Assembly: GCF_025150745.1 (NCBI RefSeq)
Contig: NZ_CP102282.1
Coordinates: 2,367,501-2,431,500, forward strand
Reading direction: 5' to 3'
Origin: Eubacterium ventriosum
GTDB taxonomy: Bacteria; Bacillota; Clostridia; Lachnospirales; Lachnospiraceae
Length of the DNA: 64,000 nucleotides
Part shown: positions 1 through 64,000 of the stretch, in pieces
Layout of the letters: every line of letters begins with the position of its first letter
Position numbering within the stretch: position 1 is the stretch's first letter
Made by a program: the position numbers and the translations under genes
Notes under the pieces: generated by a model
What the model was told of the DNA's origin: nothing
The model's database searches: none
Seen by the model: the letters and a program-made list of their open reading frames with translations, nothing else

Positions 1-117
1 AGCCTCATCAAACTCACCATTTCTGGCTTTTTCAACTGCTTTAAAGAATGATGAAAATGCATCTCCTGCATAACTTATAAGCTGAAAAGCAACCATCTGT
101 GCTTCTTCTCTATTCAT
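1..117 (-). CDS. PTS lactose/cellobiose-family EIIA component (partial, 3' end beyond window)
   Basis: Only the first 39 codons are in the window. The protein begins MNREEAQMVAFQLISYAGDA and continues with an Ala/Lys-rich amphipathic helix, which resembles the N-terminal helix of the PTS lactose/cellobiose EIIA family (ChbA/CelC/LacF). That family is a three-helix protein carrying phosphate from HPr to EIIB. The active-site His lies beyond the edge and cannot be checked. The start is fixed by an AGGAG 6-7 nt upstream of the ATG at 115-117. The gene is divergent from a PRD/EIIA regulator at 297, the usual layout of a beta-glucoside or cellobiose PTS operon with its activator. Confidence 0.7.
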   Translation of the reverse strand, partial: MNREEAQMVAFQLISYAGDAFSSFFKAVEKARNGEFDEA

Positions 118-188
118 TGCTTTCTCCTTTCGTTTTTTGTTTATGCCATTATTATATTTTATAAATTTTTCATTTACAAATCATCTTT

Positions 189-204
189 TGCGGTGTACAC
201 CGCA
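189..204. promoter_or_regulatory. 16-bp perfect palindrome between divergent PTS genes
   Basis: TGCGGTGTACACCGCA is an exact palindrome in an otherwise AT-rich 179-bp spacer. It lies 72 bp upstream of the EIIA start and 93 bp upstream of the regulator start. Its position and GC contrast suggest an operator for the adjacent LicR/MtlR-type activator or another regulator. No binding site of known family was matched. Confidence 0.45.
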
Positions 205-296
205 CCTATATATTTGCCTGTACTTTTCTAATGTTGTATAATTTAATTACTTTAATAATTTATGATTACATTTTATATTTTTAAGGAGATATTTGT

Positions 297-2192
297 ATGA
301 ATAGATTTACTGATCGTCAGAAAAAAATAATTAAGGAAATACATAATTCCAATACTTTCATTACAGGTAAATCTCTAAGTCTGATTCTTAATGTTTCACT
401 TAGAACTATTCAATCTGAAGTTTCTGCCATTAACAAAGTACTGCATTTAATACTTTCTACTAACAGAGGCTATAAGATTGATGATAATCTGTATAAAACA
501 ATGGATTTTACCGCCATTGAAAAAGAGCAGAATTTAGAACATATTATTGTCAAAAAAGTATTTTTCCATAATCCTCATTATAACATTGATGATTTGGCAG
601 AGGTTCTTTACATAAGTACCACAACTTTAGAAAAATACTTTAAAAAGATTAATGATACTCTTTCTGATTTTGATTTAAAAATAGTCAGAACTAATAATAC
701 TGTTTTTGTTTCAGGAAATGAATTAAATAAGCGAAAATATTTAAACAAAATTATTTTTGATGAAATCAATCCTGCCTTTAACAGTATTGATAATTTGAAT
801 AATTATTTTGAAGGAATTGACGTTGACAAAATTAAAATTATTATTCTTAATTCAATCAATAAGTATCACTATTACGTCGACAATGCTTACTACAACAACA
901 TAATTGTAAACATAACTATTGCTCTTTACCGTATGCGTACCGACCACTATGTTTCAGAACCTTTAAGAAATATTAGTGATAAGGCTGAAACTGTAGAATC
1001 AAAAATTGCTACAGAAATATGCACTCAGTACTCAGCCCATTGCAATATTGATCCTTCTGAAGATGATATTTTTTATATTTCATCACTTCTTGAAGGCATA
1101 ATCAAACCTATAAGCAATGATGCACAATCTGTTTCACAGGATATTTTGACATCTGATTTTATTGAAGAAATCCGTGAAATTTTGTTAAATGTATTTTCTT
1201 CTTATATGTTGGAAATTAACTTTGATGAATATCTTTATAGTTTTGCCCTACATATACATGGTTTAATTAAGAGAGCAAACAGTATACAGTCTTCAGGCAA
1301 TGACTTTTTAAATAACATAAAAAAGAATTGTCCTTTTATATATGATGTTTCTGTTAGCATTGCTCAGAAATTAAATAAAAAATATAATATTAGCATTGCT
1401 GACTCTGAGATTGGATATATTAGCATACACATAGGTTACTTAATTGAATCTTCCAACAGTGATTCAGATAAAGTTTCCGTACTGCTTTTATGTCATGATT
1501 ACCATCATATTAATTCGAATATTGAAAAGAAATTATTAGACAATTATCAGAATTTTATTACTTTAAAATTATTTACAACTGATAATCGTTCTGCTTTGAT
1601 TAATGCTTATTCAGATTTAATTGTAACAACAAAACCGTTAAACCTCATCGGCAAAGAAGTTATTGTTGTTTCTCCATTTTTTACAATGATGGACCAAATA
1701 AATGTTGATAATGCCATTCACAAATGTTTGGAAAATAAGCAAAAAATTAAACGCAACAATATTTTGTCCTCTTTTTTCGATGAAAAACTTTTCTTCAAGT
1801 CTAATGATTTTGGAAATAAAGAAGATGTTATTAGATTTTTAGGACAAAATGTTATTGATTATGGATTGTGTGAAGAAGGTTTTGTTGAATCTGTTTTAGA
1901 ACGTGAGCAACTTTCATCAACTTGCTTTTTTGATACTTTTGCAATTCCACATGCCCTTGACATGAATGCTACCCATACAATGATTTGCGTTCTCACAAGT
2001 GAATCGGGTATACAGTGGGATGACCATGTTATACATATTGTTCTTATGCTGGCTGTTCAGCAAAATGACAGAAAAAAATTTATGGAACTTTATAATGGTA
2101 TTGTTCAAACTCTGGAAAAACCTGAGAAAGTAAATAAATTAGTTTTGTCTGACAATTTAATGGATTTTTTGAATCAGCTTCTTGAAAAATAA
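297..2192 (+). CDS. PRD-domain transcriptional regulator with PTS EIIB-like and EIIA modules (LicR/MtlR type)
   Basis: The 631-residue protein has the layout of PTS-controlled activators. An N-terminal HTH_11-type winged helix (about 5-60) is followed by a second Mga-like HTH (about 75-160). Two PRD domains come next (about 175-290 and 290-395), with His-containing segments such as FALHIHGLIK and SIHIGYLIE. An EIIB-like segment with Cys in SVLLLCHDYHH lies near 395-470. A mannitol/fructose-type EIIA ends the protein, with the phosphorylatable His at about 552 in FAIPHA. In this family, phosphorylation of PRD, EIIB and EIIA sites tunes activation of a PTS operon, here presumably the divergent cellobiose-type genes. 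AAGGAG sits 8 nt before the ATG. The exact sugar is not determinable. Confidence 0.88.
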   Translation: MNRFTDRQKKIIKEIHNSNTFITGKSLSLILNVSLRTIQSEVSAINKVLHLILSTNRGYKIDDNLYKTMDFTAIEKEQNLEHIIVKKVFFHNPHYNIDDLAEVLYISTTTLEKYFKKINDTLSDFDLKIVRTNNTVFVSGNELNKRKYLNKIIFDEINPAFNSIDNLNNYFEGIDVDKIKIIILNSINKYHYYVDNAYYNNIIVNITIALYRMRTDHYVSEPLRNISDKAETVESKIATEICTQYSAHCNIDPSEDDIFYISSLLEGIIKPISNDAQSVSQDILTSDFIEEIREILLNVFSSYMLEINFDEYLYSFALHIHGLIKRANSIQSSGNDFLNNIKKNCPFIYDVSVSIAQKLNKKYNISIADSEIGYISIHIGYLIESSNSDSDKVSVLLLCHDYHHINSNIEKKLLDNYQNFITLKLFTTDNRSALINAYSDLIVTTKPLNLIGKEVIVVSPFFTMMDQINVDNAIHKCLENKQKIKRNNILSSFFDEKLFFKSNDFGNKEDVIRFLGQNVIDYGLCEEGFVESVLEREQLSSTCFFDTFAIPHALDMNATHTMICVLTSESGIQWDDHVIHIVLMLAVQQNDRKKFMELYNGIVQTLEKPEKVNKLVLSDNLMDFLNQLLEK

Positions 2193-2212
2193 AATTTTAT
2201 AAGATCACAGTA

Positions 2213-2268
2213 TCCCAAAGACATTATTCAACCTGTGCTTAAGCAATGATTGAATAATGATTTTGGGA
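2213..2268. terminator. Bidirectional terminator hairpin between convergent genes
   Basis: TCCCAAA and ATTATTCAA pair with TTGAATAAT and TTTGGGA around an 18-nt loop. It lies in the 99-bp gap between the convergent PTS regulator and macrodomain genes, so it may serve both. Confidence 0.6.
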
Positions 2269-2291
2269 CACACTAATCTTCATTTTTAAAA

Positions 2292-3116
2292 TTATTTATA
2301 TAATTTGTCGTATATCTCCCTATCCAAGTCTTTATACACGCAGAAAATAACTCTTTCTATATTATTTTCCTTTTTCATCAAAAATCTTTCCACTGTGTCT
2401 TTTGCTATTACTGCCGCTTCTTTATTTGGAAATCTAAACTCTCCGGTTGAAATGCAACAAAATGCAACTGTTTTCAAACCATTTTCAGCACAGCAATTTA
2501 AAACACTTTCATAGCAGTTCTTTAAGTCATTGCATAACTCATCATTTAAGCCAAAATAGCATATGGGACCTACTGTATGTATTACTTTTTTACAGGGCAG
2601 ATTATAAGCTTCTGTTATGGTTGCTGTTCCTGTTGGCTCCTCATAATTTGTACCATATTTTATTTTTCTCTGATTCATAATTTTGTTGCATTCTTCCCTA
2701 AGTTCCATTCCTGCCCCACTGTGAATGGCATTGTCTATGCATCTGTGACACGGAACGAAACATCCAAGAAGTGCTGAGTTTGCCGCATTTACTATTGCAT
2801 CAACCTTAAGCCTTGTCATGTCACCCTGCCATATTGAAATTTTATCTGCCAGTGGGTTATTACTTCCATGCTGTTCCTTAACCGTTGGAATCATATCTAA
2901 TGTAACAATCCCTTTTTCAAAAGTCTGATTCTGCAAAAATTCATCCTGAACTTTCAATATTTTTCTGTCAATGTACCTTGGCATTCTTATATTCATTAAT
3001 GAACGGACTGCTTCTTTTTTTGCAGTTTCATTTTCTTCCACCTGAAGATTTTTGTATTGAACTGAATCTTCTTTTAACTTTTCCAACAAAAAATCCAATC
3101 TTTCCTGCTGTTTCAT
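2292..3116 (-). CDS. Zinc-containing macrodomain protein (ADP-ribosyl hydrolase, SirTM-linked class)
   Basis: This 274-residue protein has an N-terminal helical extension of about 90 residues and then a macrodomain. GDMTRLKVDAIVNAANSALL (about 98-117) is the ADP-ribose binding start, and GAGMELREEC and ISTGEFRFPN follow. Between them, C119, C123, H124 and C126 form the Cys/His insertion typical of zinc macrodomains. Those enzymes remove ADP-ribose placed by class M sirtuins on lipoylated GcvH-L proteins. The ATG overlaps the TGA of the upstream sirtuin relic (ATGA), so the two were translationally coupled. The lipoate ligase and GcvH-L partners usual in this operon are not present here. With the sirtuin destroyed, the enzyme may be an orphan. 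Confidence 0.88.
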   Translation of the reverse strand: MKQQERLDFLLEKLKEDSVQYKNLQVEENETAKKEAVRSLMNIRMPRYIDRKILKVQDEFLQNQTFEKGIVTLDMIPTVKEQHGSNNPLADKISIWQGDMTRLKVDAIVNAANSALLGCFVPCHRCIDNAIHSGAGMELREECNKIMNQRKIKYGTNYEEPTGTATITEAYNLPCKKVIHTVGPICYFGLNDELCNDLKNCYESVLNCCAENGLKTVAFCCISTGEFRFPNKEAAVIAKDTVERFLMKKENNIERVIFCVYKDLDREIYDKLYK

Positions 3117-3717
3117 AATTGCTCCTTACTGATTTCCTCTATAGTTTGTTTTAAATCTGCATTTATGCCTATTGCTCTTTCCCCAAAGCTTTCCGGTACA
3201 ATTGCCTCATCTTCCACGAAATATCTCTCTCATCTAAGATTCATAGCCATTGGTCCACCACAAACAGGACATTTAGGAACCATATAAGTTGGTATAACAC
3301 AATTTTTTCTCGCCTGATTCATTTGATTGAAAACGAATACATATCTTTCATTCCGTATTTTTCTATAAATTTAGGAAAGTTCTTCTTAAATCTTTCCCCA
3401 TCATACGTTAGTCCTGCTGCTGTAGAAAGACCTGCTCCAGCTCCTATCAAAATATAATCTGCTTCTTTTATGTATTTTGCTGCTTTTTTAATCTTTTCCA
3501 CTGCATTATTAGGACAAACTTCCATGCAATTACCACAATGAAGGCAATTATTTTCTCTAATTCTAAATGGTATACTTAAAGTATCAATGCAATTCTGTGG
3601 ACACTTGCTTGTACATAATCCACAACCAATACATTTTTCATTTATTCTATATCCGTATTGTTTTTCTTTTTCCGCACCAATGGCAAAGTTTGCTCTTGTT
3701 ATTGGTTTCATTATCAT
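3113..3717 (-). pseudogene. Degraded SirTM (class M sirtuin) gene with ferredoxin-type N-terminus and internal deletion
   Basis: The first 132 codons are open. A two-[4Fe-4S] ferredoxin module has CIGCGLCTSKCP and CLHCGNCMEVCP. It is followed by the sirtuin nucleotide-binding start YILIGAGAGLSTAAG and then stops at KDMYSFSIK. Downstream, in another frame, comes the zinc-ribbon part (VPKCPVCGGPMAMNLR), an in-frame TGA, and the tail YFVEDEAIVPESFGERAIG. That tail ends in a TGA overlapping the macrodomain start. The central part of the sirtuin is therefore missing and the frame is broken. The N-terminus resembles the ferredoxin tail of pyridoxamine-oxidase-like Fe-S proteins, so the open part may itself be a fusion. 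AGAG lies just before ATGATAATG. The truncated ORF could still be made. Confidence 0.8.
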
Positions 3718-3726
3718 TTCTCTCCG

Positions 3727-3789
3727 TTGTAATATTTATTATTACAATTATATATAACAGCTGTCAGTTGTAATGTCAATAGTTACAAC
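3727..3789 (-). promoter_or_regulatory. Promoter of the sirtuin/macrodomain operon with two flanking TTGTAA inverted repeats
   Basis: On the minus strand TTGACA, a 17-nt spacer and TATATA form a near-consensus sigma-A promoter. One inverted repeat, GTTGTAA-N9-TTACAAC (3767-3789), covers the -35. Another, TTGTAAT-N7-ATTACAA (3727-3747), lies between the -10 and the ribosome site. The paired 7-bp arms suggest two sites for one dimeric repressor. The neighbouring Rrf2 protein is the obvious candidate. Confidence 0.6.
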
Positions 3790-3812
3790 ATTATTTGTTT
3801 TTTCAAAAAATT

Positions 3813-3840
3813 AAACCGGCAAGATAATTCCTGCCGGTTT
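3813..3840 (-). terminator. Terminator after the Rrf2 gene
   Basis: AAACCGGCA pairs with TGCCGGTTT (9 bp, 10-nt loop). On the minus strand it is followed by AATTTTTTG. It ends the Rrf2 transcript and separates it from the sirtuin promoter. Confidence 0.75.
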
Positions 3841-3875
3841 CTTTATACTTTAATCTTTTAGAATATTGTATTGCA

Positions 3876-4307
3876 CTACCCTATCAATTTCTGTATATCC
3901 ATTTCCACATCTTCCAATGTTATTGAATTAAGTTCTTTTTCCATTGCCTTCTGTACCTGCTCAAGTTTTCCATCCAATACCGTGTGGATGCTTCGTCCAA
4001 CTGGACACTGTGGATTAGGATTTTCGTGAAAATGGAATAATTCGCCACCTTCCACACATTCTACAGCCTTGTAAACATCAAGTAATGTTATCTCATTTAG
4101 AGGTCTTGTTATTTTAGCTCCGCCTGTGCCTCTGGCAACTTCAATTAGATCTGCTCCTTTAAGTTGTCCTAAAATCTTTCTTATAATAACAGGATTAACA
4201 TTTGTACTTCCTGCAAGAAAATCACTTGTTATTTTATAGTCATTTTCAAATGTTTTAATACATGCAAAAATATGCACTGCTACTGTAAATCTACTTGAAA
4301 TCTGCAT
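3876..4307 (-). CDS. Rrf2-family transcriptional regulator
   Basis: The 143-residue protein begins MQISSRFTVAVHIFACI, the conserved Rrf2 opening, and has a winged helix to about residue 65. A basic/glycine wing (ARGTGGAKITRP) and a dimerisation helix follow. Only one Cys is left in the sensor loop (NPQCPVGRS). It therefore lacks the three-Cys Fe-S set of IscR or NsrR and is closer to the YwnA-like members. It lies upstream of the ferredoxin/sirtuin promoter with its two TTGTAA inverted repeats and beside a flavin reductase-rubredoxin, which suggests redox-linked control. The link is inferred from position. Confidence 0.85.
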   Translation of the reverse strand: MQISSRFTVAVHIFACIKTFENDYKITSDFLAGSTNVNPVIIRKILGQLKGADLIEVARGTGGAKITRPLNEITLLDVYKAVECVEGGELFHFHENPNPQCPVGRSIHTVLDGKLEQVQKAMEKELNSITLEDVEMDIQKLIG

Positions 4308-4421
4308 TGGTTTTCCCTTCTGTTAAATATTATATATGATTACAGTGTAAAAATATCTTATTCTTCCCGTGCCTGCACAACAATTTGTGTTTTGACACCC
4401 TAATCTTAACAATTTATGCAA

Positions 4422-5051
4422 TTAACTTTCATAAATTGGCTCAAAATCATCTGCTCCATGACCGCATAACGGACAGGCATAATCTTCCGGCAACTTACTT
4501 CCCTCATAAACATAATTGCAAATCTTACATCTCCAACCAACAATTTTTTTGCCATCTTCTTTTGCAGATGCTACATTGTTTTTCGGCTTTATTTCATTTT
4601 GATATTTTGCATAAGTTATAGGTTCTTTATCGCTTAATACCTTTGCATCAACAACTTCTGCAATAAATAATGTGTGTGTTCCAAGATCATGTTGCTCAAC
4701 AACTTTTCCACTAATAACTGCGCAGGATTGCCAGCCAAGATATGGTACATCATTACAATCTGTAGGTGGTGTAATGTTTCCAAACTTGTCCACATCTCTT
4801 CCTGACTGAAAACCAAAATGCTTTATTGTTTCAAATGTACAATCATTGTCCAAAATGCTTACTGCAAAAATGCCACTTTCTTTAATCAAATCGCAAGTGT
4901 AGTTACTGTTCAATACCGAAATTGCTATTCTTACAGGATTGCCTGCTACCTGAATACAAGTGTTTGTAATACAACCGTTAGCCACTTCACCTGCCTTAGT
5001 TGATACCATAAATACTCCGTAACTTAAATTATATATTGCTTTTTTGTCCAT
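4422..5051 (-). CDS. hrb: High-molecular-weight rubredoxin (flavin reductase domain plus rubredoxin domain)
   Basis: Residues 1-150 are a flavin-reductase-like FMN-binding split barrel (MDKKAIYNLSYGVFMVST opening and a GRDVDKFG motif). The last 50 residues are a rubredoxin with CKICNYVYEG and CPLCGHGADDFE, giving the four Cys iron ligands. This fusion matches Hrb of acetogens and other clostridia. There it passes electrons from NAD(P)H to flavodiiron proteins for O2 or NO removal. No flavodiiron gene is next to it here. It is divergent from a CDF transporter and follows the Rrf2 gene's promoter region. Confidence 0.88.
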   Translation of the reverse strand: MDKKAIYNLSYGVFMVSTKAGEVANGCITNTCIQVAGNPVRIAISVLNSNYTCDLIKESGIFAVSILDNDCTFETIKHFGFQSGRDVDKFGNITPPTDCNDVPYLGWQSCAVISGKVVEQHDLGTHTLFIAEVVDAKVLSDKEPITYAKYQNEIKPKNNVASAKEDGKKIVGWRCKICNYVYEGSKLPEDYACPLCGHGADDFEPIYES

Positions 5052-5174
5052 ATCTAATCCTCCATTTCACTATATTGATTATTTTCCGTTTCGCTTTTTA
5101 TTTATAATATCATAACATTTTTATGGTTCCAACATAAATACTTTGGAAAGCAATTTTTTATTTATAATTATCTA

Positions 5175-5204
5175 TTGACTATTGTATTATACCCGATTTA
5201 TTAT
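5175..5204 (+). promoter_or_regulatory. Candidate sigma-A promoter of the CDF transporter
   Basis: TTGACT, an 18-nt spacer and TATTAT lie about 40 bp upstream of the transporter start, in the divergent spacer with the rubredoxin gene. Confidence 0.4.
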
Positions 5205-5239
5205 ATTTGAGAAGAAAAAGAAAGGATTTTTAATTTATT

Positions 5240-6133
5240 ATGGACCAACAAAAGTACAAAACGGAGAACAAAATTTTAAGGCTGTCACTGGGAGGCACCA
5301 TTACTTTTACAGTATTTGAAATCATCGCTTCCTTTGTCTTAGGTTCAAAAACCGTAATGACTGACGGCATATTTGACTTGTTTGACTTATTACTATTGCT
5401 TCCAATGTTTATTTTGGTTCCTTTTCTATACAAACCTGTTTCTGAAAAGAAACCTTATGGTTTTTCTCAAATTGAATCATTACTTGTTCTTGTAAAATAT
5501 ATTGTTTTACTTATTGTAGTTATCAATATGATTACAAACAACATTACAGTTTTACTTCACGGTGGACACACAGTTGATGCCACAAACGTTCTTATATATG
5601 AAGCTTCTCTTTGCGTGTGTTGCATAATTATGTACCTTGTGCTTCATTATCTTAGCCGTAACTATTCCTCAATGATAATCAAATCAGAGCTTTATTTGTG
5701 GAAGGTTGACATTGTAAGTACTCTTGGAATTTCAGTTGCATTTTTGTTCCAGATTTTCCTTACACACAGCCCAATTAATTTTATTATCCCTTACATAGAT
5801 TCTTCTGTGGCAATTATTGTTGCATTATTCCTTGTAAAAGAGCCAATTGTGCAGATTATCAAAAACTTAAAGGAATTGGTTTTATTCTCACCTGATCAAC
5901 AGATTATGGATGAAATCAGAGAAGTTGTAAATAAGGACATTAGCAATTATGAATATAGTCTTGATTTCTTAGATGTTACACAAACAGGGCGTAAAACATG
6001 GATTGAAGTCTACGTTAAAAGCAAAAATGACACTGTAAAAATCAAGGATTTCAAAAAAATACAGGAACATATCACAAAAGATTTGATAGACAAATTTGAC
6101 CAGATTTATGTTGAAATAGTTCCTGCTCTATAG
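5240..6133 (+). CDS. Cation diffusion facilitator (CDF) family transporter
   Basis: The 297-residue protein has about six membrane segments and a soluble C-terminal domain (about 215-297) ending in a beta strand (QIYVEIVP). This is the CDF arrangement for divalent metal/H+ antiport. The helix 2 metal motif is visible as D42 and D46 (MTDGIFDLFD). In helix 5 an Asp is kept (WKVDIVSTLG), but the His/Asp usually four residues before it is not obvious, so metal specificity may be unusual. It is 58 bp upstream of the YeiH-type exporter in the same direction and may be cotranscribed with it. Confidence 0.8.
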   Translation: MDQQKYKTENKILRLSLGGTITFTVFEIIASFVLGSKTVMTDGIFDLFDLLLLLPMFILVPFLYKPVSEKKPYGFSQIESLLVLVKYIVLLIVVINMITNNITVLLHGGHTVDATNVLIYEASLCVCCIIMYLVLHYLSRNYSSMIIKSELYLWKVDIVSTLGISVAFLFQIFLTHSPINFIIPYIDSSVAIIVALFLVKEPIVQIIKNLKELVLFSPDQQIMDEIREVVNKDISNYEYSLDFLDVTQTGRKTWIEVYVKSKNDTVKIKDFKKIQEHITKDLIDKFDQIYVEIVPAL

Positions 6134-6191
6134 CTTGTAACTATAATTTACGATTAAATTTCAAAAATACTTTTCACAAAGGAGATTTTAA

Positions 6192-7226
6192 ATGAACCTT
6201 ATAAAAGAAAAATACAAAGGCTTATTAGTTTGCCTTGCAATCGCAATTCCTGCCTGGATACTTGGCAAAATCTTTCCTATTATTGGAAGTGCCGTTATTG
6301 CTATCATTGCCGGTATGGTTATTGCTTTATTCTGGCAACCGGGAAAAACTTTCAAACCGGGAATTACTTTTACATCAAAAAAAATACTTCAGTATGCAGT
6401 TATTTTATTGGGCTTCGGTCTTAATCTTAACGTAATATTTAGTACCGGAAAGCAATCACTTCCAATAATTATTTGTACAATTTCCACATCTTTGATTATA
6501 GCATTCGCACTTCACAAAGCTATGCACATTGATTCAAATATCAGTACTTTAATCGGTGTAGGATCTTCTATTTGCGGTGGTTCTGCCATTGCTGCAACAG
6601 CACCTATTATTGATGCAGATGATGACGAAGTGGCTCAGGCTATTTCTGTTATTTTCTTTTTCAATGTTTTAGCTGCTTTATTGTTTCCAATGTTTGGACA
6701 TTTCTTAGGCTTTGATACAACATCCGGTGAAGCCTTTGGTATATTTGCCGGCACTGCTGTTAATGATACTTCATCAGTTACAGCTACTGCTTCTACTTGG
6801 GACAGTATGTGGAACCTTGGAACTCAGACACTTGATAAAGCCGTTACAGTTAAGCTTACAAGAACTCTTGCAATAATTCCTATTACTTTGGTTCTCGCTT
6901 TATTTAGGGCAAAACAATCAGGTAGCAATTCAAATGAAGGTGGATTTAGTTTTAAGAAAGCTTTTCCTATGTTTATTTTGTGGTTTATTGTTGCTTCTCT
7001 TATTACAACAATTGCCATAAGTCTTGGTGTTCCATCATCAGTATTTGCACCACTTAAAGAGCTTAGCAAATTCTTTATTACTCTTGCCATGGCTGCCATC
7101 GGTCTTGGCTGTAATGTTGTCAAGCTTATCAAAAATGGTGGCAAACCTATTTTGCTTGGTGGCTGTTGCTGGATTGGTATAACTTGCGTAAGCCTTTTAC
7201 TTCAGCACGTTTTAAACATTTGGTAA
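6192..7226 (+). CDS. YeiH-family putative sulfate exporter (UPF0324)
   Basis: The 344-residue hydrophobic protein has about ten membrane segments. Signature regions are [19 protein letters not shown] (about 117-135) with acidic DADDDE after it, and [15 protein letters not shown] (about 182-196). These match the conserved hypothetical 698/YeiH family, usually annotated as a sulfate exporter. Experimental support for that role is thin. AAGGAG lies 7 nt upstream of the ATG. Nothing in the flanks points to sulfur metabolism. Confidence 0.82.
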
Positions 7227-7365
7227 ATATAGAATTTAGTGAGCATATAATTTGGTAAATAACGACACTTATTCCAATGACCTCCTATTGTTTAAATATT
7301 ACAAAATTGTTACAATTCTTTTTGTAATTGGCCAGTACAAATCTTAAAATAAGGAGGACGAAACT

Positions 7366-7437
7366 ATGTGTTTTAAATTCAATAGTTGCGACCAGTTATT
7401 TAACGCTATTTGCAAATTCTTTAACTTTGGTTGTTAA
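7366..7437 (+). CDS. Candidate 23-residue Cys-rich peptide
   Basis: A strong ribosome site (AAGGAGG, 8 nt spacer) precedes an ATG opening a 23-codon frame. It encodes four Cys (positions 2, 8, 16, 23) and six Phe, ending FNFGC, followed by TAA. The ribosome site is far better than chance. A long terminator-like hairpin follows 45 bp later and an inverted repeat ATTACAAAA/TTTTGTAAT precedes it, so it looks like a monocistronic unit. The family is unknown. It could be a metal- or redox-active micropeptide, a leader peptide, or a precursor peptide, but no maturase is beside it. Confidence 0.5.
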   Translation: MCFKFNSCDQLFNAICKFFNFGC

Positions 7438-7481
7438 TTAGTTATTTTTATAAAATAATATTCATATGTGCTTTGACACAC

Positions 7482-7558
7482 AAAAAACAGAGGACGATGT
7501 TTTGTTTGCTTGTTAGATGTTTAATCTAATGAAAGCAAGACGCACCTCTGTTTTTTAT
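7482..7558 (+). terminator. Large two-stage hairpin terminator after the micropeptide
   Basis: Outer arms AAAAACAGAGG and CCTCTGTTTTT enclose an inner hairpin with TTAGAT/ATCTAA and TGCTT/AAGCA pairs. A T-run follows on the plus strand. The internal structure is larger than a simple terminator needs. Confidence 0.65.
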
Positions 7559-7664
7559 ATACTTATTTAAAAATATTTTCTATTATTTCTTAACTTCTAG
7601 TTTTTTATTAATATTAAAATTCAAGTCTTATTTTATACTTTATTAAATTTTTTTGCTATCAACC

Positions 7665-8213
7665 TTAAAGCAATTTCATTAATTTACAGTTCTCAATGCC
7701 TGCGTCCCAGAATTTTTCCAACGGAATATTTTGCACCTGACACACAATGCTTGAATCCATTGCTCCATGTCCCACAATAATAACATCCTTACCTGCATCT
7801 AACTGTGGCTGAACTACTTCTTTAAGAAAACTCCCTGTTCTGGCAAACAAATCATCAAAAGTTTCTCCATCTTCCACACCTGGATAATTAGCCGGATCCT
7901 TAAACAACTTTCTAATAGGGCTTCCCTCCATCTGAGACGGATGTGTTACACCTTCATACACGCCAAAACACATTTCCATAAGCCTGTCGTCATATACAAT
8001 AGGAATGTTTCTTCCTTCCAAAACAATTTCGGCTGTCTGCTTTGCCCTAACAAGCGGTGAGCAATAGCATATGTCAAAATTAACATCTTTATATTTTTCT
8101 TTGGCTTGCTCTGCCATCTGAATGCCTTCTTCATTTAATGGAATATCTGTACGACCTTGAAGCTTATGCTTGGCATTCCAATCTGTTTTTCCGTGTCTCA
8201 TAATATATAACAT
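7665..8213 (-). CDS. Histidine phosphatase family protein (phosphoglycerate mutase-like)
   Basis: The 182-residue protein opens MLYIMRHGKTDWNAKHKLQG with the catalytic RHG motif (His7). The second Arg is in SPLVRAKQTAEI, the acid/base Glu region is DRLMEMCFGVYEG, and the second catalytic His is in IIVGHGAMD. This is a complete histidine phosphatase of the GpmB/CobC branch. Substrates in this branch range from phosphoglycerate to nucleotides and alpha-ribazole phosphate, so the substrate is open. It stands alone on the minus strand. Confidence 0.85.
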   Translation of the reverse strand: MLYIMRHGKTDWNAKHKLQGRTDIPLNEEGIQMAEQAKEKYKDVNFDICYCSPLVRAKQTAEIVLEGRNIPIVYDDRLMEMCFGVYEGVTHPSQMEGSPIRKLFKDPANYPGVEDGETFDDLFARTGSFLKEVVQPQLDAGKDVIIVGHGAMDSSIVCQVQNIPLEKFWDAGIENCKLMKLL

Positions 8214-8279
8214 AACTTTTCTCCATATCTTTTGCTAATCTAATATAATTTATACGGATATAAGCTTAACTCATTCAGG

Positions 8280-8396
8280 TTATTTTCGCAACTGTGACTT
8301 CATTGGAACAAATTCAATTTTCAGCTGCATTCCCATACCTGCTGCAAATCTCTTTAATAATTTTAAAGATGGATTTGTATTTTTCCTTACTCTATG
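8280..8396 (-). pseudogene. C-terminal relic of an XRE/HigA-type antitoxin
   Basis: A 38-codon stretch bounded by stops reads NPSLKLLKRFAAGMGMQLKI and ends EFVPMKSQLRK. It matches the end of the Cro/CI-type HTH and the tail of HigA-like antitoxins. No start codon, upstream HTH or toxin partner remains, so it is a decayed fragment. Confidence 0.5.
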
Positions 8397-8446
8397 TTAT
8401 GCTTTCTAAATACATCTAAAAAGGTAATAAGAAAGGTAAAAATGTT

Positions 8447-9820
8447 ATGAAAAAAAATAATGAAAAAAGAAGCTCTTTCTCTGGAAAGCTAGGCTTCGTT
8501 CTTTCGGCTGCAGGGGCTTCTGTAGGACTTGGAAATATTTGGAGATTTCCTTATCTTGCTGCTAAATACGGTGGTGGTATCTTCTTATTAATATATATTG
8601 TCCTTGCCCTTACTTTTGGATATACAATGATTGTAGCTGAAACTTCTATTGGTCGTATGACTAAGAAAAGCCCTGTTGGTGCTTTTAAATCATTTAGTAA
8701 CTCTAAGTTTGTATCTTTAGGCGGATGGATTAATGCCATCATTCCTATACTTATCGTTCCGTACTATTCTGTTATCGGTGGCTGGGTTATTAAATATCTT
8801 GTCGAATATATTATTGGTGACAGCAAACTTTTAGCAGGTGATGACTATTTTACGGGATTTATTTCAGGCGGTTTTTCTGCAGAAATTTGCTTTATTATAT
8901 TTACTTTTATAACTTTGGCAATTATTTATGCAGGTGTTAGAAGCGGTATTGAACGTGTATCAAAATTTATGATGCCTATACTTGTTGTTCTTTCACTTAT
9001 CATTATGATTTATTCTATAACAAGACCGGGAGCAATGGCCGGTGTAAAATATTTTCTTGTCCCTAATGTTAAGAACTTTTCATGGATGACTGTAGTTGCG
9101 GCAATGGGACAGATGTTTTATTCACTATCTATTGCAATGGGTATTTTGATTACATTTGGTTCTTATATGAAAAAGGATTTGTCAATTGAAAGCTCAACTA
9201 AAAACGTTGAAATCTTTGATACTGCTATTGCCATTATGGCAGGACTTATGATTATTCCTGCTGTTTTTGCTTTCTCAGGTGGAGATCCTAATGCGTTAAA
9301 AGCCGGTCCTTCACTTATGTTTATTACAATTCCTAAGATGTTTGAAAGTATGGGACTTAGTACAGTTGTTGGTATACTTTTCTTTACATTAGTACTTTTT
9401 GCTGCACTTACAAGTTCAATAGCCTTAACAGAAAGTGCTGTTTCAACTTTTGAGGACGAATTTGGATGGGGAAGAAAGAAATCAACTATTATCCTTGGTG
9501 GTATTATGATTGTTCTTGGCAGTCTTTCATCATTTGGCTATGGTCCTTTAGGCAGCATCAAAATTATTGGAATGCAGTTTTTAGACTTCTTTGATTTCTT
9601 AACTAATTCAGTAATGATGCCAATTGCTGCATTTGCTACATGTATTCTTGTTTCAAAAATAATTGGTCTTAAGAAAATCGAAGAGGAAGTTCTTCACGGC
9701 GAAGGCACATTCCGCAGAAAGAAAATTTTTAACTTTATGATTAAATACCTTTGCCCATTATTTGCGGCAATAATACTTTTAAGTTCAATTGCAAATGCAT
9801 TTGGATGGATAACAATCTAA
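8447..9820 (+). CDS. Sodium-dependent transporter, NSS/SNF family
   Basis: The 457-residue protein is the short bacterial form (about 11-12 helices) of the LeuT-fold neurotransmitter:sodium symporters. The opening FSGKLGFVLSAAGASVGLGN with NIWRFPYLAAKYGG holds the unwound TM1 Na+/substrate site. Members import amino acids such as tryptophan, tyrosine or branched-chain residues. The substrate cannot be read here. A paralogue lies at 27078-28493. AAGAAAGG precedes the ATG. Confidence 0.9.
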   Translation: MKKNNEKRSSFSGKLGFVLSAAGASVGLGNIWRFPYLAAKYGGGIFLLIYIVLALTFGYTMIVAETSIGRMTKKSPVGAFKSFSNSKFVSLGGWINAIIPILIVPYYSVIGGWVIKYLVEYIIGDSKLLAGDDYFTGFISGGFSAEICFIIFTFITLAIIYAGVRSGIERVSKFMMPILVVLSLIIMIYSITRPGAMAGVKYFLVPNVKNFSWMTVVAAMGQMFYSLSIAMGILITFGSYMKKDLSIESSTKNVEIFDTAIAIMAGLMIIPAVFAFSGGDPNALKAGPSLMFITIPKMFESMGLSTVVGILFFTLVLFAALTSSIALTESAVSTFEDEFGWGRKKSTIILGGIMIVLGSLSSFGYGPLGSIKIIGMQFLDFFDFLTNSVMMPIAAFATCILVSKIIGLKKIEEEVLHGEGTFRRKKIFNFMIKYLCPLFAAIILLSSIANAFGWITI

Positions 9821-9873
9821 GGATTACAAGAGTGCGAAGCACGTAGCAATCTGTGTAATCATATCTTTTTTTA
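9821..9873 (+). terminator. Terminator of the NSS transporter gene
   Basis: GATTACA pairs with TGTAATC around an inner GTGCGAAGCAC hairpin and is followed by a run of seven T. It starts right after the stop codon. Confidence 0.65.
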
Positions 9874-10197
9874 AAACGTACCCCACTATTTCTATTTTTT
9901 GAAATGGTTGGGTACGTTTTCTTTTGTTTCAAATTATATGTTGTGTTCAATTAGTAGAATTTGGGGCTACGTACCCAGAGATTTAAGCTTTTTCATATAG
10001 CGAGGTACATTTGCCTTTGATTCAAACTATATGTTGTGTTAAATTAGTAGGATTTGGGGCTAACGTACCCCGAAAATATAGAAATTTTATATATCGGGGT
10101 ATTTTGGTTGCTGTCATATACAATATGTTGTGTGAATAAGTGTAATATTGCTGATTTCGTACCCCGAAATTTAACCAAATCTCTATGTCGGGGTACG
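9873..10197. repeat. Array of four degenerate GTACCCC hairpins in about 93-bp tandem units
   Basis: Hairpin 1 (9873-9920) has an 11-bp AAAACGTACCC/GGGTACGTTTT stem. Hairpin 2 (9971-10008) is decayed to GTACC/GGTAC. Hairpin 3 (10066-10101) is TACCCCGA/TCGGGGTA. Hairpin 4 (10158-10197) is CGTACCCCGA/TCGGGGTACG. The units share a leader close to TATATGTTGTGTT with TTGGGGCT before the stem, spaced 93-94 bp apart (9935, 10028, 10122). No convincing gene is present in the 490-bp gap. Stems are kept by paired changes while loops drift, which points to RNA or cruciform structure. Function unknown. Confidence 0.7.
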
Positions 10198-10257
10198 CCG
10201 TACTTTTTACTTCTCATATTGTTGTTTCCTTTATCCTAACTCCCTATGGTTTTAGAC

Positions 10258-10309
10258 AAAGAAGATGCCATATTATTGATTTACTCTCTAATATGGCACC
10301 TTCTTGTTT
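10258..10309. terminator. Terminator after the cohesin-protein gene
   Basis: GAAGATGCCATATTA pairs with TAATATGGCACCTTC (14 of 15 bp) around a 13-nt loop. It ends the minus-strand protease-cohesin operon and could also stop plus-strand transcripts. Confidence 0.65.
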
Positions 10310-10310
10310 T

Positions 10311-13300
10311 TTATTTAATTTTAGCTTTTTTGCTTAAACCTCTCTTAACAAGAATCTTTTTGTAAGATTTCTTCTTGCTCTTTGGAACCGTTATTTTTGC
10401 TTTCTTGTTTATACTTTTGAAAGCCGATTTTCCAACCTTTTTTAAAGTCAATTTCTTTGACTTGATTTTAATATTCTTAAGTTTCTTACAATTATAGAAT
10501 GCCTTACTTCCTATTTTGCTAACGTTCTTTTCAATTGTAATACTTGTAAGATTCTTGCATTTCTTAAATGCATTGCCCCCTATTGCTGTAACTTTATAAG
10601 TAACATTTCCTATCTTAATTTGTGATGGAATAGTTGCTCTTTTAAGTTTCTTATCAATAGGGCAAACATATTCTACCTGCTGGTTCGGCACAATCACTCT
10701 GTAGATTGCGTTGGTTGTAGCATCTTCATAAGTACTTCCAACATTATACTCTTCTTTCAAAACATCTACTGTCTCAGTTTTAGTCTTTCCACAAACTGTA
10801 CAAGTATATGTTCTTGTTCCCTGTTCTGTATATGTTGGCTCTTTTGTTATTTTTCCAGAATTCCACTTGTGACCTTTTGCTTCTGTCTTTATTGTTTTTC
10901 TGCTTATTTCTTTGTTGCATACTGTACAATAAACTACTTCGTCATAACTTCCTCCAGCTTCGCATACTGCTTCTGTTGCATTCTCGATTTTCTTCTCGCC
11001 TGCTACGTGACCTTTGGCTGGAATTGTTGTTATTTCTTTTCTTTCATCACAACGTTTACAATGAATTGACTTTACTCCTGTTTCTTCACAGGTTGCTTCT
11101 TTATCAACTGTAAAATCATTGTTCCAATCATGTCCTAAGGCTTCAACTTTTTCTGTCTTTGTCTTTCCACAGATTGTACATTCGAATGTTTTAACGCCTT
11201 CTTCCGTACAGGTTGGTTCTTTTGTTATTTTTCCAGAATCCCACTTGTGACCTTTAGCTTCTGTCTTTATTGTTTTTCTGCTTATTTCTTTGTTGCATAC
11301 TGTACAATAAACTACTTCGTCATAACTTCCTCCAGCTTCGCATACTGCTTCTGTTGCATTCTCGATTTTCTTCTCGCCTGCTACGTGACCTTTGGCTGGA
11401 ATTGTTGTTATTTCTTTTCTTTCATCACAACGTTTACAATGAATTGACTTTACTCCTGTTTCTTCACAGGTTGCTTCTTTATCAACTGTAAAATCATTAT
11501 CCCAATCATGTCCTAAGGCTTCAACTTTTTCTGTCTTTGTCTTTCCACAGACTGTACATTCAAATGTCTTAACTCCTTTTTCTGTGCATGTTGGTTCTGT
11601 GGTTACCTTGCCCTCGTTCCACTTGTGACCTTTAGCTTCTGTCTTTATTGTTTTTCTGCTTATTTCTTTGTTGCATACTGTACAATAAACTACTTCGTCA
11701 TAACTTCCTCCAGCTTCGCATACTGCTTCTGTTGCATTCTCGATTTTCTTCTCGCCTGCTACGTGACCTTTGGCTGGAATTGTTGTTATTTCTTTTCTTT
11801 CATCACAACGTTTACAATGAATTGACTTTACTCCTGTTTCTTCACAGGTTGCTTCTTTATCAACTGTAAAATCATTATCCCAATCATGTCCTAAGGCTTC
11901 AACTTTTTCTGTCTTTGTCTTTCCACAGACTGTACATTCAAATGTCTTAACTCCTTTTTCTGTGCATGTTGGTTCTGTGGTTACCTTGCCCTCGTTCCAC
12001 TTGTGACCTTTAGCTTCTGTCTTTATTGTTTTTCTGCTTATTTCTTTGTTGCATACTGTACAATAAACTACTTCGTCATAACTTCCTCCAGCTTCGCATA
12101 CTGCTTCTGTTGCATTCTCGATTTTCTTCTCGCCTGCTATATGTCCTTTTGCCGGAATAACTGTTTCATCCTTCTTGATGTCACATCTCTTACAATGAAT
12201 TGATTTCAATCCTGTTTCTTCACAAGTTGCTTCTTTATCCACTGTGCAATCTTCATTCCAATCGTGTCCTAGAGCTTCGACTTTTTCTGTCTTTGTCTTT
12301 CCACAGACTGTACATTCGAATGTTTTAACGCCTTCTTCCGTACAGGTTGGTTCTGTGGTGATTGTTCCTGGATTCCACTTATGACCTTTGGCTTCTGTCT
12401 TTACTGTAGTTCTGCTTAACTCTTTACCGCATACTGTACAATAAACTACTTCGTCATAACTTCCTCCAACTTTGCAAGTTGACTCTGTGGCATTCTCAAT
12501 CTTAGTTTCGCCTGCTATGTGACCTTTGGCTTCAAGCTTTTCCGTCTTCGTATCTGTTATTGCTTCGTTGTTGTATTTGCCTGTTGCTGTATGCACTATA
12601 CTTCCATCTTCTTCACAAGTAGGTTCTGTTCTTTTAGTCTGCACATCGCAGTCTATCCCTACCACATGCTCGCTATTGTATTCACACGTATACACTGCTT
12701 TACAAGTACTATAGTCGCTTGACCACTGAAAGTCCGGTCCAATGTAGTTGTGAATACAGATTTTGTTTACCTTTGTTGTTAAGTTTGAAATGTTGCATTC
12801 CTGATTTGTTGCGTTGGAGTCTGTTAATTCATCTACTACAAGCTGGAATTTGCCTGTTACATTTTCATTTTTTGTGGCTTTAAAGGTTAGCTTTATAACT
12901 TGTCCGTCAGCTTTTATGTTTCCTGTTGACATAAAGGCAAATTTAACTTTTCCTTTAGTTGAAGTTGAAACATTAGTAAATGAATTTTTCAAAATCCCAT
13001 CAGAAAATGACGCATCCTGTATTTCAAATATATCTTTGTCATATTCAAGATAAGCTGTCATTGAAGCTATTCCTGAATTGCCTGCCAGATTAATTGTAAC
13101 GTCAAATGTTTCCTGTGAATCTATTGAATCAAGACCATTTACCGTAAACAAATTATCTGACTGCTGCTCTGACGTTGATATTGTTGCTTCATAACTTCCA
13201 TCAAAAGTGCATTCCTGCAACTGCTCGTTTGTTATTGTTACATCTGATAATGAAATGTTACTAGATGTTGACTTCTCTAATGGTACAAACTGAATGTTCA

Positions 13301-14066
13301 AAAAATTCATCGTCAAGTTATAACATTTGCTAAAGGCATAAGCTACTTTAACCTTACCTTTTTCAATTTTATTATAAGAAATCATCAAACCTTCAACATT
13401 CTGATTAGCCGTAACTCCTTGAAATCTTACCTTTTCTTCATCATAAGACAAAATAAAACTGCCTGACATTACGCCTTCATTACGGCTAAAACCAAATTTA
13501 CAATTTACTGTATCATTAACATTTGCATCAGAAACTCCTTCAAAATTAACCTGATAATTGCTGCTAAATGGATTATCCACATTTATACTTAATTCTGAAT
13601 CGATACTTAAATCAATAGTTGAAAGATTCTTGTCGTATGCTTCATTTATTTTATTTTCAAATATGCACTGCTCATTTCCAACAAAATCGGCTGTATAAGT
13701 AATTGTAAATAATTCCTTGTTATCTACTGAAAAGCCATTAAGATTAACCAATGCTATATTAACTGTTCCCTGATTTTCTTTGGCTGAAGTTACTGTAGAA
13801 CCTAGTTCACTTCCAAATTTGCATTCAGAATAACGTAGCTTCTCATTGTTGTATTTTATTGACATCTGAAGACTACTAAGGTCAACTATGCCCTCACCAT
13901 AATAATGTACATTGACAACACCATTACTCTGTTCATAAGACGTCCATATTCGTGGACTTGTGTCTGCTTTTACTATTGTATTAGCAGGGACTATTGCCCC
14001 TGCTAATAATGAAACTACAAGAACGATGCTTACAATGAATTGATAAATTTTATTCTTTCTTTTCAT
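10311..14066 (-). CDS. Secreted scaffoldin-like protein: three cohesin-type domains, Cys-rich repeats, leucine-rich tail
   Basis: The 1251-residue protein has a signal peptide (MKRKNKIYQFIVSIVLVVSL). Three cohesin-like beta domains follow at about 37-160, 165-300 and 305-435, with motifs such as LSSLQMSIKYNNEKLRYSEC and GKVKFAFMST. Next is a Cys-rich region of 126-residue repeats (about 565-1072) with CTVCGK, YCTVCNK and HCKRCD pairs that look zinc-ribbon-like. The tail has BspA-type leucine-rich repeats (IGGNAFKKCKNLTSITI) and a very basic end. It lies 13 bp downstream of a subtilase ending in a dockerin, so it most likely docks that protease on or near the cell surface. The cohesin call is by eye. 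AAGGAAGG precedes the start. Confidence 0.78.
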   Translation of the reverse strand: MKRKNKIYQFIVSIVLVVSLLAGAIVPANTIVKADTSPRIWTSYEQSNGVVNVHYYGEGIVDLSSLQMSIKYNNEKLRYSECKFGSELGSTVTSAKENQGTVNIALVNLNGFSVDNKELFTITYTADFVGNEQCIFENKINEAYDKNLSTIDLSIDSELSINVDNPFSSNYQVNFEGVSDANVNDTVNCKFGFSRNEGVMSGSFILSYDEEKVRFQGVTANQNVEGLMISYNKIEKGKVKVAYAFSKCYNLTMNFLNIQFVPLEKSTSSNISLSDVTITNEQLQECTFDGSYEATISTSEQQSDNLFTVNGLDSIDSQETFDVTINLAGNSGIASMTAYLEYDKDIFEIQDASFSDGILKNSFTNVSTSTKGKVKFAFMSTGNIKADGQVIKLTFKATKNENVTGKFQLVVDELTDSNATNQECNISNLTTKVNKICIHNYIGPDFQWSSDYSTCKAVYTCEYNSEHVVGIDCDVQTKRTEPTCEEDGSIVHTATGKYNNEAITDTKTEKLEAKGHIAGETKIENATESTCKVGGSYDEVVYCTVCGKELSRTTVKTEAKGHKWNPGTITTEPTCTEEGVKTFECTVCGKTKTEKVEALGHDWNEDCTVDKEATCEETGLKSIHCKRCDIKKDETVIPAKGHIAGEKKIENATEAVCEAGGSYDEVVYCTVCNKEISRKTIKTEAKGHKWNEGKVTTEPTCTEKGVKTFECTVCGKTKTEKVEALGHDWDNDFTVDKEATCEETGVKSIHCKRCDERKEITTIPAKGHVAGEKKIENATEAVCEAGGSYDEVVYCTVCNKEISRKTIKTEAKGHKWNEGKVTTEPTCTEKGVKTFECTVCGKTKTEKVEALGHDWDNDFTVDKEATCEETGVKSIHCKRCDERKEITTIPAKGHVAGEKKIENATEAVCEAGGSYDEVVYCTVCNKEISRKTIKTEAKGHKWDSGKITKEPTCTEEGVKTFECTICGKTKTEKVEALGHDWNNDFTVDKEATCEETGVKSIHCKRCDERKEITTIPAKGHVAGEKKIENATEAVCEAGGSYDEVVYCTVCNKEISRKTIKTEAKGHKWNSGKITKEPTYTEQGTRTYTCTVCGKTKTETVDVLKEEYNVGSTYEDATTNAIYRVIVPNQQVEYVCPIDKKLKRATIPSQIKIGNVTYKVTAIGGNAFKKCKNLTSITIEKNVSKIGSKAFYNCKKLKNIKIKSKKLTLKKVGKSAFKSINKKAKITVPKSKKKSYKKILVKRGLSKKAKIK
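10850..12370. repeat. Four tandem 378-bp repeats inside the cohesin-protein gene
   Basis: Units spaced exactly 378 bp apart are nearly identical at the DNA level, particularly the middle two. They encode 126-residue Cys-rich modules. Such identity implies recent unequal recombination and predicts copy-number variation between strains and assembly difficulty. Confidence 0.9.
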
Positions 14067-14079
14067 TTAAACACCTTCC

Positions 14080-17000
14080 TTACTTAAACTGAGTTATTTC
14101 TCCTGTTGCATACTGCAAAATTCTCATGGCATCTACTGCTGTAATCTTACCGTCACCGTTAACATCTGCTAAGCCAAGTATTGCATCTGTAGGATTATCA
14201 AGTAATGCCAGTTTCAATGCAAGCATAGCATCTACTGCCGTTACTTTTCCGTCCATATTTACGTCGCCTAATTCATAGCTTGTGGCACTTGAATTAACAA
14301 GAACAATAATGCTTGCCTTCTGGCTGCTCTTTTCAAGCGATGCTGAAATAACTGCATAACCATTGCCTTTTGCTGTAATAATCCCGTCTGAATTAACTTC
14401 TGCAACCGCTGTGTTACTTGAAGTCCACTGAAGACTTCTCTTCTCGTTACTTGTATCATTTCTAACCTGTGCATCAAATGAATATGTTTCATCAGGATAC
14501 ATTGTTACAATATCCTGTCCAAATTCCACATATGCTTCATCCTTAAATATTTCAATTGGGATTTCACACTTAGCATTGTTATAATATGCTGTTACTGTAG
14601 TAGAACCAGTTTTAGTTAATTCAAATACACAAGTTCTACCATTGTCTGTTGACTGAACAAGTTTAACTGAATCGTTATAAGACCAGTTAATAGTTGCTAT
14701 TGATTCTATTGGCTTAGCCTGTAACTTGATAGTAACAATATTGCCTACAGTTCCTGAATACTTGTTTTGTTCAGAAGTAATCTCTTTAACAGGAAGTTCG
14801 TTAACCTGAACATCAATATATGTTGTTTTTCCATCACAACTAACCGTAACTGTAGTACTTCCACTCTGAATTGCCGTAAATGAACCATCATCATTCTGTT
14901 TAAGTACACTTGAATCATAGCTATAATCTGCATAATCATGATATGTGGCATTAGCAGGTGAAACTGTTACATTAGGTGTAAATGAATCTCCTATATCTAA
15001 AGTAGCACTTGATTTTTTAACTTTAATATCATTTACAGGAACGTATTCACTCTGTTCAATAAATGATATTCTTTCAGAATCATAATCTAAGTTTTCTACT
15101 TCCACACCATTAATCTTGACACTGATTACTTCAGGTCGAACTTCGGTAGATTCGTTATAATATTCAAAATATCCCAGTTTTCCACCATTTATACTCTGAT
15201 TATTAAATTTATATTTATAAGTATTTCCTGAACTATTTCCACTTATATAACTTAATGATGAAGAAAAATATTTGCCACCGTCTTTTAAAGTCACCTCTAA
15301 ACTATTAATTTTTCCATTAAAGTTAGTCTTTAAATATGAGTTCTGTGATTTTGCTAATTCTTTAGTTATAATAGTATCCTCATTATAAACTTTCACATTA
15401 GAATCCGTTACATCAAATGCATCATCAATACTTGCCACAACTACCTGATTTTCTGTTAACTCTACCTTCTTCTTGCCCATATATTCAGGTTTGAAAGTAA
15501 ACTTAAGTTCCTTGGCAGATACATATTCTGTATCAACTTCTTTATCATCTATTACAACCCTGTCTGACTCATTAAAGTTTACACCTTTGACTATACCTGT
15601 CATGCTCTTGCCAACTTCTCCGTTATCAGCTTTAACTGATGACACAAACGCCTTAGACTCTACCGGTGTAACATTTGGTTCAGTTGCACTTCCGTTGTAT
15701 GCATAATTAATTCCATCTGTGGCTTCAATATAGTACTGAAGATTTCCAACAGTTATATCTTCTGCATTAATATGAGCATTATAATAATTACCAGTAGTAT
15801 TGTTCATTGGAACTGATTTAAAATTATCTTCTCCTTCCATTCGATAAAACAATGTAACACCTTCAACACCTATGTTATCCTTAACTGTTGCTGTAATAGT
15901 TGCACCAACTCCGTTAGTTATAGATTTTAGTGCTGTATGTTTAATTACCGGTGGCTTATCATCTACTGCTGTATTAGAAGTAATATTAGAAGGTCTTGAC
16001 TCAGACATTGCCGTATCTACTACTGTAAAGTAATAATAATACTTCTTTCCTGCCTCGACTTTTTTGTCTTCGTATTCTTTCTCTTCTGATGACAAAATAG
16101 ATGAATTAATCTTCTTAAAGCTTCCTTCCTCCCCTGTTTCGCTTCTATAAATGTTGTAACCTGCCATTGTATCGTATTCATCCTGTGTCCAGTTAAGATA
16201 AATACTTCCAACTCTACCTTCTGACTGCAATGTTAATGCTTCTGCTCCACTGGCAGTAACATCGAATTCAAATCTTCCCCAGTCAGTTCCTGTAGTAAGC
16301 CAATGGTCATCTGCTGCAACAGCATCCTTAACCCTGAAGTACTGATGTCCCTGATTAATAAGAACCTTAATCGGCATCTTACCAACCCATTCTCTGCTGC
16401 TATTCCACTGTCCTTTCAATGTATAATCAGTATATGGATCATCCGGTCCGTAAGAAACCATAGGATCTGTGTTCTTATCCATATCTCTGTTAAATAATAC
16501 ATGAACATCATATGTTCCGTTACCAACAGTGTCTACCTTATCACCATTCTTATCTGTAATGTAAATATCTGAAACACATGGATAAGTTTCCTCTGATGGC
16601 TTGTCTAAATATGGGCTTGTAATAATATCCGCATAATTTGTATTTGTATCAAAATCAACTAACTGTTTCTGAATAAGATTTTCATCTGTAGTTCCCCAGT
16701 AATTATCTGTTGCCATATAAGTCAAATTGCTATTTGATGGAGTTATAATCTTCATCCATTCTGATGTATCCGTACATATAAGTCGATTTAAAATAGCATT
16801 TCCTTTAAATGCTGTATTTTTTAATACTCCTGTATTTTCCAAACTTATATTAGGATTATTTATTACTGAATCTTTTGTTTCTTCTGGAAATTCCACCAAA
16901 ACATACTTCCTTAAATTTCTAACTCCATAGCACGTCACAGCGCTATTATATATCCTATAAGTGCCTATTCTACTGTCTTTAGAAAATCTATATCTTTCAA

Positions 17001-20000
17001 CGTTACTTGTTTCCTCTCCTTTCACATCTAGTATTTTATCATTATCTTCATCATAATAATATCCGCCGGCAAGTTCTAAATCCTTACTACTTCCTTCTCC
17101 TAAAATATCATTAAATACTTTGTTTAATATATTTTTTTCATCAGTATCGTTCAAATTAAGCATAGCCAAATGTGCATTATTCTTTTCCAATACTTTTTCC
17201 AATGTAAGATAATTATCAAACGCTTTCGTATCGTATCCGTCTACATTATTTTCTCTATAAAAATAATTATCAAATTTATAGGCAACATATTTTTTCCCAT
17301 TCACGTTGTAAATATTACTAACCACACTGCAATCCGGAGTTCTAAAATATTCTCCCGGATTTGCAAATTTCGAAGCCTTTCTGACAACACCATAATTAAA
17401 ATCTACAGATGCTTCATTTACTAAATATGTACAGTTTATACTTGACTTGACATTTCCTATAAATCCGTCTACATAAAATTGACTTCCTAAATAGCAATTG
17501 TCAAATAACACTGTATCCATATCTCCATATACCATAGCTTCCGTATAAAGTGGGCTTGACCTAAAATTAGAAATTTTAGATTTTTCTAAATACTCTGCAT
17601 TTATTCTTGCCCCTTTTGTATCAATGCACAAATTACCATTAGAAAAATATCTGTCATACACCAAATCCATATTCTGCACGCAACTTAAATGTGAACCACT
17701 GCTTATATTAATGGTAGGATTTGTAATATTAACATAGTTCATATCTACTGTTCCTGAATCTGATTTTTTCACATTTACGCAGTACTGTTCAAAACCTTTC
17801 CCCGGGAATAACTCAATCGGCTGACCTTCTGTTCCATTAAAGTGCATATTTCCTTTGACTGATATACTCGCTATGTAGTTATCTCCATATGCTGAATACT
17901 GGTCTGACGCCCAGAACTGTATCTTTGTTCCCGGTTCTACATTTACAGTTACTCCCTTTGGTATAAGAAGTGAATTTTTAACTATGTAGTAATTATCAGC
18001 TGTCAATGTTGTATCTTCAGTTATTTTTCCTGAAAGCACTGTTCCCTTTACTATATGAATAGTGTAGGTTGTATCATATGACTGTCTATAAACAGTAGTA
18101 TCATTTTCGTCTAATCCATTTTTAGCTTTATAGTTTATATTGAATTGAATGTTTAAATCGTTAGGTGCGTTATCTTTTATTTTCACTCTTATTGGGTGTT
18201 CTACACCTACTACTGTTTTTAATTCATTGTATTTAAATCCGTTGTTCTGTGTTCCGAAACTTCCTATATCATCTATTCCAACTTCTTTGTCTGAAACAAA
18301 TTCTACATACCTGTTGTCTATTCCGTTAGTTGTAGCATTAACTGTGATAGTCACATCCTTAGCTGCTCCCCACTGGTTACGAAGTCCTATTGCCAAGTCT
18401 ATTGTTTCACCCGGCTGAATTATTCCGTCACCATTGTTGGCCTTTGATATATCCTCTGAATCGAAGGCATATACTTCATACACATTAAGATTAGGCTTAG
18501 GCTTATTAGTCAGGGAATCTGTTAATGATAATTTACTATAGTTATAAGTCTTTTTTATACCTTCATTATAGTATGTGATTTTATCTTCTGTAGCTCCCAC
18601 TAATTGTCCCATTATATATCTTGATGAGTATGTGCTCTTATCCTTTAATGAGCTTCTAAGTATGGCTGCCTCCGCTGATACCATAGGCGCTGCCATAGAT
18701 GTACCATTCCATGATGCATAACGTCCGTTAGGAAGTGTACTATATACGCTAACACCCGGAGCTACTACTTCATACTCAGCATTTGCATTAGGTTTATAGT
18801 CCCAGTTAGAAAAACTTGCAAAGCTATTAGCTTCATCATATGCCATTACACCTATTACATAAGAATATGATGCAGGATACATATTTCGCCCTCCTAATGG
18901 ACAATCTGCTGTTGGCGTGCTTTCATTACCTGCTGCTGCTACAAGCACACAGCTTCCGAAGGCATCCTGTAGAGCGTTTTCTATTAAGGCTGAATGAGCT
19001 GATGAACCAAATGACATATTAATTACATCTGCACCATTCTTATATGCATATTCTATTCCCTTTGCTATATCTGAAGAATAGAATGTTCCGTCTGACCCCC
19101 CTGCCTTAATTGGCATTATCTTAGATTTGTAGGCTATACCCACTCCGCCTACATTGTTGTTTTCCATGGCAATAATACCTGTCACATGTGTTCCGTGACC
19201 ATGGTCATCCATAGGTGTTTCATTAGGATCTATTAGGTTAATTCCGTGTACATCATCTACATATCCATTGTTGTCATCATCAGCACCTGTTGTTCCGCTT
19301 ACCTCTGCGCTGTTAGTCCATATATTATCCTGAAGGTCTTCATGGTTGTAATCCACACCTGTATCAATAACAGCTACTACTGTTCCTTCACCTGCAGTAT
19401 TTCCATAGTCTTCATTACCCCATACTGATTCAAGCTTCTGATCCTTTAAGTACCATTGCTTGTCCATTCCCTTATTGTCTTCTGCTGATGGAACAGACTC
19501 TTCACTTGTAAAGTATTTGTATACAGGTTCTGCTATTTCTACTGTATTCTGACTGTTAGTGTTATCAACAATGCTCCAGATATCTTTTTCATCTGTAGTT
19601 ATTTTGTAGGATACCTGCTTATGTTCTTTTCCGTCATTGTCCTTAATGGTATTCTCCATAATAACTTCACTGTCTGTAGCCTTAGCATCCTTATACCACT
19701 GTTCTTCTTCTATAGGCTTAGTGTTCTTGTCTTCTTTTCTAATTACAACAAAGCCGCCTTTTTTAACCTTTACGGCTTTTCTGTAATCTTCGTCCTTAGT
19801 CTCACGGATAATCTTCTGATAGTCAATCTTCTTGTCCGGGTCTCCTATCTTATTATCCACATTGTTTTTGTTCTCAGACACATTAGGCTCTTTAGACTTT
19901 TCAGTCTTAGTATCCTTGTTCGATACAATGTCTGCCTTTGCCACATCTGACTTGTTATCATTTGTTTTAGAAACTGTTGTTTCTTTTACTACTTTGTTAC

Positions 20001-20094
20001 TGTTGCCATCCATAAAAGTCGATGTTGCAAAGCCTGTTACAATCAGTGCTACTGCAAGTACAACAGCAAGTACTTTTTTCTGCCAATTTTTCAT
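14080..20094 (-). CDS. Secreted subtilisin-like serine protease with C-terminal dockerin
   Basis: The 2004-residue protein has a signal peptide (about 1-28) and a Lys/Asp-rich propeptide. Its S8 catalytic domain has Asp244 (VVAVIDTGVDYNHEDL), His300 (DDHGHGTHVTG), oxyanion Asn390 (AAAGNES) and Ser466 (NGTSMAAP). Beta-rich and Fn3/Ig-like (Big_2-type) modules follow. Residues 1941-2004 are a type I dockerin with two calcium-loop repeats, GDVNMDGKVTAVDAM and ADVNGDGKITAVDAM. Identical AVDAM segments in both repeats suggest the usual dual-binding symmetry. The next gene encodes cohesin-like domains, so the protease is probably complex-bound outside the cell. AAGGAGG lies 10 nt upstream of the start. 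Confidence 0.92.
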   Translation of the reverse strand: MKNWQKKVLAVVLAVALIVTGFATSTFMDGNSNKVVKETTVSKTNDNKSDVAKADIVSNKDTKTEKSKEPNVSENKNNVDNKIGDPDKKIDYQKIIRETKDEDYRKAVKVKKGGFVVIRKEDKNTKPIEEEQWYKDAKATDSEVIMENTIKDNDGKEHKQVSYKITTDEKDIWSIVDNTNSQNTVEIAEPVYKYFTSEESVPSAEDNKGMDKQWYLKDQKLESVWGNEDYGNTAGEGTVVAVIDTGVDYNHEDLQDNIWTNSAEVSGTTGADDDNNGYVDDVHGINLIDPNETPMDDHGHGTHVTGIIAMENNNVGGVGIAYKSKIMPIKAGGSDGTFYSSDIAKGIEYAYKNGADVINMSFGSSAHSALIENALQDAFGSCVLVAAAGNESTPTADCPLGGRNMYPASYSYVIGVMAYDEANSFASFSNWDYKPNANAEYEVVAPGVSVYSTLPNGRYASWNGTSMAAPMVSAEAAILRSSLKDKSTYSSRYIMGQLVGATEDKITYYNEGIKKTYNYSKLSLTDSLTNKPKPNLNVYEVYAFDSEDISKANNGDGIIQPGETIDLAIGLRNQWGAAKDVTITVNATTNGIDNRYVEFVSDKEVGIDDIGSFGTQNNGFKYNELKTVVGVEHPIRVKIKDNAPNDLNIQFNINYKAKNGLDENDTTVYRQSYDTTYTIHIVKGTVLSGKITEDTTLTADNYYIVKNSLLIPKGVTVNVEPGTKIQFWASDQYSAYGDNYIASISVKGNMHFNGTEGQPIELFPGKGFEQYCVNVKKSDSGTVDMNYVNITNPTINISSGSHLSCVQNMDLVYDRYFSNGNLCIDTKGARINAEYLEKSKISNFRSSPLYTEAMVYGDMDTVLFDNCYLGSQFYVDGFIGNVKSSINCTYLVNEASVDFNYGVVRKASKFANPGEYFRTPDCSVVSNIYNVNGKKYVAYKFDNYFYRENNVDGYDTKAFDNYLTLEKVLEKNNAHLAMLNLNDTDEKNILNKVFNDILGEGSSKDLELAGGYYYDEDNDKILDVKGEETSNVERYRFSKDSRIGTYRIYNSAVTCYGVRNLRKYVLVEFPEETKDSVINNPNISLENTGVLKNTAFKGNAILNRLICTDTSEWMKIITPSNSNLTYMATDNYWGTTDENLIQKQLVDFDTNTNYADIITSPYLDKPSEETYPCVSDIYITDKNGDKVDTVGNGTYDVHVLFNRDMDKNTDPMVSYGPDDPYTDYTLKGQWNSSREWVGKMPIKVLINQGHQYFRVKDAVAADDHWLTTGTDWGRFEFDVTASGAEALTLQSEGRVGSIYLNWTQDEYDTMAGYNIYRSETGEEGSFKKINSSILSSEEKEYEDKKVEAGKKYYYYFTVVDTAMSESRPSNITSNTAVDDKPPVIKHTALKSITNGVGATITATVKDNIGVEGVTLFYRMEGEDNFKSVPMNNTTGNYYNAHINAEDITVGNLQYYIEATDGINYAYNGSATEPNVTPVESKAFVSSVKADNGEVGKSMTGIVKGVNFNESDRVVIDDKEVDTEYVSAKELKFTFKPEYMGKKKVELTENQVVVASIDDAFDVTDSNVKVYNEDTIITKELAKSQNSYLKTNFNGKINSLEVTLKDGGKYFSSSLSYISGNSSGNTYKYKFNNQSINGGKLGYFEYYNESTEVRPEVISVKINGVEVENLDYDSERISFIEQSEYVPVNDIKVKKSSATLDIGDSFTPNVTVSPANATYHDYADYSYDSSVLKQNDDGSFTAIQSGSTTVTVSCDGKTTYIDVQVNELPVKEITSEQNKYSGTVGNIVTIKLQAKPIESIATINWSYNDSVKLVQSTDNGRTCVFELTKTGSTTVTAYYNNAKCEIPIEIFKDEAYVEFGQDIVTMYPDETYSFDAQVRNDTSNEKRSLQWTSSNTAVAEVNSDGIITAKGNGYAVISASLEKSSQKASIIVLVNSSATSYELGDVNMDGKVTAVDAMLALKLALLDNPTDAILGLADVNGDGKITAVDAMRILQYATGEITQFK

Positions 20095-20273
20095 AACAAA
20101 AAACCTCCTTCTACTTGTATTTTAATGTTTCTACTTTTGATTCTAGTTATCCACTGTTATTAGAATCTTTCATAGTTACATTATAATACATTGGAAGGAG
20201 GCTTTTTTTCACAAACTGACCCCTATTAAGTTTACTCTTCATATCATCAGCTAGCTAGTTTATAATTCCACAA

Positions 20274-21392
20274 CTATCCCCAAACTTCTTTGGCTATTTC
20301 CTTAACAAGTGTAAGCTTGGCCCACTGTTCTTCTTCTGTAAGTTTGTTTCCAATCTCACATGATGCGAACCCACACTGAGGGCTTAAGTAAAGTCTGTCT
20401 AATGGAATGTATTTTTCTGCTTCGTGTATTCTATTTATTACTTCCTCTTTATTTTCCAACTTAGGTGACTTAGTTGTAATCAAGCCAAGTACTACTTTCT
20501 TGTCTCCTGAAACTTTTGCAAGTGGTTCAAAACCGCCTGAACGTTCATCATCGAATTCAAGATAATATGCATCTACATTTTCCTCACCGAACAATATATC
20601 TGCTACCGGGTCATATGCTCCGCTGTTAGCATATGTTGAATGGAAATTTCCACGACATACATGTGTATTGATTACCATATCAGCAGGTGCATTTTTTATT
20701 ACCTTGTTATTTATATCTCTATGGATTTTCTGAATTTCTTTTAAGCCCTCCTGTGTTGTACCGTATGCCAAATGACCTGACTTGTCAGCCATCATTCCCC
20801 ATGTGCAGTCATCTAACTGTATGTTTCTGCATCCTGCTTCATACAAATCATTAATAACCTTGCCGTATGCTTTTACAATATCCTCTGCTAATTCCTTATC
20901 TGTAGCATAATATTTTAATGTATGTTCTCTGTTAAATGGCATTGTAAACTGTGCCAAAAACTGTGCAGGTGATGGCATAGTCTGCTTTGCAACTGTGTTT
21001 TCATCTTCAAACTGTTTTACAAATTTGAAATGTTCTACGAAAGGATGCTCTTCTTTTATGCCAACTTTTCCTACCAAATATGTATCATCAACCATTGCAT
21101 CCTCACCGTGGAAAGGTAAACCTGTCTTTGTAGGTGCATGACCTACTCCATCAAATCCCCACATAAAATCAAGATGCCATGTTGCTCTTCTAAATTCGCC
21201 GTCTGTTATAACGTTGTATCCTAATTCTTTCACTTTAGTAATTAATTCTGTTATGCTTTCATCCTCAACCTTTTTAAGTTCGTCGTACCCTATACTTCCA
21301 TTGTCGAACTGATTTCTTGCTTTTTTAAGCTTCTCAGGTCTTAAGAAGCTTCCTACAAAATCCTATCTAAAAGGTGTCTGTAACTTACTCAT
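20274..21392 (-). pseudogene. MetE/YxjG-like cobalamin-independent methionine synthase family gene with an amber codon at position 10
   Basis: The original frame starts at 21392 behind GGAGG and reads MSKLQTPFR-TAG-DFVGSFLRPEKLKK. The TAG (21363-21365) interrupts the conserved N-terminal FVGSFLRP motif. The rest is open to the stop and includes the zinc ligand motifs NTHVCRGN and SPQCGFAS of the MetE C-terminal fold. Intact length would be 372 residues, normal for the YxjG/YxjH branch, which transfers methyl groups to homocysteine. The first in-frame ATG after the TAG is at 21233 and would lose the motif. Likely a recent nonsense mutation. Amber suppression or a sequence error are alternatives. 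Confidence 0.8.
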
Positions 21393-21621
21393 ATTTTTTC
21401 CTCCTATGCTTGCTCTTTATAATATTTTTTTAATTTCTTATTATTTTATATCTGAAAAAAACTTAAATTTTCTCATCATATTTTAAGAAACTTTTTTTAT
21501 CTGTTCTGTTGCCTTTACCATATTTCGAAGGCTTAAATCTGTTTTCTTTCCCCCTCCATTTCATACTTGTTTGATAGGAGTTATTATACTTAATATATAG
21601 TTTATTGAAAAATATAAAAAA
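21393..21621 (-). promoter_or_regulatory. Leader and promoter region of the MetE-like gene
   Basis: This stretch has a -10-like TATAAT (minus strand, near 21580) with a weak -35 about 16 nt before it, and a long AT-rich leader of about 190 nt. I saw no SAM-riboswitch core (no GAGGGACTGGCCC-like segment) and no open frame. Confidence 0.35.
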
Positions 21622-21664
21622 AAAACAGGTTGTCCATAGTTTTAAACTATAAACAACCTGTTTT
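21622..21664 (-). terminator. Terminator of the LysR-type regulator, with a MET-box-like palindrome in its loop
   Basis: AAAACAGGTTGT pairs with ACAACCTGTTTT. On the minus strand it runs into a long T stretch. The hairpin loop holds ATAGTT-TTA-AACTAT. Confidence 0.8.
21636..21650. promoter_or_regulatory. MET-box-like site ATAGTTnnnAACTAT
   Basis: ATAGTTTTAAACTAT matches the core of the MET-box (TATAGTTtnaAACTATA) bound by MtaR/MetR regulators in streptococci. It is about 60 bp upstream of the presumed promoter of the MetE-like gene, where LysR-type activators normally sit. The adjacent regulator looks MtaR-like. Confidence 0.5.
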
Positions 21665-21743
21665 CTTAAGTGAATTTATTACTGATTTCCTTATTATTTT
21701 AACAGTTTATTCTTGGAATTTTTTATTGTTTAAAAGAGTATGA

Positions 21744-22643
21744 TTACTCAAAATATTTTTTTAACACTTCTAAATATGTATATCCCAGTCCGCTGATTCT
21801 GCCTTTCTTATGGGTAATATAACCTATTCTCATATCACTTTCATCTGCCAAAGGTACAGCAATAATATCTTTACCATTTAATTTTTTGTCAATAACACCA
21901 CTACAAACAGTGTAACCATTTAGACCTATAAGCAGGTTAAACAAAGTTGCCCTATCCCTAACTCTTATGTTCTTTTTGCGCTCAGAAGCCGAAAAAATTT
22001 CTTCTGAAAAATAAAATGAATTATGCTCTCCCTGTTCAAAAGAAAGGTATGGGTATTGCTCCAATTCTTCATTAGTAATCACTGTATTTCCTGCAAGTGG
22101 ATGTTTTCTGCTAATAAATACATGAGGGCTTGCCACAAATAACTGGTGGAATTCCAAATCATGAGATTTTAAAATTTTCTGAATTACTTTTTCATTAAAA
22201 TCATTTAAGAACAGAATTCCTATCTCGCTTCGCATTCTTGCCACATCTTCTATAATTTCATAAGTTTGTGTTTCTCTTAGGCTGAAATCATATTCGTCCT
22301 GACCGTATTTTTTTATTAAATCAACAAAAGCATTAACTGCAAAAGAATAGTGTTGTGTTGAAACGCAAAACTGCTTCTTTCCACCGTTGTTTCCTTTGTA
22401 CTTGTCCTCTAAAATTGCCGCCTGCTCTAACACCTGTCTTGCATATCCCAAGAAATCTTCTCCTTCCTTTGAAATGCTGATTCCCTTGTTAGTTCTGTTG
22501 AATATTATAATATTCATCTCCTTCTCCAATTCATGTATAGCATTGGTGAGGCTTGGCTGAGAAATGTACAGCTTATTGGCTGCCTCTGTTATAGTTCCTG
22601 TTTCTGCTACTGTTATTGCATATTTTAATTGTTGTAATGTCAT
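21744..22643 (-). CDS. LysR-family regulator, MtaR/CysR-like
   Basis: The 299-residue protein has an N-terminal winged helix (MTLQQLKYAITVAETGTITEAANKLYISQPSLTNAIHELEKEM in outline). The linker FLGYARQVLEQAAILEDKYK and the effector-domain start ETQTYEIIEDV resemble the MtaR/CmbR/CysR group, which controls methionine and cysteine metabolism. It lies directly upstream of the MetE-like gene in the same direction, with its own terminator and a MET-box-like palindrome between them. The regulatory link is inferred. Confidence 0.85.
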   Translation of the reverse strand: MTLQQLKYAITVAETGTITEAANKLYISQPSLTNAIHELEKEMNIIIFNRTNKGISISKEGEDFLGYARQVLEQAAILEDKYKGNNGGKKQFCVSTQHYSFAVNAFVDLIKKYGQDEYDFSLRETQTYEIIEDVARMRSEIGILFLNDFNEKVIQKILKSHDLEFHQLFVASPHVFISRKHPLAGNTVITNEELEQYPYLSFEQGEHNSFYFSEEIFSASERKKNIRVRDRATLFNLLIGLNGYTVCSGVIDKKLNGKDIIAVPLADESDMRIGYITHKKGRISGLGYTYLEVLKKYFE

Positions 22644-22889
22644 ATTTAATTTCCTCTATTTGCATACAATTATTTGTATGGTAACATTTTTTGTAATATT
22701 TTTCCATATGTTTTCACAGTCTCCCATAATCTCCCATAATCTTCCCATAATCTTTTTTTGTGTTTTATGATTAGCGGTTACCTTTTTCATATTTATATAA
22801 CGATATGTATATATTTTTCATATTTATATATTTCTATAACGACATGTACACATTTTTTATAATACATATAAATATGTTTTTTAACTGAT
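22644..22889. other. AT-rich non-coding stretch with short direct repeats
   Basis: No gene is seen. It holds tandem copies of TCTCCCATAA/TCTTCCCATAA near 22720-22750 and two copies of a TTTCATATTTATATA block followed by ATAACGATATGT or ATAACGACATGT. It is probably the promoter region of the LysR gene plus spacer. Confidence 0.4.
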
Positions 22890-23107
22890 TTGTTTTCATA
22901 ATATGTATCTGTTATAATACTCATCAGTTAAATTATATTAGTCACTTAAGCTTTTCACTAAAAACTTAATATTAAATTAAAAACTTAATCTTGTACCTTC
23001 AACTACAATGGGGGGATTTTTTTGAATTCATAAAAATAACTAGTACCCAAAAATGCAACAAAGCGGCTGCATTAATAACAATGATTATTTTTGCAGCCGC
23101 CTTTTTT
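22890..23107 (+). ncRNA. Candidate small RNA unit: promoter and terminator with no credible reading frame
   Basis: TTGTTT (22890-22895), a 17-nt spacer and TATAAT (22913-22918) form a good promoter. A 9-bp GCGGCTGCA/TGCAGCCGC hairpin (23063-23100) followed by CTTTTTT forms a good terminator on the same strand. The implied transcript is about 180 nt. The only frames are very short and lack a well-placed ribosome site. The hairpin may also end the convergent anti-sigma gene. Expression is unproven. Confidence 0.4.
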
Positions 23108-23159
23108 ATATTTAGTTTTTCATACTTTGTATTTCCACTCTCATAAACTATGGTTCTCT

Positions 23160-24041
23160 CTATTTTATACTATAAACTGTATAAACTATCTTACTATCCG
23201 CCTTTGGATTTTTTTTACCCTGATTTAATCCATCCGGATTCAAGTCTGAAATTTTTCCAATCTTAGGTGTTACCTTTATTTTCTTTGTTTCCTTAGTTTT
23301 ATCTTTGTAAGTTACTGTACAGCTAATCTCCACATTCTTGTATAACTGTTCATATACTGCTTTTTTATCTTCCAAAGTTCCATTAAAAGCATCTAGTTTT
23401 GCTATTATAGCCTTTTGTTCCTTTGATAGATATTTAGAATCGTAAGCTATTCCAATGTATGTTTGTGCATCTTTCTGTTTATCATAATCAACCGTAAGCG
23501 ATGTGTACTGAGATTTAGTGTAATCTTCTTCCTTTGTATTTTTATCATCACAACCTGCTATTGAACCAGGCACATTAAGAAGTTTTGATGTTTTCTTTCC
23601 TTCCTTTACAATACTATTTCCTTCAGGATTTGTTATTTGAAAAACCGCATCTTTTATGTCATAAGTAATTTTGTCAATGTTCTTACCCTTACATGTTACC
23701 GGAAATTCTATGCTATAACTAACCTGACTATTTTCTTCGCTGCCACACATTGCTCCGGCAAATCCATTTGTGTCATCTATTGATGAATCACCTTTTGTCA
23801 ATGTTTGTGCATTTACCCTAATAGAAAAACCAGACTGGCTATTTGTTGTAGCCTGATTATTTCCAAGCTGGCTAATACCAACAAAAAGTGCCATACATGC
23901 TGCAACAGCAACTGCCGGTTTAATAAAATTAATTTTTCTTCTCATATTATTTTTTCTGAATAACTGCTTCATCTCTTCCTTTTTATTCTGTTCAAGATGA
24001 ATTTTGTCCAGTGCACTTTTATAATCGCTATTCATATTCAA
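23160..24041 (-). CDS. Membrane-anchored anti-sigma factor-like protein
   Basis: The 293-residue protein has a cytoplasmic N-terminus of about 40 residues (NKKEEMKQLFRKNN), one membrane helix (IKPAVAVAACMALFVGI) and an extracellular domain of about 220 residues. It starts inside the end of an ECF sigma gene (14-bp overlap), the usual sigma/anti-sigma arrangement, as with DUF4179-type proteins. It would hold the sigma factor inactive until an envelope signal. The extracellular part has three Cys but no recognised sensor fold. Confidence 0.75.
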   Translation of the reverse strand: MNMNSDYKSALDKIHLEQNKKEEMKQLFRKNNMRRKINFIKPAVAVAACMALFVGISQLGNNQATTNSQSGFSIRVNAQTLTKGDSSIDDTNGFAGAMCGSEENSQVSYSIEFPVTCKGKNIDKITYDIKDAVFQITNPEGNSIVKEGKKTSKLLNVPGSIAGCDDKNTKEEDYTKSQYTSLTVDYDKQKDAQTYIGIAYDSKYLSKEQKAIIAKLDAFNGTLEDKKAVYEQLYKNVEISCTVTYKDKTKETKKIKVTPKIGKISDLNPDGLNQGKKNPKADSKIVYTVYSIK

Positions 24042-24507
24042 CCTCCATTATCTCTTTTAATTTTTTTCGAGCTCTTGTAAGTTTTGAATTAATTGTGTTT
24101 TGTTTTTGTTTTAGGATTTTTGCAATTTCCTTTATTTTATATCCTTCATAATAATGCAAATAAAGGACATTTCGCTCATCCTCCTTTAGCAATTGAAGCT
24201 CTTCGAGAATTTCTCCTTCTTTTTGTTCAAAAGGAATTTCCATATTCTCAATTGGTACTGTACTCTTCTTTGTTAAAGATTTCTTATAGTCCAGACATTG
24301 ATTAATAGTTACTCTGATCAGCCAGGATTTAATATGCTCTTCATCTTTAAAAATAACTCTTTTAGTCAATAGCTTTACAAAAACCTCCTGCACAATATCT
24401 TCAGCGTCATATTTATTAAACAAATATTGATATGCTATTCTAAAAATCATGTCAGAATAATTTTCTACTATCTCGTTATATTGTTGTTCTGTTTGAATGT
24501 TTAGCAT
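24028..24507 (-). CDS. ECF-type RNA polymerase sigma factor
   Basis: Sigma region 2 (DMIFRIAYQYLFNKYDAEDIVQEVFVKL) and region 4 (LLKEDERNVLYLHYYEGYKIKEIAKIL with KQNTINSKLTRARKKL) are both clear. Length is 159 residues from the chosen start at 24507. An ATG 15 nt further upstream exists, but the best ribosome site (AAAGGAG) lies between the two, 5 nt before the inner ATG. The downstream anti-sigma gene overlaps. The target regulon is unknown. Candidate targets would be envelope genes and its own promoter. Confidence 0.88.
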   Translation of the reverse strand: MLNIQTEQQYNEIVENYSDMIFRIAYQYLFNKYDAEDIVQEVFVKLLTKRVIFKDEEHIKSWLIRVTINQCLDYKKSLTKKSTVPIENMEIPFEQKEGEILEELQLLKEDERNVLYLHYYEGYKIKEIAKILKQKQNTINSKLTRARKKLKEIMEVEYE

Positions 24508-24652
24508 CTTAACTCCTTTCATTAACTAACACGATTTAGAATAGTATTTTAGTGCATTTAAGTTTTAATTTTTTTCTTTTTGTATTTTCAAGCTATTTCC
24601 GGGAGTCTAAGCATGATTTCTACCTCATAGAAGTGCTATTCTCATAATAATC

Positions 24653-25984
24653 TCATCCTATTAATCTATATATTCCTTCTTCATCTGCCATAATTGCTGT
24701 TTCATAGAATTTCTTTACAGCTTTTATCATATACTCTGTATCCTTTACCCCTGCAGTTTCATAAGGTGAATGCATTGCAAGCTGTGCAAGTCCTATATCT
24801 ACTGTGTTAAGTGAAACATGACTGTTTGAAATATTACCAAGTGTTGAGCCACCCGGAATATCTGAACGGTTAACATATGACTGAACTTCTACTCCTACTT
24901 TCTTGCATATTTCTTTAAATATTGATGCCGATATTGCATCTGTTGTGTATTTTTGATTTGCATTATATTTTATAACAATTCCTTTGTTCATATATGGTCG
25001 GTTAGTAGGGTCTGCTTTTTCCTTATAATTAGGATGTACTGCATGAGCATTGTCTGCTGAAAGCATAAATGATGATGCACACACTCTTATAAAATCCTCA
25101 CTGTCTTTTCCCATACACATTGAAATTCTTGAAAGTACATCATAAAGAAATGAAGAATCTGCTCCCTGCTTTGTTGTACTTCCTACCTCTTCATTGTCAA
25201 AAATAGCACATACATTAACACTTTTGTTATTTTCCTTATTATCTGTTAAAGCTTTAATACAACTAAATGCACACATTACATCATCTAGTCTTGGAGCTGA
25301 CATAAATTCATTATCTGCACCCCATATTGTTCCGCATTCTCTATTATACAAAAACAAATCTGTACTAATAATATCCTCTATTGCTACACCTGCCTCATTT
25401 GCAATTATTTGGTCAAATTTGTCTTTTGAAGCAATTTCGCCAAACAGCGGAATCATATCTTTTTGTGGATTATATGATATTCCATTATTAGCATTCCTGT
25501 TCATGTGAATTGCAAGATTTGGAATCAGGCACAAATTCCTATCTACATTTAAAAGAACCGGCTTTAACGTATTTCCATCTTTTACAATAACACGTCCTGC
25601 TACCGAAAGTGGTCTGTCAAGCCAAGGTGCCATAAGCATTCCACCGTATTTTTCCACATTTAATGTTACGTAATTATTGTCTTCAACCATTTCAGGATTT
25701 TCTTTTATTTTAAATGCAGGCGAATCGCTATGTGCTGCTGCTATTTGAAAATTGTAAAAATCCATATTATCAGGCACTTGAAAAGCAATTATTGATGAAT
25801 CATTTCTTGTAACATAATACTTTCCACCCTGTTCAATCTTCCATTTATTTCTCTCGTTTAATTTTATAAATCCTGCCTTCTCCAGCATTGTTGAAAAATT
25901 CTTAACAACGTGAAAAGCTGTAGGACTGTCCTTAATAAAATCCATTAATTCTTTTGATATTTCTATTTGTTTGTCCAACAACAT
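24653..25984 (-). CDS. apeB: M18-family aminopeptidase (aspartyl aminopeptidase type)
   Basis: The 443-residue protein has the M18 metal-binding motifs. AAHSDSPAFK (His85) comes first, then a central Asp in the APRLDD segment, DNEEVGSTTKQGADS with the catalytic Glu, and a C-terminal His in AMHSPYETAG. These cytosolic zinc enzymes form large tetrahedral dodecamers and remove N-terminal acidic residues from peptides. It appears monocistronic. The gene symbol is by family only. Confidence 0.9.
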   Translation of the reverse strand: MLLDKQIEISKELMDFIKDSPTAFHVVKNFSTMLEKAGFIKLNERNKWKIEQGGKYYVTRNDSSIIAFQVPDNMDFYNFQIAAAHSDSPAFKIKENPEMVEDNNYVTLNVEKYGGMLMAPWLDRPLSVAGRVIVKDGNTLKPVLLNVDRNLCLIPNLAIHMNRNANNGISYNPQKDMIPLFGEIASKDKFDQIIANEAGVAIEDIISTDLFLYNRECGTIWGADNEFMSAPRLDDVMCAFSCIKALTDNKENNKSVNVCAIFDNEEVGSTTKQGADSSFLYDVLSRISMCMGKDSEDFIRVCASSFMLSADNAHAVHPNYKEKADPTNRPYMNKGIVIKYNANQKYTTDAISASIFKEICKKVGVEVQSYVNRSDIPGGSTLGNISNSHVSLNTVDIGLAQLAMHSPYETAGVKDTEYMIKAVKKFYETAIMADEEGIYRLIG

Positions 25985-26009
25985 AATTCCTCCTAATTTA
26001 CTCTTAAAA

Positions 26010-26040
26010 AGGATAATAAATGTTTAACATTTATTATCCT
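26010..26040 (-). terminator. Terminator of the HEPN-MNT operon
   Basis: AGGATAATAAATG pairs with CATTTATTATCCT around a 5-nt loop, followed on the minus strand by TTTTTAA. Confidence 0.8.
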
Positions 26041-26045
26041 AATCT

Positions 26046-26465
26046 TTAATTATTTTCTCTTATTTTATCTTCTATGTAAATTTCCACAGCATCTAGCAAC
26101 TGTTCTGCTGTTTCAATCTGCTGAACTGTCTCTTCCTTCGTTATTAAATAAAAATCGTCATAATCGGAATTGTGCCTAACAGTCTGCGCTTTGCTAATTT
26201 TTCTTCCTAAATCTTTCGAAAAAATCTCTGTTTTTATATAATTCTTATTAAAATTTGCCAATGTATCTTTATGTCTTTTATAGGCAACATTTTCTAAAGC
26301 AAAAACTGCACAAATAGAATGATATATACTATAGTAAGCTCTATTATTAGCTGCTCTATAATGTTCTTCTTTCAAGTTACTAATTGCAGTTTCTAAATCT
26401 TCTTTCGCAACATCTAATCTGTGTCTTGCCAAATCAAAAATATTTCCTTCATCACTATGCAGCAT
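26046..26465 (-). CDS. HEPN-domain protein (toxin-side partner of an MNT protein)
   Basis: The 139-residue all-helical protein matches the HEPN family found beside minimal nucleotidyltransferases. It has RAYYSIYHSICAVFALENV in the middle and a C-terminal VRHNSDYDDFY that holds the Arg-His type motif. HEPN proteins are often RNases kept inactive by the partner. Its start overlaps the end of the nucleotidyltransferase gene by 11 bp, indicating translational coupling. Confidence 0.82.
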   Translation of the reverse strand: MLHSDEGNIFDLARHRLDVAKEDLETAISNLKEEHYRAANNRAYYSIYHSICAVFALENVAYKRHKDTLANFNKNYIKTEIFSKDLGRKISKAQTVRHNSDYDDFYLITKEETVQQIETAEQLLDAVEIYIEDKIRENN

Positions 26466-26793
26466 ATAATTTTACCCCCTCCTTTTCTATATTTCTATAA
26501 AAAGGATATGCTTCAATCCATTTTCTAAAATGATTTTCATTTTTTACTATAGGCATTATCATCAAGTCATTGTCCAAATTAATATCGAATGTTATATCTG
26601 ATAATTTTGCATCATAATCTTTTATATTCTGTTCATCCAAATCAACCAATATCATTATATCTATATCCGATTCTTCGTTTTGGTCTCCACGTGCATATGA
26701 ACCATATAAAATAACATTTTTTAAATGACATCCATACACTTCTTTTATCTCATTTGTATACTCTTGTAATGTTGTCCAAATCATATTTGTCAT
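26455..26793 (-). CDS. MNT-type nucleotidyltransferase (antitoxin-side partner)
   Basis: The 112-residue protein has the pol-beta-like minimal nucleotidyltransferase core: GSYARGDQNEESDIDIMIL (from residue 31) with the GS motif and the two metal-binding Asp (43, 45). In characterised HEPN-MNT pairs the MNT protein AMPylates and silences the HEPN RNase. The gene is first in the two-gene operon. Confidence 0.85.
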   Translation of the reverse strand: MTNMIWTTLQEYTNEIKEVYGCHLKNVILYGSYARGDQNEESDIDIMILVDLDEQNIKDYDAKLSDITFDINLDNDLMIMPIVKNENHFRKWIEAYPFYRNIEKEGVKLYAA

Positions 26794-26870
26794 ATGCCCT
26801 CACTCCTCTCTTTATACGATTATAACAAATCTAAAATAAATATAATAGTAATATGATAAATATTTTCTCT

Positions 26871-26969
26871 TTATTTCATTCTTAAAAACTTCCTATAAAA
26901 AATATACCCTACACCACTTGTTATTGCTTCCGTCACTGGAAATGTTAGCCAGAATACATTTAATCCAAA
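26871..26969 (-). pseudogene. C-terminal relic of a MATE-family efflux transporter
   Basis: A 32-codon frame bounded by stops reads FGLNVFWLTFPVTEAITS and ends with IFYRKFLRMK. It resembles the last helix and basic tail of MATE transporters. No start or upstream helices survive. The rest of the 284-bp gap is AT-rich without other features, apart from a weak AGGCAA/TTGCCT hairpin at 27008-27042. Confidence 0.5.
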
Positions 26970-27077
26970 TCAGCTTCATTGTAGTATTACATTTTTTTAA
27001 AGTCAACGAAAAAAAGGCAACTCCAAAAATTAATTTGAAATTGCCTAATTTTATAATATTTAATTAACTTAAATATC

Positions 27078-28493
27078 TTATATAAATTTTTGAATCTTGC
27101 TTATTAACACATCAAGAAAACCTGTTGACTGTAAGAACAGAATCACCATTATTACAGGCATAATATAACGAATCATAACATTGTACAATTTCTTACGTGA
27201 AAACTTCTTGCCATTTAGTTCCATTTCTTCTACAATCCATGAAGGCTTGATTATCCAACCAATAAGAATTGCTGACAACAATGAAATAAAAGGCATAAGG
27301 AAGCTGTTACTAATGTAATCCATAATATCCAAAAGCTGACCTGTGCTTCCGTTTGGAAGTTTTACTTCCACATAGAAAATACTGTAACCTAAAGCTATAA
27401 CTGCTGTTGCAATTAAATAAATAATAGATAAAACGCCTGTTGTTTTCTTTCTCTCTGTATGGAAAAGTTCCATACAGTTAGCAGTAATTGATTCCAATAC
27501 TGAAATACATGAAGTTAATGCTGCAAAACCTGCCAATAAGAAGAATAACAAACCTACTATTCTACCTGCCATTCCCATTCTAAAAAATACATTTGGAAGT
27601 GACACAAACATAAGTCCCGGACCTGCTGACATTCCATCAAGTCCTGAGAAAACAAATACGGCAGGAATAATCATCATACCGGCTAAGAAAGCCACTCCTG
27701 TATCCATAATTTCAATCTGTGATACTGCTTTATTAAGATTAACATCCTTTTTTACATAAGAACCATATGTAATCATAATTCCCATTGAAACGCTTAATGA
27801 GAAGAACAACTGACTCATTGCATCCAATGAAACCTGAAGGAATTTCTGAACTGTAATTCCTGACATATCAGGTGTCAAATAAACTTTCAATCCCTGAAGA
27901 CCTGTTCTAACTGTTCCGTCATCTAATGTTGTCTTTAGAGTTAATGAGAAAATAGCAATTCCAACTACCATAACCAAAAGAACCGGCATGATAAACTTTG
28001 AAACTCTCTCTATTCCCTTTTCTACGCCGTTATATACAATAATTGCTGTTAAAAGCATAAATATAATACCGTACCAAACTGATGAAGGTGATGTAATAAA
28101 GTTAGTAAAGCAATTGTCTGCAACTGCTTTCTTTCCTGAACCTAAAATATAAATAGCAATATATTTTAAAATCCAACCACCTATTACCGCATAATAAGTC
28201 ATAATAATAACCGGCACAATAAAAGTAATCACACCTAAAAACTTCCATTTCTTTCTCATTGATTCATATGCATAAATGGCACTTTTTCCTGTTTTTCGCC
28301 CAATGGCAATATCTGTTGTTAACAATGTAAAACCTACTGTTAAAACAAGTACCAGATAGATAATAAGGAAAAGTCCGCCTCCATCCTTTGCTGCAAGATA
28401 TGGGAATCTCCAAAGATTTCCTACACCTACGGCACTTCCTGCTGCAGCAAGAACGAATCCTATCTGCCCGCTAAATCCACTTTTTTGTTTCAT
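27078..28493 (-). CDS. Sodium-dependent transporter, NSS/SNF family
   Basis: The 471-residue protein starts MKQKSGFSGQIGFVLAAAGS with NLWRFPYLAAKDGG (TM1 ion/substrate site) and has about 11-12 helices. It is a paralogue of the plus-strand transporter at 8447. The two differ in their extracellular loops and C-terminal part, so they probably carry different amino acids. It is monocistronic. Confidence 0.9.
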   Translation of the reverse strand: MKQKSGFSGQIGFVLAAAGSAVGVGNLWRFPYLAAKDGGGLFLIIYLVLVLTVGFTLLTTDIAIGRKTGKSAIYAYESMRKKWKFLGVITFIVPVIIMTYYAVIGGWILKYIAIYILGSGKKAVADNCFTNFITSPSSVWYGIIFMLLTAIIVYNGVEKGIERVSKFIMPVLLVMVVGIAIFSLTLKTTLDDGTVRTGLQGLKVYLTPDMSGITVQKFLQVSLDAMSQLFFSLSVSMGIMITYGSYVKKDVNLNKAVSQIEIMDTGVAFLAGMMIIPAVFVFSGLDGMSAGPGLMFVSLPNVFFRMGMAGRIVGLLFFLLAGFAALTSCISVLESITANCMELFHTERKKTTGVLSIIYLIATAVIALGYSIFYVEVKLPNGSTGQLLDIMDYISNSFLMPFISLLSAILIGWIIKPSWIVEEMELNGKKFSRKKLYNVMIRYIMPVIMVILFLQSTGFLDVLISKIQKFI

Positions 28494-28634
28494 AATTTTT
28501 CTACCTCTTAAATTTTTTATTTTCTACTTTTTTATATTTAAAATATTAAGCCAGTGAAGTTAAATTGTACCATATTTAAGGTCTTTTAACAACATTACAT
28601 AAAGTTTAATATTTGTTAATTTTTTTAATAAAGC

Positions 28635-28690
28635 AAAAAAATCCTGACAAGTTTTCTTTTTTACAGCTTAACCTGTCAGGATACTTTTAA
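28635..28690 (-). terminator. Terminator of the nitroreductase gene
   Basis: ATCCTGACA pairs with TGTCAGGAT. The minus strand then has a T run (TTTTTTTGC). Confidence 0.7.
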
Positions 28691-28708
28691 TAAATTTATT
28701 TAATTTTT

Positions 28709-29236
28709 TTATTTGACATAATATACTCTGTTTTCTTTTCTTGGTGCTGCCTTTGGTTCATCACCTTCAACATAACCTAATGCGCAATGACCGATACCAA
28801 CATATTCTTCTTCAATGCCTAATGATTTAAGAAGTTCTTTGCCCCATTCTGTTTCAAATTCTTCTTTTGCCCGGTGAATCCAACAACTTCCAATTCCTAA
28901 GTCGTGAGCTGCCAACATAAGATTTCCCATTACAAGACTTCCATCATAAATTCCTGTAGGCCAATCCTTCTTTGCCAAAACGATTAGCATTGCAGGTGCT
29001 CCATAGAACGGATCAAAACCTTCTTCCCAACCACCTATTTTGCAATTCATTTCAGAGATTTTGTCACGTAATTCCTTATTTGTAACCTGAATAATTATAG
29101 TGTTTTGAGTCCCTTTTCCACTTGCAGCATAAAGACCGGCTTCGATTATTTTGTCAATAATCTCCTGTGGCACCATATCTGCCTTATACTTACGAATACT
29201 TCTTCTTTCTTCCATTGCCTTTAAAACATCGCTCAT
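28709..29236 (-). CDS. Nitroreductase family protein
   Basis: The 175-residue FMN-dependent oxidoreductase fold has ERRSIRKYK near the N-terminus for FMN phosphate binding, then LYAASGKGTQN and LAAHDLGIGSCWIHRA. A frame continues 13 codons upstream to 29275, but the strong AAAGGAGG lies inside that extension, 8 nt before the ATG at 29236, which I take as the start. Members reduce nitro compounds, quinones or flavins using NAD(P)H. The physiological substrate is unknown. Confidence 0.88.
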   Translation of the reverse strand: MSDVLKAMEERRSIRKYKADMVPQEIIDKIIEAGLYAASGKGTQNTIIIQVTNKELRDKISEMNCKIGGWEEGFDPFYGAPAMLIVLAKKDWPTGIYDGSLVMGNLMLAAHDLGIGSCWIHRAKEEFETEWGKELLKSLGIEEEYVGIGHCALGYVEGDEPKAAPRKENRVYYVK

Positions 29237-29326
29237 TCTTTGTTCCTCCTTTAAATTTGATTCCATATTTCTCATTTTAGCACATATTTTTCAGAAAAAT
29301 TTCAAAATCAACATCTGAATTAGATT

Positions 29327-29440
29327 TCATATGGTCAGGATTTCTGTTTTTGGAAGTGAAATTGCTCCAAGCTGTAATGTGTATCTAATGCAAAACTGTG
29401 AAACTGAAACACCAATAGCTTTTAATTTTTTGTAACTTTT
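29327..29440 (-). pseudogene. C-terminal relic of an aldo/keto reductase
   Basis: A frame without a start reads LKAIGVSVSQFCIRYTLQLG and then AISLPKTEILTI before TGA. This matches the SVSQ-ICIRY-Q-G-PLPKT region near the end of aldo/keto reductases. The NADPH-binding end is truncated and no other part is left nearby. Confidence 0.5.
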
Positions 29441-29466
29441 TTATGTTTTGTCTTAATTTTTGTAAC

Positions 29467-30165
29467 TTATCTTTTTATTTTTAATGTTCTTAAATATTCT
29501 TTTTGCTCTGGTGTAATTCTATAACTTTCTATCGATTTTTGAATTGCCTTATTGTGTGTCCACACATCAAGTTTTTTCTCTTCAATGAAAGGAATAATGC
29601 TGTCATATTGCTTTGCCAAAGCTGTTGCAAAATACCATGCGCGCATCATATTAACGTAATATTCTTCTGACTGAACTGCTGCAACTTTATTAGCATATTC
29701 AATTTTAAAATTGTCATCCAAATAGTGTTTCATAAGCATACTAATTCCAAAACGGATTGTGTATGGCTGGTCTGATTTTATGTATTTGTTAATTTTTTCA
29801 AGGAAGTCTTCCAAATTCTTCTTTACAATTCGAAGTGACAGCAAATCACACGTAGCCCAGTTGTCTATGTATGGAAGAAACTTCTCCAACTCTATTATTA
29901 ATTCATCATAATCTTTAATCTGTTCAAGCAACATTCCATGGAGATTATTTTCTTCATAATATTTGTGGGGAAGCACCTTCATGAACTCCTTTGCTTCTTC
30001 TGTTTTTCCAAACTGCTTTGCGTAACTTCTAAGTGCCGGAGTTCTGACACCTATAACCTTCTCCTTGTCTATCGTTGGCATTAATTTGGCGTGAAAATCT
30101 CTATATTTCAAGTCCTGTAATTCAAAAAGCTGTTTTTGTACTTTAACTGCTATATCTTCTTTCAT
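29467..30165 (-). CDS. DNA alkylation repair protein, AlkD-like HEAT-repeat family
   Basis: The 232-residue helical repeat protein has the family landmarks GVRTPALRSYAKQ, the catalytic-region segment DNWATCDLLS (Trp/Asp), RFGISMLMKHYLD, YYVNMMRAWYFATAL and the C-terminal WTHNKAIQKSIES. AlkD-type glycosylases remove N3- and N7-alkylpurines without base flipping. Many clostridial homologues are uncharacterised, so substrate is inferred by family. Confidence 0.85.
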   Translation of the reverse strand: MKEDIAVKVQKQLFELQDLKYRDFHAKLMPTIDKEKVIGVRTPALRSYAKQFGKTEEAKEFMKVLPHKYYEENNLHGMLLEQIKDYDELIIELEKFLPYIDNWATCDLLSLRIVKKNLEDFLEKINKYIKSDQPYTIRFGISMLMKHYLDDNFKIEYANKVAAVQSEEYYVNMMRAWYFATALAKQYDSIIPFIEEKKLDVWTHNKAIQKSIESYRITPEQKEYLRTLKIKR

Positions 30166-30318
30166 AATCTGCTCCTAATACTTTTTGTCGTACAAATATT
30201 ATAGCATTGTTTTTTTGTGTGGTATATTATTTTCAATGTTTTGTTTGAAATGTAATGAATATATTTGAAGATTTCTCTTCGCATTTTCTGTAATTCTTAA
30301 AAAGAAGCTTCTCTAGGC

Positions 30319-30363
30319 AGAACAGCCCACACCAAAGTTTTCGCTTTAGCGTGGGCTGTTCCT
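30319..30363 (-). terminator. Terminator after the DUF4430 gene
   Basis: GAACAGCCCAC pairs with GTGGGCTGTTC, with a nested AAAG/CTTT hairpin. The T-rich side is weak on the minus strand. Confidence 0.55.
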
Positions 30364-30388
30364 TTATCATTATTTACAGATAGCCAAT

Positions 30389-31582
30389 TTATTTCTTCAC
30401 CTTTACAGTCTTGACTGCCGACCATTTTCCATAAACATACTTTCCGTTTACAATTCTGTAAGCTCTAATTTTTACGTATGCTTTTTTCTTTTTAATGTTG
30501 GTAATCTTCTTTGTTGTGTATGTTGTTTTTGTTGTCTTTACTGTTACTGCCTGCTGTTTTTTCTTTTTCTTGTTTTTCAATTTTTTGTTGTTTCCATATT
30601 TAATCCGGAAGCCTGTAACTCCGGCAGTCTTTGTTAATGTAAGTTTGATTTTCTTACCCTTTGCATTTTTTGCTGTTTTAATTTTTACAGTACCTACAGG
30701 TGGATTTTGTGGTGACTTAATAGCATTCTTTAATGCTGTTGCTGCACTGTTTACTGTTGCCTGTGAAGGATTATACTGTGATGCAACTGTTGCTGCCTGA
30801 CTATATGCAGCATTTACATTAGGATATACTGTCCAATAGCCTTTGTTGCTATTTACATCACCTACTGCTCTAAGTAATTCTGTCTTGTCTGCCAAATTAA
30901 TTTTTGAAACACCTGTTGCCTGGTAAGTATCAATTCCTACATCAGCACCATAACCAAATAAAGTAAACATTACTCTGATTACATCACCATTCTTTACTGT
31001 TACTTTATCTCCTGACTGGTAGATGTTTCTTACTGTTGGGTTTGTGCTGTCCTTGCCGTCTTCTCTGTTAAATGTCTTACCACTATATACTGCACTGTTA
31101 TTTACAGTAAATACCCAACCTGACATTCTCCAGTAATCACCTTCTCCAAGAGCTGTATCTGAATTACCAAGATTCTTGTTTGTATTTGGTGCACTAATGC
31201 CTTTTCCTTCGTGAAGTAATCCATCATCCTGACCAATATATGAATAAGTATATACATCCTGCATATTGGCAATTTCATTAGGTATGTTTGCCACTCTGCT
31301 ATTGTCTGCACCAAGAATTGATGTTAAATACCAACCACTTGTTGTTGAATAATAATAGTTTAATGTATTATCATTCATATATCTGTCGATTACTGTTTTA
31401 ACCGTGTCTCCATTGTTAATTGTCACCTGAACAGGTTCAGTATAAAGTCCCTGACCTATTGATAATTTTTCGACAGTAAGTGTAACTTTACCTGTTGAAG
31501 CTGCCTTTGTTTCCTTAGGCATTACAACAATTGATGTTGCCATAAGAGCTACACTTAATACTACTGATAATGCTTTTTTCAT
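30389..31582 (-). CDS. Secreted DUF4430-domain protein with Lys-rich Fn3-like C-terminus
   Basis: The 397-residue protein has a signal peptide (MKKALSVVLSVALMATSIVV, cut near ETKAA). Residues about 30-225 look like a DUF4430 domain, the fold used in cobalamin/intrinsic-factor-like binding modules, here with GDTVKTVIDRYM and WRMSGWVFTVNN. A helical linker follows, then a C-terminal Fn3-like domain of about 100 residues that is extremely basic and ends YGKWSAVKTVKVKK. The same type of ending occurs in two neighbouring secreted proteins. No catalytic motif is visible. A role in ligand binding or adhesion at the surface is a guess. Confidence 0.72.
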   Translation of the reverse strand: MKKALSVVLSVALMATSIVVMPKETKAASTGKVTLTVEKLSIGQGLYTEPVQVTINNGDTVKTVIDRYMNDNTLNYYYSTTSGWYLTSILGADNSRVANIPNEIANMQDVYTYSYIGQDDGLLHEGKGISAPNTNKNLGNSDTALGEGDYWRMSGWVFTVNNSAVYSGKTFNREDGKDSTNPTVRNIYQSGDKVTVKNGDVIRVMFTLFGYGADVGIDTYQATGVSKINLADKTELLRAVGDVNSNKGYWTVYPNVNAAYSQAATVASQYNPSQATVNSAATALKNAIKSPQNPPVGTVKIKTAKNAKGKKIKLTLTKTAGVTGFRIKYGNNKKLKNKKKKKQQAVTVKTTKTTYTTKKITNIKKKKAYVKIRAYRIVNGKYVYGKWSAVKTVKVKK

Positions 31583-31699
31583 TTCAAACTTTTCTCCTTA
31601 CATTTTTGACTAATCCTAACTTTATTTTTCAATAAAATTAGCTTTGTAAATATTTTATTTTAAAACCTATATTTGTATATAGTCATTTATTTAACTTTC

Positions 31700-34252
31700 C
31701 TACATTTTAACTTTCTTAATTTTTGAATAAGCTCCATAAACATTAGTTTCTTCATCTAACTTATAAGCTCGAATTTTAAAACTATATTTATTTCCCTTCT
31801 TTAAGCTAATAACAGCTTTTACTGTTTTTGCTTTCTTAACTGTCTTTACGGCTTTGAATTTACCGGAATTAGTTTTCATATATACTACATAACCTGCTGC
31901 ATCTGAAATCTTCTTCCATTTAAGTGTAACCTTCTTGCCCTTCTTCTTTGCTGACTTAATTTTTACTTTTGCAGGCTTAGTTACTACAGGTTTTGATACA
32001 TTTACAGTACATGTTGCAACTACCTTACCATCTGCTGAAACTGCTGATATATAAGTTGTTCCGGCTACATCAGCTGTAACATTTCCTGACTGGTCAACTG
32101 TGGCAATTGATTCATTAGCTGAAATCCACTTAATGTTTTTATTACTTGCATTTGAAGGATTTACTGTTGCATCTAACTTAAAAGTTCCACCCGGATTAAG
32201 ATTTATTTCATTACTATTAAGTGTAATGTTTGTAACAGGAGTTTCCACTTCGATGAAAAATTCTGTTTTTAATCCATTATGAGTTGTTGCTGTTATAATT
32301 GTACTTCCACTATTCTTTGATATTACAACACCATTTGAATCTACTGTGGCTACTGAATTATTACTGCTTGTCCACTGAACATTCTTATTTGTTGTATCAC
32401 TTGGAGTAATTTTAACCTGTAACTGACGAGTCTGGTTTAGCCCCATAGTTACTGTTTTATCTCCAACTCTTTCAATACCTCTTGCATCGATTCCATCGAC
32501 ACGAACAGTACACTTAGCTTCAAAACCACCTTCTTCAGTTGTGATAACTATATCTGCATTTCCTTCGGAAACACCTGTTACAACACCATTTGCATCTACT
32601 GTGGCTACTTTTTCATTTAAACTCTTAAAAGTAACATTAGTATTTGTTGCATTGCTTGGAAGTACAGAATATCTAATCTTTCCACTTCCACCTACAAACA
32701 AACCCATATGCTGATAGTCATTTGCCACTTCAATACCTGTTACAGATTCAGGAATTATTACTGCTTCTGATTCTTCACTAACTGAATTGCTGTAAAGATT
32801 TGCATCAGCAGCATTTTCATCCACAATTGCTTTTACAGTATAAACGTATTTACCTGAAGTTAAATCTTTATCTTCAAAAGTTGTATCTGTTCCTTCATAT
32901 ATATCATTAACAATACCTGTACTTTTGTTATATCTTGACAAAACATATGAAGAGGCGTGAGCTACTTTTGTCCAGTTAACATTGATGTTTTTGTCATTTC
33001 TAACTGCTGTAACTTTAGACTTATCAAGTTCTTTTGAAACATAAACAACACATGTTTTCTTAACATTTGGATTATCCTTTGAAGCAATTGTAATATCTGC
33101 TCTTCCTACAGATTTTCCTGCTACAACACCATTCTTTACTTCTGCCACTGCTTCATTTGATGAGCTCCAAACAACGTCTGTCTGGCTTGTGTTAGAAGGT
33201 GCAAGGTTGTACTCAAGCTCAACTTTGTTGTCTTCTTTCTTATCTAAATTAAGCTTTTTGCTGGTGTAATTTAAATTAATACTTTCTACAGGAACATTAG
33301 TCTGGTCATATACCTGTATCTCATAAATTTCAAAACAGTATGCGCCAAAAGTAATACCTTGTAATCTTAAATGTGATGTTGTTACTGCTTCTTTTAATCG
33401 AATATTTCTATATTCTGATGCTATACCACTGGTTACTTCGTACATGTCTGTCCATGTTTCACCGTCATCTGAAGTCTGTAATTTGTAACCTTTCATATAG
33501 CCACCGCCCCATTTAACTTTTACTGTATCAAAAGTCTGTGGGCTGTTCCAACTTAAAGTTATGTTTTCGTTAGCTTTTTCTTCATCAGTTACTGTTGGAT
33601 CCTGAATGTACTCTGTTCTCCACATAGTGCCTTCATCGCCGTCAATTGCTTTTTCTGCACTGTTTTCACCATCATCACTTGATGCTACTGCTGTGGCATT
33701 TTCTGCAAGATTAGGCATTTCTTTTTCTTCAACGCTTCCTACTGTAAAAATCTGCCATTCGTACATACAATAACCGTATATTTCCATTGTTCTTTCTTCT
33801 AATTCGATTTTTACATATCTTGCATTAGTTGGTGCAAAATCATATTTAAATCTTCCTTTTTCTCCTGCTTCTTCTGATGCAACTTCCATCCAGTCTGTTT
33901 TGTTTTCAGAAACATAAATTTTATATTTCTTTGCTGCTGCATTTTCCCAATATAGTACGACCTTATCAATTTCATAACTTCTTCCTAAATCCATACTCCA
34001 GGTTTGTGGATCTTCATAAGGATTGTCTTTATTCGAACTTACACATGCTGTCTGGTATCCTCTTTCAAGATTTCCATCTGTTAAAAAGTCTGGTTTATTG
34101 TATTCATTAGTATTGAAAGAATTAGAAACATTAACCGTTCTGTTATAAGCTACATTTCTACCTAATGGTTGACCTTCGTAAGCAAACGCAGGAGTGTATA
34201 ATGTGGCAACCATTGTGGCAACACTTAATAAACACGCTACTAATTTTTTCAT
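31700..34252 (-). CDS. Secreted discoidin (F5/8 type C) protein with Ig-like repeats and Fn3-like tail
   Basis: The 850-residue protein has a signal peptide (about 1-24). Two discoidin/CBM32-like domains follow at about 30-175 and 180-320, with WSMDLGRSYEIDKVVLYWEN and FDTVKVKWGGGYMKGYKLQ. The middle is a chain of Big_2-type Ig modules and an Fn3 domain, marked by VVWSSSNEAVAEV, VQWTSSNNSVATV and IKWISANESIATV. The end is Lys-rich and Fn3-like. No hydrolase domain is present, so it is probably a glycan-binding surface protein. AAGGAGG lies 6 nt upstream of the start. Confidence 0.82.
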   Translation of the reverse strand: MKKLVACLLSVATMVATLYTPAFAYEGQPLGRNVAYNRTVNVSNSFNTNEYNKPDFLTDGNLERGYQTACVSSNKDNPYEDPQTWSMDLGRSYEIDKVVLYWENAAAKKYKIYVSENKTDWMEVASEEAGEKGRFKYDFAPTNARYVKIELEERTMEIYGYCMYEWQIFTVGSVEEKEMPNLAENATAVASSDDGENSAEKAIDGDEGTMWRTEYIQDPTVTDEEKANENITLSWNSPQTFDTVKVKWGGGYMKGYKLQTSDDGETWTDMYEVTSGIASEYRNIRLKEAVTTSHLRLQGITFGAYCFEIYEIQVYDQTNVPVESINLNYTSKKLNLDKKEDNKVELEYNLAPSNTSQTDVVWSSSNEAVAEVKNGVVAGKSVGRADITIASKDNPNVKKTCVVYVSKELDKSKVTAVRNDKNINVNWTKVAHASSYVLSRYNKSTGIVNDIYEGTDTTFEDKDLTSGKYVYTVKAIVDENAADANLYSNSVSEESEAVIIPESVTGIEVANDYQHMGLFVGGSGKIRYSVLPSNATNTNVTFKSLNEKVATVDANGVVTGVSEGNADIVITTEEGGFEAKCTVRVDGIDARGIERVGDKTVTMGLNQTRQLQVKITPSDTTNKNVQWTSSNNSVATVDSNGVVISKNSGSTIITATTHNGLKTEFFIEVETPVTNITLNSNEINLNPGGTFKLDATVNPSNASNKNIKWISANESIATVDQSGNVTADVAGTTYISAVSADGKVVATCTVNVSKPVVTKPAKVKIKSAKKKGKKVTLKWKKISDAAGYVVYMKTNSGKFKAVKTVKKAKTVKAVISLKKGNKYSFKIRAYKLDEETNVYGAYSKIKKVKM

Positions 34253-34275
34253 TTTGCCTCCTTTTTAAATAATAA

Positions 34276-34340
34276 AAGGCTATCTTTTTGCAGGATGATA
34301 CGACATACCTCCTATGCCCACCCCTCAAAAAGACAGCCTT
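34276..34340 (-). terminator. Terminator with a long purine-rich loop (minus strand)
   Basis: AAGGCT-A-TCTTTTTG pairs with CAAAAAGA-C-AGCCTT. The 35-nt loop, read on the minus strand, contains AGGGGTGGGC and AGGAGG. It lies between the stop of the beta-helix protein gene and the start of the discoidin gene. Confidence 0.6.
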
Positions 34341-34378
34341 CTAATTAGTTCTCTTTTTTGATGTTTTTAATTAATTAT

Positions 34379-37300
34379 TTACTTAATTTTAAGTTTTTTC
34401 TTGAATACCTTAATAGCTTTCTTGTTGCCCTTAAGTTTAGTCTTCTTTGTTTTGATATTCTTCTTAACTTTACTGCTTAAAGCATTTTTCTTTACAGTCT
34501 TAAGCTTTTTGCCCTTGAATGTAATCTTTTTAATCTTGTTGTCCTTTGTGAATGCCTTAGCCTTAATAGTCTTAACTGACTTGCCCATTACTACCGTCTT
34601 AAGCTTTGTACATTTCTTAAATGCATTCTTTCCAATAGTAGTTACCTTGCTGCCAATTGTAAGCTTTTTAAGTGCCTTACATCCTGCAAAAGCGTTGTTT
34701 CCTATTGTTGTTACATTATTGAAATTAATCTTGTTTAACTTCTTACAATTACTAAATGCAGCCTTACCAATAACCTTAACATTGGCACCAAATGTAACTT
34801 TCTTAAGCTTCTTCATTGCCTTAAATGCATTGTCACCTACTTCTGTTACATTTAATCCATATCCCTTAAAGTTAGCTGTGTTTGGAACTGTAACCTTAGT
34901 TAATTTGCTCTTCTTAGCTGCTACTACACCGATAAGTTTTGTTCTACCTGATGTAATTGAATCAATTGCTGTTACTCTGTAAATGAAATCACCTACTGTA
35001 TATTCCATTCCAACGTAAACACCATACTGTGTACGAACCTGATCATCTAATGATGTCTGGTCACCCTTTGGTGTTTCAGGATAACTAGTTTTTGAAGCTG
35101 CCTGAATCTTATTCCATTCATCTGTGCAATTCTTGATTTTTTCGTCAAAATACTTATCGTCAGTATCATCTGAACCTAAAGTCTTTGAATTATCAACTTT
35201 AAGCTGTTCTTTTACGATAGTCTTATCAGCTATTGCATCATCACTTGGCTGTTTAACATTTTCATTTTTATTAGCCACAATTAAACCAGTACTTGGATCT
35301 GTTGGATATGCATCCTTTCCATCTCCTCCGTCCTTTGAATAGTCATAGTTATCAGGTAATGATACTGATGTTTTGTTACGGTAGTATAATAATCTCTGGA
35401 CAGCATAACCACCCTTTTTACCTGATACTGTCTGTGAAGTTTCACCTGTTGTAATACCACAACCTGTACCATTAATAATTCTGTTAATACCTACCTTTGG
35501 TCCGCTACCGTTGGCGATTTCTACAATACATGCATTTTCAATTAATACATCATCTGCATTAGGAACTTCAATGGCATTATCTAAGAAAATTTCTGCTCCG
35601 TTAGTGTTAATGAATACATCGTAAACACCAAGACCTACTGCGTAGTGGTGTTTAACATCATTTGCTACTTTGTATGCTGAATATCCCTTAACTGTATTAT
35701 TATGTGACATCCATTCTTTCTGATCCTGTGGATCATAACATTTTTCATTCTGTAAGAAGAATGTCTTACCATATTCACCTCTCCAGATAACATCGTATTT
35801 CTGGAAATGTTCAATAAATAAACCATAAGCTGTTACGTTATCGCCATTTACAACAAGACCGTGATCTGCTGTATTTTCATACCAACCTGTGTTATCACCG
35901 TGGTCAGCTCTCCAAATCCATGTTTCATCAATAATAGTATTGTTACTGTTAACAACTATACATGAACCTGTTGTTCCAAGGTCGCCTGTTCCACCTACCC
36001 TACAGATAACATCCTGTAATACACAAGGGTTATTTGAATGGTCAACATTTGCTCCTTCATATCCTACTTCTAATAATGTGTTTGTATGTTTTCCGGCATC
36101 TAAAATTACGCCTGCGATTTCAACACCACCAATATCGTAATTTTCTTCTACCTTTGTATAGTCACTGTTCCACTTCTTACCAGCTACTCTGATAAATGTA
36201 TCAGTATTCTTATCAGATGAAGTAAATGTAGCCATACCAAGACCAAGAACTATTGTGTTTTCATGTGTTACTTCAATAGCTTTGTCTAATTTGTAAATAC
36301 CAGGCTGAAGAAGAAGGTTATAACCTTTTCCTAAAGCTGCATTAATTGTGTCTGCTGTATCTACATCAGGGTTAGCAATATAGAAACTGTTTAATCCTAA
36401 TGATTTACCTTTACCCATATCATTTTCTGACCATGAAACGCCTGTCGTATCTTTTCTTACTGCAGGTACAAATACCTTGTAACTATCTGTATCTTCATCG
36501 AAGTATAAGAATGGTTTTTCTCTTGTTGCATCTGTCTTGTCTAATACTGTTGTACAGCCGTTAGCCGCCCAGTTCGAAATACCATTATTCTGTAATAAGC
36601 TTCCACCTGCGTTAAAGTAGTTACCACTGTTATCCTTTAATGTTGTTCCATCAACATTCTTGCATCCCTGAACAACCTGGTTCCAGTTAATACCATATAT
36701 AGAACCATTTCCTGTCTGCTTTGTTGTAAATTCACAGTTTCTGTAGTAATACTGCTGCTGACACCATGAACCTACTGAATCATGGAACTTTGTATCAGAA
36801 ATATATCCGCCGCTGGCCCAAGCATTGTCTCCCCATGTCCACTGAAGTAATGTCTGTCTTTCTACATTAAGTCTTCTTGCAGGAGCTGCCTGTGATACTG
36901 CCCACTTAAATGAATCTTCCCAATAGTTAGGATTTTCTGTTGTCTGTGCAATAGTAAAGTTTTCAACGTCAACCCAGAAGTTACATGTTACGTTACCATT
37001 AGCTAAAGCTGCTGGCGTTTTAATATTCTTTAATCTTACATCGTAAGGTGTTTTTCCTAAACCAATAACCTGTGTGTAGTAACCTACATCATACGCATCT
37101 GCTGCTGTTTCTGTATAATCACCAGGTTTAAAAGCGAATGCGTAACGGTTCTTACCAAACTGATCATAATGCTGATATCCAAAGATTTCATTTACCTTAT
37201 CAGAAATTGCATCCTTGTCATCTGCATCGTTAAATACGTATACATTCTTACCAAACTTAGAAATTTCCAATGAATATGGTTCTGATTCTTCTCCATTAAC

Positions 37301-38476
37301 ATTACCGTTAACTGCCTGAACTTTATAATAGTTCTTATATTTTGATGTTGTGTTTGGATTTGTATCTGTATAACTTGTTTTTGCTCCGTCTATTGAATCA
37401 ATTAATTTGTATTCTGCATAACGGCCTTCTGCCCTGTAAATATTATATGACTTAGCATTTGCTGCCTTATTCCATGTAATAGTCTGAGCGCCTGTCTTGT
37501 CATTTCTCGTAACATCTGTTATTTCAGCTTTAGCCGGTTTAGTCTGAGATAATGTTGTTGTAAATGCAATTTCACTATCTGCATATGCACTGTATGAACC
37601 TGCTTCCTTAGTATTAGTAATTGTTCTAACCTTAAAGAAGTATTGCTTTTCTGATAAAAGATTATTTACAGTCATCTTATTCTTTGTTGTTAAACCTGCT
37701 GATCTGTAATTTCCATTTTCTGAAGTTGAATACATAACTTCAAATGCTGAATAAATATGTTCCTTTGGTGTTGTCCATGAAACCTGAACGCTATCACCTG
37801 AAACATCAGATAATGTTACTTTTCTTGCTTTCTTTGGTTCATCACCTGTATACATAATGAACTTTTCTTCATTGCCAACCTTGTCTCCTAAGTGATACTT
37901 TGAACTTACCGCAAGCTTTGTATGTTCTGTTCCTTCTTCGTCTTTGTACTTTCCTAATGTGAATATTTTTTCATCTGCACTGCTACCAAAAGAAACTGTT
38001 CCATCATCATTGTGCTGGATTCTTACTGATTCCCATCCTGTTGGTGCGTAATCATTTGCTACTGTTCTAGCGTCCTGATAAATAACATCAGCAGCATTTG
38101 CTGCCCAAACAGTATTTCTTGACTTAGTAGCGAAGTTAACTACTTCGTTAGCCTTGTCATCAATTCCATTATTTTTGTACGTTCCATAATATGTAGTGAA
38201 TTTTCCATCGTCACTTACATTGTTGATAGATGTAAATTTCTTATCTACCAAGATTGGATCATTCTTTACACCACTAACAGTAATTAGGTTTCCGTTTGCT
38301 ACATTAACAAAGAAAACTTCTGCGTGGATTGTTGCCTCTTCGGCACCATCAATTGCCTCTGTGCTTGTTGCTGCTGATGCTGCCATTACAGTCATGTTAA
38401 ATGTCTGTGATGTAAATAACATTGCAACTACCAAAACAATTGACAATAAAGATTTGTACATCTTTTTCATCTTCAT
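34379..38476 (-). CDS. Secreted right-handed beta-helix protein with Fn3 domains and leucine-rich tail
   Basis: The 1365-residue protein has a signal peptide and two Fn3 domains (about 215-310 and 315-405). A large beta-helix region (about 410-1000) follows, with RYAFAFKPGDYTETA, FKWAVSQAAPARRLNVE, WASGGYISDTKFHDSVGSW, NTIVLGLGMATF, TWIWRADHGDNTGW and FIEHFQKYDVIW. This is the family that databases often mislabel adenylyl cyclase. It has no cyclase motifs and looks like a pectate-lyase-fold or GH55-like carbohydrate enzyme. The end has BspA-type leucine-rich repeats and a basic tail. AAAACGTTTT palindromes lie upstream. Activity is unassigned. Confidence 0.75.
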   Translation of the reverse strand: MKMKKMYKSLLSIVLVVAMLFTSQTFNMTVMAASAATSTEAIDGAEEATIHAEVFFVNVANGNLITVSGVKNDPILVDKKFTSINNVSDDGKFTTYYGTYKNNGIDDKANEVVNFATKSRNTVWAANAADVIYQDARTVANDYAPTGWESVRIQHNDDGTVSFGSSADEKIFTLGKYKDEEGTEHTKLAVSSKYHLGDKVGNEEKFIMYTGDEPKKARKVTLSDVSGDSVQVSWTTPKEHIYSAFEVMYSTSENGNYRSAGLTTKNKMTVNNLLSEKQYFFKVRTITNTKEAGSYSAYADSEIAFTTTLSQTKPAKAEITDVTRNDKTGAQTITWNKAANAKSYNIYRAEGRYAEYKLIDSIDGAKTSYTDTNPNTTSKYKNYYKVQAVNGNVNGEESEPYSLEISKFGKNVYVFNDADDKDAISDKVNEIFGYQHYDQFGKNRYAFAFKPGDYTETAADAYDVGYYTQVIGLGKTPYDVRLKNIKTPAALANGNVTCNFWVDVENFTIAQTTENPNYWEDSFKWAVSQAAPARRLNVERQTLLQWTWGDNAWASGGYISDTKFHDSVGSWCQQQYYYRNCEFTTKQTGNGSIYGINWNQVVQGCKNVDGTTLKDNSGNYFNAGGSLLQNNGISNWAANGCTTVLDKTDATREKPFLYFDEDTDSYKVFVPAVRKDTTGVSWSENDMGKGKSLGLNSFYIANPDVDTADTINAALGKGYNLLLQPGIYKLDKAIEVTHENTIVLGLGMATFTSSDKNTDTFIRVAGKKWNSDYTKVEENYDIGGVEIAGVILDAGKHTNTLLEVGYEGANVDHSNNPCVLQDVICRVGGTGDLGTTGSCIVVNSNNTIIDETWIWRADHGDNTGWYENTADHGLVVNGDNVTAYGLFIEHFQKYDVIWRGEYGKTFFLQNEKCYDPQDQKEWMSHNNTVKGYSAYKVANDVKHHYAVGLGVYDVFINTNGAEIFLDNAIEVPNADDVLIENACIVEIANGSGPKVGINRIINGTGCGITTGETSQTVSGKKGGYAVQRLLYYRNKTSVSLPDNYDYSKDGGDGKDAYPTDPSTGLIVANKNENVKQPSDDAIADKTIVKEQLKVDNSKTLGSDDTDDKYFDEKIKNCTDEWNKIQAASKTSYPETPKGDQTSLDDQVRTQYGVYVGMEYTVGDFIYRVTAIDSITSGRTKLIGVVAAKKSKLTKVTVPNTANFKGYGLNVTEVGDNAFKAMKKLKKVTFGANVKVIGKAAFSNCKKLNKINFNNVTTIGNNAFAGCKALKKLTIGSKVTTIGKNAFKKCTKLKTVVMGKSVKTIKAKAFTKDNKIKKITFKGKKLKTVKKNALSSKVKKNIKTKKTKLKGNKKAIKVFKKKLKIK

Positions 38477-38543
38477 TTTTCTTCCTCCTAAATAAATTCA
38501 AACAATAAAAACACTCTTCTCTTTTTTGTGTAAGGTTGACATT

Positions 38544-38553
38544 AAAACGTTTT
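38544..38553. promoter_or_regulatory. AAAACGTTTT operator-like palindrome (proximal)
   Basis: The 10-bp palindrome lies about 70 bp upstream of the beta-helix protein start, next to promoter-like sequence. It has the CG-centred form of LacI/CcpA-family operators. Confidence 0.45.
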
Positions 38554-38718
38554 TATTTTCTTATATTTTAGCACTTATTGATATATTTTTTCAAATTCGA
38601 AAATGTTTTTAAGCACTCTACACAAATAGTCTCTTTGTTTTTTTTGCACTTTGCATATATATTTTATTGTTTTTTTTATTGTTTTTCTTGTTTTTTATTA
38701 ATTGGCATTTTTTGTCGC

Positions 38719-38730
38719 AAAAACGTTTTT
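38719..38730. promoter_or_regulatory. AAAAACGTTTTT operator-like palindrome (distal)
   Basis: A second copy, perfect over 12 bp, lies about 245 bp upstream of the same gene. Between the two sites the 38477-38838 spacer is T-rich and has no gene. Confidence 0.4.
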
Positions 38731-38838
38731 ATTGGTTTTTGCTTAAAAATGTCTTTTCTTTTTACTAATAATTCTGTTTTATTTTACTAATAATGGTGTT
38801 TTCTTTCACTAAACTCTCTCTTTTTCGCCACTTTTAAG

Positions 38839-38892
38839 CAAAAAAGAACAGCCGGATTTAATTCAAAAATCAATCTGACTGTTCCTTTTTTA
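38839..38892 (-). terminator. Terminator after the GH18 protein gene
   Basis: AAAAAAGAACAG and GGATT pair with AATCT and CTGTTCCTTTTTT, giving a stem with an internal mismatch and T/A runs on both sides. Confidence 0.65.
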
Positions 38893-38929
38893 TAAATTTA
38901 ATCTAATGCTAATATTCCATTTGTGGCAA

Positions 38930-41900
38930 TTACTTCTTTAATTTAACTTTTCGGTTAGACCACTTACCATAATAAACTTCTCCATTTACTACTTTGTAAG
39001 CCCTGACCCTGATAAAGTACTTCTTATTAGCCTTTAATTTCTTAATTGTAAATTTGGCTTTCTTATAGTTCTTTACCTTTGCTTTTTTAAATTTCTTTGA
39101 TGTTGATATCATTACCTGATATCCTTTTACACCCTTTGCTGTTTTTAATGTAACTTTTAATTTCTTAGCACTTCTCTTCTTAGTTGCCTTTTTAATTTTA
39201 ACCTTTGGTACCTTTACGGTTTGTGCAGTTTTTGTAGTTACAATTTCTGTTGTGGAAACTGTAGGTGTTTCCTTTGATGTTTCAGGTTTAGTTGTCGTTC
39301 CTGTTTCTGACGGAGCAATTGTTGTAGGTGTCTGTGTTGTTGGCACTACTGTTGTAGCCTTTTCTGTTGGTGCTACTGTTGTTGGTGCTACTGTTGTTGG
39401 CACTACTGTCGTAGCTTTTTCCGTTGGTGCTACTGTTGTTGGTGCCTGTGTTGTTGGCACTGCTGTTGTAGCTTTTTCTGTTGGTGCTGCTGTTGTTGGT
39501 GCCTGTGTTGTTGGCACTACTGTCGTAGCTTTTTCTGTTGGCGCCTGTGTTGTAACTGGCGCTACTGTTGTTGTTTTTTCTGTTGGTGCTACTGTTGTAA
39601 CCGGTGCCACTGTTGTTGGCTTTGAACCTGTGCCATCCTTAAATGTATATGTTATCTGTGTAGCAGCTGACATTTTTCCGTTTTTAACAGATCTTACTGA
39701 TACTGTATAGTCACCATTTCCATTTGCAAAAACATCTGCTGTCAAATTAATTGAACTATTTACCGAGCTTCCTGCAAATACTCCATCCACATATACATTA
39801 TAGTTTTCAATATCACTTGATGGTGCCTGCCATGCAAAATAATATGGAAGATCTTTGTTTCCTGCATATGTTAATCCAATTGGTGCAGGTATTGTATCAT
39901 CTTCATCTATCTTTGTAGTAGGAGCAACTGTTGTTGGTGCTACCGTTGTAGCTTTTTCTGTTGGTGCTACTGTTGTTGGTGTCTGTGTTGTTGGCACTGC
40001 TGTTGTAGCTTTTTCTGTTGGTGCTACTGTTGTTGGTGCCTGTGTTGTTGGCGCCACTGTTGTTGTTTTTTCTGTTGGTGCTACTGTTGTAACCGGTGCC
40101 ACTGTTGTTGGCTTTGAACCTGTGCCATCCTTAAATGTATATGTTATCTGTGTAGCAGCTGACATTTTTCCGTTTTTAACAGATCTTACTGATACTGTAT
40201 AGTCGCCATTTCCATTTGCAAAAACATCTGCTGTCAAATTAATTGAACTATTTACAGAGCTTCCTGCAAATACTCCATCCACATATACATTATAGTTTTC
40301 AATATCACTTGATGGTGCCTGCCATGCAAAATAATATGGAAGATCTTTGTTTCCTGCATATGTTAATCCAATCGGTGCAGGTATTGCATCATCTTCATCT
40401 ATCTTTGTAGTAGGAGCAACTGTTGTTGGTGCTACTGTTGTTGGTGCCTGTGTTGTAACTGGTGCTACTGTTGTAGCCTTTTCTGTTGGTGCCTGTGTTG
40501 TAACCGGTGCTACTGTTGTAGCCTTTTCTGTTGGCGCCTGTGTTGTAACCGGTGCTACTGTTGTTGGTTCATTATTTTTAAATTTTGCAAGAAATTCTGC
40601 ATTTTCATTAACAAATGTATTCTTATTCTGTGATGAATCCCAGTTAATTGACCATGACATAATTCCCCTTATTCCCGGATAATTATTATTAAGCTCTGTG
40701 AACGCACTTTGAAGTACTTCATTTGTTACCTGACCACTACCTGCTGCACTCTGTGATGAAGGTACTCCGATTACTACCTGATCAGGTCTAAGTGGTGCAA
40801 AATATGTTGACTCATCAGTTGAATTTGTATAATAAGCTCCAACATGGAATCCCTTAAGAAGCATTTCGCACATTGCTACTATTCCTTCTTTTGTTCCCAT
40901 ATTATATGATGTTCCATCAAGTCCTGTAATAGGTGATGAATTGTATAACTGAACATGCACATAAGATGTTTTGTCTCTAAGTGCATTAATCATTGGAAGA
41001 TAAACTCCCGCTCTTGTGTCACAATACTGGTTAATTCCACCATAGAATGAATAACCTAACTGTACATAAAATGTTTCAGGTGCCCATGAAAGTATGAAAT
41101 CATTTCCATAGCTATCACAAATTGTACGAATGGCTTTAATCATATTTACAACTTTAGGTGATGTTGGATTATTTATATCTTTATCATTTCCACTTTCAAA
41201 CTGTACTGAAGACTGTTCAAGGTCAATATCAATTCCATCAAATCCATATTCATTTATAATTGACTTTATATCACTTACAAACTGATTTACAGCATTGTCT
41301 GATGTTAATGAGAAATATCCTTCATAACCACCAATTGACAACACAATCTTCTTTCCCTGTGCCTGTAATGACTTTACATCTTTCTTAAAGTCATCCTTTG
41401 TGTAATCACTTGTAAGACCTGATATATCAAACTTCATCTTTCCGTCAGTACTTCCTGCCTTTTCAGGTTCTGCAAATGAAATATTAATAACATCCCAGTT
41501 TTTGTCCACATCTCTAAGCTTAATAAATGGATTTCCGTCATTATTCCATGTATGGTAGTAGCCAATCATTAATCTTGATGAAAGACCTGTTGTTACTGTT
41601 CCCGGATTTGTTGTCTGTTCTGGTGCTTTTGTTGTTGTAGCTGTTGTCTGAACAGGCGTCTTTGTAGTAGCGTCCTGAGTCAATCCCTGGACTGTTACTT
41701 CTATTGTCTGCCCTTCTGTTTCATATCCATTCAAATTAGCTGTTACTCTAATAGTATGTTTTCCGTTAGTTGTAAAAGTATATGTTGTTGATGTTGCCAC
41801 AGTATATGATTCAATATACTGCCCATCTATGTATACTTTGTATGTCTGTCCACTAGCAATCTGTTCCTGTGTCTGACCCCATACATATGTAACTTTTCCG

Positions 41901-44900
41901 GCTTTCTGTTCCTGAATTGTTAAACCGATTACTTCTGTTGGTTTTAATTCAGGCTGACCTGCTGCAGTTGTTTCGTTCTTTGTTGTAGATGCTACTGTTG
42001 GTGCTTCTGTAACTGGTGTTTTAGTTGTTGGAGCAACTGTAGTAGCTTGCTTTGTTGTTGGTTGCTCATGTTTCTCTAATGAATCCATAAGAGATGACAT
42101 TGATTTTGCCCATGTATAATTATTTGTAGCATCCCAGTTTATTGACCACGTCATAACACCTCTTAATGTTGGGTATGCCTTTGGTGCTGTAAATTTTCCT
42201 GATGATGTTCCATTAACAAGAGCTTTTACTGCTGTTGAAATTATGTCTGTTGACACATATCCACTTGATGCAGCTTTAGATGTTGATGGTAATCCCAGTG
42301 CAACCTGATCAGCTCTAAGTCCGTTTTCTAACAATAATGTTGAAAGGGATGTTAAGAAATCTGCTGTTCCAACCTGTGCATTAAATCCATTGTATCCATT
42401 CATTGCCCCTGAATTATAGAACTGTGGATAACAAATTGTAAGAATATCTCTAATCTTATATGCTAATCTGTAATATGCAGATGTAGCCATTGTTCCGTTA
42501 GGATTTGTATCCTGGAAATAATATGTTTCAGGTGCCATTGTAATAATAAAATCTTCACCAAAATGATTACGTACAGTTCTAAGTGCTTCTGCTATATAAT
42601 CTGTTCCTGATACTGCACCTCCTTCAAAGTCAATATCTACACCTTCAAATCCATATTCTTCAATTATTGAAATAAGGCTTGTTGCAAACTGATTTGCAGC
42701 TTCCTCATTTGTTATATAAGTAGTTCCTTCTGCTCCACCTACAGAAATGATTACATGCTGACCTTTCGCCTTAGCATTTTTAATATCCTGAATAAATTGT
42801 GCTTTAGTATAACCACCTAGCGCATTAGACAAATCCTTATCAAGTTCAAATGTAACTTTGCCCGGTGTTGTTGATGAGTTAGCAAAAGATACACAAATCA
42901 TATCGTAATAATCCGGTACATCTGAAATCTTTAATGCTGTTGAGCCATTAAGGAAATTATGCCAATAACCTGTTACCATATGTTCCGGTAATTTAGAATT
43001 AACTGTATAGTTATTTTCTGTTGTTTCCTGCTCACTTCCACTATTTTTAGTTGTCTGAACTTCTCCTGCAACCAAATCAGTTCTTAATTTCCACAATGTT
43101 GCCGCATCTGTTGGTGACCATCCCAAATTAGATGTATGAGCATATGTACATTCATATACTTTTCCTTGATACTGAACAAGATTTCCCAATCTATATACAA
43201 CACTATTTGGAGACCATTCAGGATAGTTTCCAGTTGCCTGTTTTGTTGTATCATTTTCTTTTTTTGTTGTAACAGAAGCTGTTGTTACCTGCTGTCCCTT
43301 TGTTGTATTTTGTTCTTTTGCTGTTGTCTGTGTCTGACTATTTGTTGTTTGCTGAGATTTTGTTGTAACATCCTCAGATGGTTCTACATAATCTCCATTT
43401 TTATAAACAACTTTTGTTGACAAAATTTCGCCTGCTGAAACAGCTTTTTGTCTTAATGTTATTCCTTTTATATTTTGAGCATTAGCTGTTCCTTTTCCTG
43501 ATTTAAGTGTAAATGTTAATGAAGCTCCCGGCTCTAATGTTTTTGAACTCCACTCAGGTGGCGTAACAACAGTTTTTCCATTTTCTGTTGTAATTGTACC
43601 TCCTGCACTCCAATCTCCTGATAAAGTTTCGCCATTTTGTGTTTCAATTGATATTGAAGGATAACTTAATGTTTTTCCGAAATATTCTGCCCAAGGCATT
43701 ACTGAAATATCTTTTGAACCACTTGCTTTTGTTACTGATGAGTTAGTATTTTTTAGTGTAATTGTATAAGAATCACCTGATGTTGTAACTGTTGTTTCAA
43801 TTCCATCATTAGCAGGAGCAACTATCTTCTGATTAGGAATTGCTGCTGAACCATACAATGATTCTTTCATTGTCTTAGTTATTGTGCTGGATGCATCTAA
43901 AGAAGCCATCCATGAAATAAGACCACCTAAGTGTTTCTGTTTTACATATTTGCCTTTTTCTGCTACCGATTCTTCAGTATCACAAGTAAAGAACATTCCT
44001 GAAGATTCACTATAGTAATAGTTAGCCTTTGCAACATCATCCCAATATTTAGTCAAATTATATTTGCTTACTAATGAATCAATATCTGAATATGCATATG
44101 TTACACCATTTTCGCCTGTTGCATCTGCATATAATCCTGGATTTTTAGAATCTCTTCCTGTGTCTTTCTTTACTTCTTTCCATCCTCTTGTATAAGGTGC
44201 AACACCAACTACGATCTTTGAATAATCAATGTTGTCCCCATATTTATTTTCTAAATATTTAATACATGAATCAACTGAAAGTCCTGCATCTCCCTCGTCA
44301 TAAGCAGGATTAGTATAAAGTGCTGTCTGGTGAGCTGTAAATCCTCCCCATGCACCATTTAAGTCATATGTCATCATATTAGCAAAATCTACGATTTTTA
44401 AAACTTTTTCGTATTCAATTGCTGCCATCATTTTAGGCGATGCTGACATGGCAACTGACAATTCATAGTGTTTATTATCTTTTGCTCCATAGCTGTCCAG
44501 TGCATCTCTTATGGCTTGAAGAAGTAATGTATAGTTCTGTGTATCTGCTGCTGAACCTTTACATCCTTTATCAATTGCTACACCATTTCCTTCAGGATCC
44601 GGGTCTCTGTCTGCTGTTGGGTATTCCCAGTCAATATCAACGAAATCATACCCATAGTAGTGTACAAATTTTGCAACATTGTTAGCAAAGTTCTTTCTGG
44701 TTGTTTCAGAAGCAGCAATTTTTGGAAAATCTCCTGATCTTGTCCATCCACCAACAGAAACACCTATCTTCATGTTAGGATATTTCTGTCTTAAAAGTAC
44801 CATTGCTCCTAATACACCTGCATATTTATTATCTGTTCCAACTGAAAATCCAACATTTGGATTCTCATAATCAGCCCATGTATCAGTAGTAATCAAATCA

Positions 44901-45187
44901 CCATTTGCATCTGCATCCATAAACGCAAAATTTAAGTGTGTGATTAAGCTACCATCAATCTTGTCAGGTGTAAAATTCTTTTGTCCTGAATAAATTGACC
45001 AGTCACCATAATACATAACATTACGATATGGTGGCTGCTCTGCATTTGCAGCTTTGACTTCCTTTGTTGAAAGTTCTGTAGCTGCACAATATCCACCCAT
45101 CAAATTAGCAACCATTGCAAGTGCCATTGTGAAACTAAGAATCTTTCCTGAAAGTCCTTTCCTTAAAATTCTTTTCTTTCCTTTCAT
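38930..45187 (-). CDS. Secreted chitinase-like protein with three GH18 domains, CBM5/12, Fn3 modules and Thr/Pro linkers
   Basis: About 2085 residues with a signal peptide. Three GH18 domains each keep the DxxDxDxE-type motif. The first is YDFVDIDWEYP (about 185-194), the second YGFEGVDIDFEGG (near 853, Glu for the first Asp), and the third YGFDGIDIDLEQS (near 1321). A chitin-binding CBM5/12 (WSPNSVVYRLGNLVQYQGKV, near 665-713) lies between the first two. Long TTVAPTTQAPTEKA linkers separate two near-identical Fn3-like modules. The tail is Lys-rich and Fn3-like. Domain 1 resembles chain-acting chitinases, while domains 2 and 3 resemble smaller GH18 chitinases or endo-N-acetylglucosaminidases. 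GGAGG precedes the chosen ATG; another lies 12 nt upstream. Confidence 0.9.
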   Translation of the reverse strand: MKGKKRILRKGLSGKILSFTMALAMVANLMGGYCAATELSTKEVKAANAEQPPYRNVMYYGDWSIYSGQKNFTPDKIDGSLITHLNFAFMDADANGDLITTDTWADYENPNVGFSVGTDNKYAGVLGAMVLLRQKYPNMKIGVSVGGWTRSGDFPKIAASETTRKNFANNVAKFVHYYGYDFVDIDWEYPTADRDPDPEGNGVAIDKGCKGSAADTQNYTLLLQAIRDALDSYGAKDNKHYELSVAMSASPKMMAAIEYEKVLKIVDFANMMTYDLNGAWGGFTAHQTALYTNPAYDEGDAGLSVDSCIKYLENKYGDNIDYSKIVVGVAPYTRGWKEVKKDTGRDSKNPGLYADATGENGVTYAYSDIDSLVSKYNLTKYWDDVAKANYYYSESSGMFFTCDTEESVAEKGKYVKQKHLGGLISWMASLDASSTITKTMKESLYGSAAIPNQKIVAPANDGIETTVTTSGDSYTITLKNTNSSVTKASGSKDISVMPWAEYFGKTLSYPSISIETQNGETLSGDWSAGGTITTENGKTVVTPPEWSSKTLEPGASLTFTLKSGKGTANAQNIKGITLRQKAVSAGEILSTKVVYKNGDYVEPSEDVTTKSQQTTNSQTQTTAKEQNTTKGQQVTTASVTTKKENDTTKQATGNYPEWSPNSVVYRLGNLVQYQGKVYECTYAHTSNLGWSPTDAATLWKLRTDLVAGEVQTTKNSGSEQETTENNYTVNSKLPEHMVTGYWHNFLNGSTALKISDVPDYYDMICVSFANSSTTPGKVTFELDKDLSNALGGYTKAQFIQDIKNAKAKGQHVIISVGGAEGTTYITNEEAANQFATSLISIIEEYGFEGVDIDFEGGAVSGTDYIAEALRTVRNHFGEDFIITMAPETYYFQDTNPNGTMATSAYYRLAYKIRDILTICYPQFYNSGAMNGYNGFNAQVGTADFLTSLSTLLLENGLRADQVALGLPSTSKAASSGYVSTDIISTAVKALVNGTSSGKFTAPKAYPTLRGVMTWSINWDATNNYTWAKSMSSLMDSLEKHEQPTTKQATTVAPTTKTPVTEAPTVASTTKNETTAAGQPELKPTEVIGLTIQEQKAGKVTYVWGQTQEQIASGQTYKVYIDGQYIESYTVATSTTYTFTTNGKHTIRVTANLNGYETEGQTIEVTVQGLTQDATTKTPVQTTATTTKAPEQTTNPGTVTTGLSSRLMIGYYHTWNNDGNPFIKLRDVDKNWDVINISFAEPEKAGSTDGKMKFDISGLTSDYTKDDFKKDVKSLQAQGKKIVLSIGGYEGYFSLTSDNAVNQFVSDIKSIINEYGFDGIDIDLEQSSVQFESGNDKDINNPTSPKVVNMIKAIRTICDSYGNDFILSWAPETFYVQLGYSFYGGINQYCDTRAGVYLPMINALRDKTSYVHVQLYNSSPITGLDGTSYNMGTKEGIVAMCEMLLKGFHVGAYYTNSTDESTYFAPLRPDQVVIGVPSSQSAAGSGQVTNEVLQSAFTELNNNYPGIRGIMSWSINWDSSQNKNTFVNENAEFLAKFKNNEPTTVAPVTTQAPTEKATTVAPVTTQAPTEKATTVAPVTTQAPTTVAPTTVAPTTKIDEDDAIPAPIGLTYAGNKDLPYYFAWQAPSSDIENYNVYVDGVFAGSSVNSSINLTADVFANGNGDYTVSVRSVKNGKMSAATQITYTFKDGTGSKPTTVAPVTTVAPTEKTTTVAPTTQAPTTVAPTEKATTAVPTTQTPTTVAPTEKATTVAPTTVAPTTKIDEDDTIPAPIGLTYAGNKDLPYYFAWQAPSSDIENYNVYVDGVFAGSSVNSSINLTADVFANGNGDYTVSVRSVKNGKMSAATQITYTFKDGTGSKPTTVAPVTTVAPTEKTTTVAPVTTQAPTEKATTVVPTTQAPTTAAPTEKATTAVPTTQAPTTVAPTEKATTVVPTTVAPTTVAPTEKATTVVPTTQTPTTIAPSETGTTTKPETSKETPTVSTTEIVTTKTAQTVKVPKVKIKKATKKRSAKKLKVTLKTAKGVKGYQVMISTSKKFKKAKVKNYKKAKFTIKKLKANKKYFIRVRAYKVVNGEVYYGKWSNRKVKLKK
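39560..40436. repeat. Internal duplication of 492-bp period in the GH18 gene
   Basis: The block at 39560-39944 recurs at 40052-40436 with only a few changes. Each carries one Fn3-like module plus Thr/Pro linker. Degenerate GTTGTTGGTGCTACT linker repeats flank them and create long open frames on the opposite strand that are not genes. Confidence 0.9.
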
Positions 45188-45199
45188 TTTCCCCTCCAT

Positions 45200-45658
45200 T
45201 TTCTCTGGTCTTTTAGACCTTTTTATAAAAACTGAACCTTTTATTATAGAAAGTAGAATTATGGATGCTTATTCCACTTCTATATTTTCAATAAAATTTT
45301 CTAAAACTTTTTATTAGTTGAAGTATTTGCTTTTGAAACACTTCAATTATTTTTTTAGAAATATTTATTGTTTTTTTAATAAAAACGTTTTAAATTTTTT
45401 GTGAAAAATATAAGCTTATTTCAGCTTTTAGGTTCATTTTTTATTAAATTTTTATTCTGTCCTTTCATTTCTGCCCATTATAACACATTATTTGGTAAAA
45501 GTAACCAATCCTATTGTGATAAAAATATTTTTATTTGTGTTTTTTATATAAAGCAATATTTTTATTATGTTTTTATATTTTTTCAACTATTTTTTATTTT
45601 ATTTTCCGATTTCTGTAATGCTGATTCCAGTTATGTGTCATATAATGTTTTTCTTCGC
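45200..45658. other. Upstream region of the GH18 gene
   Basis: This T-rich stretch of about 460 bp has no gene that I can support. It contains the operator-like palindrome at 45382-45391 and presumably the promoter and leader of the GH18 gene. Confidence 0.4.
45382..45391. promoter_or_regulatory. AAAACGTTTT operator-like palindrome upstream of the GH18 gene
   Basis: The core is identical to the two sites upstream of the beta-helix gene. It lies about 195 bp before the GH18 start and hints that both secreted glycan-degrading proteins share a LacI-type or catabolite regulator. Confidence 0.45.
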
Positions 45659-45812
45659 TGACACGTAATTATTCACGAAATAACAGTGATTTTTCTATTG
45701 ATTACGTGTCACACTGCATTTTTTTCACTGACACGCAATTGGTAGCGATATAACAAGATTATCTTCAATAAATTACTTATGACACAACGTTTTCGTCCTA
45801 CGACACGTAATC
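45631..45812. repeat. Array of GACACGTAAT hairpins with about 71-bp period
   Basis: TGACACGTAAT (45659-45669) pairs perfectly with ATTACGTGTCA (45701-45711). Further left arms lie at 45730 (GACACGCAAT) and 45802 (GACACGTAAT), spaced 70 and 72 bp, with decayed right arms such as TTATGTGTCAT (45631) and ATTACTTATGACAC (45772). No gene is present. The design parallels the array at 9873-10197, with different stem sequence. Confidence 0.6.
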
Positions 45813-45920
45813 GTTGCTCAAATAGCAATTATATATTGCTCAAAAAAATTCGGAAATATCATCTACATCTTTATATCGGAAATGAAGAGACTCTTTCAAT
45901 ATACTAAATCATCAGATTGC

Positions 45921-45985
45921 AAAAAGGACTGCCGGAAATGATTTACTCTCAGTATTAACTGTGTCATTTTCCGGCAGTCCTTTTT
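45921..45985. terminator. Strong bidirectional terminator
   Basis: AAAAAGGACTGCCGGAAA pairs perfectly (18 bp) with TTTCCGGCAGTCCTTTTT. It ends the alcohol dehydrogenase transcript on the minus strand. Confidence 0.85.
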
Positions 45986-45998
45986 CATTTTGTTGTTA

Positions 45999-47174
45999 TT
46001 ATTTCTTCAAGCTTTCTCTAAATATCTGCTCTATTTCTTCTTTATCAAGTTTCTTGTAGCCACCTGTCATTATGAATGTTCCTTTTACAAGATCAGGTAT
46101 CATTTCTTCTGTTGCTCCAAGGTCTGTTAAATTCATTACAAGTCCAAGTTCTTTCATCCAATCTTCCATTAAAGAAAGTCCTTCCAATGCAATCTGCTCA
46201 TCTGTTTTTCCATCAGGATTTACATTCCACACATTTTCTGCAAAACGTACAAACTTTGGTAATCCGTAAGGCATAATGTGTTTGTAATATGGCAATGATA
46301 CTGCTGCCAATGTCATTCCGTGAGTTGCATCTGTGCATGCCCCTGCTGACTGACCAAGCATATGAACCATCCAGTCTGTTGATTTTGCCTTGGCTACTAA
46401 TGTGTTAAGTGCCCAAGTTGCTGTCCACATAATATTGCTTCTAGCCTCGTAATCCTGTGGATTCTTATTTGCAATACGGCTTGAATTAATTACTGATTTC
46501 ATTAACCCTTCACTTATATAATCGCTTGTGTTATCATCTTCCCCTGAAAAATACTGTTCACAAATATGATTAAAGATATCATAAATTCCTGAAACCATCT
46601 GGTAATGTGGAAGTGTCATTGTATATCTTGGATTCAAAATAGAAAATCTAGGCATTATTTTTTCATCTGCAAAAACATGTCCAACCTTTAATTTTTCTTT
46701 GTGGTTAGTAATTACTGAACCTGCATTCATTTCTGAACCTGTTCCAACCATTGTCAAAACACAACCTACAGGAATTGTCTCGCAAGTTGGCTCTTCGAAT
46801 TTAATATAATATTTTTCCCAAGGGTCTTCGTCACAATTAACTGAAACTGAAACAGCCTTAGCATAGTCGCACACTGAACCACCTCCAACGGCAAGCAAAA
46901 TATCCACATTATGCTTTCTTGCAATTTCCACACCTTCATATAATTTTTCAACTGTAGGGTTCGGCATAACCCCTGCAATTTCTGCAACATTCTTTCCTTC
47001 TTCATTAAGAATTGCCATAACCTGGTCGTAAATTCCATTCTTTTTAATAGAACCACCACCATAAACAAGAACTACGTTGGTACCATATTTCTTAAGCTCT
47101 GTTTTAAGATTTGAAAGAGAATCCTCTCCAAAATATAATTTTGTTGGATTACAATAAGTAAAATTACCTAACAT
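45999..47174 (-). CDS. Iron-containing alcohol dehydrogenase (butanol dehydrogenase type)
   Basis: The 391-residue group III alcohol dehydrogenase has the NAD(P)-binding GGGSIKKNGIYD and AVGGGSVCDYAKA. Metal-ligand candidates are Asp and His in SGIYDIFNHICEQYF, and further His in VHMLGQ and DATHGMTLA. It resembles the BdhA/YugJ group, which reduces aldehydes such as butyraldehyde to alcohols with NAD(P)H. It is monocistronic with a MerR-like promoter upstream, which suggests control by an aldehyde- or alcohol-responsive regulator not seen in the window. Confidence 0.9.
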   Translation of the reverse strand: MLGNFTYCNPTKLYFGEDSLSNLKTELKKYGTNVVLVYGGGSIKKNGIYDQVMAILNEEGKNVAEIAGVMPNPTVEKLYEGVEIARKHNVDILLAVGGGSVCDYAKAVSVSVNCDEDPWEKYYIKFEEPTCETIPVGCVLTMVGTGSEMNAGSVITNHKEKLKVGHVFADEKIMPRFSILNPRYTMTLPHYQMVSGIYDIFNHICEQYFSGEDDNTSDYISEGLMKSVINSSRIANKNPQDYEARSNIMWTATWALNTLVAKAKSTDWMVHMLGQSAGACTDATHGMTLAAVSLPYYKHIMPYGLPKFVRFAENVWNVNPDGKTDEQIALEGLSLMEDWMKELGLVMNLTDLGATEEMIPDLVKGTFIMTGGYKKLDKEEIEQIFRESLKK

Positions 47175-47282
47175 AAAATACTCCTTTCGTCATAAACATT
47201 CTTTACTATCAAAAAACTTTCCAGTGAAATTTACAATTTTTCACAAATCTCTTGAAATTATTTCTTACGATAATATGTTAAT

Positions 47283-47305
47283 ACCTGAACCTAACTTTAG
47301 GTCAA
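47283..47305 (-). promoter_or_regulatory. MerR-type promoter/operator of the alcohol dehydrogenase
   Basis: On the minus strand TTGACC-TAAAGTTAGG-TTCAGG leads to TATTAA/TAACAT at 16-19 nt spacing. The dyad CCTAA-AG-TTAGG sits between -35 and -10, where MerR-family activators such as AdhR bind an over-long spacer. The start of the gene is about 110 bp downstream. Confidence 0.45.
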
Positions 47306-47378
47306 GCGTTTTTATACATTTATTTTCAACTTTTTCCTGCATAATTTTTATATTACTTATGATATATAATTATTCAAA

Positions 47379-48140
47379 CTACTTTCCCATGTATCTCCCA
47401 ATATACTCATACAATTCAATATTAGTCTCCGCGTTTTTCTCCTCCGCCTCTATATATTCAGGAAAAGGAAGTCCAATCTGGCATTCGCCACATATGTCAA
47501 CGCCTATTATTTTCTTATCTTTCAAAAAGAATTTCAACAGATGTTCAAGCATACCAAGGCTCATATGCCCTTGACTCCAGTTAGTTTCAATATAATGTTT
47601 GTCCAAAATATCTTTGTCTATGGAAATATAAAAAGGTACATCAGTTTCAATCAAATCAAGTTTTTCTCTTCCACTATTGTTCCGTAATTCTTCTGCTGAA
47701 AATGTTATAAGCTTACTCTGATTTTTCACATTTATCTGCTGTATATCCGCCTCACTTGCCCCAACAAGAATCAATTGTTCAAGATTTTCGTTTTGCTCAA
47801 TAACCTGTGCCGCCCAATCGCCACAACTTGTCATTCCTTCAACCATAGGCTTTTGCATATCTGTGTGATGGTCATACAAAACAAGCGAAAACTTTTTATT
47901 TATTTTGTCCGTCATAATTTTTGTTATGTAATGATAATTGCCTGAATCAATAAAATGAACGCCGTTTATGCTAAAATTCTCTATTCGTTTCTGAATCTCC
48001 GCCTCCCCTTCTTTGGTGCAATACAAGTCGGTTCCTAAAATATCTGAGCAGTCAATTCTAACAATATTCTCCGTCTGCTCTATATTTTCATCAATATAAA
48101 TATGTGTAAAATCTAAAATAAAATTTTCACTTCTTGTCAT
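47379..48140 (-). CDS. Arginase/agmatinase/formiminoglutamase family (ureohydrolase) protein
   Basis: The 253-residue protein has the binuclear metal motifs of ureohydrolases. LVLYDHHTDMQKP supplies an Asp, His and Asp set, and FYISIDKDILDKHYIET supplies the SxDxDxxDP-like segment with the usual final Asp-Pro altered. GVDICGECQIG replaces the normal D-x-V-E-x-x-P region. The core is therefore divergent. It may hydrolyse an arginine-like guanidino compound, but the substrate is open. Confidence 0.75.
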   Translation of the reverse strand: MTRSENFILDFTHIYIDENIEQTENIVRIDCSDILGTDLYCTKEGEAEIQKRIENFSINGVHFIDSGNYHYITKIMTDKINKKFSLVLYDHHTDMQKPMVEGMTSCGDWAAQVIEQNENLEQLILVGASEADIQQINVKNQSKLITFSAEELRNNSGREKLDLIETDVPFYISIDKDILDKHYIETNWSQGHMSLGMLEHLLKFFLKDKKIIGVDICGECQIGLPFPEYIEAEEKNAETNIELYEYIGRYMGK

Positions 48141-48174
48141 TTTATCATCCTCTATAAATTTTCATTTATTATTT

Positions 48175-48382
48175 TCATAAAAGTTTTCTAACACAATCAG
48201 ACAATTGTTCACTGTCTTCATTTATTTGTGTTGCTATCTCTTCTAACACGCTATCAATCTGTTTTAACATAAACTCAATAAAAAATGTTAAATTTCCATT
48301 AACATGGCTTTTTGATATTGCATTATAATATTCATCCTGATATTTCATTTGTAATTGTAAATGGTGGTTGATATTTTTCCAT
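48175..48382 (-). pseudogene. Fic-family gene with a large internal deletion
   Basis: From 48382, behind TTAGGAGAG, the frame reads MEKYQPPFTITNEISG and stops. This is the typical N-terminus of Fic AMP-transferases of this class. A frame shift later the sequence reads YQDEYYNAISKSHVNGNLTF, FIEFMLKQIDSVLEEIA and then the end, the typical C-terminus. The whole catalytic core with HxFx(D/E)GNGR is absent. The junction lies around 48335-48348. A short frame from the internal ATG at 48348 remains open but has no active site. Confidence 0.75.
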
Positions 48383-48766
48383 AAAATTCTCTCCTAACTT
48401 TCCATACTATCTTACGCACTAACTTCCGTACTATCTTGCGCACTTTCTTGCGTATCATCTTCCGTACTTTTTCCCATAATTATACCATAATTTTTCTGAT
48501 TAACAGCAAAAAACTTGCATTAAACAATGCAAGTTTTTTAGATTATTTATTATTAGATTTCATTTCCTACTTCAAATGCCTTGCCAACTGGTCCCCCCAG
48601 TTTCATATAAAAATTAGGGTGTCAAGACACAAAAATGTCATTTACAATCGCCAAAAAATGTAATAAAATATAACTATATAAATTACCCGATAATATATGA
48701 ATTTTATACATCAGAAAAGTCTTTTTCCCTTAACAATATTTTATTTATGGAAGGAACGGTGAATAT
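48383..48766. other. Intergenic region with 12-bp tandem repeats, a terminator and a gene relic
   Basis: 48406-48465 holds five 12-bp units of the form ACTATCTTGCGC/ACTAACTTCCGT. A perfect hairpin terminator AAAAAACTTGCAT/ATGCAAGTTTTTT is at 48508-48539. Before it on the minus strand is a 17-codon frame, MKLGGPVGKAFEVGNEI (48553-48606), that looks like the end of an unidentified gene. The last 100 bp are the AT-rich promoter region of the CAP-domain gene. The segment looks like a scar of lost genes. Confidence 0.5.
48508..48539. terminator. Perfect 13-bp hairpin terminator
   Basis: AAAAAACTTGCAT pairs with ATGCAAGTTTTTT around a 6-nt loop. It follows a short minus-strand frame and is upstream of the Fic relic. 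Confidence 0.75.
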
Positions 48767-50977
48767 ATGAAAAAAACATCTTTAAAATTACTGCTATTTT
48801 CCTTTGTTATGAGTTTTCTTATGATAATTCCTACAAATGTAAATGCAGAAGAAATCATTCCGGTCAATATATCTGTAAAATATGGCCAGACAGAAGCCCG
48901 AAGAATCTTAGATATGATTAATGAACTGAGAACCAGTCCTACTGACGCATGGGCTTGGGATAAAACTGATACCAAACAAGTTGCATATCCCGGTTTAAAA
49001 GAACTTGTCTATGACTATGATTTAGAGCGACTTGCAATGAAACGTGCAGCAGAAATTGCACTATCCTACGAACACACCCGCCCAAATGGTCAAAATCCTT
49101 TTACTATTTATACGGAAGAAAATATAACCAGACTGGATACAGGTGAGAATATTGCAGTAGCAAGTCCTAATGTTTATTCTAAGGCAGAAGCAGTAAATGA
49201 CGGATGGCGTGAAGATAACGAACCTTATGCCGGTCAGGGGCACCGTAGAAATATGTTAGGTTATAAATTTACCTGCGTTGGAGTTGGTCATGTTACTTAC
49301 AACGGCTATGACTACTGGGTTGAAGAATTTGCCTCCAGACCTTCCATTAATACAACAGAAACACCGGCAAATGACAATGAACAAACTGTTACTGTTTCAG
49401 TAACTAAAAGTTGGATTACAAATTATAAGACATATTTTGACCAAGATTCATATGTTCTTAGATTAGGAGAAACAGTAACTCCAAATATTACACCTATAAT
49501 TTCTCTTATAAATCAATTTGGATCAGTCGGAACCGTGTTAGATACTCCAACCGTTTCCATTAATGACCCTTCTATTGCCACCTATAGTGATGGAAAAATT
49601 ATAGGTCTTAAAGAAGGTACCACCACGTTAACCACATCACTGTACGGATTGCCATCAACAACTTCGGCAACAATAATTGTACATGACTGTGATAATCATT
49701 GGGATGGTGGAGTAATTACAAAAGTTCCAACCTGTACAAAGGAAGGCGAAAAGAAATTCACCTGCGCTATTTGTAATAATACAAAAATTGAAAAAATTGG
49801 CATAGATGCAACAAATCACCTCCACTCTGAAATTCGAAATCAAAAGGAAGCTTCCTGCAAAGAGGAAGGATATTCCGGTGATAAATATTGCCCTGACTGT
49901 GGAACTAAACTTTCATCAGGCAATACTATTGCAAAAACAGAAAATCATAACTGGAATAAGGGAGTAATCACTAAAAAACCTACATGTGCAGAGACAGGCG
50001 TAAAGACCTATACTTGTAGCATTTGTAGTAAGACAAAAACAGAAAACATTGCAAAAACAACAAAACATCTTCATACTGAAATCCGTAATAAAAAAGCTGC
50101 TACCTGTGGTGAAACCGGTTATACAGGAGATACATATTGTACTGATTGTGGAACAAAAATTTCATCCGGTAAGACCATTGCAAAATTAACTACTCATACT
50201 TGGGATGAAGGAAAGGTCACAAAAGAACCTACTTGTACAGTGAAAGGTGTTCGAACATTTACTTGTAGTATGTGTGCCAAAACCAAAACTGCGAGCATTG
50301 CAGCAACAGGACATCAGCATACTGAAATCCGCAAGAAAAAAGACACAACCTGCGGCGAAGATGGTTATACAGGAAATACATATTGCACTGATTGTAAGAA
50401 AACAATTTCATATGGTCAAACCATCACAAAAACCGGTAACCATACTTGGGATGACGGAAAAGTCACAAAAGAGCCTACATGTACAGCAAACGGCGTAACA
50501 ACTTTTACATGCATTGTATGTAAAAAGACAAAAACAAGAAGCATAAAAGCAACAGGACATAGTTACGGAGAATATGTAGTTGTAAAAGAACCTACAACCA
50601 CAGAAAAAGGATTAAAATCCAAGACTTGCAGTGCTTGTGGAAAAGTATATTCTGTAACACTTGCAAAAATTTCTTCTTCTAAGACAACTACAAAAACTCC
50701 AACGACTTCGTCTAAGAATGCACAGACAAGCAAAATTACTACTAAAAAGATTAAGCTAAACCGTAAGAAACTGACTTTGAAAAAAGGCAAAACTTTTAAA
50801 TTTAAAGTTACTCTAACACCGATAAATAGTCGTGACAGAATCACTTACGTAACCTCAAACAAAAAAGTTGTCAAAGTCTACAGAAACGGTAGAATCAAAG
50901 CCTTGAAAAAAGGAAAGGCTAAGATTACAGTAATTTCAGGTACGAAAAAATTTGTCTGCAAAGTAACAGTAAAATAA
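48767..50977 (+). CDS. Secreted CAP-domain protein with Cys-rich repeats and Ig-like tail
   Basis: The 736-residue protein has a signal peptide (to about residue 27, VNAEE). A CAP/SCP domain (about 45-200) carries LERLAMKRAAEIALSYEHTR, GENIAVASPN and GQGHRRNMLG with the CAP-tetrad His/Glu candidates. An Ig-like module follows. Cys-rich repeats (about 305-630) then show TCTVKGVRTFTCSMCAKTKT and GDTYCTDCGTKI, the same type as in the cohesin protein at 10311-14066. A Big_2-type basic tail ends the protein. The role is unknown. CAP proteins of Gram-positives are secreted and often calcium-dependent. AAGGAACGG precedes the start. Confidence 0.82.
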   Translation: MKKTSLKLLLFSFVMSFLMIIPTNVNAEEIIPVNISVKYGQTEARRILDMINELRTSPTDAWAWDKTDTKQVAYPGLKELVYDYDLERLAMKRAAEIALSYEHTRPNGQNPFTIYTEENITRLDTGENIAVASPNVYSKAEAVNDGWREDNEPYAGQGHRRNMLGYKFTCVGVGHVTYNGYDYWVEEFASRPSINTTETPANDNEQTVTVSVTKSWITNYKTYFDQDSYVLRLGETVTPNITPIISLINQFGSVGTVLDTPTVSINDPSIATYSDGKIIGLKEGTTTLTTSLYGLPSTTSATIIVHDCDNHWDGGVITKVPTCTKEGEKKFTCAICNNTKIEKIGIDATNHLHSEIRNQKEASCKEEGYSGDKYCPDCGTKLSSGNTIAKTENHNWNKGVITKKPTCAETGVKTYTCSICSKTKTENIAKTTKHLHTEIRNKKAATCGETGYTGDTYCTDCGTKISSGKTIAKLTTHTWDEGKVTKEPTCTVKGVRTFTCSMCAKTKTASIAATGHQHTEIRKKKDTTCGEDGYTGNTYCTDCKKTISYGQTITKTGNHTWDDGKVTKEPTCTANGVTTFTCIVCKKTKTRSIKATGHSYGEYVVVKEPTTTEKGLKSKTCSACGKVYSVTLAKISSSKTTTKTPTTSSKNAQTSKITTKKIKLNRKKLTLKKGKTFKFKVTLTPINSRDRITYVTSNKKVVKVYRNGRIKALKKGKAKITVISGTKKFVCKVTVK

Positions 50978-51080
50978 AAGACTTTATAATAAAAGCAAAT
51001 TAAAAAGTCCATTATTTTTTGAGACTTTGATGATCTAATGATATATTTAATAAAATATAATTTCTCAATATATCATTACT

Positions 51081-51137
51081 AAAAAATCCTTTATGATATA
51101 CAAGGCTTGCAAACCTGTATACATAAAGGATTTTTTT
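51081..51137. terminator. Long bidirectional terminator
   Basis: AAAAAATCCTTTATG and ATACA pair with GTATACATAAAGGATTTTTT, with an inner AGG/CCT. It lies between the CAP gene and minus-strand relics. Confidence 0.75.
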
Positions 51138-51300
51138 CACAATCCCCTACCACAAAACCAGCATTCGGAATATTTTTCTTCTTCGCCTGTTCTATCATTG
51201 CAAGTGTTAAATCAAGACCTGTGTAATGTCGGTTTGGATATTTTTCTGATAACAATGAAATCATTGGAGCCGGTCCACATCCTGCATATTTTATATCACC
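51130..51300 (-). pseudogene. Fragment of a class I SAM-dependent methyltransferase
   Basis: In a frame offset from the deformylase the minus strand reads IKYAGCGPAPMISLLSEKYP, HYTGLDLTLAMIEQAKKK and NAGFVVGDCE. These are motifs I, II and III of a class I methyltransferase. The start and the second half are missing, and the frame overlaps the deformylase stop and runs into a terminator. Confidence 0.55.
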
Positions 51301-51701
51301 ACTCCATTACAGTGGTCCACTTCATGTTGTATAATCTGGGCTGTATAACCACTGAACTTGCCGTGTTTCGGCTCAAAATTTTCATTCAAATAATCCACTT
51401 CTATTTCTTTGTATCTTATGCAATTACGAACTCCATCCAATGAAAGACAGCCCTCTTCTGTAGTGTACTCTCCTGATTTTTTAGTAATTACAGGATTAAC
51501 CATTGCAAACTGAAACGGTCCTGCTGCCACAACAATAATGGATTTATTTACTCCAATCATATTGGCCGCCATGCCTACACAAATTTCTCTGTTTTCTCTT
51601 AATGTATCCATTAAATCAGTTACAACCTGTTTGTCCGCTTTTGTAGCAGGCTGCGCCTTTCTCGCAAAAATCTGTTTTCCTTTTACTATTTTCTTTACCA
51701 T
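51291..51701 (-). CDS. Peptide deformylase-like protein (short, motif 1 altered)
   Basis: The 136-residue protein has motif 2 EEGCLSL (Cys85) and motif 3 QHEVDH (His126, Glu127, His130), giving the metal ligands and catalytic Glu. In motif 1 the usual GxGxAAxQ appears as VGMAANMIG, so the conserved Gln is Met. Short deformylases of this type are common in clostridia. They may be true deformylases or have another substrate. It ends at GVVI, at the junction with the methyltransferase relic, so a short C-terminal tail may have been lost. Confidence 0.8.
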   Translation of the reverse strand: MVKKIVKGKQIFARKAQPATKADKQVVTDLMDTLRENREICVGMAANMIGVNKSIIVVAAGPFQFAMVNPVITKKSGEYTTEEGCLSLDGVRNCIRYKEIEVDYLNENFEPKHGKFSGYTAQIIQHEVDHCNGVVI

Positions 51702-51808
51702 AATCTGTCTCCATCTGATTCTATTAATATATTGATTAGTACATCAAAACACCAAAATTTTGATTACAACCTGATTATTGTACTCATCATTGCAAAATTT
51801 GTAAGTTC

Positions 51809-52726
51809 TTAATCAGATATATTTGACTGTATAAACTCCTCAATAATATCCAAAATTCTTTCTGTAAAAAACTCACTTCCGCCGTGGTCCGCACCTTCAA
51901 GCATATATAACTTCACATTTTTATTGTATTTCTTTAATAGCTTGTATACAACGACGCTAATTTTAGGGTTGACTGTGCGATCCTTTGTTCCATGGAACAT
52001 AAGTATTGGAGGCAATGGTGTGTCCTCATTTATATTACACTCAACTGACATTTTTCTACACAAATCAGGATTATTACGCAAATCAACACCGCCCATTTCC
52101 ATTCCTTCCGGACTATCCGGCTGATGATGATTCAATGTGCTAGGCATACTATCTTCAAACATTATGCTTAATGCACCATACATTGAAATAATTCCTTTAA
52201 CATTGGCATCTACTTCAGGATAAATATTTTCATTAGAATCTTCCTTAACAAGCTGTGAAAAAAATGCTGAATGTCCTCCTGAAGAATCACCTGCAACAAA
52301 CATTTTTGTTGTATCTGCTTTGTATTCATCGGCATGAATTTTCATAAATCTTATGGCATTTCTTGTATCTATCGCCTGTGCCGGAAAAGTTGCAATGCCT
52401 GAATGACGATACTCGACAACAGCTATTACATAACCTTTCTCAGCCAATCTTGAAAGAACACCAAGTTTGGAATTAATATTCTGCTTCAACCATGCTGAAC
52501 CCTGAACATAAACTATACAAGGATATGTTTCATCACTATCTGTTGTATTTCTTGTTCTGGGAACAATAATTTGCAAATGCAATGTTATTCCATCTACGTG
52601 TGCATATTCAACATTAGAAAAAATGTATGCCCCCTTTTCGTCTCCTGTAGTTGGGATTCTTTCCACTCCATCTATTGGCTCATCAAAAGATGGATATTCT
52701 TCATATGACCACTCTTTTACCTCCAT
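51809..52726 (-). CDS. Alpha/beta hydrolase (esterase/lipase family)
   Basis: About 305 residues. The oxyanion-region strand CIVYVQGSAWLKQ, the nucleophile elbow FVAGDSSGGHSAFF and the catalytic-acid/His region MFHGTKDRTVNPKI and LEGADHGGSEFF are all present. This is the carboxylesterase/feruloyl-esterase-like group without a signal peptide, so it acts in the cytoplasm, possibly on acetylated or feruloylated oligosaccharides. A frame extends five codons upstream, but GGAG lies 8 nt before the ATG at 52726, which I prefer. Confidence 0.82.
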   Translation of the reverse strand: MEVKEWSYEEYPSFDEPIDGVERIPTTGDEKGAYIFSNVEYAHVDGITLHLQIIVPRTRNTTDSDETYPCIVYVQGSAWLKQNINSKLGVLSRLAEKGYVIAVVEYRHSGIATFPAQAIDTRNAIRFMKIHADEYKADTTKMFVAGDSSGGHSAFFSQLVKEDSNENIYPEVDANVKGIISMYGALSIMFEDSMPSTLNHHQPDSPEGMEMGGVDLRNNPDLCRKMSVECNINEDTPLPPILMFHGTKDRTVNPKISVVVYKLLKKYNKNVKLYMLEGADHGGSEFFTERILDIIEEFIQSNISD

Positions 52727-52758
52727 AAATAACATCTCCATTTCTTATCAAAAACTGT

Positions 52759-53142
52759 CTATTTCCGTTCCGACATTTCCTTCTCAATCCACGTCATTAT
52801 CACATCCACCAAATATTCCTGTTGTATCTGACTTAGCTCTCTTCCCGGTTGTATTTTATGCCATTTTCTAATACACTCCCTACAACACGTTGCCGTTGCG
52901 TGCTGTGCCACAAAAACAGGATGCCCTTTCATTGGTGTTTGTTTTCCGTCGTTTGGAATGACCGCTGGTGCTTCTCTTTTTGCAATAAACTCTCTGGCAT
53001 GTTCTCTTATAGTATCCAAACCTTTTTCATTTATATAATCAATATCCTTCTGTTTCAAATGAAAACTGCTACGAAACTTTGACCTTCCAAGTCCCAGAAA
53101 CAATTGATTATACCACTCTTCCTTTGTCATCTTCTCTGCCAT
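52759..53142 (-). CDS. DUF4186 family protein
   Basis: The 127-residue protein matches the DUF4186 signature: GRSKFRSSFHL, NDGKQTPMKGHPVFVAQHA, then TATCCRECIRKWH with a Cys/His cluster that may bind metal. The function of the family is unknown. Its start overlaps the end of the next gene upstream by 35 bp, so it belongs to the 54.0-52.8 kb minus-strand operon. Confidence 0.8.
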   Translation of the reverse strand: MAEKMTKEEWYNQLFLGLGRSKFRSSFHLKQKDIDYINEKGLDTIREHAREFIAKREAPAVIPNDGKQTPMKGHPVFVAQHATATCCRECIRKWHKIQPGRELSQIQQEYLVDVIMTWIEKEMSERK

Positions 53143-53689
53143 CTTTTCTGCTTTTTTCTTCTTTGTATTTCATCAATTTAATAACCCTCTGTCTATTATA
53201 TCTCTGAACCATTACAAACATCAAATCTAACATTGCAGCCAAAGCCGACGTAATAACAAAAACAGGATATGCACCAAACCAAACTCCTGCAACAATTGGT
53301 ACAAAACTTAGCACTACAATCATTTCATGTACTAACTCTGCCTGACACATAGCCTGTACAATTTCCTGCAAACTATGGACTTTAACGTCAAACAAACTTG
53401 CATCATATGTAGGCATTCTGTTCTTCCATTTCTTCACATTTAATTTCTTATATATTCTATTTTCAAAATTGCTGACCTGATACCAACTCTTCGTATAATC
53501 CGTTCTGTTCCTCATTGTCAGATTAAAAATCAAACCTACAAGCAATCTCATAATAAAATGATATGAAGTTGTCCCTAATATAATTGCAAAAGTTAGGATT
53601 ATATCAATTGAAGTCGCATTATATAATGCAACTGTTAGTATTGTTAATGTTGCAATTGTCAACGTTGTTCTATGAATTATTTTAGGCAT
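53108..53689 (-). CDS. Membrane protein resembling CrtO-type glycosyl-diaponeurosporenoate acyltransferase family
   Basis: The 193-residue protein has two N-terminal and two C-terminal membrane helices around a central basic segment NFENRIYKKLNVKKWKNRMP. AELVHE follows with a conserved Glu/His. The WK-P and AE-H pattern recalls the CrtO-like family of integral acyltransferases. No carotenoid genes are near, so the name indicates family only. It sits 2 bp after the gene at 53692 and overlaps the DUF4186 gene. Confidence 0.5.
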   Translation of the reverse strand: MPKIIHRTTLTIATLTILTVALYNATSIDIILTFAIILGTTSYHFIMRLLVGLIFNLTMRNRTDYTKSWYQVSNFENRIYKKLNVKKWKNRMPTYDASLFDVKVHSLQEIVQAMCQAELVHEMIVVLSFVPIVAGVWFGAYPVFVITSALAAMLDLMFVMVQRYNRQRVIKLMKYKEEKSRKDGREDDKGRVV

Positions 53690-53691
53690 AA

Positions 53692-54003
53692 CTATTTCGT
53701 CTTTCTTATTTTAATTTCTCCTATATACATTCCCGAAAAATCTAATTCTTCTTCATTTACACTGCATCTATCTGTTTCAATATAAATTCCTTCAATATCA
53801 CATTCCAATTTTTCCTTAAACTCTTTGCTGTTAGCATGTTTTTCTTTTTTATTTTTAATTAAATTTGCAATTGGCTGAATAGATTCCACATGAGAATTAC
53901 AAATGCAAATTTGTTGTAAACAAACTGTATCACTTTTCCACGGAATAGAATATGCTATTTGTTTTAAATCTTCTTGCTTGTTATCTATTAATATTCTTTT
54001 CAC
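53692..54003 (-). CDS. Small protein of unknown function
   Basis: 103 residues starting at a GTG (54001-54003) with GAGG about 10 nt upstream. It has no signal peptide or membrane segment. The N-terminal half has three closely spaced Cys (VCLQQICICN), and the C-terminal half is beta-rich and acidic, ending in IGEIKIRKTK. I do not recognise it. It is the first gene of the three-gene operon with the CrtO-like and DUF4186 genes. Confidence 0.6.
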   Translation of the reverse strand: MKRILIDNKQEDLKQIAYSIPWKSDTVCLQQICICNSHVESIQPIANLIKNKKEKHANSKEFKEKLECDIEGIYIETDRCSVNEEELDFSGMYIGEIKIRKTK

Positions 54004-54106
54004 TTCTTATTACCTCGCACCTTTCATACTTATATACTCTAGTCTATTGGTTCATTGAATAATTTACAATGATTTTTTCTAATAATTTGCATTCAACTTT
54101 ACACTT

Positions 54107-54403
54107 TTCACTGCTCAGTATGTTTCACAGGCATGGCGTGAAGCCACCAAAAACATGCAACGCAGTTATTCACATAAAGGTTATCCTTATGACAATGCCT
54201 GTATTGAATCCTTCCATTCACTCATAAAAAGGAAATGGCTTAACCGTTTTAACATTAAGAATTACAGACACGCATACAACCTGATTTTTGAATACATCGA
54301 AACCTTTTATAACACTGTCAGAATTCATAGTCACTGTGATTACATGTCACCTGATGAATTTGAAAAAATGTATGAGAGGGTTAAATCTCTGCCGGTTGCT
54401 TAG
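54107..54403 (+). pseudogene. C-terminal fragment of an IS3-family transposase (integrase core)
   Basis: The frame reads TAQYVSQAWREATKNMQRSY, SHKGYPYDNACIESFHSLIK and ends with the typical FYNTVRIHSHCDYMSPDEF tail. This is the last third of an IS3-group OrfB with its final catalytic Glu (IESFHS). OrfA and the first DDE residues are missing. Downstream, GTGCTAAATCTTGACATAGCAC (54430-54450, in two halves GTGCTA/TAGCAC) looks like the old IS end. The relic lies next to the retron end. Confidence 0.85.
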
Positions 54404-54520
54404 CTGACAGAACTTCTCATTTTATTTTGTGCTAAATCTTGACATAGCACCAGTTTTAGTTTTTCATAATTACAATGTCTCATATAGAAAAATATAATCG
54501 GTGCAAAGAAATATTGCTTT

Positions 54521-55507
54521 TTAAAACTTTTGAGTATTGCCACATCCATACAGCCATTCCTTGTATTCTCTCATTTCTTCATTATCTTCTACCGATAATA
54601 CATAGTTAATCCTTCCCATTAAAGAGTTAATATACTGTTCTGTTGATATTTCCACATCAATATCAATGTCAATTTGTCCTTTTAATGCATCTGATAATTG
54701 CCTGCTTTTCTTTTTTAATACTGAATGTTTCATATGGTTCTCTATTCCATATTTTTTACAATAATATATTTCCTGTCTTATTTCTTTCTTATATTTTCTT
54801 GGTGCTGAAAGTTTTTCATTTACAATAATTCCTGTAACATTCTTTGACTGTCCTGAATGTAAATATGTTGTCTTTCTGTTGTTTATATAGAACCCCATCT
54901 TTCTAAGTTCTGATTCTACTTTTTCAATTACAGGTTCTTTATCGAATTTTCCTGAAAAAGTCATATCATCACAGTAACGCGTATAATTAATGTTGCGTTC
55001 CTTGCACCAATCTCCTATTTCTTTATCAAAATCTCTCATAATTATGTTAGATATATCAGGTGATGTCGGTGCTCCCTGGGGAATACTATGTTCATACACA
55101 CATAAAATGCTTAATAGTATTCTAATGGGTTCTGAAAAAATGTCTGGTTTGAAAACTTTTTCTTTCACCATTGGATACGTAATATTATCAAAAAAATGTC
55201 TGATATCAAGTTTTAGTATGTTCTCAGCTCCAACGTGTACTTTAGCATTATTCACTATTCCCTCACCTCTAATATAGGCTGTTGCATAAATTGATGTAGG
55301 CATTTTTCTTAAAATATAAAATCTAATTTTTCTTTGTATTGATTTAAGATTGTCTTTCGGAACATGTAATGTTCTGATTTCTCCATTATTTTTCATAATT
55401 TCTACAGTTTTATAGTTTGAAAAAATATTTCTACTAAACTTGTATAATACCTTGCGTGGAATACGTATGTCCTTTTCAAGTGTTGATAAATCTTTATAAT
55501 ATACCAT
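54521..55507 (-). CDS. Retron-type reverse transcriptase
   Basis: The 328-residue RT has the bacterial retron marks. NNAKVH (86-91) is the NAxxH motif preceding the first catalytic Asp (ILKLDIRHFFDNI, Asp101). QGAPTSPDISN (144-154) is motif 4. NYTRYCDDMTFSG holds YCDD (178-181), where most retrons have YADD. VTGII (224-228) is the VTG motif. The C-terminal thumb is short and no extra domain is fused. A structured 197-nt element with matching ends lies directly upstream, the place for msr-msd. AAAGGAG lies about 10 nt before the ATG. The protein would copy the msd part into RNA-linked DNA. Confidence 0.9.
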   Translation of the reverse strand: MVYYKDLSTLEKDIRIPRKVLYKFSRNIFSNYKTVEIMKNNGEIRTLHVPKDNLKSIQRKIRFYILRKMPTSIYATAYIRGEGIVNNAKVHVGAENILKLDIRHFFDNITYPMVKEKVFKPDIFSEPIRILLSILCVYEHSIPQGAPTSPDISNIIMRDFDKEIGDWCKERNINYTRYCDDMTFSGKFDKEPVIEKVESELRKMGFYINNRKTTYLHSGQSKNVTGIIVNEKLSAPRKYKKEIRQEIYYCKKYGIENHMKHSVLKKKSRQLSDALKGQIDIDIDVEISTEQYINSLMGRINYVLSVEDNEEMREYKEWLYGCGNTQKF

Positions 55508-55526
55508 TCAACATCTACTCCTTTCA

Positions 55527-55723
55527 CATATGCAATGCAAAACATTGAGAATTTAGAAACTGGCGCAGATGTAGTCTAGCACATGTAATGTGCTCCACCT
55601 ACATCGAGCAAAGATTCTATGGTGTATTCGATTTTATCGAATACAAACTGTATTAATAACTATCAATAGCGACTCCCTATTGACTTCAATATAAAATTGA
55701 AATGCACTAATGCACTGCATATG
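55527..55723 (-). ncRNA. Candidate retron msr-msd RNA
   Basis: The ends form a 13-bp helix with one G-U pair: CATATGCAGTGCA (a1, 55711-55723) and TGCATTGCATATG (a2, 55527-55539). TTAG directly follows a1, close to the TTAGC branch-guanosine context of known retrons. Then come hairpins TTCAAT/ATTGAA (55685-55701), TCAATAG/CTATTGA (55663-55683) and GTATTCGAT/ATCGAATAC (55624-55644). A longer bipartite stem GATGTAG..AGCACAT/ATGTGCT..CTACATC (55568-55605) is the likely msd. The RT start is 20 nt downstream of a2. Its 5' 90 nt overlap the end of the DUF262 gene. The branch G and msd limits are not proven. Confidence 0.7.
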
Positions 55724-57595
55724 AATTTTTGTCTGTTGATTGTAATTTAACAAATTGTCTAACCCTAAATCGAATCCATTATTCTTATATATTTCACCTA
55801 CAAAAAGAATCTTTTCTTTTGCTCTTTTTTTACACATATCCAGATCCCATTCTCTTGAATTATTCTCGTAATCTTCAATTACTTTTTCAACACATTTCAG
55901 CTTTGATTTCCTATAAGAATCATATGAAGTTCTTTCTTCCATCTCATCTTCCTTAGGTATTTTAAGAATATTTATATCTTCTTTAAAAGTAAAATCTTCC
56001 TTTAAATGATTTTTCAATCTGTTTCCTAAATTTCGATTAATAGATGCTTCAAGATACATTAAATTTCCTATAGAATCAATTAATACGGCATCTTTATCCT
56101 CTATAAAAGTATGAGATATAATATGTTCAATATCTAATCTTTTATCCTTTCCTACATTACTATAATTGCCTCTGTAAAATAAGTTTTTCTTTACATCTCC
56201 TATCGTACATTTTTCTTTGCTTAAAAGACAATCTTGCATATAACTCAAATCTATTTCCAGATTTCTCAAATCACTTCCAAAGCATTTTTCTGTTATTGAC
56301 TTCTTATATTCATTTACATAATATTGATAATCCTGATACTCTTTGCTTTTCTTATTTAAATTTCCTCCGTTTAATTCTTTTTTTATTTTTTCCTTATCGA
56401 TATCACTATTCATTAATACTTCGATTATCTTCTCAAAAACCTGATTAACTATTCTCGATTTACCTGCTCTACAAATAGAACAATATTGCCATATAATTTC
56501 TGTAATTTTCAGTGCCTCTTTAACTTCGTCAATTGTTGGATTTCCTTTTTCTTTTGAAATAACATATGTAATAAAATACTCTATATTATTTAGCTGACCA
56601 TATCTTGATTCCCACATAAATTCTCTTGCAAACCAAATTAATTGATCATCGCTTTCAAATATTTTGTCATTTTGATTATCTATTATTTTCTGAGTTACTA
56701 AAATTGTATCTGCTATTTCTTTAACTCTATTTACACTAATGTACTCCTTTTTTTCTTTTAATGAATCCATTTTTTCAACAAAAAATGAAATGGCATTTTG
56801 TTTCATCCCGGTTGGACCTTTGCCCACCTCTAATTCTCTCATAATGAAAAACTTAAATACATCCGCCAAATCATATTCTGACAATTCTGTATTTCTGGAT
56901 TCATTATTATAATTATAAATTTCCTGATATTTATTATTTAATATCTCTAAAACTTTTTCACTATCTTTATTAAATAAATCTGCGTATTTTGTTTTAAAAA
57001 CATCTTCACTTTGAAGTGGTAATCCTTCCATATTCATTGTTGTGAATATTCTAAGCATTCTCTCTAACGATGTTTTTTCAGTTATAATTTGTACAAAAAT
57101 AATTCTTTCTATAAAATCATCTACAAATATTTTCTTATTATTTAGTTTTGAGCATATATATTTATAATTTTCTTGAAATTTATCGCTTTTTATGTTGTTC
57201 TTATACCTTATAGTACAATTTCCTATACATAACTCTTTTTTATTTTCATCTATAACTATTTTTTCCTGCTCAGAATTGTTAGTGTTCTTAATAGCCTCAA
57301 TAATCAAAAAGAGTGTTGTAAGTCTTTGCTGACCATCAATTATTTCTTTTTCTTCATTTTCATTTATATTGAATTGAAGAGAACCTAAAAATGCATATTC
57401 TTCTTTTGATGCTTGATTATCAGCTAATGAAAAAATTTCTTCCAACACTTTATCAATTTGAGAATATTTCCATTCATATGGTCTTTGATATGCCGGAATG
57501 ACATATACACTTTCTTCCAATATATTTTTTAATAATATTGTATTACTTTCAATACCATAATTTCCGTTTTGACCTTCATCTTTCTTATTATTCAC
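55634..57595 (-). CDS. DUF262-DUF1524 protein (GmrSD-like nuclease)
   Basis: The 653-residue protein has an N-terminal DUF262 (ParB/Srx-like) domain with IPAYQRPYEW (about 33-42) and EIIDGQQRLTTLFLI (about 84-98). It has a helical middle and a C-terminal DUF1524 HNH-type domain with LDIEHIISHTF (His491) and SIGNLMYLEASIN-GN. This matches single-chain GmrSD/type IV restriction enzymes, where DUF262 uses NTP and DUF1524 cuts DNA. It is 29 bp after the VWA gene and its last 30 codons overlap the candidate msr-msd. It could be the retron's effector or an independent defence gene. Confidence 0.88.
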   Translation of the reverse strand: MNNKKDEGQNGNYGIESNTILLKNILEESVYVIPAYQRPYEWKYSQIDKVLEEIFSLADNQASKEEYAFLGSLQFNINENEEKEIIDGQQRLTTLFLIIEAIKNTNNSEQEKIVIDENKKELCIGNCTIRYKNNIKSDKFQENYKYICSKLNNKKIFVDDFIERIIFVQIITEKTSLERMLRIFTTMNMEGLPLQSEDVFKTKYADLFNKDSEKVLEILNNKYQEIYNYNNESRNTELSEYDLADVFKFFIMRELEVGKGPTGMKQNAISFFVEKMDSLKEKKEYISVNRVKEIADTILVTQKIIDNQNDKIFESDDQLIWFAREFMWESRYGQLNNIEYFITYVISKEKGNPTIDEVKEALKITEIIWQYCSICRAGKSRIVNQVFEKIIEVLMNSDIDKEKIKKELNGGNLNKKSKEYQDYQYYVNEYKKSITEKCFGSDLRNLEIDLSYMQDCLLSKEKCTIGDVKKNLFYRGNYSNVGKDKRLDIEHIISHTFIEDKDAVLIDSIGNLMYLEASINRNLGNRLKNHLKEDFTFKEDINILKIPKEDEMEERTSYDSYRKSKLKCVEKVIEDYENNSREWDLDMCKKRAKEKILFVGEIYKNNGFDLGLDNLLNYNQQTKIHMQCISAFQFYIEVNRESLLIVINTVCIR

Positions 57596-57624
57596 AATAC
57601 ATCTCCTCCAACTTTCTTCTTGTT

Positions 57625-58860
57625 TTAATTATCTTCTAAGCACTTAATCCTTGCCACTTTTCCCCAGGATGGATTTACCTTTTCATTATTAAGTAGCCAA
57701 ATTACCGGTATCCCCATTGCTTCACTTTCTTTTGGAAATGGTGCATATCCGTCTGTCAAAATTATTATACTAACTGGAAGATTATCTGTCATATATTCTT
57801 TTACATAATTAAATATAATTTGAAAGTTTGTCCCCCCTCCACCTATTGCCTTTATCATCTCAAATTCTTCTTCATTTTCAAAAGGTACTGGTTCAATTAC
57901 TACTGCATCAAAAAATCCAAGCATTCCGATTAATTTTCCGTTGAACTGTTCAATTGCGCCCTTAACCTCTGAATATGCTGCAGTTACCATATCATCCTTC
58001 ATTGATGCTGATGTATCAATCATAAAAAGAATATTTTCAGGTTTAATGTCTTTATCATTAAAATCCGGTAGAAAAAAGGGGCAATCATCAAACCTTCTAT
58101 CAGGTGGCATAAATGAATAATCCACAACCTCCTCCTGTAAAAAATCTATTAATATTTCTCGCCAATCTGTTTGTGCATTTTTTAATTCTTTTAGTCTACG
58201 TTGAGCGAAAGCCGGCATTGTTTCTCTATTTATAATAGAATCTCTTATTTCTATTGTTTTTGACACTTCATCTAATCTACTAATCCATAGTTCTTCCAGC
58301 TCTTCATTCTTTTCTATTTGTTGCCATTTTGTGTGATTGTCAATTATATTAGTAGTATTTTTTGTTTTTCCATTACTTTGAAGCTTTGCGTTATTCATCC
58401 CCAGATTTTTCTGCAACATATTATATACTTCTTCAGCAGTGTACTCATATCCTTCTTTTCCATTTGGAGCAAGATGCATTGCTTCACCATCACTTCTAAG
58501 AGTTATTGTTCTTGTGTCCATATTATTTGACAAAAGAATATTAGAATTTACTACTATATCGCAAGCAATATTGTATAGTTCTTTTTCCAACTCTCTTCCT
58601 CTAAAACAATGTTGCAATGCCACGTGAAGAATCTCATGCATCATAATAAAATCAAGTTCATCGTCATTTAACTCATCAAGAAATTTAGGATCAAATCTTA
58701 TAACCTTACCATCTGTATATGCTGTTCCACATTCTGCATCCAAACCATATTTCATATGCATAAGTAAAAGTCCATAAAAGCCATTGTTACAAAGTATTCT
58801 CATTTTGGATAGCATCAATCTTTTTGTATATTCTTTAATTTTGTTACTTGATAACTCCAT
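57625..58860 (-). CDS. Metallopeptidase-like/VWA-like protein (DUF2201 family)
   Basis: The 411-residue protein has an N-terminal zincin-like domain with MMHEILHVALQHC (HExxH at 75-79) and a second domain that is VWA-like. The latter has the MIDAS ILFMIDTSASMKDD and a later Thr/Asp in IIILTDGYAPFP. This architecture pairs with MoxR-type ATPases, as here, where its start overlaps the end of the ATPase gene by 17 bp. MoxR-VWA pairs act as chaperone or remodelling units. The peptidase role is not proven. Confidence 0.85.
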   Translation of the reverse strand: MELSSNKIKEYTKRLMLSKMRILCNNGFYGLLLMHMKYGLDAECGTAYTDGKVIRFDPKFLDELNDDELDFIMMHEILHVALQHCFRGRELEKELYNIACDIVVNSNILLSNNMDTRTITLRSDGEAMHLAPNGKEGYEYTAEEVYNMLQKNLGMNNAKLQSNGKTKNTTNIIDNHTKWQQIEKNEELEELWISRLDEVSKTIEIRDSIINRETMPAFAQRRLKELKNAQTDWREILIDFLQEEVVDYSFMPPDRRFDDCPFFLPDFNDKDIKPENILFMIDTSASMKDDMVTAAYSEVKGAIEQFNGKLIGMLGFFDAVVIEPVPFENEEEFEMIKAIGGGGTNFQIIFNYVKEYMTDNLPVSIIILTDGYAPFPKESEAMGIPVIWLLNNEKVNPSWGKVARIKCLEDN

Positions 58861-59974
58861 TTAAAATCTTCCCCTTTGCTGATAACCACTTGGCAAAGTC
58901 AGGTATTGCCATTAACTTACGTTTATAATCTTTTTCAATATACATATAATCTTTCATCAACACCACACCAAAATCCGGTGGTAACTTTTCAGCGTATCTT
59001 ATTGAGTTAGCTATTTTTGTTATTTCCTCTTTATGTTCTTTTGCATAGCTTGTCATTGCTGCTGTTAAGGCATACAGGACATCAGGGCTTTTTGGTACTC
59101 TGGGTCGAAGTCCATTAAATATGTCATCCATATCCGGTAACTGATTATACACATTGCACCACGTCCTAAATTCAACTGCAACTCCTGTCCCTACAAGTCC
59201 TGTAATTAATGGATATACTTCTGACACATCATCATTAATATTATTTAAAATATTACTAACCATCTCCCATGAACGTGGTGTACTAAATGCTAGGTCTTCT
59301 GATTTTGCATCGAAGTTCATCAAATAATTTCTTCTAAAAGATAAGAACCCTATTACTTTGTCATTTACTCCCGATTTGATTGCCCACTCTTTCCATGAAT
59401 CAAAGTTGTCTTCAACTTCTATATGTAAAAGTCTGTTTGCAAGTGCCTTTGGCATTTTAAATGCAACTGATTTATCTGTCACCCTGTTACCTGCAGCTAT
59501 AACAATGCAATTATCCGGAAGTTTATGTTCTCCAACAACTCTGTCAAGAGTAATTTGATATGCTGCTGCCTGTACCGATTGTGGTGCGGCTGATATTTCA
59601 TCTAAAAATAAAATATTTACAATATCATCACTTGAATCCATCTGGAATATCTGTGGCTTTAGCCATATTGCTAATGTTTTGTCAGCATTTGATGTTGGTA
59701 TACCTCTTAAATCAATCGGATTAAATAACAGTAATCTTACATCTGTAACAACTGATTTCTTGCCTGTTCTTTCTTCTATCTCTTTTGCAATCTGTCTTAC
59801 AGCCTGAGATTTACCCACCCCGGGTGGTCCCCACAGCATAACCGACGGCATAATCTTAATTGGCTTTTTGTTATTAATTAATACACTATATGAATCTGCT
59901 AATAATTCTGTAATTCTACCAACATCCATCTGTGGGATGTTAGCAAGTTTTATATCTTTTACTCTATTTTCCAT
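58844..59974 (-). CDS. MoxR-family AAA+ ATPase
   Basis: The 376-residue AAA+ protein has Walker A GPPGVGKSQAVRQ (from residue 49), Walker B VNILFLDEISAAPQ, sensor 1 NCIVIAAGNR and an Arg-finger region near ALANRLLHIEVED. It is the ATPase half of a MoxR/VWA pair. It overlaps the helicase gene upstream by 11 bp and the VWA gene downstream by 17 bp, so all three are coupled. Substrate unknown. Confidence 0.87.
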   Translation of the reverse strand: MENRVKDIKLANIPQMDVGRITELLADSYSVLINNKKPIKIMPSVMLWGPPGVGKSQAVRQIAKEIEERTGKKSVVTDVRLLLFNPIDLRGIPTSNADKTLAIWLKPQIFQMDSSDDIVNILFLDEISAAPQSVQAAAYQITLDRVVGEHKLPDNCIVIAAGNRVTDKSVAFKMPKALANRLLHIEVEDNFDSWKEWAIKSGVNDKVIGFLSFRRNYLMNFDAKSEDLAFSTPRSWEMVSNILNNINDDVSEVYPLITGLVGTGVAVEFRTWCNVYNQLPDMDDIFNGLRPRVPKSPDVLYALTAAMTSYAKEHKEEITKIANSIRYAEKLPPDFGVVLMKDYMYIEKDYKRKLMAIPDFAKWLSAKGKILNGVIK

Positions 59975-62900
59975 TATTATTTACTCCTAACTTTTCATCT
60001 AACTCTTCTACCAGTTTCCTGTAATGATTAATCTGATCATAAAAGTTTTCATCTTTTGAAAGGTTTGTTTTTATGTCTCTAAGTTTTGTTTGTTGCTTTT
60101 CCAGTGATTCTTCCAATTCTTTCAAATGGTCATTTAAATTGTTTAGGTAATTATCAATTCTTACCAAATTACCTACTTCTGTATCTCCTAGTTCAACATA
60201 ATACCTTCCATTGTTTTGCAGCCATACATATGGTTTTTCAGATTTCATATTTGTAGGAAGAATTATGTCAAACCCTCTGTATTTTATGAATTTTCTCTCT
60301 TTTGTTTCTAATACATTCTCCTTAATTGCCTGGTGAATCGTAGTTCTAATAAACTTTCTTTCCTCTACCAATTTTTTCTTTTCATCATTGTTTTTCGGAT
60401 TCGGATATTTCTTATTCCACTTTTTAACAAATTCTATGTCGTCTACACATTTACTAATAATGTCCTTTTGATGTTTAATCTTTCCCGGAAGCTCCATAGC
60501 TTCTTTTTCCCATGCAATCCTTGCCTCAACATATTTTCTTTGAAGAATTTTGTATTTGGTCAGTTCATTGTACGCCTCAACTCTGTCCTTAACTAATGGA
60601 TTTCCCACTGCCAAAGCTTTTACTTCAGCATAATCAAGAACTGAATCTTCAATATCACTTCCACTTCTTTCAACCAAAGATCCTGCTAATAGTTCAGAAA
60701 TAAATCTTTGCTTTGTTTCCAACAACTGCCAAGAATAAGCATCAAAACTGCCTTCTGTAATATAACGATAAATTTCAACCTCTTGATTAATATTGCCCTG
60801 TCGCAAAATACGACCTTCTCTTTGAACCATATCTGCCGGGCGCCATGGCACATCTATATGGTGAAGGGCAATCAGTCTATCCTGAATATTTACTCCCATC
60901 CCTATCTTAAAGGTAGAGCCTAGAATTACTCTGATTTTACCTTTTCGAACATCATCAAATAGTTGTTTTCGCTTCTTTTCTGTATTAGCACTATGCGCAA
61001 AAGCAATTTCATTTTCAGGTATTCCCAAATTTTTAAGTCTGACTTTTATGTCATCATAAATATTAAAACCTTTCTTTGGAGTTGAATAATCGCAAAATAT
61101 AACCTGTGTTAATCTATCTTTCATTGTTCTAAAATAAATATTGGCTACATTCTCTACACATCTTCCGACCTTACTTTGACATCCTACTGATAGTGACGAG
61201 TCAACTAATCTCATATCCAATGCAGCTTTTCTTCCATCTGTTGTAATCTTTAGCATATTGTCAACTGTCCTTAAAACCGCCCCCATTCTGACTGCCTCTG
61301 CTCTTTTGCTAATTTCTTCTAAATATTTCTTTAAATCATAACTTTTAGATATTAGTGCATCTTTGTAGCCATTATGTTTAGGAATGTTTTCTGCACCATC
61401 TACCTGATGAAAATCTGCAATTGACGCAAGCAAGGTAGTTAACTCCGGCAAATTATGAAATCTTGAAAATCTGGTTGTAATTCTATAAGAACTTGTATCC
61501 ACATCAATTTCAAACTCTGTATTTTTTTCAGCAAACATTCCAATCCAACCATCAAAATGTTGCAAATCAAGTAATCCTAACTCTCCATTCTGCAAATATC
61601 TCTGCATAATATAAGCATCTGTAATAGAATTAGTTATTGGTGTTCCTGTTGCTAAAATTACACCTCCACCGTTTTTTTGAACACATTGAACTTTATGAAA
61701 CATTTCTTCACACTTCTTTGATCCTTTAGGATTAAGCCCCATTACATTACCAATCTTAGTATCAAAAGGAACATTCTTAAAATTGTGAGCTTCATCAACA
61801 AATAATTTTGTTACTCCCATATCTTCAAAATATACTCCATCATAATCAACTTCCTGTGCTACTGTTAGTTTTCCAAGTTCTTCTTTTATCTTTTTAATCT
61901 CTCTGTCAATTTTCCTAGGATATTGTAAATTGTTATTTTTTTCATTCTCCAATTCTGCTTTTTTTGTTTTTAATCTTTCTATCCTATAATCTACTGATAA
62001 TTTAATACGTTCAAAACAACTGTAAGCAATAATTATTCCATCGTAATCCTCATCTCTAATCTCTTCCATTACCTGTTTCCTGTTAATTGGTTTGAAAGTC
62101 TTGGGCTCAATTGTTAAAAGTTTTGCATTAGGATACATTTGTTCAAAAATATCTTTCCATTGACCAACTATATTATTGGGAACAACATACATATTTTTAT
62201 TAGAAATTCCCATACGTTTCATTTCCATTCCTGCTGCAATCATTGCATATGTTTTACCTGAGCCAACATCATGGGCTAATAATGTATTCGGTGTGAATAT
62301 CATTCTTGCCACTGCATCCTTCTGATAAGGATAAAGTTGAATTTCAGAGGACATATTGGGAAAAGTCAAAAATGAACCATCAAAATTTCTTTTTCTGTTA
62401 CTTCCATATTTTTGATTATAAATTTGTTCAAGCAGATTTTTTCTTTTATCGCTTTTCCACACCCACTTTTTAAAATATGCAATCATTTGATTTTGTTTTT
62501 CCTGTGCTTCTATTGTTGCCTGCTCATCAATTACCCTCTTCTTTCCTGAACTGGTTGTTGTACTTGGAATTGTTTTATAAACTGCAACCGGTTTCATATT
62601 CAACGTATTTTCTAATATTTGTATGCTATTAACCTTCTCCGTACCATATGGACCTTCTATATAAGTAGCCCAACTCAAAAAAGACTTATCAACAATTTCC
62701 CAAACGCCAAGTTGTTCATTATGCACTGTTAATTCCTGTGTTGCTTTAAGGCGATACATTTGGCTAATAAAAGAATCAATTATCTCTGTAGGAATCCATG
62801 GAGAACCCAGTGTTATGTAAATCTCTTCGAAATCAATATATTCAGGAAACACTTTCTCTATTGCTTCAATATTATCGTTAAAATATCCCTTGTATTTCCT

Positions 62901-63236
62901 ATTATTCTCTACAGCCACAGCATATTTGTCATATAAATTACCTGACAAATACTCTTCTGCCGTCTCCCATCCCTTGTAAAAACACTCTTCCCAGGTTCTA
63001 GGATTCTGATATATCGAACCTTTTAAAGTTTCAATAACCGTCTTATATCTTTCTCCTGTAATAGCTGCAATGTATTCAATATCAACATGACCCAAATTAG
63101 AAAGACTAAGTATAAGTCCATCTGAAATACTATCAGCATGAACTCCAACTGTTGCAGGACTGGAATCAAAAATATTCTCCCAATCAATCGGCAAATCCAT
63201 ATGTGTTACATCTTTTATATTCTTTCCTTCTTCCAT
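59964..63236 (-). CDS. Large SNF2-type DEAD/DEAH helicase of mobile-element type
   Basis: The 1090-residue protein has an N-terminal region of about 290 residues typical of plasmid/ICE helicase-methylase proteins. SF2 motifs follow: Q-like YPYQKDAVARM (302-312), Walker A HDVGSGKTYAM (GSGKT 325-329), DEAH at 481-484 and ILATGTPITNS. The second RecA lobe has LGSTFKIGMGVNIQDRLIALHH and VQREGRILRQGN. A coiled, charged C-terminus ends it. The DNA-methylase domain found in many relatives (LtrC/YeeA-like) is absent. It is coupled to a MoxR/VWA pair and follows a PcfJ-like gene, indicating an integrated conjugative or phage-derived island. Confidence 0.88.
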   Translation of the reverse strand: MEEGKNIKDVTHMDLPIDWENIFDSSPATVGVHADSISDGLILSLSNLGHVDIEYIAAITGERYKTVIETLKGSIYQNPRTWEECFYKGWETAEEYLSGNLYDKYAVAVENNRKYKGYFNDNIEAIEKVFPEYIDFEEIYITLGSPWIPTEIIDSFISQMYRLKATQELTVHNEQLGVWEIVDKSFLSWATYIEGPYGTEKVNSIQILENTLNMKPVAVYKTIPSTTTSSGKKRVIDEQATIEAQEKQNQMIAYFKKWVWKSDKRKNLLEQIYNQKYGSNRKRNFDGSFLTFPNMSSEIQLYPYQKDAVARMIFTPNTLLAHDVGSGKTYAMIAAGMEMKRMGISNKNMYVVPNNIVGQWKDIFEQMYPNAKLLTIEPKTFKPINRKQVMEEIRDEDYDGIIIAYSCFERIKLSVDYRIERLKTKKAELENEKNNNLQYPRKIDREIKKIKEELGKLTVAQEVDYDGVYFEDMGVTKLFVDEAHNFKNVPFDTKIGNVMGLNPKGSKKCEEMFHKVQCVQKNGGGVILATGTPITNSITDAYIMQRYLQNGELGLLDLQHFDGWIGMFAEKNTEFEIDVDTSSYRITTRFSRFHNLPELTTLLASIADFHQVDGAENIPKHNGYKDALISKSYDLKKYLEEISKRAEAVRMGAVLRTVDNMLKITTDGRKAALDMRLVDSSLSVGCQSKVGRCVENVANIYFRTMKDRLTQVIFCDYSTPKKGFNIYDDIKVRLKNLGIPENEIAFAHSANTEKKRKQLFDDVRKGKIRVILGSTFKIGMGVNIQDRLIALHHIDVPWRPADMVQREGRILRQGNINQEVEIYRYITEGSFDAYSWQLLETKQRFISELLAGSLVERSGSDIEDSVLDYAEVKALAVGNPLVKDRVEAYNELTKYKILQRKYVEARIAWEKEAMELPGKIKHQKDIISKCVDDIEFVKKWNKKYPNPKNNDEKKKLVEERKFIRTTIHQAIKENVLETKERKFIKYRGFDIILPTNMKSEKPYVWLQNNGRYYVELGDTEVGNLVRIDNYLNNLNDHLKELEESLEKQQTKLRDIKTNLSKDENFYDQINHYRKLVEELDEKLGVNNNGK

Positions 63237-63330
63237 TGTTTTTGTTCCTCTCTTGTGTAAATAGTATAAGAAAAGCCATGGGATATTTTTATCTCATCCT
63301 TTTTATACTCTATTTTTTATTTAAGGAACT

Positions 63331-64000
63331 TTATCTTATTTCTCCAAAATTATATTCCATTTGCAAATAATTATTTCTAAGTATTCCGTGTCTGTCACAA
63401 TAATCATTTATTAATTTCATCTCTTGTTCTGTACATTTTCTATTATTCTTACCATATGCTTCAAATAGCACGTATCTATTTTCACGATTGCATACTACAA
63501 TAGTTATATATGGCTGTTCTATATTGTCGCTTTTTCTCATAAACAAAATTGTCCTTTTGCAGTCGATTATATTGTTCAAATACAGTGTTGGTTCATCATC
63601 CATATAAACATTGTTCTTGCATAACTCATCTACTGTTTTTGGATATTCAATTGTAATTCCATTACATTCTTCATACCATTTATTTCCACGCATTTTATTT
63701 GATTGTTCTATTTTTTTATTTATCTTTTCTTTGTCTTCAAAAAGAATCTTATTTAACTCTTTTGCTCTTTCTAATTTCAATTCTGGTCTGCAGTAGCCTA
63801 TAAGTGCTCTTTTTAAATATTTCTTATATATGACATCTGTTTTTTCAATTTTTGCACATATTATGACAAATTCCATTTTGTCTTTTGTATCTTTTTGATT
63901 TATAAGAATATCTACCTGTTCTTCATTCCATAATTGACTTAATTTTTCACTAAATGAAAAAAATATATTTTCAATATCTTCACAGATAAAATATGTATTT
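63331..64000 (-). CDS. PcfJ-like protein (partial, 5' end beyond window)
   Basis: The frame is open to the window edge, so at least 222 residues. The C-terminal part has TLYLNNIIDCKRTILFMRKS and YITIVVCNRENRYVLFEAYG followed by NNRKCTEQE. This is the PcfJ domain pattern (ILF-RK-D-P-Y-I-V...G-NN-T-E) found on conjugative plasmids and phages. Function of the family is unknown. A Met at 63876 is an internal residue in an unbroken frame rather than the obvious start. The gene ends 94 bp before the helicase start. Confidence 0.72.
   Translation of the reverse strand, partial: NTYFICEDIENIFFSFSEKLSQLWNEEQVDILINQKDTKDKMEFVIICAKIEKTDVIYKKYLKRALIGYCRPELKLERAKELNKILFEDKEKINKKIEQSNKMRGNKWYEECNGITIEYPKTVDELCKNNVYMDDEPTLYLNNIIDCKRTILFMRKSDNIEQPYITIVVCNRENRYVLFEAYGKNNRKCTEQEMKLINDYCDRHGILRNNYLQMEYNFGEIR

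What the first reader, a model, noticed from the sequence alone, without database searches (positions are those of the whole stretch)
57625..64000. Coupled helicase, MoxR ATPase and metallopeptidase/VWA operon in a mobile island
Three genes overlap by 11 and 17 bp: a 1090-residue SNF2-type helicase lacking the methylase found in relatives, a MoxR AAA+ ATPase, and an HExxH plus VWA protein. A PcfJ-like gene precedes them and a DUF262 nuclease follows after 29 bp. A helicase tied to a MoxR-VWA chaperone pair suggests a nucleoprotein-remodelling or defence machine I do not recognise.
Basis: partly seen in the sequence, partly recalled or inferred. Interest (0 to 1): 0.62.

Follow-up and report, generated by a model that had tools for sequence, protein, structure and literature searches.

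The report
Helicase–unfoldase–peptidase three-gene bacterial machine
Three tightly overlapping bacterial genes (a DNA-tracking motor, a ring-shaped protein-remodelling ATPase and a zinc-peptidase partner) travel together as one unit through many gut Clostridia; I found no description of this set, and it looks like an uncharacterised machine for stripping proteins from DNA, most likely a defence against mobile DNA.

Summary
On the minus strand lie a 1090-aa SNF2 helicase, a MoxR AAA+ ATPase and an HExxH+VWA protein, overlapping by 11 and 17 bp, with a PcfJ-like gene upstream and a DUF262/GmrSD gene 29 bp downstream.

The trio is a real unit. In all 75 loci with enough upstream DNA (best 80 of 361 hits in 84,980 genomes) the three genes occur in the same order and strand with conserved short overlaps. 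Their distances co-vary (Mantel r 0.72-0.84), dN/dS is low, and near-identical trios sit among unrelated neighbours.

The helicases form one clade, separate from helicase-methylase fusions of plasmids, ICEs and phages. MoxR groups with giant-phage MoxR. None of 89 loci carries recognisable transfer or integration genes, so the ICE-module reading is not supported. WYL regulators, known to accompany defence systems, are enriched nearby (36 vs 0 in control DNA). In the window the trio sits beside a GmrSD gene and a retron RT.

I read it as an undescribed three-component nucleoprotein-remodelling system, probably anti-mobile-element. The closest published kind is the MoxR-vWA ternary conflict system, here with an SNF2 translocase as third component. 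Defence activity is inferred, not shown. "Mobile island" is unproven.

The parts
59964..63236 (-). Stand-alone SNF2/SWI2-type helicase/translocase, 1090 aa, no methylase domain
   Evidence: Pfam SNF2-rel_dom 1.7e-8, Helicase_C 1.5e-10; PHROG 'DarB-like antirestriction' 2.5e-251 over the helicase part only; motifs GSGKT, DEAH, TGTPITNS, QREGRILRQGN conserved; AlphaFold2 model matches Mot1, ISW1, Snf2
58844..59974 (-). MoxR-type AAA+ ATPase, 376 aa, overlaps helicase by 11 bp
   Evidence: Pfam AAA/AAA_3; phrog_1297 2e-96; Walker A GPPGVGKS and FLDE Walker B conserved; 75/75 trio loci
57625..58860 (-). Zinc-metallopeptidase-like (HExxH) plus VWA domain protein, 411 aa, overlaps MoxR by 17 bp
   Evidence: Pfam DUF2201_N 7.6e-29, DUF2201 3.1e-13; H75, E76, H79 and MIDAS D282, S284, S286, D370 invariant and T344 at least 90% in 51 relatives; VWA domain 272-411 Z 13.7 to an integrin I domain
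63331..63999 (-). PcfJ-like protein (C-terminal part; full protein 344 aa runs to window-equivalent 64365), variable accessory
   Evidence: PHROG 1e-10, Pfam PcfJ 2.8e-4, below cut-off; PcfJ-like genes also directly follow the trio in L080, L082 and L118
55634..57595 (-). GmrSD_N/DUF262 protein 29 bp downstream, probably a separate type IV-restriction-like defence gene
   Evidence: Pfam GmrSD_N 2.6e-25; similar genes next to the trio in only a few other loci (L055, L078, L113), so not part of the core
54521..55507 (-). Retron-type reverse transcriptase (Ec107-like), neighbour, not part of the trio
   Evidence: PADLOC RT_Ec107-like 7.4e-125; another Ec107-like RT adjoins the trio in L070

Best explanation
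The trio is an autonomous three-component nucleoprotein-remodelling system. Proposed mechanism: the stand-alone SNF2 motor translocates on double-stranded DNA of an invader (phage or plasmid) or on stalled nucleoprotein. Through physical coupling it delivers DNA-bound proteins to a MoxR AAA+ ring, whose partner, the VWA protein, holds substrates through its MIDAS metal site. MoxR unfolds the substrate and the N-terminal HExxH peptidase cleaves it, so that replication or transcription complexes on the foreign DNA are dismantled. Expression is often placed under WYL regulators. Shown: the conserved operon, domain content, intact catalytic motifs, purifying selection, co-inheritance, separate clade, absence of a methylase, absence of transfer genes, WYL enrichment. 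Inferred: physical complex, DNA as the track, proteolysis, the invader as target, and a defensive outcome.
For: Conserved unit: 75/75 testable loci in the same order and strand; most helicase/MoxR junctions overlap by 4 bp and most MoxR/VWA junctions by 14 or 17 bp. Co-inheritance: Mantel r 0.84/0.72/0.76, 0 of 999 permutations. Purifying selection: dN/dS well below 1 in six close pairs for all three genes, at most about 0.25 in a seventh. Intact active sites in 51 VWA and 41 helicase sequences. Moves as a unit: helicases 86-90% identical with no shared flanking genes (L058, L061 and L065 against L060); 2 of 23 genomes of the genus and 9 of 391 of the class carry the MoxR or VWA. Not ICE cargo by default: 0 of 89 loci with recombinase, relaxase or VirD4 seeds. 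Defence-like context: WYL genes 36 vs 0 in ~0.94 Mb of flanks vs 0.96 Mb of control, and BrxR-family WYL regulators co-localise with phage defence systems (PMC9122601); GmrSD and Ec107-like retron beside the window trio; AbiE, CARF-HEPN, retron and GmrSD among sampled flank genes, while the control showed mainly generic models. MoxR-vWA pairs with a variable third component are published as predicted counter-invader systems (PMC7159879, PMC8195603). Helicase fold closest to Mot1/SNF2 remodellers, and ZorD of Zorya also appears.
Against: No experiment. Many neighbours are stress/RNA-repair genes (RtcB, TROVE-like, metallophosphatases) or housekeeping, so the island signal is mixed. WYL regulators also control non-defence stress responses (PMC10693628). 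One member (G112) has lost the HExxH glutamate (HLLLH), so peptidase activity may not be universal. No nuclease or obvious toxin is in the trio. The helicase lineage derives from proteins used by mobile elements themselves (PMC5512222), so it could serve the element rather than the host.
Confidence: 0.5

Rival explanations
1. A host stress or repair machine: the trio clears proteins from stalled or damaged nucleoprotein (RNA polymerase, replication blocks, DNA-protein crosslinks) after DNA/RNA damage, comparable in role to RapA/Mot1 plus a SprT/SPRTN-like protease, under WYL control.
For: Helicase model closest to Mot1 and SNF2 remodellers; DUF2201_N region has a weak SprT-like match (5.5e-4); recurrent neighbours are RtcB, TROVE-like DUF2828/DUF7788 proteins, metallophosphatases, SpoVK-like and FtsH-like AAA+ proteins; WYL regulators also act in DNA-damage responses (PMC10693628, PMC11804915).
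Against: Very patchy distribution (about 2% of Clostridia; 2 of 23 in the genus), unlike a core repair function; flanks exchange while the trio stays.
Confidence: 0.25
2. A mobile-element-derived anti-restriction or establishment module: the helicase is a split-off part of the ICE/phage DarB-like polyvalent protein and the trio helps incoming elements overcome host defences or process proteins on transferred DNA.
For: Full-length homology at 35-39% to helicase-methylase fusions of conjugative plasmids, ICEs and phages; PHROG label DarB-like antirestriction; PcfJ genes occur near both; polyvalent proteins combine SNF2, methylase and metallopeptidase (PMC5512222).
Against: No methylase, the part thought to protect DNA; distinct clade; none of 89 loci with transfer or integration genes; only 2 trio-type hits in 2.9 million viral contigs, both on recombinase-bearing fragments.
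Confidence: 0.15
3. A virion-assembly or tail-maturation remnant: the MoxR + metallopeptidase-vWA pair came from giant phages, where it is proposed to process structural proteins, and persists as prophage debris.
For: Same pair in Bacillus phage G (50% identical MoxR) and jumbo/N4-like phages; trio MoxR is sister to giant-phage MoxR; published proposal of virion assembly for the phage pair (PMC7824862).
Against: Strong purifying selection and a constant helicase partner absent from the phage pairs.
Confidence: 0.05

Closest known systems
MoxR-vWA ternary conflict systems (VMAP, iSTAND, TERNS3; Kaur et al. 2020, PMC7159879; PMC8195603)
   Same: MoxR AAA+ and vWA chaperone-cochaperone pair plus a third large component in one operon; peptidases can be fused to the vWA; predicted counter-invader role
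   Different: Third component is an SNF2 translocase, not VMAP/iSTAND/TERNS3; peptidase is N-terminal to the vWA; no C-terminal effector; found here in Clostridia rather than mainly in multicellular bacteria
Jumbo-phage MoxR + N-terminal metallopeptidase-vWA pair (PMC7824862)
   Same: Same two proteins with the same domain order; sister clade in the MoxR tree
   Different: Phage pairs lack the helicase and are proposed to act in virion assembly
DarB-like SNF2 helicase-adenine methylase polyvalent proteins of ICEs, plasmids and phages (PMC5512222)
   Same: Homologous helicase over ~1000 residues at 35-39% identity
   Different: Those are 1800-4400 aa fusions with an Eco57I-type methylase; the trio helicase is ~1100-1250 aa, lacks it, and forms its own clade
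NorQD / RavA-ViaA MoxR-VWA chaperones
   Same: MoxR AAA+ hexamer working with a VWA MIDAS protein to remodel a protein target (PMC9976466, PMC13036017; abstracts only)
   Different: They insert metal or act on respiratory complexes; no helicase and no fused HExxH peptidase
DISARM (DrmD), BREX, Zorya (ZorD) helicases
   Same: SNF2-type motor inside a multi-gene defence operon; partial HMM or structure matches
   Different: Matches only in the helicase core and far below curated cut-offs; partner genes (methylase, PLD, PglZ, ZorAB) absent

Membership tests
MoxR-vWA ternary conflict system | Adjacent MoxR AAA+ and vWA genes | tested here: met
MoxR-vWA ternary conflict system | Third component of VMAP, iSTAND or TERNS3 type | tested here: not met
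   Third gene is an SNF2 helicase; no such domains in Pfam, PADLOC or NCBIfam hits
MoxR-vWA ternary conflict system | Effector domain fused C-terminal to the vWA or on an adjacent vWA-L gene | tested here: not met
   VWA ends the protein; the peptidase is N-terminal
DarB-like polyvalent helicase-methylase | Homologous SNF2 helicase module | tested here: met
DarB-like polyvalent helicase-methylase | Adenine methylase in the same protein or gene neighbourhood | tested here: not met
   No methylase domain in this helicase; methylase seeds found in 0 of 89 trio loci; relatives have it
DarB-like polyvalent helicase-methylase | Carried by a conjugative element or phage | tested here: not met
   No transfer or integration genes near 89 trio loci or in the window
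Jumbo-phage MoxR-metallopeptidase-vWA pair | MoxR next to DUF2201_N-vWA, monophyletic with phage forms | tested here: met
DISARM | DrmD-class helicase at curated score plus methylase and PLD partners | tested here: not met
   DrmD 52.6 bits vs cut-off 610; no partner genes in the operon
Anti-phage defence system | Reduces phage infection or foreign DNA entry | not testable with these tools
   Needs plating and conjugation assays
Anti-phage defence system | Enrichment near known defence genes or their regulators | tested here: inconclusive
   WYL strongly enriched, retron and GmrSD in the window; other defence families only sporadic

The most novel reading that the evidence does not exclude
A previously undescribed class of bacterial immune machine in which an SNF2 DNA translocase feeds proteins bound to foreign DNA into a MoxR AAA+/VWA metallopeptidase, destroying invader nucleoprotein rather than nucleic acid.
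Probability: 0.3. Interest if true: 0.85.

Novelty: new variant of a known kind. Interest (0 to 1): 0.62.

Why it matters
If right, it would be a defence or quality-control machine that couples DNA tracking to protein unfolding and proteolysis, a combination for which I found no described system. Even if the role is stress response, a conserved, independently spreading helicase-unfoldase-peptidase operon in gut Clostridia has no assigned function and is small enough (5.6 kb) to clone and test. It also links a protein pair so far discussed only as giant-phage assembly factors to a chromosomal operon.

Tried and rejected
(1) ICE transfer module: rejected because 0 of 89 loci have transfer or integration genes and ICE helicases form another clade. 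(2) Known defence family: PADLOC, NCBIfam and Pfam gave only partial core hits for the helicase and MoxR. (3) Chromosomal DUF2201/AAA pair (23-30% identity, many Lachnospiraceae): a separate, distant lineage. (4) PHROG label 'HNH endonuclease' for the VWA family: no HNH match in Pfam; treated as a mis-annotation. (5) Locating island ends by comparison within the genus failed: flanking genes are too poorly conserved. (6) Rfam search of 53-64 kb found nothing credible. (7) Sequence search against PDB gave no relatives for MoxR or helicase and only a weak match of the HExxH region to MJ1213 (E 0.01). (8) The Foldseek/VIA searches mainly covered the VWA domain, so the fold of the peptidase domain was not tested. 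(10) The seed-based flank test has a selection bias because seeds came from the flanks themselves; only the WYL and AAA_lid_6 results (36 vs 0, 19 vs 0) are strong enough to lean on. (11) In the helicase tree the row labelled 'L218_fused' is G129, which carries the trio (my label error); with that corrected the trio is one clade.

Full report
Observation. The helicase (59964-63236, minus), MoxR ATPase (58844-59974) and HExxH/VWA protein (57625-58860) overlap by 11 and 17 bp, and a DUF262/GmrSD gene follows after 29 bp. Pfam confirms all domains except PcfJ, which is weak in Pfam and clearer in PHROGs. Upstream, beyond the window, the PcfJ-like gene (344 aa) is preceded by a 299-aa gene without Pfam match and a WYL regulator (WYL reading from BLAST against WYL-confirmed neighbours), all on the same strand. 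Downstream of the GmrSD gene is a retron reverse transcriptase of the Ec107-like type.

Is the trio a unit? A scan of 84,980 genomes with the VWA alignment gave 361 relatives; the best 80 were kept. In all 75 with at least ~1.8 kb upstream of the VWA gene, MoxR and then the helicase precede it on the same strand. Most helicase/MoxR junctions overlap by 4 bp and most MoxR/VWA junctions by 14 or 17 bp. Pairwise distances of the three proteins are strongly correlated (Mantel 0.84, 0.72, 0.76; 0 of 999 permutations). dN/dS is well below 1 for all three genes in six of seven close pairs and at most about 0.25 in the seventh. Catalytic motifs are intact: HExxH and MIDAS residues across 51 VWA proteins, helicase motifs across 41 helicases. 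One member outside that set (G112) has lost the HExxH glutamate. Two divergent trios (37-48% identity) sit in other chromosomal contexts (G175, G129).

Limits of that statement. The 80 loci were chosen for similarity to trio-type VWA proteins. More distant pairs exist without a helicase: in G539 and G454 MoxR and VWA stand alone, as they do in more distant Firmicutes pairs such as G792 and G976. The association is therefore complete within the trio clade but not for the wider pair family. The simplest history is that a MoxR-VWA pair acquired the helicase once; this is an inference.

Ancestry. The helicase is homologous over ~1000 residues to DarB-like helicase modules of phages and conjugative plasmids at 35-39% identity. 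Those are 1800-4400 aa proteins with an Eco57I-type methylase in front of the helicase. Trio helicases are mostly 1070-1360 aa without a methylase, and methylase seeds found no gene in the 89 loci. In a tree of 62 helicases the trio forms one clade with full support once a mislabelled row (G129) is corrected. The window's own genome also carries one fused-type helicase elsewhere (2221 aa, no MoxR or VWA beside it). The trio MoxR is sister to MoxR of Bacillus phage G and other giant phages and far from the chromosomal MoxR-VWA pair of the family. Phage pairs lack the helicase and were proposed to act in virion assembly (PMC7824862).

Distribution and context. The trio is patchy: 2 of 23 genomes in the genus have the MoxR and 9 of 391 in the class have the VWA. 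Near-identical trios can share no flanking genes (86-90% identical helicases, zero of 4 genes). None of the 89 loci has seeds for relaxase, VirD4, serine or tyrosine recombinase, whereas random control DNA contains some. Of 32 viral contigs with a related VWA, only two carry trio-type proteins, both with large serine recombinases; in one the recombinase gene interrupts the helicase. Nothing in the window or the next ~50 kb marks a conjugative or integrative element.

Neighbours. WYL regulators are the clearest partner: 28 of 80 loci within five genes, 36 genes against none in an equal amount of control DNA. BrxR-family WYL regulators co-localise with phage defence systems (PMC9122601), but other WYL proteins act in damage responses (PMC10693628). 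A 674-aa AAA+ protein with a CbbX-type lid recurs in 19 loci, and FtsH-like AAA+ proteases, RtcB, metallophosphatases and SLOG-like proteins occur at lower frequency. SLOG, NADAR and macro names are my reading of the sequences, not HMM-tested. Established defence genes (retron, GmrSD, AbiE, CARF-HEPN) are present but sporadic. This pattern is compatible with defence islands and with stress/repair islands.

Structure. AlphaFold2 gave a usable VWA model (pLDDT 80); residues 272-411 match integrin I domains with Z 13.7. The helicase model (pLDDT 77) matches Mot1, ISW1 and Snf2 remodellers, with Zorya ZorD also listed. Mot1 is known to strip TBP from DNA (general knowledge). The peptidase domain was not resolved by the fold search.

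Mechanism. Best supported: an SNF2 motor on dsDNA, coupled by operon and stoichiometry to a MoxR ring whose VWA partner carries a zinc peptidase, dismantles protein-DNA assemblies on foreign DNA. The operon, domains, selection, co-inheritance, separate clade and WYL link are shown; complex formation, proteolysis, target and defence are inferred. Rivals are a host stress/repair machine, an element-serving module and a phage-assembly remnant.

Comparison with known kinds. It works most like the MoxR-vWA ternary conflict systems (PMC7159879, PMC8195603), which pair MoxR and vWA with a variable third component and sometimes a peptidase. It is not a member as defined, because the third component and the effector position differ. 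I found no paper describing a SNF2-MoxR-VWA trio in seven full-text searches; subscription papers and preprints were not covered. I therefore rate it a new variant of a known kind, with defence activity untested.

Noticed in passing
window 54521-55507: Retron-type reverse transcriptase (PADLOC Ec107-like, 7.4e-125) two genes downstream of the trio; another Ec107-like RT adjoins the trio in L070. No Rfam match to its non-coding RNA was found.
   Followed up: partly
window 54155-54403: Short plus-strand ORF resembling the C-terminal end of an IS3-family transposase (my reading of the sequence, not HMM-tested), suggesting an old insertion beside the retron.
   Followed up: no
L131:4216-6893: In an IMG/VR contig a large serine recombinase gene interrupts the trio helicase near residue 800, with MoxR and VWA intact downstream; the trio helicase may be an integration target of a mobilisable element.
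   Followed up: partly
L085:10374-12395 and 18 other trio loci: A ~674-aa AAA+ protein with a CbbX/SpoVK-type lid recurs beside the trio in 19 of 89 loci (0 in control DNA); its unmatched ~430-aa N-terminal region has no Pfam hit. Possible accessory component.
   Followed up: partly
L256:6977-9434 and L260:1395-3850: MoxR-VWA pairs close to the trio type but without the helicase, in Clostridia; candidates for the ancestral two-gene state.
   Followed up: partly
L262:4517-11182 (G000:C1 ~376.5-383.2 kb): The same genome carries one fused-type SNF2 protein of 2221 aa elsewhere, without MoxR or VWA.
   Followed up: partly
PHROG phrog_1314; Bacillus phage G gp576 (L006:13404-14582): PHROG 1314 is labelled 'HNH endonuclease' and phage G gp576 bears the same name, but the family matches DUF2201_N metallopeptidase plus VWA; probably a propagated mis-annotation.
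   Followed up: partly
L132:5293-6855 and L261:15388-16872: TROVE-like DUF2828/DUF7788 proteins, and RtcB in five loci, occur near the trio, hinting at a link to RNA repair or stress.
   Followed up: partly
L172:5923-12801 (Thermus oshimai plasmid pTHEOS01): MoxR-VWA pair followed by a 747-aa protein and a UvrD-type helicase, with a RecQ-type helicase upstream; perhaps an independent pairing of MoxR-VWA with a different helicase class.
   Followed up: no
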